29,960 bases of DNA from the IMG/VR virus record IMGVR_UViG_3300042561_000633, positions 1 through 29,960 of that record; one strand, written 5' to 3'. The DNA comes from a virus. The notes under the pieces were generated by a model, which saw nothing but the letters and a program-made list of their open reading frames with translations, did no database searches and was not told where the DNA came from. This document shows, one piece after another, positions 1 to 29,960 of the stretch; positions within the stretch are counted from its first letter, which is position 1; each line of letters begins with the position of its first letter. The position numbers were made by a program, and so were the translations under genes.

Positions 1-3000
1 ATGTTTTTACTATCATATGCTTCAGTATTATTTAATAGGTCTTTTATCTTTTGCTTACCAGCCTTTACCTCCTCACTAGCCGCTGCGTACTCTGGACTAT
101 TTTTGTCCATCTCCTTCATCTCTGACTTACGCATACGAATGTCGTAGCTGATGTCTTCGATTTGGTCACGCGACGTGTCAGTAATCTTTCTCCAAAGAGG
201 ATTGGAAACGATGGCTTCCATGTCGCCATCTTCAGCCTCCATAGCATTGATAAGGTCCTTGGTATTGTTGTAGTGCCTTACAACAGCGCCGCCAGCCACT
301 TGAGGGGAGGCAAGGATGTCATTCATCTCCTGCTGAAGCTCTGCTACCTTAGCAGCCTTCTCGTCATCTACAACGCCCGACTTGTTGTCTTCTTCAATCT
401 GACTTTGTATAGCCTTTGTTTGCTGAAGAAGAGCAAAGGCTTGGACTTTCGATTCCTGGTCTAACCCTTTCCAATTGGTGTGAGTAGAAAGGTTGTCGAA
501 GTTCACCTTGGCATCCTTCATCCTTTCAATTAGGATGGATTTTTCTTTTTCGTTTTTAGCAGATGCAATTGTCTTAGCGTAGTTAGAAACAGCTTCATAC
601 ATGAGCTGATTCATGTCTTGAGTTCCCGCATCAGGACGGCTAAATATATTACCCGCCGTACCACCAACAGCACCACCGGCAATAGACTCTACGTAAGGAT
701 CAATATTGTCGAGATTTCTAAAATACTCAACTTGACCAACCGCGTTCATTAATGCTTTAAACGCATTCTCCCCCGCAGTTCCTGCAAATTCTTCGAATGA
801 TTCCGGTAACGCAGCAAATATATATGACTTCATTGAGTCGGGGAGAGCATCCAAGGCAAGCATCAATGCTTCCTTGGCGGTCTTACCTTCTCTCAACGCC
901 CCTAAAATCGTCTTCCTAGCAGCCGATGGCTCGAAGTATTTTATATCGGGGATCATCGTTTCCACCGAAGACATAACAACAGAAAGACCTTGAGTTACGC
1001 CAGCAGCCCATTGAGGACTCTTGCCCTGCTCTTTGGCAATCTGTAAACATTCGTCATAATAATCAGCCTGTGTTGTTAGGTATGAAGTACCCCAAGTAAC
1101 CGCGCTCTTGGTAAGGTTTGATGCATTTCGAAGCAGCCCACCAGGACCAGCGTATAACAGGATGGAGCCAAACACACTACCGCCAAATTGGAATGCTTTG
1201 GTAGTTGCTGAAACTTGGTATCCAAACTTCTCAAGCGAACCAAAACTACCTTCTCTTTCAGCTTCCATGTCGCCTATGTAGTCATAGAGCTTTCCAGTCC
1301 AGCCATAACCATCTCCACCACCTAAGCGAAACATGATTTCGGGAACCTTGGCAACGCTGAGAACACCTTCTCCCACAGACTGGGTTGTAGCACGGCCAAA
1401 CTCAGTAGAAGCAAATCGGCTAATCAAACCGGGGCCAGACCAGTCAAAAACAGTCTTTAATCCCTTCATATACCACGGCATTGACTCAAGTTTTCTTCCT
1501 AGTTCGGAATCCTCGCCTAATGCACGGTATTCAGCCATTCGCTTGTTCTCACGGTCCATGTTCTTAGCTTCAAAATAGAAGCTGCCAACACGTCCATACA
1601 CATCGTTCAAGGCGTCTAATTTATCGGTAGTAAATCCGTACTGTTCATACAGCTGTCCTGCTGACTCAAGCTTATCAATCGCGTCCTGGTTAACCCCTGT
1701 TTCAAGCTCTATTTGAGCAATGCGATCATCAATAGCTTGTCTTCTTGTATTAAGGTCATCCATGTTTGGGAACGATCGATTAGTCTCTTCAAGACGTCGA
1801 TTGTATTCCTCCATTATCGGGATGAACATCTCATCATATTTCTCTTGGGATATCGTTCCGTTCTTTAGGCTTTCGTTCAGCTTCTTCATGGTCTCCTCAG
1901 CCGGGGCCGAGAAATTCTCCCATTCAGACTTTACAGACTGTCCCTTTTTAATGGCCGCCTCATACTCAACTTTAAAAGCATCAGAGTCTTTTTTCATCTC
2001 AGCCATCTTGACCTTATAGGTATCCAGCTTCAATCCGTCCTCAAACTTTGTAAAACTCTTTATGTCGAATTGCTGTGAACGAGCATCTGCACTCAACGCC
2101 TCTATCGCAAGACCCAACGCTTTCTTCTCAATGTCAATCATGAACTTCTCGTCTGATCCACTTCTATCAGCATTGCTTCGAGCGTATTCGTACTTCTCCT
2201 TCTCCATTTGAGCAAAGGCAGGATTAACCTTTGAAGCGTAAGCGAAGTAGTCATTGATAGCAGCTTTCATGACTCGGTTTTCAGCCGACCCGATGCTTAT
2301 TGTGGGTTGCTTGCTTTTGTCTACCTTTTCTTTCTTATTAGAATCAGTAAACTCATACTCCTCTTCTTTTTGCTTTTGAATCTCTCTGATGTCTCTTGGA
2401 TCTAAGTAATTAAATTCAGAACCTCGATACATGACGTACGCGTCAAGTTCATTCTTCACGCCACCGGCGCTTAGTTGTTGGTCTCTTGTTATCGCGTAAT
2501 CACTCTCTAACTTACCGATGTTATTTGAAAGCCATTCATTGTGACCAGAAGCGCTTTTCTTTCTGTAATCCGCACTTCCTGTACTAGATAAAGAGACGTA
2601 TGAGGAAACCAAGCTGTTAACAGCTTGTCGCATACCATCAGTCATCCAATTCTTGAGAAACTTCTTCTCAAGAGCATCTATGTCATTAAGAGCCATAGAC
2701 TGGGCTGCACTTAAATACTCAGCCATTTGCTGTGGCGACCAGTTGTTATCGCCCATCAAACCTATCTCGTTAATCTTATCTTTGGCCTGCTTAATACGCT
2801 CAATGTGAGTTGCAAGAGATATGTTTTGCTTTTCACGAGTAAGGCCAGTCTTTTCCTTTGAACCCTCCTCTATCTTGTAGAGAGAGTCTTTTAAGACTTT
2901 GGTCTGAGCATCTGTTTGGGTTTTAGCGGTTTCCGGAGTAAGTCCTTTGACTGCCACGCCCAAAACAGGGTCAACGTAATCCTGACCTAATGCTCCGGAT

Positions 3001-3659
3001 TGTTTTGATTTTCTATACTGCGTATATACGTTAAAGGTGTTCTCAATGCTCGATGCGATCGCATCATAATTAGCCTTGTTAGGAGCCTCTTTCTTGAGAG
3101 ATTCCAAGTTTTCTTTAGCGCTGTTATACAAACCGTTTATTTGGCTTTGTATTTCAGCGTATCTCTGACCTGATAGGTTAGGATTAGTAGCCTCTACAAT
3201 AAGTTTTGAAAGAGCTTCTTGAGTGTTGTATACGTCCTCAGTTAACTTACTTACGCGAGATTTCTTCTTTGAAGACTCTACTTGCCCTTTTAATTGCGCG
3301 GATGAATCTGGTTGACCAGTTTCTACAGGCTTCCCAGGCTGTTGTGGCTCTTCCTTTTTTGGCTCCTGAGATGTAGGAGCGGGTGTTGCGGATGTTGGCT
3401 GCGATTGTTGCTGGGTCTGGACCGGAGGATCGGTTGGTTCCGTAACTTCTTTTTTTTTTTCAGAGAAAGCTTCGGGGAAATCATTCATGAAAGCAGGAAG
3501 CTCTGATTCTGAAATGTTATACGAAGTTTGTTGACCATTGTCTTCAATGGTGTAAGACTTAACTTCTTCAGCTTCAGGGAAATCCTTCAAAAAATCGTTT
3601 ACTTGAGCGTCGTCAATGTCGTAAATGGTTTTATCTGCTATTCTGAATTTTCTTTTCAT
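1..3659 (-). CDS. Very large putative internal/ejected virion protein (3' end outside window)
   Basis: An uninterrupted minus-strand frame starts at the ATG at 3657-3659 and is still open at base 1 (at least 1,219 codons), so the C-terminus is missing. The N-terminus has two short related segments, VNDFLKDFPEAEE (about residues 20-32) and LPAFMNDFPEAFSE (54-67). These are followed by a K-rich stretch and a Pro/Gln/Thr-rich linker to about residue 120. The middle is long, charged and predicted helical. A more hydrophobic Gly-rich stretch lies near residues 815-835 and another (IAGGAVGGTAGNIF) near 1,000, which might meet membrane. It is the last visible gene of the structural block, after two other internal-type proteins. 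This position and composition fit the giant cargo/ejection proteins of crAss-like and T7-like podoviruses. No enzymatic motif was recognised. The virion role is inferred from context; the frame itself is certain. Confidence 0.8.
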   Translation of the reverse strand, partial: MKRKFRIADKTIYDIDDAQVNDFLKDFPEAEEVKSYTIEDNGQQTSYNISESELPAFMNDFPEAFSEKKKEVTEPTDPPVQTQQQSQPTSATPAPTSQEPKKEEPQQPGKPVETGQPDSSAQLKGQVESSKKKSRVSKLTEDVYNTQEALSKLIVEATNPNLSGQRYAEIQSQINGLYNSAKENLESLKKEAPNKANYDAIASSIENTFNVYTQYRKSKQSGALGQDYVDPVLGVAVKGLTPETAKTQTDAQTKVLKDSLYKIEEGSKEKTGLTREKQNISLATHIERIKQAKDKINEIGLMGDNNWSPQQMAEYLSAAQSMALNDIDALEKKFLKNWMTDGMRQAVNSLVSSYVSLSSTGSADYRKKSASGHNEWLSNNIGKLESDYAITRDQQLSAGGVKNELDAYVMYRGSEFNYLDPRDIREIQKQKEEEYEFTDSNKKEKVDKSKQPTISIGSAENRVMKAAINDYFAYASKVNPAFAQMEKEKYEYARSNADRSGSDEKFMIDIEKKALGLAIEALSADARSQQFDIKSFTKFEDGLKLDTYKVKMAEMKKDSDAFKVEYEAAIKKGQSVKSEWENFSAPAEETMKKLNESLKNGTISQEKYDEMFIPIMEEYNRRLEETNRSFPNMDDLNTRRQAIDDRIAQIELETGVNQDAIDKLESAGQLYEQYGFTTDKLDALNDVYGRVGSFYFEAKNMDRENKRMAEYRALGEDSELGRKLESMPWYMKGLKTVFDWSGPGLISRFASTEFGRATTQSVGEGVLSVAKVPEIMFRLGGGDGYGWTGKLYDYIGDMEAEREGSFGSLEKFGYQVSATTKAFQFGGSVFGSILLYAGPGGLLRNASNLTKSAVTWGTSYLTTQADYYDECLQIAKEQGKSPQWAAGVTQGLSVVMSSVETMIPDIKYFEPSAARKTILGALREGKTAKEALMLALDALPDSMKSYIFAALPESFEEFAGTAGENAFKALMNAVGQVEYFRNLDNIDPYVESIAGGAVGGTAGNIFSRPDAGTQDMNQLMYEAVSNYAKTIASAKNEKEKSILIERMKDAKVNFDNLSTHTNWKGLDQESKVQAFALLQQTKAIQSQIEEDNKSGVVDDEKAAKVAELQQEMNDILASPQVAGGAVVRHYNNTKDLINAMEAEDGDMEAIVSNPLWRKITDTSRDQIEDISYDIRMRKSEMKEMDKNSPEYAAASEEVKAGKQKIKDLLNNTEAYDSKN

Positions 3660-3666
3660 GTATATA

Positions 3667-3674
3667 CAAATATA
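3667..3674 (-). promoter_or_regulatory. Isolated -7-like element TATATTTG before the giant virion gene
   Basis: On the minus strand TATATTTG matches the Bacteroidota TAnnTTTG element and ends 7 bases before the ATG at 3659, in the 16-base gap after the 416-aa gene. No TTG is found at the expected -33 distance, so this may be chance in AT-rich spacer. Confidence 0.25.
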
Positions 3675-3675
3675 T

Positions 3676-4926
3676 TTATTTACCTTCTCCTGTTATATCA
3701 GTTAACTTAGGTTCACCTATAGCTGCTGGAAGATTAGATGCTTCATTTGATTTCCATTTCTTTTTAGCTCCAGCCAATTCCTTTTGTTCAAATGTGGCTA
3801 TCAAATCTAATTGTGTCTTTGCGTTCACAGCACCAATATCTTGCTGGTCCATTTTCTGAGGAGTGCTTAATGGTACACCGTTTCTTTCTCCGTGAATCCA
3901 ATAGTCATAACCACCCATGCCATTATTAGACCTTGTAATGTAAGCAATTTTATACGTCCACTGAAGATTTCCTGCTCCAACGGTTACGGTCAAATCACTC
4001 ATGCCCTTTCTTACTGCGTAAAGAGTGTTTACGTTTACGTTTTCAGCTGCATTTACATCGTTTGTCAAATGGTCTTCATCCCACTTAAAGCCTTGAATAT
4101 TAAAACCGTAATCGTTCTCCGCTTGCTTTTTACTTTTCAACAATGCCTCTGAATCCATGAGCAATCCCGGACTTAAATCGGCTACACGTCTTGCAAACTG
4201 CTCTGGAGTCTCCTGATCTGTTTCACGATTTAACTCATACATCCGCTTTCCAATACCACTAGTTGTACCCGCCAAAATTCTTCTGTAAATATCTTCAACG
4301 TCGGGATAAGTGGCTCCTTTCTCGTCTCTATGGAAAACCTTGTATTTCTGAACTACGTCGTCAATGGTGTACGGCTTTTGATATGGACTATCTTCCTCAT
4401 CAGCACTCAATCTTCTTCTGATACGCTCTTGGCTACCCTTCGTGCTTGAATCAGCTAAATATTCATCTCCCCATGTATTAAACCAACCCGTATCATAGGT
4501 CTTATTATCTCCTAAACGAACCTTCTCATGGGATTCGTTATAATACTTTTCATTGGCTTTTGCCTCCGCAGCGCGTCGCTCAAGTTCTGCCTCTGCATCA
4601 CGGATTGCTTTTTTGTCAGCGTCCGACCATTTTTCTTGGTCGTATACCCCGCCAGCAGAAGCCTTTTTTAAAGCCTCCTCATAAAGTTTTAGAGCCTCGT
4701 TAATGTACTCGTCGTCCTGCTTCCAGACAGTGGGCTTTGTGATTGTAAGCTCTTCAAACGCCTTTTTATCCTTCCGCTGCTGAATCGATCGATTAGCCTG
4801 CCCTTGGGCAATCTTATCAAGCGTATTCTGCATAGATTGCAGCCCGGAAGTAAAATCATAAGCTCCAACCGGCGTGGGTTGAGCGCCTACTGGCAAGCCT
4901 GTACCTGGGTCGATTGTTTCTTCCAT
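3676..4926 (-). CDS. Putative internal virion protein, 416 aa
   Basis: The 416-residue frame starts with ATG one base after the TAA of the upstream 202-aa gene and ends 16 bases before the giant virion gene, so it is in the late structural operon. The first about 35 residues are Gly/Pro/Thr-rich. Residues about 50-130 are strongly charged (Lys/Glu/Ala) and look like a long helix or coiled coil, for example AEAELERRAAEAKANEKYY. The rest is soluble and mixed, ending in a Lys-rich tail. There is no signal peptide, membrane segment or catalytic motif that I can recognise. Placement between the muzzle-type gene and the giant protein suggests a capsid cargo or ejection protein. The product is otherwise unknown; an assembly chaperone or minor tail protein would be alternatives. 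Confidence 0.75.
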   Translation of the reverse strand: MEETIDPGTGLPVGAQPTPVGAYDFTSGLQSMQNTLDKIAQGQANRSIQQRKDKKAFEELTITKPTVWKQDDEYINEALKLYEEALKKASAGGVYDQEKWSDADKKAIRDAEAELERRAAEAKANEKYYNESHEKVRLGDNKTYDTGWFNTWGDEYLADSSTKGSQERIRRRLSADEEDSPYQKPYTIDDVVQKYKVFHRDEKGATYPDVEDIYRRILAGTTSGIGKRMYELNRETDQETPEQFARRVADLSPGLLMDSEALLKSKKQAENDYGFNIQGFKWDEDHLTNDVNAAENVNVNTLYAVRKGMSDLTVTVGAGNLQWTYKIAYITRSNNGMGGYDYWIHGERNGVPLSTPQKMDQQDIGAVNAKTQLDLIATFEQKELAGAKKKWKSNEASNLPAAIGEPKLTDITGEGK

Positions 4927-4927
4927 T

Positions 4928-5536
4928 TTATGCGTTACCCATTATTTGATTAAACCTATCCCAGCTATCGCCTGCTGCAACGTATGGAAGACTGCTTGAC
5001 ACACCACTTACAGTTGCGTTTACACCCGCGTTTATGTTGCCCGCTCCAGTTTGGGCATTCTGCATATACATGGCGCGAGCTTGATTATACGGGTCCATCT
5101 TGTTTGTCTGAAACTGATTGACTTGCTGCTCGGTTAATTCGCTCAAAGCACTCGCATATTTATCGCGCTGACCTATCTGAAAATTGGCATTCTCCATAGC
5201 ATTTTGCTGCTGCTGGATCATGTTTTGACCATACAGGTTCTGCATTCCCGCCAACAGGTCCTGTGAGCTTTGAGCGCCACGAGACATTGCACCACCACCT
5301 GCCGCCAAGTTCATAGCGGCCATGTTTTGCATATTCTGATAGCCGGGCATATCGCCCTGCCCGCTGTAAAGCGCGAGTTTTTGTTTTAGGGCCTCTGGGG
5401 TCTCTAGCATTGGGCGCCTTTGATTTTTCAAGGCTTCCATAGCCCTTTTTTTCTGTACAGCACCAATAACGGTCTGGGTAAGGCCAACGGCCCCTTGAAT
5501 TCCCCCAGATATTAAGCCCATTGTAAGTGGATCCAT
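4928..5536 (-). CDS. Small internal virion protein-like, 202 aa, hydrophobic N-terminus
   Basis: I choose the ATG at 5534-5536 (MDPLTMGL...). A longer frame would need a TTG start at 5545 that falls inside the promoter's -7 element. Residues about 5-26 (MGLISGGIQGAVGLTQTVIG) are hydrophobic and Gly-rich, like the membrane-interacting N-termini of podovirus ejection proteins. The rest is unusually rich in Met, Gln, Asn and Ala, with runs such as NMIQQQQNAMENANFQ, and has a Gly/Ala/Ser-rich segment near residues 70-90. Composition and place resemble T7 gp14-like or P22 ejection proteins, but I claim no direct homology. It follows the muzzle-type gene and precedes two more putative internal proteins. 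A promoter immediately upstream suggests that expression of this sub-block can be separate from the rest. Confidence 0.75.
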   Translation of the reverse strand: MDPLTMGLISGGIQGAVGLTQTVIGAVQKKRAMEALKNQRRPMLETPEALKQKLALYSGQGDMPGYQNMQNMAAMNLAAGGGAMSRGAQSSQDLLAGMQNLYGQNMIQQQQNAMENANFQIGQRDKYASALSELTEQQVNQFQTNKMDPYNQARAMYMQNAQTGAGNINAGVNATVSGVSSSLPYVAAGDSWDRFNQIMGNA

Positions 5537-5542
5537 AGTTCG

Positions 5543-5573
5543 CAAATTTAAGATAAAACACCCTTAATTCCAA
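5543..5573 (-). promoter_or_regulatory. Bacteroidota-type promoter for internal-protein genes
   Basis: On the minus strand TTG (5573-5571) is followed by a 20-base spacer and TAAATTTG (5550-5543), matching TTG-N17-23-TAnnTTTG. The -7 element overlaps the TAA stop of the muzzle-type gene and ends only 6 bases before the ATG at 5536. A start site at the usual distance would therefore give a nearly leaderless message. Confidence 0.6.
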
Positions 5574-8500
5574 CAGAGAAAAGAATCGATGACTGATCCG
5601 CTAGTGACGGGTCAAAGTAAAGATTGTGAGTCAAGGCATTTGCCCTAATATCCTCTCCATTCAAAATCGCTCTATCGCTATTGTACCAAAATCCCGTTAT
5701 GCCAATCGTTCCAGGTCCTTGATTAAAAAGCTGAATCAAGGTCTCATCGTCTGGAATGCTATACACCGCAGATGTAACCCGGCCAGAGAATATGCTGCCG
5801 TCAGTCTGAATAATGGTTATGTTTTGGTTGTTCAAGAGCGACTGATCACCGGGAACCAACCAACCATCCACAGGTTCTGTAGGTGGGTCGTAATTACTTG
5901 TTGTTGACGTGCCTGTACTAAAGAATCTGGGGTCGTACAGGTTCTTTCTGTAGTAAACACTGGCGTACCCCTCATACGTGTTTATGATATTTGCCGGCAT
6001 TGAGGTTTTCATCCCAAGCGGGTAGCTCCGGTTTGGTTCCGATGAAGCCTCAATAGAGAATATCTCGTCAGAAATAAGATGTATGTCCTGATATCTCTTG
6101 AGGGCTAGTGGGTTTTCATTTGAAACAAAGGAAACCTTTTGAATGAATGGCTGACCGTGGAAATCCCAGTTTCCGTATTGGTTGTGGAGGTACATTTGGT
6201 TGTTCACGCCCCATCCGACAAGCGTCTGACCAAGGTTACAGAACTGCTGGAAGTTGTAGTCATACGTTGACCTCCATCGCATATTGACATAATCAAAAAC
6301 AACGTGTTCATATGTCGAGTTGCTTGTTGTGTACCAATAGGCTGGCACATTGAACTCAGAAGCAGCCGGGCCTCCTGTATCTAGGGAGAATATAGTGGCC
6401 GGAGGGCCAATTGGCGCAGTGGAAATTGAGTCAACAACCCCAGAGTACACGGCGCCATTTTCGTGTACTATGATCATAAATTGACCAAACAGATAAGAGT
6501 AGTCAGCAGCATCCCTAATTATCCAGGACTCTCTGTTATCTAGTGGAGGATTAAACAATCCAAACGCCTCCCCGGTGAACGGTCCACCAAACCTAAACGC
6601 AAAACCAACCTCCCCAACCGTTTCGTTCACGTATGTGCGAACTAACGGGTTTGAACTAGCGTTGTATGATGCGGCGAGTTGCTTGGTCTTTGTTCTGAAC
6701 TTGTAATCCTTGCCTGAGTCGGGGTCTATCTCACTTACAACAGTTTGTCCGTTTCCTCCGGAGTACACAAATACCCCCGCCTTGTTGTCAAAGTAAATGG
6801 TTGTTCCATCAGGCAGTATTGCGTTAGCGCCGGAGTCAGAACAACCAAACAATGTCTTGTAGTCAAACCAAGAAGCGAACGTCCTGTTGGATACTCGAAC
6901 GGTGGAGTCGGAGCCTACCTCATTGGGGTAGAACTGAATGTAGATTGAGTTCTCTTTCCTCGGCTGAAGACACTTGAGGGTCTTACCTTCACGACCCGAC
7001 ATATACGTCCGAACAACTGGGCCGAACAAGGGGTTCATATCCTCAATATTGTCGTTTGACAAAGAGAAAGAAGACAGCCCGTTTATCTGAGTGCCGACAA
7101 TGAACGAGTCTGAGTGAATAGCCGTTGCTTGACGGTGGGTCATCTTGGCATTTTGGTCTTCTACACGTAGTCTCCCGGTATTGTGAATGTCACTTGCCCA
7201 ATAATCAGAATAATTTGGATCTTCCGCATAGTAGTAATATACAGAATCTCCACTCATAAGTCCTGTTTGATAATTGCGCTGGCGAACATAAACATCGCCA
7301 TAAGACAGTGGGAATCTAGCGGGATTGACGCTATTTAAATTATTTACTTCTTGATCGTCATAATTCAAAGCTACATAAGCTGTGTTTGCGTCTGGAGTTA
7401 TGTCTTGTAAAACTAAAACGGTAATATTCGTGTCTGGATTGTATCTAGCCTCAAGAATTATAGTACTTACTTGAGTTGAAGTACCATCCAAATTATACAC
7501 AGACGTGTTCCAAACCGAACTTAAAAGATATGCATAATTTCCTGACAAATAAAAATAATAACTAGTGCGTAATCCAACCAAAAGATAATAAGCTACAGGT
7601 GATCCATGCGCTCTATCTTTGGTGTGTGGGTTAATTATTTGTATCGCTTCGCTAGCATCTTTCCATGTGCTTACAAAAATACTACCCGTGTCATCGGTAG
7701 ATGGACGGGGTGTGTATATTTCAATAAACTGCCCAAACAATTGGTCTTGAACGGATGCCTGGTCAGGGTCAATCATTGTTGTATCAAATATGTTTGTAAA
7801 AACAGTTTGACGCCCATCATTACCGCCAGATGGATTATATCCAATAACATCAAGCTCAAGATAGGGTAAGTATGGAATAGATGAAGCACTTGAAGCCGCA
7901 CCAACCGCTCTCCTTCTTATGAATCTGATTTTATCCCCAACTTTTATTTGATGTCTGATTTTAGCTCCAATATTTTGATTTTCATAGTATTGGTCAAGTT
8001 GAATAATGTATCTATTATAATTATCAGTATCCAAACGTATAGACGAAACATAAGGCGTACCCGCAAGAGCGGGCATATCGTTTGCGTTTGTAGTGTATTG
8101 TCCAAAACTTGCAACCTCAGTCGCTGGTTTTGCCACAATCCAATATCTATCTGCCCAAATTGGTGGTATATGGTCTATCTCAAATTTCGGATTTATAGTA
8201 AATGGATTGTCTTGATTGCTTAATCCAGATCTGTCTATATCGTAAAACCAAGGAACGAATAGATTCATTGAATCCACAGTATATACGGTACTATCTCTAT
8301 ACGCTCTATCTCCGTATACAATTCCAAAATCATGTGTAGCTCCAGCCTTTAATGATGGCGCCGCATTAGTTGTAGTTGATATATATGATGTATAAACTCC
8401 TGCAAGGGCAAATCCGGGGCTTATATAAGAGGGAAGAGGTCTCCAAGGTCCACCTTCAGCTAATGTCCACCAATAAACCAAACGACTTGGAAGTTGAAAT

Positions 8501-9960
8501 GCAACCCCTCCTTCTACTGGCATAAAAATAGTTGAATTACCAAAATGACCCGTTGGTAAACCTGCAAATGCACAAAACTGAGCGCAAATAAGGTTTATCA
8601 TGTACAGATTTTGGTCATATATGGTTGGCTCAAGAAGCGCTGCTGCTATATCTGCATCAGTTGTTGTGTAAGTAAAGTCACCATAAGAAGGAACCTGAAG
8701 AATTATGCCAGCACCGGAAACAAAACTAAAACTAGCATTCATTTTAGCTGTTGTATTCAATGCCGCAAACTCAATAAATCCAAAATAAAAATATTCTTCA
8801 GCAAAATATGATTGAATCCAATTAGTGTTAAAAGAAATGGAAGAGATAATATTTGGAGTCATGTTTATCTCGTTCAAATTGTAATCAACCTGAACATCAA
8901 GAATCTCATAATCCGCAGTCGGCTTGTTGTATCCTTCTCTAAAATTCACATAAGTCAATTGACTTGTTGGAAGATATTCCTGGCAATCAGCAACAACTGG
9001 AAGGCGATCGTAATTTTTTATTACATCTATTGCTGGAGATGTAGAAGCCCCACCATAATAATTTACGGTGTAATATGTATTGTCCGAAATAGTATCTTGA
9101 GTCTTGTCTAATTGAAGAAACACTCCAAATGGTGGTTCTGCTCCAAAGTTGTCCTTATCAAACTGCTGAACGGCTATATTGAACTTACGAATAATTTTAG
9201 GACCTGTAAAAAAACTGATGCGTATTCCGTTGTCGTTATTTAAAAACACCCAGTTTGTTCCTGAAATAAGTTCAGACTGCTCAGGCAAATCCAAATTGGA
9301 GTACATTGACCAAACACCAACCTCGTCGTTCTCGTAAATCGGCTGAATAATGAACTTGAATAGTTTGTTGCGGAGTTTGTTGTCTTGTCGTGTTGTATCA
9401 GTAAAGTAACTAACGCGAGGGGGGTCCATTGGCCACTTGATAGCATCAATGGTCTGCAAGGTTATTACCGTGTAGTCTCCGTCAAGCGCCTTCTGCAAGT
9501 TGATTTGATACGGGGGGTTGAACAAGCGGGTTCCGTCCGCTTCATACATCTGATTGTCCCACCGGCCGTCTGTCCATTTGAGGATGTCGTCAATCACATT
9601 GGCGTGAAAGATTGGCCACTCACGGCTAAAATTCAATACCGGGTCCGTAACAACAGGCGTATGCGTCTGCTCATCAATGTTGTAAACCCAAATCTGGTGA
9701 TTTAAGTCAGCCTTGAAAACAAAGTAAACGATTGAGTTCTGCTTTAACCACTGAGTGGCTCCGATAATTTGATCCTGAATCTCAATATCAGGATTTGGAA
9801 TCAACAAGGTTCCATCAGAAGTTTCTACCGCGTATGCATTGCCGGAGTTGTAACCCAATCGGCAATATGAGAAATCACGATAGTCCCCCTTGGGTACATT
9901 CTGGGGGGTGTCGTCGGTATTTATGCCGCCGCTAAAAACTATGCTATCGTTAAACTCCAT
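5548..9960 (-). CDS. Giant muzzle/stabilization-type tail protein, 1,470 aa
   Basis: This is the largest complete gene. The N-terminus (residues about 8-45: SGGINTDDTPQNVPKGDYRD) has the pattern found at the start of podovirus stabilization/muzzle proteins of crAss-like phages: a Gly-Gly, then Asp-rich and GDYR motifs. WTDGRW near residue 128, followed by PPYQIN, is another hallmark of that family. The bulk is beta-rich with many Tyr, Trp, Asn and Asp residues, as expected for a propeller-like tail nozzle. There is no signal peptide or coiled coil. The start ATG shares one base with the stop of the upstream 243-aa gene (TAATG), implying translational coupling. The protein would sit below the portal/ring stack and gate DNA exit. 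GC content is uneven along the gene. The family call is by motif only. Confidence 0.8.
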   Translation of the reverse strand: MEFNDSIVFSGGINTDDTPQNVPKGDYRDFSYCRLGYNSGNAYAVETSDGTLLIPNPDIEIQDQIIGATQWLKQNSIVYFVFKADLNHQIWVYNIDEQTHTPVVTDPVLNFSREWPIFHANVIDDILKWTDGRWDNQMYEADGTRLFNPPYQINLQKALDGDYTVITLQTIDAIKWPMDPPRVSYFTDTTRQDNKLRNKLFKFIIQPIYENDEVGVWSMYSNLDLPEQSELISGTNWVFLNNDNGIRISFFTGPKIIRKFNIAVQQFDKDNFGAEPPFGVFLQLDKTQDTISDNTYYTVNYYGGASTSPAIDVIKNYDRLPVVADCQEYLPTSQLTYVNFREGYNKPTADYEILDVQVDYNLNEINMTPNIISSISFNTNWIQSYFAEEYFYFGFIEFAALNTTAKMNASFSFVSGAGIILQVPSYGDFTYTTTDADIAAALLEPTIYDQNLYMINLICAQFCAFAGLPTGHFGNSTIFMPVEGGVAFQLPSRLVYWWTLAEGGPWRPLPSYISPGFALAGVYTSYISTTTNAAPSLKAGATHDFGIVYGDRAYRDSTVYTVDSMNLFVPWFYDIDRSGLSNQDNPFTINPKFEIDHIPPIWADRYWIVAKPATEVASFGQYTTNANDMPALAGTPYVSSIRLDTDNYNRYIIQLDQYYENQNIGAKIRHQIKVGDKIRFIRRRAVGAASSASSIPYLPYLELDVIGYNPSGGNDGRQTVFTNIFDTTMIDPDQASVQDQLFGQFIEIYTPRPSTDDTGSIFVSTWKDASEAIQIINPHTKDRAHGSPVAYYLLVGLRTSYYFYLSGNYAYLLSSVWNTSVYNLDGTSTQVSTIILEARYNPDTNITVLVLQDITPDANTAYVALNYDDQEVNNLNSVNPARFPLSYGDVYVRQRNYQTGLMSGDSVYYYYAEDPNYSDYWASDIHNTGRLRVEDQNAKMTHRQATAIHSDSFIVGTQINGLSSFSLSNDNIEDMNPLFGPVVRTYMSGREGKTLKCLQPRKENSIYIQFYPNEVGSDSTVRVSNRTFASWFDYKTLFGCSDSGANAILPDGTTIYFDNKAGVFVYSGGNGQTVVSEIDPDSGKDYKFRTKTKQLAASYNASSNPLVRTYVNETVGEVGFAFRFGGPFTGEAFGLFNPPLDNRESWIIRDAADYSYLFGQFMIIVHENGAVYSGVVDSISTAPIGPPATIFSLDTGGPAASEFNVPAYWYTTSNSTYEHVVFDYVNMRWRSTYDYNFQQFCNLGQTLVGWGVNNQMYLHNQYGNWDFHGQPFIQKVSFVSNENPLALKRYQDIHLISDEIFSIEASSEPNRSYPLGMKTSMPANIINTYEGYASVYYRKNLYDPRFFSTGTSTTSNYDPPTEPVDGWLVPGDQSLLNNQNITIIQTDGSIFSGRVTSAVYSIPDDETLIQLFNQGPGTIGITGFWYNSDRAILNGEDIRANALTHNLYFDPSLADQSSILFSVGIKGVLS

Positions 9961-10691
9961 TATCCTAAGTTAAGTTCTGATGCTTGTGCAATTGCGTCAA
10001 TCATCTCCGTTAAACGAGGCGCCTTAACCAATAGATTTGCGCTCCACTGAGCCGCCTCATACTGCATTTGTAATTCTTTGTATTTTGATTTGTCTTCACT
10101 ACCTCCTTTATGGAAACAGTATTCACTCATCAAGTACAATCGGAATGGCTCCGCGTAAGCTACGTCAATCAACGTGTTTTCATTTACCTCCGAACCATTT
10201 GAAAAGTATTCTATAATCAATTGACCATCAGGTATGTTATGGTCAAATATGATGTTGTTACCATCTATACGGTAATAGTTCTCGTTACGACCACCGCCTA
10301 TAGTATAATTTGGGTAATTGTAAAAATAACCAAAATAACCACTTGGGAAAAAACCATCTATAAGCGTCTGGTCAGTTTCATCTTCCTTACAGGAAAAAAA
10401 ACTTTCAGGATATGTCAATGAGGTGTCCGGGGTTAGAGTCCAAATACGGCGTCCCGCCTTCAATCCTATTTTAGATATTCTTATGGAATCGCCGGGCATC
10501 GTAAACACCCGCGCACCCATATCCAACTTAGCGTAAATGGTTTTGAGCGACACGTTGCCGTCAAGTGGAGACTTCTCGCTCAAGTAGTCGATAGCCACCT
10601 GGGTCATCCACGTCAGTTCACGTCCCGCAGGGTTCTTCCCTAAGCGATATAGGGCCGACGTGGCGATGTATTTTATGTTCTTGATGGTCAT
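9960..10691 (-). CDS. Connector/tail ring-type structural protein, 243 aa
   Basis: The 243-residue soluble protein opens with a helical segment (IKYIATSALYRLGKN) and ends with a helical segment (KYKELQMQYEAAQWSANLL). The aromatic beta-rich middle includes YFGYFYNYPNYTIGG. It overlaps the upstream gene by four bases (ATGA) and the downstream muzzle-type gene by one, so the connector genes and the muzzle gene are tightly coupled. Small proteins in this interval, between capsid and muzzle genes, are the ring or head-tail adaptor proteins of crAss-like phages. I infer that role from position and size. No catalytic motif is visible. A T7 gp11-like tubular function is an alternative. Confidence 0.75.
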   Translation of the reverse strand: MTIKNIKYIATSALYRLGKNPAGRELTWMTQVAIDYLSEKSPLDGNVSLKTIYAKLDMGARVFTMPGDSIRISKIGLKAGRRIWTLTPDTSLTYPESFFSCKEDETDQTLIDGFFPSGYFGYFYNYPNYTIGGGRNENYYRIDGNNIIFDHNIPDGQLIIEYFSNGSEVNENTLIDVAYAEPFRLYLMSEYCFHKGGSEDKSKYKELQMQYEAAQWSANLLVKAPRLTEMIDAIAQASELNLG

Positions 10692-11287
10692 TGTTTAGCC
10701 CCCGTGTTTTGAGCGTCAATTGAGTCGTTATTCAAGTCATCCTGGAACCCTTGGGTTGCAAGCACCTGCATGCACATTTGGAACAGCATCATCTCCCCCT
10801 TTCCTGTCTCGTCGCTTGGGATGATGAGGACATCGTCGTCTTCCATCTGATACACGTTGGGAACCATCGTCACTATCACGTCTCCCGTTGGTTTTTTGTT
10901 GAAACGCAGCTTGTCCTTAAAAAGGATTGCTGCCGAAGTGTTTCCACCACGCAGTACATTGAGCGCGGTTGATTCCGCCTTGGTCTGCACCGAGTATGCG
11001 TTAAATCCCGACGACTCGTCCTCCACGGTAAAGATTGCCATGGTCCCGGCGATGGGTTGAGGGTTCAAGGTCACATAATAGCCCTGGGCGTCAGTAGCCG
11101 GCGTGAACGTGTAAGGGACCGCCATGTCGCTTGCCTCATACGGGTCGCGTGACACGGTGTCGGCCAGGGCCAAGTTGATTACACGCGAGATAATGGAACG
11201 AGGGTACAGGCGTCGCAAGTCCTCTGGGGTGTCTCCCCCAGTCAACCTGTGCTGTATTAGTTCGATTGCTTGACGCTTGGTTATCAT
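10688..11287 (-). CDS. Connector/tail ring-type structural protein, 199 aa
   Basis: The 199-aa frame overlaps both neighbours by four bases (ATGA at each end). The N-terminal third is helical (MITKRQAIELIQHRL, then SIISRVINLALADTV). The middle is beta-rich, and the C-terminus has a second helix around MMLFQMCMQVLATQGF followed by an Asn/Asp-rich tail. This helix-beta-helix arrangement is common in head-completion and adaptor proteins. Its place in the run of three small genes between fiber and muzzle suggests a ring or adaptor protein docking on the portal. The exact position in the stack cannot be told from sequence alone. Confidence 0.75.
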   Translation of the reverse strand: MITKRQAIELIQHRLTGGDTPEDLRRLYPRSIISRVINLALADTVSRDPYEASDMAVPYTFTPATDAQGYYVTLNPQPIAGTMAIFTVEDESSGFNAYSVQTKAESTALNVLRGGNTSAAILFKDKLRFNKKPTGDVIVTMVPNVYQMEDDDVLIIPSDETGKGEMMLFQMCMQVLATQGFQDDLNNDSIDAQNTGAKQ

Positions 11288-12042
11288 ACTTTACTTGGCA
11301 TTTGAGTCTGAATGTTCCATTGGTTTTCGTTACCAATACCGATGTAAGTCTTAATCAAATCAGTTAAATGGTCCAGGCAGCTTTCGGGATATTCAAATTC
11401 AACACTCAAACTAAGAGATCCAGCTGCTTCCACTGTGTTATTTGTATGAACGGTCCCCGGAGGTAAATATACAGGAATTCCAAATGCGTCAATGTCGTAG
11501 TCAAACACAGGCTGAATAGGCTCTCGTATGTAAGTAAAGGTTATCCGTGGCATGTACGGATATATGAAGTACTTGTCATTTCGTGTAACAAGTATTGGAT
11601 CGTTTTCTTGTGGGTTGTCTACCGGGCTTGTGATCGAGTTACGCATCTTGGCGTCAAACTCGTGTTGGCTCACAAACTCCACGCTACGGTAGTTGGTCTC
11701 GTATGAACACTCCTTGTTCAGTATCTCAAGGAAACTTGCAGTCGCCTGATACCAAATGTCGGCAGGGATGTCCGCGTACCCACCGCGCTCTGGTCGCCCC
11801 GCCAAAACAGGAGTGAACGACATTGCGGGGTACTGGGGCGAGCCTAAGGTCTTGATGAAAGTCTGAAGGTCACTAGTAATCTCTCGGCTATCTTCAAAGT
11901 TGTCCACCAGCGTGTTTAAGTAACGCTGATTGACAATCTTAATCGCACGATTGAAGTCATCGGGCGTGATGTAGCCGCCCCTCAGGTCCTTTCCGGCTCT
12001 GAAGAGAAGCTCATCATATATTTGACCGAGGTTAGTAGTCAT
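11284..12042 (-). CDS. Head-tail connector-type structural protein, 252 aa
   Basis: The N-terminus MTTNLGQIYDELLFRAGKD, followed by YITPDDFNRAIKIVNQRYLN, resembles structural proteins that I recognise from many Bacteroidota podoviruses in this map position. A helical N-terminal domain (1-60) is followed by a mostly beta domain with Pro- and Tyr-rich stretches. The start ATG shares one base with the stop of the upstream fiber gene (TAATG), and the end overlaps the next gene by four. Inferred role: a portal-proximal adaptor or ring protein. There are no enzymatic motifs, signal or membrane segments. Confidence 0.75.
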   Translation of the reverse strand: MTTNLGQIYDELLFRAGKDLRGGYITPDDFNRAIKIVNQRYLNTLVDNFEDSREITSDLQTFIKTLGSPQYPAMSFTPVLAGRPERGGYADIPADIWYQATASFLEILNKECSYETNYRSVEFVSQHEFDAKMRNSITSPVDNPQENDPILVTRNDKYFIYPYMPRITFTYIREPIQPVFDYDIDAFGIPVYLPPGTVHTNNTVEAAGSLSLSVEFEYPESCLDHLTDLIKTYIGIGNENQWNIQTQMPSKV

Positions 12043-14567
12043 TATGGGTAAATTTCAATTTTGACAAACGCTCCATCAACCGCGTTTTGAGGAGTTTGAC
12101 TTGTACTGTAAACGTAAACATCTATTATTGTTGTAGATGTTATTAATGCAGCAGTTACAACTAATCCACCACTAGCTTGAAAGAAAAAAAGTGTTTTAGA
12201 CGCATTGAAAATAGCGCTTGACGCTGTAATTCTAAATTGCCCAACAGCTGGATTAGTCAATGTAAGTGTAGCACCTGTACTATTACCTGCCTGAACAAAA
12301 GAAGCCCCTGCCCCATCGCCAGATATTCTAGCGGCATAAACAGTTGGCCCGGCAGGTATAGAAGGAGCCTGCACTACATTACCCGAAGTGTCAACTCCGA
12401 GAAGGTATGCTGGGGCTGCGTCTGGGAAATTAGCTGCGTCGTATTTGTTGAAAGTAACCTGCCCTTCATTTGATATGGTCAACTTCACTGATTCAACCTC
12501 CCCCTTCGTGGTGCTTACCGTAAAGCTAGAGTCTCCGTTTGCGGCGTCAGTCCAATACCCCCTAATGGTAGACATATTGACCTGGGTGCTATTCCCTGTA
12601 ATATTTCCACTCAAAGCAATTGAGCTACCAAACCCTGCCGCTGCCGCTGCATTTCTTGCTTGAACAGTTAATGCGGGCGCCGAACTTGATGCTCCTTGAG
12701 ACTTGGTTATATCGGTTTGAGCCGTGCCTGTGGACAGGGTTAGGATAAAGTTGTTGTAACCAAGGGTTGTATTCGCGGCAAGGTTTAAAGGGAATTTGCC
12801 GTTCAACTGCGTCTGAATGTTTGACGTCACGTTGTTAAGGAAGCCAAACTCAGTGTTGCTAATCAACCCAGTGCCAATTTTCTGTGCGTCAACTCCCGAT
12901 GGAATATCTGAGGCAGAAAGAGTCGTGCCAGAAACTATAAGACCATTGGAATCATATGCCACCTTAGTAGACACACCGCCAGTAATCGGAGAGTTTGCAG
13001 TTAGCTTACCAGAGACATCACTCTGAAGCGTAATGATCTCACCTTGTATTGTTGTAATCTCTGCCTCTTGAGCTATTATGGCAGCCGAAGCGATATCAAG
13101 AGCGGGTCCAACAAAGGTGGGGCCTGGATACAACGCAGCACCGGCATAGGTAATGGTACTCGCATCAAACGCTGGTTGCGGAGCGTTAGGGTCATAATAA
13201 ACTTCCCAAACAGCTTCTCCAGGAGCATTATTTACGCAAACGTAAAGTATGCCCAATGTGCCAGGAAGCCCACTTATATCTTCCCAAAGCGCACCTACTT
13301 CTACTCCTGCGGTGGAATCATCGTCTTCCGTTGGCTCACCGTCAACAAGACGGAATTGAATTGCGTTGATGAGCGTGTCGATTGTAGAGGCAGCATTGTT
13401 GTTTACCCACTGGTATGTATCCGGGTCACAGCATCCGCACTCGCATCCAGAAGCGTCAAGCTGACCCTCGATAAGCGCAAGTGTTCTGCGGTAGTTTTCA
13501 ATGTCTCCACAAGAACGATAGTTTTGAGCCTGCGTGTAGTAGATCAACAAGTTATCTACAAACACTTGGTACTTAGATATTCGGTTACGCTGAAGTTCTG
13601 CGGCGTGAGCGTTGCGAAGGTTTTCGATGCAGGGAATAAGTCCGCAAAGAGATCCTGCACAACTAACCACGAACTCATGAACCCCGGAAGACACGTACTG
13701 AAGAATCAATCCGTCAGCCTGTAGCCTTTGAATCACTTGACTTAACGAAACACTAAAGGTCCCTGTAGCAAGCACGTTGTTGCTGTATGGGAGGGTATTC
13801 GTTATAATCTGAGAGTTGAAAGTCGGGGTTAGACTTGTCCATGCCGGGTAGTTGATCGTGGCATTTAGGCTTGTAATTGTCTGGCCGTCAAGAACGGTTG
13901 AGTTCGCTACCGCCCATGTGCCATTGGTTCCAACCTCGCAGTCATACGAGAAGGTTACCGCTGTTGCTGATTGAACACATCCTGAGTAGGTATATACCGC
14001 ATCGAGCTGTACATTAGTGATGTCAAACACCAAGAACTCCCACGCGGAAGGATTGGTGATGTTCGTGGTGTTTATTGTAAGCGTAGGGCTTGTAAACGAA
14101 GTAGAAACAACTTGAGCTGAATCAGCGCCATTGTCAACACTATTTCCAGCCTCTAAGAAATTAGCCAAATACTCATAACCCGTAAGTTCAAGGGTATTTG
14201 AAGTGGCTGCATCTATCTCCGTTTCAAATTCATTGACCAAACGAAGAGAGTAAGTGAACTCATACACGCCATTTGCTACGTTACCATTCGTGTCGAGTGT
14301 CAATGGAAAAGTGAAAAATGGGGTTTGACCTGGATTGTCAACACCCCATGTTTCTAAGTTTATCATTGGATTAGCTATTCCCAGATTGGGAACAATGATG
14401 TCTCCATTAAAAGTGATTTGACCTAACCCCTTTGCTAGTTGGCCTGAAAGGTCTATACCCAAAGCCGAATAATTGGTTGAGTCTGTTACGATACCTCTCG
14501 GCGCCAACGCTCCCGTTACCGGGTTGGTGTACGTTAAATCGAACGTAAGGGTTACGGTGCTAATCAT
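12042..14567 (-). CDS. Fiber/appendage-like virion protein with cysteine cluster, 841 aa
   Basis: The protein reads as a modular appendage. The N-terminal half (1-300) is beta-rich and Thr/Asn/Ser-rich. Residues 303-380 hold eight cysteines (303, 308, 313, 353, 375, 377, 379, 380), with a helical stretch between. Next come a short coiled-coil-like segment (AEITTIQGEIITLQSDV), the phage-fiber signature NTEFGFLNNVTSNIQTQLNG near 570-590, a low-complexity Ala/Gly/Ser/Thr shaft, and a compact beta-rich C-terminal tip from about 740. Such architecture fits a trimeric tail or head fiber that contacts the host surface. It starts 3 bases after the 307-aa gene and its stop overlaps the next start. Placing it between capsid and connector genes leaves open whether it sits on the head or the tail. 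An assembly role for the Cys segment is also possible. Confidence 0.75.
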   Translation of the reverse strand: MISTVTLTFDLTYTNPVTGALAPRGIVTDSTNYSALGIDLSGQLAKGLGQITFNGDIIVPNLGIANPMINLETWGVDNPGQTPFFTFPLTLDTNGNVANGVYEFTYSLRLVNEFETEIDAATSNTLELTGYEYLANFLEAGNSVDNGADSAQVVSTSFTSPTLTINTTNITNPSAWEFLVFDITNVQLDAVYTYSGCVQSATAVTFSYDCEVGTNGTWAVANSTVLDGQTITSLNATINYPAWTSLTPTFNSQIITNTLPYSNNVLATGTFSVSLSQVIQRLQADGLILQYVSSGVHEFVVSCAGSLCGLIPCIENLRNAHAAELQRNRISKYQVFVDNLLIYYTQAQNYRSCGDIENYRRTLALIEGQLDASGCECGCCDPDTYQWVNNNAASTIDTLINAIQFRLVDGEPTEDDDSTAGVEVGALWEDISGLPGTLGILYVCVNNAPGEAVWEVYYDPNAPQPAFDASTITYAGAALYPGPTFVGPALDIASAAIIAQEAEITTIQGEIITLQSDVSGKLTANSPITGGVSTKVAYDSNGLIVSGTTLSASDIPSGVDAQKIGTGLISNTEFGFLNNVTSNIQTQLNGKFPLNLAANTTLGYNNFILTLSTGTAQTDITKSQGASSSAPALTVQARNAAAAAGFGSSIALSGNITGNSTQVNMSTIRGYWTDAANGDSSFTVSTTKGEVESVKLTISNEGQVTFNKYDAANFPDAAPAYLLGVDTSGNVVQAPSIPAGPTVYAARISGDGAGASFVQAGNSTGATLTLTNPAVGQFRITASSAIFNASKTLFFFQASGGLVVTAALITSTTIIDVYVYSTSQTPQNAVDGAFVKIEIYP

Positions 14568-14570
14568 CTT

Positions 14571-15494
14571 TTATAGTTTTCTTAATTTACCTAATAATTC
14601 TTCATTCACTTTGAGGTGGTCAATCAACGCAAATGCAGCCTCGCTACCGGTCTGAGTTGATTCAAAGAATGGTGATTTCAACCACTTTGTACCATCGCCC
14701 CTACGGTCGCGAATATACCACATTCCGTCTTCATTTTTGATAAAATTCTCACTTATCAGTCGGTTAACTAACTCGTGGACAGACTCTGATGAAGTTTTAA
14801 CCTCAGTCTTTTTTGGACCAATCAGTTCAAATGCGTTATTGCGGAATGTTTCTGAACCATTCTTGATGGCATCAAACAAGCGAACGCGATTCTGCTCTTC
14901 GGTGTCCAATACTGTCAAACCAAGTCCCTGAACGGCCTTTTTAACCACATCGTATGGAGTATCGAAGTAAATCAATGACTCCAGATCTCGATCTTGGCGA
15001 GCCTTATCGATACGAACCTTAGCCTCAACATCTGGGCGGCTAAATTCATATGTAGGATTGTTGCGCTTCTCCAAACAACGAGTTCCGTCGATATTTGGGT
15101 ACAAGTAGTTCAAATAAAACAACAAATCTTTGTCACCGGGCTTCACTACCATTCCGTGAGTAACGGTAACCATGCCTGATTTGTCAAAATTCATTCGTCC
15201 CATGTTATTTACAACAGGAGCCGAAGTGTATTGGATGTAAATTCTGTCTCCGTTATCCGGATCAAGAATGTAGCCTCTTGCTCTGCGGGGAGTCCCCTTT
15301 GGCGGGTCTGTATGTGGGCGCGGAGTGGCATCGTGATTATTGGAAGCCACTTTGTATGCGACGACCATCTTTTCTTTTTTAGCCTTTACACTAATTGTTT
15401 TTCCCTTAAAAAACTCAGGGAAATCCTGTCTCATTTCTTCTTCGATCCAGTCTGGAATCGTTATCAAATTACCCGTTGCTATTTCGTAAAGCAT
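14571..15494 (-). CDS. Unknown late protein next to capsid gene, 307 aa
   Basis: This 307-residue soluble protein is not recognised. The start (MLYEIATGNLITIPDWIEEE) and a Lys-rich stretch lead into a Gly/Asp-rich central part (ILDPDNGDRIYIQY, PNIDGTRCLEKRNN). The C-terminal third is helical, and ESVHELVNRLISENFIK followed by a beta-turn-like MWYIRDRRGDG could form a small winged-helix-like fold. The gene begins after the terminator downstream of the capsid gene and is the first of the distal structural segment; no clear promoter is visible in the AT-rich 40 bases before it. A minor head protein or a decoration or maturation factor is conceivable, but nothing in the sequence decides it. Confidence 0.7.
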   Translation of the reverse strand: MLYEIATGNLITIPDWIEEEMRQDFPEFFKGKTISVKAKKEKMVVAYKVASNNHDATPRPHTDPPKGTPRRARGYILDPDNGDRIYIQYTSAPVVNNMGRMNFDKSGMVTVTHGMVVKPGDKDLLFYLNYLYPNIDGTRCLEKRNNPTYEFSRPDVEAKVRIDKARQDRDLESLIYFDTPYDVVKKAVQGLGLTVLDTEEQNRVRLFDAIKNGSETFRNNAFELIGPKKTEVKTSSESVHELVNRLISENFIKNEDGMWYIRDRRGDGTKWLKSPFFESTQTGSEAAFALIDHLKVNEELLGKLRKL

Positions 15495-15533
15495 ATCGTA
15501 TGTTTTATTTATTACTTATTTATTTCGTTTTTA

Positions 15534-15563
15534 AAACAAGGGGAGGTTGCCCTCCCCCGTTTT
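15534..15563 (-). terminator. Intrinsic terminator after the capsid gene
   Basis: A perfect 7-bp stem GGGGAGG/CCTCCCC (15540-15546 with 15551-15557) encloses a 4-base loop. Read on the minus strand it follows the capsid stop by about 20 bases and is followed by TTGTTTT. An A-rich flank on the other side could make it partly bidirectional. It probably lowers transcription into the distal structural genes relative to the capsid gene. Confidence 0.8.
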
Positions 15564-15577
15564 ATAGTATCTAAAGA

Positions 15578-17002
15578 TTACAAACCTACACCTACACCCA
15601 TCAAACCATATTTGTTGGCGTTGATGAATTTGTATCCGATTTCGGAAACAATGTGGATGCCAAGCTCCCAAGTTTCTGTCTTGTTAGCAGCGGCACGACC
15701 ACCAGTTTGCCACATATTCATGAAGGCTCCTGGCTTGTGACACATACGGATGTATTTACCCATGTTACCCAAACCATCGTCGATTCCTTGGCTTGAAAGT
15801 GGGAGGAATACAGCATAGCTCTTCCATACGTTATCAGTCTCGTCAAGACCAGCGCCAAACATCTGTGGGTTGTCGAATACACCCATACGAACCAATCCGA
15901 AGTTCTTGTTATTCACAACCAAGTTGTTGAAAGAATAAGTACGAGACATCAAATCAGCGTATGCGCCCTCACCCCAGAAGGTCTTTTGCATTTCAGCCTT
16001 ATTAATTTGCACGTTTTGGTTTGCAAAGTAATTGGTAGTAGTGCTTCCGCCACCCAAAGCTTCTTCAATCTCACGTGAAGTTTGACCAGTAGTCCAAACC
16101 ATGTAATTCTTGATGGATGCATCTTGAGTAGTCAAAGCAGCTTCCATGTCGTAGAACAAGTCAACTGTGATTCCACCTGCGCTGTCGATTGTTTGACCTT
16201 GAGAGTTGATGGTAGGAATCAAACCTGCTGTTGTTTGGAATGACTCCAAGTTAGTAGCGTTGTTTGAAGTAGTACCAGCCAAGAAGGTGTTTACAATTGA
16301 AACTTGGTGTTCGCGCTGCAAGTAGATTACGTCGCGTGAGTTAGAGTATGGGGTAGCAACACCATTCTCCAACTGAGAGTACCAAAGTTGATTGTAAAGC
16401 GCCTCAGAACTAGAAGTAGAATCGTGACGCATAGTCTGCAAGAAAGACGTGTAGAGAGTATCAAACACATACTTAGATGCCTGGCGAGTAGAGTTCTCAG
16501 GAACAGTTACACCCACATAGAAGAAGTAATCTCCAATTGCGATTGTGCCTGTAGCTGTTGAATCAAGTGGAACCAAATCAAATGCAAGAGCAGTTGTTTT
16601 GTTCTGTACTTGGAACAACTGACCAGTCAAAGCATGGCGATAGATATCGCGGTTTGCAGGCCAAGAGTACTGTGTTCCGTTTACCTCAGTAACGTAAGGA
16701 CCGGTAGGATCCAAAGTCACAGCTCTACCAGCAGCAACAATAGAACCACCAGTCAAAACCTGGAATGGAACTTCCATTCGGTTCATTTCGAACCAACGAA
16801 CAAGAGGCTGCTTGGCAATCTCACGATTACCAATAGCGTTCATGATGTGGTTCATAGCGTCCCAGTACTCATCACCGAAAGGCAAATAAGCTACTGAATC
16901 AAAATCTTCTTTAAGGGCATCCCACTGATTCTGGATGCCACCGTAGGTCATACCGTTCTGTACCGATAATGCACCTATATTACCATTAGCAACAAAACCC
17001 AT
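15578..17002 (-). CDS. Major capsid protein, 474 aa
   Basis: Position, size and composition identify this as the major capsid protein. It is directly downstream of portal and scaffold-position genes, is 474 aa long, and is followed by a strong terminator. The sequence is rich in Gly, Asn, Thr and Ala with evenly spread aromatic residues. An N-terminal arm (residues 1-30) precedes a helical segment (EYWDAMNHIMNAIGNREIA), and the C-terminus is typical of Bacteroidota phage HK97-fold capsids (KYIRMCHKPGAFMNMWQTGG, then IVSEIGYKFINANKYGLMGV). No internal protease or cleavage site is evident. The start is preceded by an A/T-rich spacer without Shine-Dalgarno, as usual for this host group. A GroES-like gene in the same operon may assist its folding. 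I am confident of the role but have not aligned it. Confidence 0.85.
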   Translation of the reverse strand: MGFVANGNIGALSVQNGMTYGGIQNQWDALKEDFDSVAYLPFGDEYWDAMNHIMNAIGNREIAKQPLVRWFEMNRMEVPFQVLTGGSIVAAGRAVTLDPTGPYVTEVNGTQYSWPANRDIYRHALTGQLFQVQNKTTALAFDLVPLDSTATGTIAIGDYFFYVGVTVPENSTRQASKYVFDTLYTSFLQTMRHDSTSSSEALYNQLWYSQLENGVATPYSNSRDVIYLQREHQVSIVNTFLAGTTSNNATNLESFQTTAGLIPTINSQGQTIDSAGGITVDLFYDMEAALTTQDASIKNYMVWTTGQTSREIEEALGGGSTTTNYFANQNVQINKAEMQKTFWGEGAYADLMSRTYSFNNLVVNNKNFGLVRMGVFDNPQMFGAGLDETDNVWKSYAVFLPLSSQGIDDGLGNMGKYIRMCHKPGAFMNMWQTGGRAAANKTETWELGIHIVSEIGYKFINANKYGLMGVGVGL

Positions 17003-17022
17003 TTTAGTAATTTTTTAAAAAG

Positions 17023-18063
17023 TTAAACCTTAATTTGTTGTGACGGCAAAGGAAGTCCTCTTGACAACAGATCTTTCTGAGCAGGAGACAGGTCCTTGCT
17101 GTCTAAATTCACTTTGTCTACACGATTAACCGTTTTTGGCTGACCGTTGTAGACCTCTTTTACCACTTTCTTTTCCACTTGGGCAGATAATGATTTGGCA
17201 ATCTGTACTCCTAAATCTCCGTTCTGAAGCTTATGAACCAAGACTTCGTAAGATAACCAATCACGCACCGCTTGCTTGCCTTCTTTAGTGGTAGTATCAA
17301 AGGCTCTTCCCAAAAACCCGGCTCTTGGTGACTTTAGTATCTCTTCGATCTCTTCGCTTGAAACTTGTAGCGAAACTTCTGAATCTCCGAATTTATACGG
17401 CACTTCTTTGAGCTGCTTGGAGTAGGACTCTGCCTCACCAAGTGCTAAAGACTGCCTGTCAGCAAGTGTCTTTTCAGACTGGGCTTTCAGTTCTTTTGCA
17501 AATGTAAAAGGATTTTTAACTGTTTCTACATCTTTTTTAGTGTTCTGAACGATTTCTACTGCATCAAGAGCATCAGATTTCATCAGGGCTGTAGGATAAT
17601 AGTTACCAGTTGTACCTATATTGTATCTTTCACGAATTGCCTCTTCGATTGTCTCACGACCAAGTTGTTTAAATTTGGTCGGATTTTTAATAGCTTCTGC
17701 CAAAATCAAAGTACTCAAAGGATCCTCCATCAAAGATTCCGGAGTCGCATTGACTATTTGATTGGCAAGGTTTGATGGAATGCCCTTTTTACCAAAAGCA
17801 ACTAACGTCTTTGCCTCTTCAATACCGGCAAATGGGTCATCGGCATCCTGTAAAAGATTAAGTCCCTCTTGGATTTCACGCTCCTTTGCTTGGATTTCGT
17901 CAGCGCGTGTCTTATAAGACTTCAATTCTTCGAAATCAGTCTTAAAAACCTCTTCGTTTTCATATCCATACGCAGCAAACCAAGGAGTTTCCTGAGGAGT
18001 TTCCTGTGGAGTTACTTGTTCGGCAACTTGTTTGTTTTGATTTTCTAATTCGTTGTTTTCCAT
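17023..18063 (-). CDS. Scaffold-position protein, 346 aa
   Basis: The protein is highly charged and helical, without Cys or membrane segments. The N-terminus is Glu/Gln-rich with a repeated PQETPQETPW. A coiled-coil-prone region (ELKSYKTRADEIQAKEREIQ) lies at about 45-70 and a basic, Lys/Val-rich region near the C-terminus. Its place, 5 bases after the portal gene and 20 bases before the capsid gene, is the classical scaffold slot, and its size and charge fit a capsid scaffold that guides assembly inside the prohead. I see no protease motif, so removal would need another protease or exit without cleavage. An alternative is a head vertex or portal-associated protein. Confidence 0.7.
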   Translation of the reverse strand: MENNELENQNKQVAEQVTPQETPQETPWFAAYGYENEEVFKTDFEELKSYKTRADEIQAKEREIQEGLNLLQDADDPFAGIEEAKTLVAFGKKGIPSNLANQIVNATPESLMEDPLSTLILAEAIKNPTKFKQLGRETIEEAIRERYNIGTTGNYYPTALMKSDALDAVEIVQNTKKDVETVKNPFTFAKELKAQSEKTLADRQSLALGEAESYSKQLKEVPYKFGDSEVSLQVSSEEIEEILKSPRAGFLGRAFDTTTKEGKQAVRDWLSYEVLVHKLQNGDLGVQIAKSLSAQVEKKVVKEVYNGQPKTVNRVDKVNLDSKDLSPAQKDLLSRGLPLPSQQIKV

Positions 18064-18068
18064 ATGTT

Positions 18069-20465
18069 TTATACTCTACCTGTTATTTCGTTTCCTAATT
18101 CAGATTCCATTCGCGCCTCAAGAGATATCTGTTCCATTATCTGTTGGCCTTTTATCAGTTGAAGCTCATAATTGGCATCTTGCTTCATTTTCTGCAACTG
18201 CATAACCTTCTGAAGTTCAATGTTAGCCTTTTCGCGTTCAAGGGCTATTTGCATCTCCATCATCTCCCTGGCGGTCTGTCGTTTGGCCTCTTCTGATGCT
18301 ATAGCTGACTGCTGTTGAACCCTAGCATTCTCCTCCATCATCTGCATAGCGTATTTCTCTTCGCGGTTACGAGCTTCGATTTCCTCTGTAGTCATATACC
18401 ACAAAGCCTCATCTACGTCATCGTTTTTCAATAGTTGAGCTATGCGCTCTACGCTAGATGGTCGCAAAAGCACAGAACCATCCTTAGTTGGTATTTGAGA
18501 CATCTGCATGGCTCTTTGCAGGATAGCAGATCTTTCTTTATCGTTTGGCAAAACCTTAGCGGATATAGCAAGCTGATCCAAAGACAACCCCTCTATTTCA
18601 TCCAATGCTTCAACCATGTGAGAGCCAATAATGCTTTCGTAAAACTCTCTGATTTGTGGATCGTACTCAATATCTATACGCGCTTGATGGATTATTCGCT
18701 CGCCCACCTTTTGCTTGAATTGACGCTCTGACTCACGAAGTGGCCAGTTGGCGTGATTACCAGCAACAAAATCTTGTTCCATAACCCCAACAAGACGTTC
18801 GGCTGATTGGTCTGGACTTGCAGCCATTGCCTCAGGAATACCCATGCTATCCATGATCATTGTTTGGATGTTAGCGATTTGCTGAATCCATTCAACCCCC
18901 TGTGGGCCAAGACCATTGTCCATTTCTGTTAATGGCTGAGAAACATATTTCCCAGTGGCTGCATTGAACTTAGTGGCAACAACGTGAATACCGTTCTGAC
19001 GGTGGACGTGCATGAGGTCGAACAGGTCGTACTCTACACCCCCAATCTTGATGTTGGCGGCTTCACCAACGTCAATTCTATATCCCTTTGGAGCAGCAGC
19101 CCATACAGCTGCGCGTAACTTCAATACAGCGAACATCAAGTCGTCAAGCAAACCTCTAACGCTTCGCGTAGGAGACTGGCCCGGAACTCGGTGAACAACA
19201 TAAGAACTAAGAGGGCTTAACCCCTTTTGCATTTGGTTAGGCTTCTTTTTCCAGTCGTAAATGCGGTCTTGACCCGTCCCAGAAATAATATAAGAACCTT
19301 CATACCAGTAATTACAATGTACTTCATCATAACTTTCATTGGGATTCTTTTTCTTTTCTTCTACTGGTTTATTGTTTCTTAGATAGGTTATATACCCCTG
19401 CTTGTTAGTTCTTTCTACATATTGTTTGTAGTCTGTAGACAAATATTCAAACTTCAATACATACACCTTGAAATCCATCCAAACCCAACGGTTTGTTGTG
19501 GGATCTTTGCGCTCAAACGCCCACTGAGGTATAGAGGTAACGTCTGTTTGATAAGGAACATAGGACTTAGCCATCGACTGAATCTGCTCTTCGCTAAATC
19601 CAGCATCTATTAGTTTGTGGAAAATAGACTGTATAGTCTCTATGGCAACGTGTCCAACAGCAACTGGATCATCATTGTTGTCCTCATTCCAAAGCATTAC
19701 CAGACGAGCTGGGTCAATATAGTCTGCTTTTACCTGTCCAGTCAGTGGATCGTTGTAAATCTTAGCACATCTAATGTGGAAGTCTATCGCATCCTTATTA
19801 AGAAGCATTCTCTTGTGTGGCCAGTCAGATGAACGAAAGCCAGATTCCGCCAGTTTCTCAAGAGCTACCTCATATTTTGTTTTGAAGAAGCCAAGACGAT
19901 CGGCCATTTCAAGCATGGTTTCATCCTTTACTTCAAAAGGAACACTAAAACCCTTGACGCCCAATGACTTAGCCAATGGGTTAATGTATTTTGATCGGAT
20001 ATAGGTTTCTGTTTTCTTGTCTTTCTTCTTATTGATAATGTTCTTGTCTAATGATGCACATTTGATTTTGTAATCATTATCAGAAAGAATAGAGAGAAGG
20101 ACGTTTGACAGTTTTCTCATTGGAGAAAAAATGTCGTAGCTAATGTTTGTCATCGCCTTTCTTTGGGCCTTACTCATACCTTTTATCGAAGCGGCAGCTT
20201 CACCTTGTGGTATGGACTTATTCCCTGTTGGCGAACCATTAGTAAACCAGTTCTTGTACTTTTCTTGAGACTGCATTCCAGAACCGTAGTTTCTAGTTTC
20301 CTGCATCTCAGGCAGTTGCGTGTAGCTAAAGTATGTACCTCCAGCACAAAACCGCGAATACAACGCACGCGCACAGCGTAAGCCAAATTCCGGTTTCAGT
20401 TTTTCACTTTCAGGTACGTTGTCATTCGGAAACAACACGCCTCCTGCTAATTGGGGCAAAATCAT
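18069..20465 (-). CDS. Portal protein, 798 aa
   Basis: A 798-residue protein between terminase and scaffold/capsid genes is the portal. The N-terminal part has the helical segment KAQRKAMTNISYDIFSPMRK. The central part (residues about 400-560) carries the usual portal wing/stem mix, including DLMFAVLKLRAAVWAAAPKGY and NIQTMIMDSMGIPEAMAA. The last about 110 residues form a Gln/Glu/Met-rich coiled coil (RQTAREMMEMQIALEREKA), a barrel-like extension common in large podovirus portals. The long C-terminal coil would project into the capsid. The ATG follows a 62-base gap containing a -7-type promoter element, and the gene sits 5 bases before the scaffold gene. Confidence is high from position, length and pattern. 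Confidence 0.85.
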   Translation of the reverse strand: MILPQLAGGVLFPNDNVPESEKLKPEFGLRCARALYSRFCAGGTYFSYTQLPEMQETRNYGSGMQSQEKYKNWFTNGSPTGNKSIPQGEAAASIKGMSKAQRKAMTNISYDIFSPMRKLSNVLLSILSDNDYKIKCASLDKNIINKKKDKKTETYIRSKYINPLAKSLGVKGFSVPFEVKDETMLEMADRLGFFKTKYEVALEKLAESGFRSSDWPHKRMLLNKDAIDFHIRCAKIYNDPLTGQVKADYIDPARLVMLWNEDNNDDPVAVGHVAIETIQSIFHKLIDAGFSEEQIQSMAKSYVPYQTDVTSIPQWAFERKDPTTNRWVWMDFKVYVLKFEYLSTDYKQYVERTNKQGYITYLRNNKPVEEKKKNPNESYDEVHCNYWYEGSYIISGTGQDRIYDWKKKPNQMQKGLSPLSSYVVHRVPGQSPTRSVRGLLDDLMFAVLKLRAAVWAAAPKGYRIDVGEAANIKIGGVEYDLFDLMHVHRQNGIHVVATKFNAATGKYVSQPLTEMDNGLGPQGVEWIQQIANIQTMIMDSMGIPEAMAASPDQSAERLVGVMEQDFVAGNHANWPLRESERQFKQKVGERIIHQARIDIEYDPQIREFYESIIGSHMVEALDEIEGLSLDQLAISAKVLPNDKERSAILQRAMQMSQIPTKDGSVLLRPSSVERIAQLLKNDDVDEALWYMTTEEIEARNREEKYAMQMMEENARVQQQSAIASEEAKRQTAREMMEMQIALEREKANIELQKVMQLQKMKQDANYELQLIKGQQIMEQISLEARMESELGNEITGRV

Positions 20466-20489
20466 ACTTTACAATTTTGGTTTTACTCG

Positions 20490-20497
20490 CAAATGTA
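20490..20497 (-). promoter_or_regulatory. Candidate promoter (-7 element TACATTTG) for portal-scaffold-capsid
   Basis: On the minus strand TACATTTG fits TAnnTTTG and lies 24 bases before the portal ATG in the largest gap of the left structural arm (20466-20527). The nearest TTG upstream is 27 bases away, longer than the usual 17-23, so the -33 part is weak. It could provide separate transcription of the abundantly needed head genes. Confidence 0.4.
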
Positions 20498-20527
20498 GTA
20501 AATTTTTGATTAAATAGTTGAAAACAA

Positions 20528-22990
20528 TTATTCTACATCGAAAGTCATAAACCCGCCCGTAACCTCTATTGGCTGGTAAACTTCCTTGTAAAGATCTGGC
20601 ATTCTGCTTTTTATGGCTCTCATGCACCAACCGGTGGCGGCACACAAGTCATGGTTGGTCAAGTCATCAAGGCCCCTCATCTGACTCCACTCCTCGATTA
20701 TCTCCCACATCTTCACGTACTTGACATTGTTGTTGAAGTAGGTCATTATATCCCCGGCCATTTCGTTTTTCTCAGCCTCCCCGGCCCAAACACCCGGCCT
20801 TCCCTCTTGCTTGCCATTGGACCCCAAGTCTTTCAACAAATAGCCATCAAACCCATTATCCCTAAAGTACTCGACAAGGGCTTCTCCATCGGGCCATTCA
20901 GGGTATACATAGGCCCCAAGGAATACAGCTGCCTTCAACCATTCCTCGTGGTACTCGGCTTTGTCTTCTGTCTGCCTGTTGTAAATCAGTACCCAGTCGT
21001 TGCTCACCCATTCGTTCCTTGGTTTGTTGTCCGGGTCCACCTGGCTATCTCGTTTGTAGAAAACCGCCGCCGCTGCGTTTGACTTCTTTTTACCAACCGT
21101 ATTCCGCTTGTGGAATTTCACCGGGTCACAGCAAAGGAAAAATTTATTCATCACCGACGGGTCGGGGGCGTATATCGGTCCGCGCTCCTTTGGCGGAATG
21201 TATCCTTCCTCCATTGTAACCACCGTTCTCCTGTTTCTCTGTTCATGCGGGGGCAGGTAGCTCATTGTCCAACTTCCATTGGGATCGTTCTCTACGTATA
21301 CGTCTCCGCCAAATTTATCCCCGGCCCACTTTAGGTTTATCTTGGTGCTGATTGGCGTTCTTGAAAACTTCAGTTCAGATATGCGGTCACGCATCTTCTC
21401 GATAGGCATACCCATATCCTTGGGGATTACGGCAAATGCTTGCTTCCAATTCATTGGAAAGTTCTGCTGCAACTTGATGAGCTTTTGCCACTCGCGCTTA
21501 CGTTCGAAGTAATCCGCCTGGTTCAACAGGTACGACTTGGCGCCCTTGGTAATCCACTTGCCCTCGTTAGACATTACCGGTTCTTTTGGGTCGTCAATAA
21601 TGCTTGCTCCGTACTCGTCGATATAACCCTCAACCGCGTAGTAGCCGGGCAGGAAGAAGTTGATGAGTCCTGATGGGGTTGTTCCGTTCTCGTTGCGGTC
21701 GGAGAAATGCGAGTCGTTGGCAATGTCAAAGAACTGCGCTCCGCCGCCGGTATCCATGTCACCAACCGTGGACGGCATGATACAAAACCCTCGGATGTTC
21801 TCCCCGCGCTCGATAGCCGGCTTCATCGTATTATACCACCAAGTAGGGATGTTTTGGTCTGCCGCCTTGGCGTCCGTCTTCTTCGCTGGCTCGTCACGGT
21901 AAACAAATGCGATTTCCGCCTCACCGTCCGCCGCCTTTTCCGACGACGAAAGTGGCGTGATGAAGCATTCCATTTGTTCGGGTACGATTCCCGCCCTTGC
22001 TGCTGATGCGATTGATCCTTCATATTGGAAACGTAATCCCTCCTTGGCCTCAATCCTTCCCCGGTAGTGTGGTCGGAAGAAGAACGGAAGTTTGCCAACG
22101 GGGGTTTGTATCTGCTTGATAAATATCTTGTTGACGGCCTGGTCCTCGTTCATTGCTTGGATGATAAAGGTTTGGTCAGGCATATTGAGCGTCCCCCACG
22201 TGCAGAAACAACAGGCGATAGCGGTCTTGGCGATACGACGTCCAGACACAAAGTTGATTCCGTGTACAGTTCTTTTACCCTTAGAGACAGTGATGTTTAT
22301 GTTTGGTTCAATGTAATACTCTACACTCATATCCTTCATTTCCTCTGCAATAAGCTTGATGTCTTGATTGGAGTACTTTGTTTTTACAACGCCATCTTCT
22401 CTATAAAAAATCCTGTGCTTGTAGAATGCATCCTCTGTGGTATAGGCGTACATGAGCAGGTGAAACATCTTCCTTTGGTAATCCCTATAATCTGGTCGGT
22501 TGTTGTTTTTCCCGAAATTCTTTACAGGCCAAAAGTTTAGGAAAAAGTAGTTGGCCCCGTTTAGGTATACCGGTTTCCCTTTAATGAAACACCAGTACCC
22601 AACATACCTACGCTTGATTTGGAGTTTGATCCATTCAATCTCCATAGCGTAGTATTTCTGATTGGATTCAATCTCCTCATAGATGTCCTCAAGCCTTACA
22701 TCACCGACCTCTTTGTACTTGGATTTGTTGGTTGCGTGTTTCTTATTGAATACAACCTCGTAGATGAGCTTTATCTTTTCGGGGATCTCTTGATAACGAA
22801 ACTTCTGCTCCTTTGGCTCAATACCGTATCCGTCCACATATGTAAGCGCTTCCTCTCTTGTAACTTCGCGTTTCAAATGGTGTGAATACCATTCTTCAAG
22901 CCGGGGCATGGGTATGCGAATTGTATCCAACTCGTCGTCGTCCTCATGGAACGAAACGTATTTGTCCTCCTCATCGTATTCGTACTTCAT
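20528..22990 (-). CDS. terL: Terminase large subunit, 820 aa
   Basis: DNA-packaging motor: an N-terminal ATPase and a C-terminal RNase H-like nuclease that cuts concatemeric DNA. A T4 gp17-like Walker A, GRRIAKT, lies at 250-256 with K255 and T256 present but alanine instead of the usual glycine before Lys. Walker B plus catalytic Glu is IAFVYRDE at 360-367. A motif III-like CIMPSTVGD lies at 403-411. Nuclease acidic residues are plausibly D622 (FLCCDPVK), D721 (YLLKDLGSNG) and D781 (HDLCAATGW). At 820 aa it is longer than most terminases because of an N-terminal extension of about 150 residues, as in crAss-like phages. It follows the 217-aa gene with an 11-base gap and precedes the portal. 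No small terminase is recognised with confidence. Confidence 0.9.
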   Translation of the reverse strand: MKYEYDEEDKYVSFHEDDDELDTIRIPMPRLEEWYSHHLKREVTREEALTYVDGYGIEPKEQKFRYQEIPEKIKLIYEVVFNKKHATNKSKYKEVGDVRLEDIYEEIESNQKYYAMEIEWIKLQIKRRYVGYWCFIKGKPVYLNGANYFFLNFWPVKNFGKNNNRPDYRDYQRKMFHLLMYAYTTEDAFYKHRIFYREDGVVKTKYSNQDIKLIAEEMKDMSVEYYIEPNINITVSKGKRTVHGINFVSGRRIAKTAIACCFCTWGTLNMPDQTFIIQAMNEDQAVNKIFIKQIQTPVGKLPFFFRPHYRGRIEAKEGLRFQYEGSIASAARAGIVPEQMECFITPLSSSEKAADGEAEIAFVYRDEPAKKTDAKAADQNIPTWWYNTMKPAIERGENIRGFCIMPSTVGDMDTGGGAQFFDIANDSHFSDRNENGTTPSGLINFFLPGYYAVEGYIDEYGASIIDDPKEPVMSNEGKWITKGAKSYLLNQADYFERKREWQKLIKLQQNFPMNWKQAFAVIPKDMGMPIEKMRDRISELKFSRTPISTKINLKWAGDKFGGDVYVENDPNGSWTMSYLPPHEQRNRRTVVTMEEGYIPPKERGPIYAPDPSVMNKFFLCCDPVKFHKRNTVGKKKSNAAAAVFYKRDSQVDPDNKPRNEWVSNDWVLIYNRQTEDKAEYHEEWLKAAVFLGAYVYPEWPDGEALVEYFRDNGFDGYLLKDLGSNGKQEGRPGVWAGEAEKNEMAGDIMTYFNNNVKYVKMWEIIEEWSQMRGLDDLTNHDLCAATGWCMRAIKSRMPDLYKEVYQPIEVTGGFMTFDVE

Positions 22991-23013
22991 GGTATAATAC
23001 TTTATGGTATAAT
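22989..23013. repeat. Short direct repeat across terminase start junction
   Basis: The 10-mer ATGGTATAAT occurs at 22989-22998 and 23004-23013, bracketing the stop of the 217-aa gene and the start of terL. It may be a duplication that carried the upstream translation context, or chance. No function is claimed. Confidence 0.4.
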
Positions 23014-23655
23014 CTCCGGGAATATCTCTTTCTTCTCACGCCATATGCGGGAGTAGTGTTCTGGCTGTATCCCTAAATTCTCAGCCCTAACAGAGAATGT
23101 AATTGACTTCTGCAAGGTAATGCTAACCTCGTCATTCATTATCCGAGTCCTTGCATCTACAAGGGTTTGGCGCCAACTCTCAAGCCCTGCTTGGAAGTTC
23201 TTGTCGTCATTTGATCTGTCCACCGGCTGGGTCAACAACGCCCTCTGCAATGCGGCTATTCGGATGTCGGCCGTACTCATGATTGAGTAGTCCTCCGAAC
23301 ATTGTAGGCGCGTAAAGACGATGTAGCGCTCCACCGCCCAGTCCACATTCATCATGCAGAGCTGGGCGTACCCGTTCTCCATATCCGTGTCATCAACCAT
23401 GATGTTGAGTTTGTTCAGCGTATATCGTTTGCGCTGGTTGATGTCCGGATAGGCATCTTTTACAGGGGTTCCTGGAGCGAACATATATATGAGATATCGA
23501 ACAACCTTGTCGGCGCTAACCCCCTCAGGAAGGTCGTCAGACCTGTCGAGAATATGGGCTTGACTGGCCAGGTCCGAGAAACGGTATACGACCGCCTCGT
23601 CATCCGGGATGCCTTCAATGTTGTAGGATATTTTACTAAAGTCTAGTTTTATCAT
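23002..23655 (-). CDS. Unknown protein before terminase, 217 aa
   Basis: This 217-aa, mostly helical, acidic-to-neutral protein is not recognised. Visible segments are KVVRYLIYMFAPGTPVKD (about 50-67), NKLNIMVDDTDMENGYAQL, and a C-terminal helical stretch with SWRQTLVDARTRIMNDEVSI that ends in REKKEIFPEIIP. It overlaps the upstream GroES-like gene by four bases (ATGA) and lies 11 bases before terL. The slot directly before the large terminase often holds the small terminase subunit. The helical content would allow that, but there is no clear helix-turn-helix, so I treat the small-terminase idea as a guess. Confidence 0.7.
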   Translation of the reverse strand: MIKLDFSKISYNIEGIPDDEAVVYRFSDLASQAHILDRSDDLPEGVSADKVVRYLIYMFAPGTPVKDAYPDINQRKRYTLNKLNIMVDDTDMENGYAQLCMMNVDWAVERYIVFTRLQCSEDYSIMSTADIRIAALQRALLTQPVDRSNDDKNFQAGLESWRQTLVDARTRIMNDEVSITLQKSITFSVRAENLGIQPEHYSRIWREKKEIFPEIIP

Positions 23656-24455
23656 TCTTCAATTGCTAAAATTGCTCTTGGCTGAAATCTTATAAGGTCT
23701 GTTGAGTTAGCCATTGTAGAGTCCAACTTTGTACAATGCTGTTCCTTCATGCATACGATATCTCCCACCTTAACCTCTGTGTTCTTAAAGAAGTTATCAT
23801 GAACGTATTTCGGTTGTCGTTTAGCGGGGATAACGATTTCAACACGTGCTATCTTCGATTCGGGCATGAACAGGACCCCCTTTTTTATGTCGTTCGGAAT
23901 ACGCCGGCCTATAATGTATCCATTAAGGCTTATTATTTCACCGTTTCTTTTTGCTGCGTACACACTGTGGGTTGGAACGGTTATATACTTTTTTCCATCT
24001 ATCTCTGTAGCCTGCTCGCCGTCCTCAAGCAAAGTGCGCGTGTACATTGAGTCAAACCAAATCTCATCTCCAACAACTCCATCAAACTCACAATCAAAAT
24101 CCCAACCTGCAAAGCTCACGTCTTTTTCAGGCAACTTCACTATCACTCCTCTTCTTACGGCCTGTTTGGCCTCCGCTTCTCCCACGTCTTCCTTAGCCGT
24201 CTTCTGTTGACTCGCGTATAGTTGATGGTATTTTTTTATGGCCTCAGTATCCTTGTAGTTGCTTTTCTTCATGGCGTTAATGAGGTTGTATATCTCATTG
24301 GGGTTTGCGTCATCAATGCTATCCTTTACGCTACTTACAATTTTCAAGGTTCCTCCATTAAACTGTATCTCATCTTCAGTCATAGAGTGTATCTCTACAA
24401 GGCACTCGCCATTCAGCAAACGAAGACGGTCTATGTCAATTCCATTTAAGTTCAT
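23652..24455 (-). CDS. Tandem GroES-like (co-chaperonin fold) protein, 267 aa
   Basis: Two segments each follow the GroES pattern. Segment 1 has LLNGECLVEI and GGTLKIV (11-41), a charged helical insert (about 45-100), RRGVIVKLP (101-109), and VGDEIWF (128-134) leading to DGKKYITVPTHSVYA (153-167). Segment 2 has NGYIIGRRIP and GVLFMPES (178-200), ARVEIVIP (203-210), VKVGDIVCM (228-236), and a terminal LIRFQPRAILAIEE. The VGD(x)V turn and the closing (D/R)ILA(I/V)EE are family hallmarks. GroES caps GroEL; phages such as T4 (gp31) encode their own cap for capsid folding. Here it is upstream of terminase, portal and capsid genes. It starts and ends with four-base ATGA overlaps. Mobile-loop residues are unclear, so GroEL binding is an inference, and a structural use of the fold is possible. 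Confidence 0.65.
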   Translation of the reverse strand: MNLNGIDIDRLRLLNGECLVEIHSMTEDEIQFNGGTLKIVSSVKDSIDDANPNEIYNLINAMKKSNYKDTEAIKKYHQLYASQQKTAKEDVGEAEAKQAVRRGVIVKLPEKDVSFAGWDFDCEFDGVVGDEIWFDSMYTRTLLEDGEQATEIDGKKYITVPTHSVYAAKRNGEIISLNGYIIGRRIPNDIKKGVLFMPESKIARVEIVIPAKRQPKYVHDNFFKNTEVKVGDIVCMKEQHCTKLDSTMANSTDLIRFQPRAILAIEE

Positions 24456-24703
24456 TTTTGTGTGCGCTTATATATTTCAAACAGTTGTTTTTGGGTCTCA
24501 AAATTCTTTTTCCCAACCGGCAATCGCTTCTTTATCTTGTTGACCCCACGGCGAAGGGACGAGTAGGTTCCAAAAAGATTTATCGCGTCCCAATTACTCA
24601 TCAAACACTCAATGTTATTCATGTCAGTGTTTTCCCGGTCTACGTAATACTCGAAAACCTCTATGATTTTCAGGTAGTTATTTTTTGTTTTTGTCCTTAT
24701 CAT
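24452..24703 (-). CDS. Small unknown protein, 83 aa
   Basis: An 83-aa basic, helical protein (many Lys, Arg, Tyr, Asn) of unknown function. It begins 26 bases inside the 3' end of the preceding 100-aa gene and ends with a four-base overlap into the GroES-like gene. The ordered overlaps support its being real. The segment MNNIECLMSNWDAINLFGTY, followed by the basic SLRRGVNKIKKRL, could form a small helical DNA- or RNA-binding unit, but no known motif is present. A later internal Met (residue 28) is a possible alternative start that would remove the large overlap. Confidence 0.6.
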   Translation of the reverse strand: MIRTKTKNNYLKIIEVFEYYVDRENTDMNNIECLMSNWDAINLFGTYSSLRRGVNKIKKRLPVGKKNFETQKQLFEIYKRTQK

Positions 24704-24980
24704 AATGCTCTTTCAGTTTTTGAAAATAGGTTGACCGCTTTATCCTTGTCTCAACCTGTGTTTTGCCCATTTCCTCCAGGGTGCTTTTATACCTAACTAT
24801 GGCCATCTCGACTTGATCGAGGTCTTCAGAAGTTATGCTTGGATTGCAATACAAAAGACTTCTCCTGGCCGATGAAGACATAGGAGTAAATATCTTCATG
24901 ACCTCGTATATCTCTATCTTGTCGTCAATCATTTTCTTGACTAGAGCTACTGCTCTTTCCCAGTTTTGTGTATTATTCAT
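24678..24980 (-). CDS. Small unknown protein, 100 aa
   Basis: A 100-aa, helical, charged protein of unknown function. The N-terminal half holds NWERAVALVKKMIDDKIEIYEV and a Ser/Arg-rich turn (SSSARRSLLYCN). The C-terminal half is a predicted helix rich in Glu, Lys and Arg. Its start overlaps the end of the preceding 71-aa gene by eight bases, and its own end overlaps the next gene by 26, typical of compact early-late operon heads in phages. There is no signal peptide or Cys pair, and its role cannot be inferred. Confidence 0.65.
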   Translation of the reverse strand: MNNTQNWERAVALVKKMIDDKIEIYEVMKIFTPMSSSARRSLLYCNPSITSEDLDQVEMAIVRYKSTLEEMGKTQVETRIKRSTYFQKLKEHYDKDKNKK

Positions 24981-25188
24981 ATATCATAACTACGTTAGCT
25001 TCATTAACAACATAAACTTCATCGTCTTGTATTTCAACCCTTTGCAAGCTTCCTACAACACAAAGCTTTTGACCAACAACAAAATCACTGTTGTTTCCAA
25101 TAGCCTGAACGGTTACGTCAAATTGCTTTTTATATCTTCGATCCAGCGAAACAAATATTCGCCCATCGGGTGGTCTTAATTTCGTCAT
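24973..25188 (-). CDS. Mini GroES-like protein, 71 aa, first gene of minus operon
   Basis: I choose the ATG at 25186-25188 because the longer frame (to 25212) starts inside the promoter. The 71 residues follow the GroES outline in miniature: LRPPDGRIFVSLD (4-16), VTVQAIG (25-31), FVVGQKLCVVG (36-46), then VEIQDDEVYVVNEANVVMIYE at the C-terminus (51-71), which parallels the GroES ending. It lacks room for a mobile loop, so it is unlikely to be a normal GroEL cap. It is the promoter-proximal gene of the structural operon and lies three genes before the tandem GroES-like protein. It could be a partner or a competitor of it. Similarity is judged by eye and is moderate. Confidence 0.6.
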   Translation of the reverse strand: MTKLRPPDGRIFVSLDRRYKKQFDVTVQAIGNNSDFVVGQKLCVVGSLQRVEIQDDEVYVVNEANVVMIYE

Positions 25189-25192
25189 GCAG

Positions 25193-25222
25193 CAAATATA
25201 CGAATAAATCACACAGTGTCAA
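25193..25222 (-). promoter_or_regulatory. Bacteroidota-type promoter for the minus-strand (structural) block
   Basis: On the minus strand TTG (25222-25220), a 19-base spacer and TATATTTG (25200-25193) match TTG-N19-TAnnTTTG exactly. The -7 element ends 4 bases before the ATG at 25188, so the message would be almost leaderless. It lies back to back with the plus-strand promoter. Confidence 0.75.
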
Positions 25223-25241
25223 GTTCTTGCTTGTGAACAAG
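25220..25241. promoter_or_regulatory. Paired short dyads between divergent promoters (operator candidate)
   Basis: Two adjoining inverted repeats fill the gap between the two -33 elements: CAAG-TT-CTTG at 25220-25229 and CTTGT-GA-ACAAG at 25230-25241. Each contains the TTG of one promoter in its left arm, so a protein bound there would affect either direction. Being short, they need confirmation. Confidence 0.4.
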
Positions 25242-25260
25242 ACTATTTTGCGTAAATTTG
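25231..25260 (+). promoter_or_regulatory. Bacteroidota-type promoter for the plus-strand early genes
   Basis: TTG (25231-25233), a 19-base spacer and TAAATTTG (25253-25260) match TTG-N19-TAnnTTTG exactly. It precedes the small zinc-ribbon gene; with the ATG at 25310 the leader is about 45 bases. Confidence 0.75.
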
Positions 25261-25309
25261 CGCTATGTTTATCTGCTCAATAGTGTTATGTCTGTTATCG
25301 ATTGGTTTC

Positions 25310-25456
25310 ATGATGAAAAACTCCATATATGGCTGTGGCAAAAGGTGTTACAAGACCCGAAAGGAGGCACAAGAACATTGTGACAATGATCAACAACCGT
25401 ACATGTGTTGGGAGTGCGAAACATGGCACATAAAAAATAATGGAGAAAACACTTGA
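25310..25456 (+). CDS. Small zinc-ribbon-like early protein, 48 aa
   Basis: I choose the ATG at 25310. A longer frame starts at 25265, which is only 4 bases from the -7 element and would add a hydrophobic stretch. The 48-aa protein has C9 and C13 (CGKRC), C24, and C33/C36 (CWEC) followed by WH at 39-40. The last pairs look like a treble-clef or zinc-ribbon knuckle in which two Cys pairs bind zinc. Many Bacteroidota phages have a similar small CxxxC...CxxCxxWH protein, of unknown job. It is the first gene behind the early promoter. Its TGA stop is followed at once by a small hairpin and the next promoter. The long-start alternative cannot be excluded. Confidence 0.65.
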   Translation: MMKNSIYGCGKRCYKTRKEAQEHCDNDQQPYMCWECETWHIKNNGENT

Positions 25457-25483
25457 CAACCTTGCGTGGTTGTTTTATGTTTG
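25453..25483 (+). promoter_or_regulatory. Second early promoter, before the replication initiator
   Basis: TTG (25453-25455), a 20-base spacer and TATGTTTG (25476-25483) fit TTG-N20-TAnnTTTG. It overlaps the end of the small zinc-ribbon gene. Expected transcription start is near 25488, giving a leader of about 110 bases before the initiator ATG at 25601. Confidence 0.65.
25456..25476 (+). terminator. Weak hairpin at the end of the zinc-ribbon gene
   Basis: A perfect 6-bp stem ACAACC/GGTTGT (25456-25461 with 25468-25473), loop TTGCGT, followed by only TTT. It lies immediately after the stop and inside the following promoter. A partial terminator is plausible, but the T-run is short. Confidence 0.4.
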
Positions 25484-25561
25484 TAGAAATATTTCACCCC
25501 TCGTTTGTTACGAACCACAGCAAACTAGGGTTGGAAGATGGTTACAAATCATAACCAACTC

Positions 25562-25597
25562 AAAAGCTCGCAAAGTGGTTCTTGCGAGCTTTTTTTA
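25562..25597 (+). terminator. Strong intrinsic terminator/attenuator before the replication initiator
   Basis: A perfect 9-bp stem AGCTCGCAA/TTGCGAGCT (25565-25573 with 25582-25590) is extendable by three A-T pairs to 12 bp. It has an 8-base loop and is followed by seven T. It sits between the second early promoter and the initiator's ATG at 25601, so the initiator needs read-through. An upstream in-frame ATG (25538) lies before it. In the leader, GGTTA (25540-25544) and GTTGG (25530-25534) can both pair with a shared TAACCAAC segment, so alternative folds exist. Confidence 0.8.
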
Positions 25598-25600
25598 TCT

Positions 25601-26323
25601 ATGCATAATCAATATTCAATCATTCCGGCGAGCGTGTTGCTCAGTAAGGAACTATCGTCTACAGAGAAGTTGCTCATAGGCGTAATCTCAAACCTATCAA
25701 ACATCAAGGGGTATTGCTTTGCCTCAAATCACTACTTGGGCGAATGCCTTGGTATATCCAAGCATAGTGTTAGGCGGGTTATCGCCGACCTTGAGCAGAA
25801 AGGTGTTTTGGGGAGAATAGTCAAACTCAATAGTCGAAATGAGGTTGAGGTGAGATGTTTAACTATAAATACAGACGCTGATATTTTAAGCAGAACGGTC
25901 ACCCCCGAAATACCAATGTCTGAAAATGAGGAGGATGAATTTTTTGATCATACCCCTGCTCAAAAACCTGCATACCCCCTGCTCAAAAACCTGCATACCC
26001 CTGCTCAGGAATGCTCACATAATAAAAAGAATAAAGTAAAAGAAGAAAATAAGTATTCTTTCGAGCAGTTTTGGCTGGCTTACGACAAGAAGGTTGACAA
26101 GAAACAAGCACTAACTGCTTGGAACAAACTATCCGATGGCGAACGCACCCTGGCAGTTGAAGGCATGGGAAACCATAAGAGCGGTCGCGAGCGCAAGTAT
26201 TGGAAGGACCCGGTGCGATATCTTCGCGACAAAAGGTGGGAGGATGAACCGGTTAACACAAACACGAACGTAAAACAAACAAACTATAACTACGACGAAA
26301 ATGACCCAAGGAATAAATGGTAA
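25601..26323 (+). CDS. Helix-turn-helix replication initiator, 240 aa
   Basis: I choose the ATG at 25601. An in-frame ATG at 25538 would add 21 residues encoded by the terminator hairpin. The N-terminal domain (about 10-75) is a winged helix-turn-helix of the phage replication-protein kind: SSTEKLLIGVIS, then the recognition-helix region GISKHSVRRVIADLEQKGVL. A variable linker (90-150) contains the DNA repeats. The C-terminal domain (152-216) has the pattern F-x-x-FW-x-x-YDKKVDKKQA-x-x-AW and DPVRYLRDKRWEDE, common in phage initiator and helicase-loading proteins (lambda O/DnaD-like). It overlaps the primase-helicase by 23 bases, so the two are co-expressed. The likely role is binding the origin and recruiting the helicase; homology is by motif only. 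Confidence 0.8.
   Translation: MHNQYSIIPASVLLSKELSSTEKLLIGVISNLSNIKGYCFASNHYLGECLGISKHSVRRVIADLEQKGVLGRIVKLNSRNEVEVRCLTINTDADILSRTVTPEIPMSENEEDEFFDHTPAQKPAYPLLKNLHTPAQECSHNKKNKVKEENKYSFEQFWLAYDKKVDKKQALTAWNKLSDGERTLAVEGMGNHKSGRERKYWKDPVRYLRDKRWEDEPVNTNTNVKQTNYNYDENDPRNKW
25949..26015 (+). repeat. 22/23-bp tandem repeats inside the initiator gene (iteron candidates)
   Basis: Copies start at 25949 (22 bp), 25971 (23 bp, one extra C) and 25994 (partial). All share CATACCCCTGCTCA (copy 2 has one more C); the first two also share the following AAAACCTG. The unit length is not a multiple of three, so the three copies encode different peptides. It is close to two helical turns, as for plasmid and phage iterons. 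Confidence 0.8.
26019..26060 (+). other. AT-rich tract, candidate DNA-unwinding element
   Basis: By my count only 6 of 42 bases are G or C (about 14%). It starts four bases after the repeats and is purine-rich on the plus strand. Repeats followed by an AT-rich tract inside an initiator gene is the lambda origin arrangement. Confidence 0.5.
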
Positions 26324-28238
26324 GGTATCCATCTACAAAGACTTCAATGACCTGCAAGGACACACGATTAGTGTACTGGGCGCACTTGAACGAATTAGGA
26401 ACGGAAAGTCAAAGGCACTTGTCGAAAAGGCGAGGGAAGCCAAAACCAAGAAAGAGGCCGACGAGTTAAAAAAGAAGCTCCCTGCCGTTTGTTTTAGTGG
26501 GACTTTTTCCAAAAGAAAGGACTCTGACCTGCTCGAACACTCCGGATACATCGTTTTGGACTTCGACAACGTGGCGGATATGGCCCAAAAACGAAACGAA
26601 TTGTGTTCGGTGGGGTATATTACCGCAGTTTGGATTTCGCCCTCAGGAAAGGGCTTAAAAGCGCTCGTCCAAATTGAGTGGAAAACTAAGCATAAGGAAC
26701 ACTTTGATGCCCTAATGGCGGAAATGCCCGACATTGACAAGACCGGTCGCAATGTTTCCCGGCTATGTTTCGAATCGTATGACCCTGATCTGTACTACAA
26801 TCCGAATGCAGAGGTTTATAATAATTTACCTGTAAAGAAGGCTGACAGGAGGTTGCCCCAACAGATAACCACCGAGACGATTAACGATGACGACAAGATA
26901 TTCCAAAACCTGTTGACGTGGATGACATCCAAGGGTGACGCCTTCCGCGAGGGCGAGAGGAACCACTTCGTGTTCAAGTTGGCAGCAAGCTGCTGCCGGT
27001 TCGGGATGATGGAGGAAACCTGCTATGGCCTGATGATGATGCATGTCACCCCCGACTCTAGCTTTAGTCAGAAGGAGTGCAGACACGCCATACGTAGCGC
27101 CTACCGGTCTAACATGAATCAGTGGAACACAGCTGAATTCACCAAGGACCAGTTGGTTAGTAAGGCTAACCATGCGGAGATTAATATCGTAATCACCGCA
27201 GAAGATGCGGAGAATATTGCCGCAGAGGATGTGATCTATGCCGAGGAGGTAATGGAACAGGCCGCTGAGATTTACCACAAGGGCTATCAGGCGGCCATGC
27301 CACTAGGCGTCCCATTGCTCGACAAACACTTCAAGAGGGTCAAGGGGGAGTTAACAATTGTTTCCGGAATAGGAAACTATGGTAAGTCGTCGTTTATGAA
27401 GTGGGAGATGGTGTTCCGCATGGTCAAGTTTGGTGAGAAGGTTGCCATCTTCACCCCTGAGGAATTGCCGGCCGAGCAGTTCTACCATGACCTTGTAGAG
27501 ATTTATTTCGGGAAGGACTGCACACCCAACAACTACAACAGGCCGAGTTACGATGCGTACATGAAGGTGTACAAGATGATTGGGGAGCATGTCTTCATGG
27601 TGTACCCCAAGAACGTAAGCCCCACGCCCGACTACGTCAAAGAGGTGTTCCTGAGCATGATTATCAAGCACGGTGTGGACAGAGTGGTAATCGACCCGTT
27701 CAACCAGATGGCAAACGACTACACCAAGGGAGGGGGGCGAAGCGACAAGTACCTTGAGACGTTCCTGTCCGACTGCACCCGGTTTGCCCGAAAGAACAAC
27801 GTGTACTTTGACATCGTGGTCCACCCACACAAGATGAGAAAAGGAGATGACGGCAATTACCCATGCCCAGAGGTGTTTGACCTTGCTGATGGGGCGATGT
27901 GGAACAACAAGGCCGACAACATCCTGATCTACCACCGTCCACTTGCTCAGACGGCGCCGGAAAGCCCGTTATGCGAGTTCCACTCCAAGAAGATTCGTAG
28001 GCAGAAGATTGTCGGCATCAAGGGATTCTTTGACTTTGAACTTGTAAGGTCTACTCGCAGGTTCACGTTCGAGGGCGTCGATTACCTTCAACAGGCGATC
28101 GAGGGTAAATATGTACAATCTGAAATCAAACAGCCAACCGCGATAAAGCCGAACAAGAGCTGGACAGATTCGAAGGAGGTGAGGGAATGGAACGAGGACG
28201 TTGGACACCCGAACGGGTATAGGGAAGCATGGGAGTGA
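26301..28238 (+). CDS. VirE-N/BT4734-like plus DnaB-type primase-helicase, 645 aa
   Basis: Two modules are visible. Residues about 55-165 match the VirE N-terminal/BT4734-like domain found in Bacteroidota mobile elements: YIVLDFDN (83-90, acidic pair D87/D89) and ISPSGKGLKALV (112-123). A helical linker (about 190-290) carries a PriCT-like look. Residues about 330-600 form a RecA-type helicase core: Walker A GIGNYGKSS (356-364, K362), Walker B RVVIDPFN (461-468, D465), motif VVHPH (506-510) and a basic KKIRRQKIVG (563-572) likely holding an arginine finger. It would unwind, and possibly prime, phage DNA at the fork. The start lies 23 bases inside the initiator gene. The ending and the next promoter leave a 104-base gap. 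The primase activity is inferred. Confidence 0.85.
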   Translation: MTQGINGKVSIYKDFNDLQGHTISVLGALERIRNGKSKALVEKAREAKTKKEADELKKKLPAVCFSGTFSKRKDSDLLEHSGYIVLDFDNVADMAQKRNELCSVGYITAVWISPSGKGLKALVQIEWKTKHKEHFDALMAEMPDIDKTGRNVSRLCFESYDPDLYYNPNAEVYNNLPVKKADRRLPQQITTETINDDDKIFQNLLTWMTSKGDAFREGERNHFVFKLAASCCRFGMMEETCYGLMMMHVTPDSSFSQKECRHAIRSAYRSNMNQWNTAEFTKDQLVSKANHAEINIVITAEDAENIAAEDVIYAEEVMEQAAEIYHKGYQAAMPLGVPLLDKHFKRVKGELTIVSGIGNYGKSSFMKWEMVFRMVKFGEKVAIFTPEELPAEQFYHDLVEIYFGKDCTPNNYNRPSYDAYMKVYKMIGEHVFMVYPKNVSPTPDYVKEVFLSMIIKHGVDRVVIDPFNQMANDYTKGGGRSDKYLETFLSDCTRFARKNNVYFDIVVHPHKMRKGDDGNYPCPEVFDLADGAMWNNKADNILIYHRPLAQTAPESPLCEFHSKKIRRQKIVGIKGFFDFELVRSTRRFTFEGVDYLQQAIEGKYVQSEIKQPTAIKPNKSWTDSKEVREWNEDVGHPNGYREAWE

Positions 28239-28279
28239 CGAAAAAAACCATATCGGGTATAAATTTAACGATTTTTTTC

Positions 28280-28310
28280 TTGCACAAAAGAAGCATATAT
28301 GCTACATTTG
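28280..28310 (+). promoter_or_regulatory. Bacteroidota-type promoter for ssb
   Basis: TTG (28280-28282), a 20-base spacer and TACATTTG (28303-28310) fit TTG-N20-TAnnTTTG. It is followed by a 32-base A/T-rich leader before the ATG at 28343. This gives the single-stranded DNA-binding gene its own, probably strong, transcription. Confidence 0.75.
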
Positions 28311-28342
28311 CGAATATAACCAATTAATTAATCATAAAAATT

Positions 28343-28975
28343 ATGGGATTAAATCAAGGTGGTTCATCAAACCGTACTTACCTCAGCATATCTGGCGGTA
28401 AGATTGCCAAGCGAGTTGCGGAAGGCACAGCTGGATCAGTCAAGTGTACTAGTAAAGATGGTACTAAAATTCATTACGAGGAGCGTTACGCATCTCTTTC
28501 GGGCTACATCACTGACGCTTTCAAGCGTGTGTCAGAACAGGGTTACGGCGATCAGCTGTGCATTGTTCTGAAGGATGGCGACAGCGAGTATCAAATCCAA
28601 ATGCCGTGGTCTTCACGCTATTCGTCAGGGTTCTTCCTGTCAATGCCTAACATCGATGCAGGTAAGGAGATTACCCTTACCCCGTGGTCTAAGGAGATTG
28701 ACGGAAAGACTCGCACAATGCTTTACCTCCGCCACGGGCAGGAGGATATCAAGTGGGGATGGACCAAGGACAACCCCGGCAATATGCCTGAGATGAAGCA
28801 GATCAAGGTAAAGGGCCAGGTTGTGTGGGACGACTCAGAGCGCCAAGAGTTCTTTGAGAAGCATCTCAACGAGATTTTCCTTCCGCAAGTGAAGGCGGTG
28901 GGTTCTGTAAAGAAGTTGGATTCATACGCGGCGCCGGCCCCTGTCGATGACCCCGGTGACGACCTGCCATTCTAA
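28343..28975 (+). CDS. ssb: Single-stranded DNA-binding protein, 210 aa
   Basis: The protein matches the Bacteroidota phage ssDNA-binding type. A beta-rich body with GTKIHYEERYASLSGYITD (about 40-58), LPWSSRYSSGF-like QMPWSSRYSSGFFLSMP (about 85-101) and MKQIKVKGQVVWDDSE (131-146) is followed by a helical segment (about 146-165) and a linker. It ends in the acidic tip DDPGDDLPF, the classical C-terminal hook by which SSBs recruit replication partners. It protects single strands at the phage fork. Its own promoter lies directly upstream and a large hairpin follows. No Shine-Dalgarno is present. The name is functional; it is longer than E. coli SSB, and a T7 gp2.5-like fold is equally possible. 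Confidence 0.85.
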   Translation: MGLNQGGSSNRTYLSISGGKIAKRVAEGTAGSVKCTSKDGTKIHYEERYASLSGYITDAFKRVSEQGYGDQLCIVLKDGDSEYQIQMPWSSRYSSGFFLSMPNIDAGKEITLTPWSKEIDGKTRTMLYLRHGQEDIKWGWTKDNPGNMPEMKQIKVKGQVVWDDSERQEFFEKHLNEIFLPQVKAVGSVKKLDSYAAPAPVDDPGDDLPF

Positions 28976-28984
28976 TCTTAACTA

Positions 28985-29027
28985 GGGCCGTGGCGGGGGA
29001 TAAACGCAGGCAAACCCGCTGCGGCCT
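28985..29027 (+). other. GC-rich 12-13-bp hairpin after ssb
   Basis: GGCCGTGGCGGG (28986-28997) pairs fully with CCCGCTGCGGCC (29015-29026), including two G-U wobbles. It has a 17-base loop, and one more G-U pair can be added at the base. There is no T-run after it, so it is not a standard terminator. Possible roles are mRNA 3' protection, partial pausing or a protein or RNA binding site between ssb and the small paralogs. Confidence 0.7.
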
Positions 29028-29045
29028 AAACCTAAACGAAACGTA

Positions 29046-29297
29046 ATGAGTAAACAAACAGCAGTAGAGTGGTTATATAGTGAGTTGTCCAAAAATCACA
29101 TCTCAAATAATTCGATAAAAAGCAGAATTGATAAAGAAGTAGAAATTTGGAAACAAGCCAAAGCAATGGAGAAGGAGAACATAATAGAAAGTATGGGAAT
29201 TGCATTTATTGATGCGTTAAAAATACAAGAAGGGAAAAAGTCATCATATAAAGATTGGGAACACTATTACAACGAAACATACGGAGGTGACAAATGA
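29046..29297 (+). CDS. Small tandem paralog A, 83 aa
   Basis: An 83-aa helical protein. It shares its beginning (MSKQTAVEWL), middle (QAKAMEKE) and end (YYNETYGGDK) with the following gene, while the rest diverges. This pattern (TAVEWL, then QAKxMEK, then YYNETY) recurs as small genes of unknown function in Bacteroidota phages and genomes. The final codons carry GGAGGTGA, a perfect match to the 16S anti-Shine-Dalgarno, placed correctly for the next ATG. The stop overlaps the next start by four bases (ATGA). Its own start has no Shine-Dalgarno. Composition suggests a cytosolic protein; no catalytic residues are recognised. Confidence 0.75.
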   Translation: MSKQTAVEWLYSELSKNHISNNSIKSRIDKEVEIWKQAKAMEKENIIESMGIAFIDALKIQEGKKSSYKDWEHYYNETYGGDK

Positions 29298-29524
29298 GTA
29301 AACAAACGGCAGTAGAGTGGTTGGTTGACAAAATTGAAAAAAATGTTCACCACACAATAAAAATACCTAACGAGTATTTTGAACAAGCCAAAGCAATGGA
29401 AAAGGAGCAGATTGAAGAGGCTTGGGATAAAAGATGTTCTCATGGAGTTGTTTCTCAAACTTGGCATATTGAAACAAAAAATGGTGAACAATACTACAAC
29501 GAAACATACGGAGGTGACAAATGA
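29265..29524 (+). repeat. Direct repeat at the two paralog 3' ends with Shine-Dalgarno
   Basis: About 31 nearly identical bases (TACAACGAAACATACGGAGG core, then TGACAAATGAG) recur near 29267-29298 and 29494-29525. Each copy ends in a GGAGGTGA plus ATGA stop/start unit, so the unit carries its own translation signal to whichever gene follows. Confidence 0.7.
29294..29524 (+). CDS. Small tandem paralog B, 76 aa
   Basis: A 76-aa protein and paralog of the preceding gene: identical MSKQTAVEWL, shared QAKAMEKE and a shared YYNETYGGDK tail, with a divergent centre (IEKNVHHTIKIPNEYFE; WDKRCSHGVVSQTWHI). Its start is served by the GGAGG in the end of paralog A, six bases before ATG. Its own end carries the same GGAGGTGA for the DnaA-like gene, again with a four-base ATGA overlap. 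This makes a translationally coupled set. The function is unknown. Recent tandem duplication with divergence of the middle is the simplest explanation. Confidence 0.75.
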   Translation: MSKQTAVEWLVDKIEKNVHHTIKIPNEYFEQAKAMEKEQIEEAWDKRCSHGVVSQTWHIETKNGEQYYNETYGGDK

Positions 29525-29960
29525 GATACACATTTAAAGACCTTGTAAGGTTAGTCCCTGTAAACAAAAGGGCGGAGTTTACAAGAGTGTACGAGTACCT
29601 GCACAAGATTGAAAACCCACAGGAGAACGAAATACTCGAAATGGTAAGCAACTACTTTAACGTGAAACCGAGCGACATCAAGAGCGACAAGAGGTACGCC
29701 GACGTGGTTATGGCCCGGCACGTGTACATGACCACCGTAAAGGTGTGTTCCACTAAGACGCTGGCCGAGGTTGCCAAGTCGATAGACAAGGACCACGCAA
29801 CGGTTTGCCACGCGCTGAAGAACATCAGAAGAGACTACGACTTCAATGCCGTTAGGCGCCATAAGATACGCGACTACATAGCGCAGTTAGACCAAGTTAA
29901 ACAAGAACTATTATTAGACTTTTTCAATGAACGGAACCCTGATATCCTTGCCAACTACGC
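29521..29960 (+). CDS. DnaA domain IV-like protein (3' end outside window)
   Basis: The frame from ATG 29521 is open to the window end (146 codons). After a short N-terminal helical part (1-45), residues about 46-104 match the C-terminal DNA-binding domain IV of DnaA: FNVKPSDIKSDKRYADVVMARH, TLAEVAKSIDKDHATVCHAL. The DH-x-TV-x-H core (D91, H92, T94, V95, H97) is the DnaA-box recognition signature. No AAA+ ATPase domain precedes it, so this is a domain-IV-only protein. The start is coupled to paralog B by ATGA and a perfect Shine-Dalgarno. It may bind DnaA boxes to recruit or to interfere with host initiation, or act as a phage regulator. The missing end prevents a final length. Confidence 0.8.
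   Translation, partial: MRYTFKDLVRLVPVNKRAEFTRVYEYLHKIENPQENEILEMVSNYFNVKPSDIKSDKRYADVVMARHVYMTTVKVCSTKTLAEVAKSIDKDHATVCHALKNIRRDYDFNAVRRHKIRDYIAQLDQVKQELLLDFFNERNPDILANY

Follow-up and report, generated by a model that had tools for sequence, protein, structure and literature searches.

Does the replication initiator gene of this phage hold, inside its own coding sequence, the origin from which replication starts? The sequence-only reading proposed this for positions 25949-26060 of the window, the whole 29,960-base stretch analysed here, and the comparative evidence makes such a phage origin inside its own initiator gene very probable. It is the best reading because silent sites are constrained, the array is unique, the repeats are specific to each module, the elements are exchanged jointly and a repeat grammar is shared among homologues. 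The window is a genome fragment, and relatives whose ends are repeated measure about 66-70 kb. Judged by terminase and primase, the cultured phages closest to it are Flavobacterium Elemovirus podophages and Maribacter phage Panino, so that Bacteroidota podovirus is a fair label.

Iterons and an AT-rich tract in the initiator linker

The initiator consists of an N-terminal HTH_36 winged helix, a linker encoding the iterons and the AT-rich tract, and a conserved C-terminal domain (Table 1). It belongs to HTH_36 by its PF13730 score of 39.3 bits against a cutoff of 25, and residues 4-222 match the phrog_270 replication initiation protein, beside which the 'replication initiation O-like' PHROGs 678 (1.9e-7) and 391 (8.5e-7) match weakly (lambda O was compared via PHROG profiles only). 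Longer starts upstream of the ATG at 25601 were rejected, not being conserved in relatives. The AlphaFold model of the full protein, built on a 6-sequence alignment, is fair for the DNA-binding domain and poor for the linker and C-terminal domain, and the fold matches are therefore weak; Foldseek relates the DNA-binding domain to winged-helix proteins including the Rep-DNA complex 5kbj and the initiators 4pt7/4pta (E ~0.01-0.03). The VirE-N primase-helicase named in the sequence-only reading is confirmed by a match to BT4734-like_N (E 1.6e-21), which we take to be the former VirE_N.

Table 1. Features of the initiator locus (window positions) and linker repeats of the related modules
Feature	Position	Strand	Details and evidence
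Bacteroidota-type promoter, TTGACA then TATGTTTG	25453..25483	+	sequence; conserved in relatives; upstream of initiator
Leader RNA, P1/P2/P3 hairpins	25482..25600	+	folding, covariation
P1 hairpin	25498-25530	+	loop GAACCAC 25512-25518
P3 intrinsic terminator	25562-25593 plus T run	+	loop GTGGTTC 25575-25581
Replication initiator gene, 240 aa	25601..26323	+	HTH_36 5.5e-10; phrog_270 4.5e-30; start by comparison
HTH_36 DNA-binding domain	25649..25804	+	Pfam residues 16-67; AlphaFold pLDDT ~80; Foldseek
Iteron 1, CATACCCCTGCTCAAAAACCTG	25949..25970	+	22 bp; repeat analysis, TRF, synonymous shuffles, genome count
Iteron 2, CATACCCCCTGCTCAAAAACCTG	25971..25993	+	23 bp; repeat analysis, TRF, synonymous shuffles, genome count
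Iteron 3 (partial), CATACCCCTGCTCA	25994..26007	+	14 bp; repeat analysis, genome count
AT-rich tract, candidate DNA unwinding element	26019..26060	+	14.3% GC; stability rank; synonymous constraint
Conserved C-terminal domain (FEQFW...RRWEDE)	26063..26323	+	comparison; constant partner of exchanged N-terminal cassettes
Primase-helicase: BT4734-like_N, PriCT_1, DnaB-like	26301..28238	+	profiles; overlaps initiator end
Module A repeats, ACCCC-TGCTC-AAAAA			period 22/23 bp
Module A2 repeats (L017), ACCCYATGACCAAA			period 23 bp
Module B repeats, CCCGAYRTCGG-like palindromes			period 16 bp
Module C repeats			period 15 bp

The linker carries three tandem CATACCCC(C)TGCTCA repeats whose starts lie 22 and 23 bp apart, and an additional TGCTCA at 26012-26017, past the partial third copy. 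Two copies of the 23-nt unit are 100% identical, and the TRF score of the array (109) is the maximum of the window. When the initiator gene was recoded by synonymous-codon shuffling with the protein kept, none of 200 shuffles reached its repeat score of 26 (mean 8.1, maximum 13.5). The repeats are real. The claim that the copies encode different peptides holds for copy 2 alone, which is out of frame (AYPLL); copies 1 and 3, 45 bp apart, both encode HTPAQ.

The 42-base tract had been put at about 14% GC, in line with the measured value; equally low GC occurs in just 12 of the 29,919 42-mers of the window, and by nearest-neighbour energy the tract ranks as its second least stable 42-bp segment. 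It does not begin within 4 bases of the repeats, as had been stated, the gap after copy 3 being 11 bp.

In the proposed mechanism, the winged-helix domain of the initiator would bind the three tandem iterons, and the bound array would destabilise and melt the adjoining AT tract. The conserved C-terminal domain, which we infer to contact the next-door primase-helicase, would then recruit it in a helicase-loading step from which theta replication could start. GC skew flips at the initiator locus and is uninformative because the coding strand flips there as well; the distant relative G019 shows no skew flip at the homologous site, and we rejected skew as origin evidence on both grounds.

No DnaA boxes lie near the repeats, the only matches being degenerate and kilobases off. 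The window encodes, at 29521-29958, a phage protein with Bac_DnaA_C (DnaA C-terminal DNA-binding domain, 1.1e-17), apparently lacking the ATPase. The podovirus MW202828 has an annotated dnaA gene upstream of its VirE-domain primase gene. Two small adjacent genes of the window (29046-29297 and 29294-29524) share similar starts (MSKQTAVEWL...) and similar ends (EHYYNETYGGDK / EQYYNETYGGDK); they represent one short phage protein duplicated in tandem.

Silent-site constraint and exchange of the binding cassette

Relatives carry one or another of four N-terminal modules, each placed before a near-constant C-terminal domain and primase-helicase, and each with its own repeats at the same place in the linker. 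Across 14 distinct module-A genes, synonymous differences amount to 0.02 inside 25946-26057 versus about 0.35 outside, and fall to zero over 26012-26059. Synonymous dips likewise cover the repeats and AT tract of module C, where they are strongest (lowest 0.00-0.03 versus 0.2-0.67 elsewhere), and those of module B, where they are weaker. Nine module-A records have the iterons at one site each and in three copies every time; a terminally redundant contig, the sole such case in module A, has two sets. The 12 genomes of other modules contain no module-A iteron array, G012 alone showing a single isolated match. Iteron number and spacing are conserved in module A, as the sequence-only reading had predicted, and in one module-A relative (L018) the iteron cores are mostly kept while the flanks are altered.

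Protein linkers are often repetitive and cassette crossovers do occur nearby, which speaks in favour of repeats that are neutral, arising by slippage duplication in a low-complexity linker or sitting in a recombination-homogenised block. We hold this to be highly improbable: periods of 22/23 and 16 bp are not multiples of three, the repeats of the window were never reproduced by the shuffles, in modules A and C the stretch of low diversity falls on the functional elements (the dip in B being weaker), and the altered flanks of L018 leave its cores mostly intact. A very slight chance likewise attaches to function of the block as RNA, such as a structured element or internal sRNA. RNA structure can freeze silent sites too, and the synonymous test cannot tell DNA from RNA function, but tandem direct repeats and an AT tract are DNA-type elements, and the different modules have unrelated sequences at this place.

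The boundaries of exchange are sharp. Between L006 (module A) and L032 (module B), identity is 93-100%, mostly 95-100%, across the 420 bp before the start codon, drops to 31-58% over about codons 1-160, and past the cassette returns mostly to >90%, about 96%. The tree built from 43 primase-helicase genes requires 17 changes of module type, versus 17.8 with random labels. Sharp identity borders and random placement on the tree together imply that the binding domain, iterons and AT tract travel together, and often; they are exchanged as one cassette, with the rest of the gene left in place. Distant relatives have repeats of period 21-22 bp at the corresponding place, and the L020 and L052 homologues have degenerate repeats only, by the repeat score used here. 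In L106, L108 and L109, a module-B-like binding domain and linker are fused to an unrelated C-terminal domain (FEDFRKKYGGTKKGSM...), indicating that the C-terminal half is exchangeable too.

The repeat grammar extends beyond these relatives. HTH_36 initiators from phages and prophages, both Firmicute and other Bacteroidota, have linker repeats that combine TACCCY with a variable core and an A-tract, recur every 22-24 bp and are followed by AT-rich DNA; ACCYY repeats 20-26 bp apart are present in 43 of 65 non-redundant HTH_36 linkers, against 10.3 expected from synonymous shuffles. Once the remainder of the domain is corrected for, iteron-core distance correlates with recognition-helix distance, the correlation being highest at that helix (n=25, partial r 0.20, permutation p 0.002, shared ancestry incompletely removed). 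This is suggestive only that the recognition helix may track the iteron core, and a claim of strong helix-iteron coevolution was rejected for so weak a correlation. The initiator of a cultured Elemovirus phage has 22-bp in-gene repeats as well, and the cultured Elemovirus phages give experimental access to the origin reading.

If the origin reading is correct, it places the origin of a large, uncultured Bacteroidota phage group, and the rule of TACCCY, variable core and A-tract within the linker of the initiator itself would find origins in many HTH_36 phages of two phyla. It would also mean that origin specificity is exchanged so frequently that the tree of the neighbouring gene fails to predict the cassette, a pattern that points to diversifying selection acting on origins of replication, like that proposed for the ICP1/PLE conflict.

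A kissing-loop leader RNA upstream of the initiator

A leader of about 118 nt (folding z -4.8) separates the start codon of the initiator from a promoter that fits what we take to be the Bacteroidota consensus. The stem of P3 ends 8 nt before the initiator ATG, and its loop is complementary to that of P1, so that the terminator loop is predicted to kiss the first hairpin of the leader. Pairing over 22 relatives reaches 90% for the structure, whose covariation score is unmatched in 500 shuffles, and 96% for the P1-P3 loop-loop helix, in which three pairs are doubly changed; this model (R2) replaced an earlier one (R1), dropped for having 5 pairs only. Loop-loop pairing recurs in 13 of 17 and 7 of 46 non-redundant initiator leaders versus about 0.4 expected in total, independent leaders using many different loop pairs, and in none of 26 leaders of a genome-derived, mostly Firmicute set.

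The kissing-terminator leader precedes the initiator in all five complete or near-complete genomes, three of which have one extra copy. Extra copies stand at another promoter (L135:7810-7928 (-), L134 ~1188 (+) and L141 ~7897 (+); genomes G002, G005 and G006), before a 239-aa protein in G006 and a short ORF in G002. Kissing-loop leaders are also found before the initiators of L123, L124, L126, L189, L190 and L205, and before HTH initiators in many Bacteroidota phages. An Rfam search of the leader RNA returned no family at threshold. A regulated attenuator and a put-like antitermination element, for which HK022 putRNA provides the comparison (PMC9378689), are the obvious candidates for its role, and the leader may be a more novel element than the origin.

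With a promoter and attenuator of its own upstream, regulation of the initiator clearly matters, and the repeats might then be operator sites through which the initiator or another repressor autoregulates transcription, the origin lying elsewhere. Repeats and silent-site constraint would suit any DNA-binding array. We nevertheless consider operators unlikely, since the array lies some 350 bp inside the gene and well away from the promoter, the constraint continues across a 42-bp AT tract for which an operator has no need, and the layout mirrors experimentally tested in-gene origins. An origin within the initiator gene remains our preferred reading. More tentatively, and with somewhat less than even confidence, we suggest that the initiator-origin unit may be a hypervariable specificity cassette that selection keeps diverse, with satellites, co-infecting phages or origin-directed defences as possible sources, and that it is expressed under a new class of phage leader RNA, in which a terminator hairpin and an upstream hairpin form a kissing loop.

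Comparison with known in-gene origins

The parallel with ori-lambda drawn in the sequence-only reading is sustained: iterons and an AT-rich tract lie inside the initiator gene, and iteron type is co-inherited with the N-terminal domain. Comparison thus supports a lambda-like in-gene origin, while the arrangement, thought new for such a phage, is known in kind from lambda, lactococcal phages and pSK41 plasmids. In lambda and the lambdoids (phi80, 82 and Stx phages) the iterons and AT-rich tract also occupy the middle of the initiator gene, and lambda O has an N-terminal DNA-binding half and a C-terminal helicase-partner half (PMC6022878, PMC7466680). Hybrids of lambda, phi80 and 82 exchange origin specificity in a pattern similar to that of the cassette described here (PMC6022878). 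The lambda origin differs in its four iterons, with 18-bp inverted repeats, where three 22/23-bp direct repeats stand here, and in that O hands over to P/DnaB; the gene following the present initiator encodes a fused BT4734-like_N primase-helicase.

In the lactococcal P335 phages, TP901-1 ORF13 and Tuc2009 Rep2009 bind direct repeats within their own genes, which are experimentally shown origins (PMC8965321); they resemble the present locus by arrangement, as phage initiators with direct repeats in their own gene, with binding here being predicted. Another in-gene precedent is pSK41, with Rep boxes centrally within rep, and in the pPR9 chimera the N-terminal domain and origin are exchanged while the C-terminal domain is kept (PMC5703833). 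RepA/origin modules of PLE swap repeatedly, which has been attributed to an origin-cutting nuclease, and cognate RepA-origin specificity was shown experimentally (PMC8263062). The RepA_N and PLE systems resemble the present locus in the cassette exchange pattern, and the DNA-binding domain here weakly resembles solved Rep proteins in fold; the PLE origins differ in lying outside the gene, and Pfam places the initiator in HTH_36, with no RepA_N match at E 0.1 and hence outside that family.

The Firmicute-phage phrog_270/HTH_36 initiators are homologous proteins with the same linker iteron grammar, differing in a period that is often 24 instead of 22/23, in the iteron core and, in part, in their C-terminal domains. 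In the searchable literature, mostly exclusive of subscription papers, in-gene origins of Bacteroidota phages go unreported, and the present one is apparently the first described for them. What is new beyond the known in-gene origins is the unusually fast-exchanging cassette and the iteron rule that crosses phyla.
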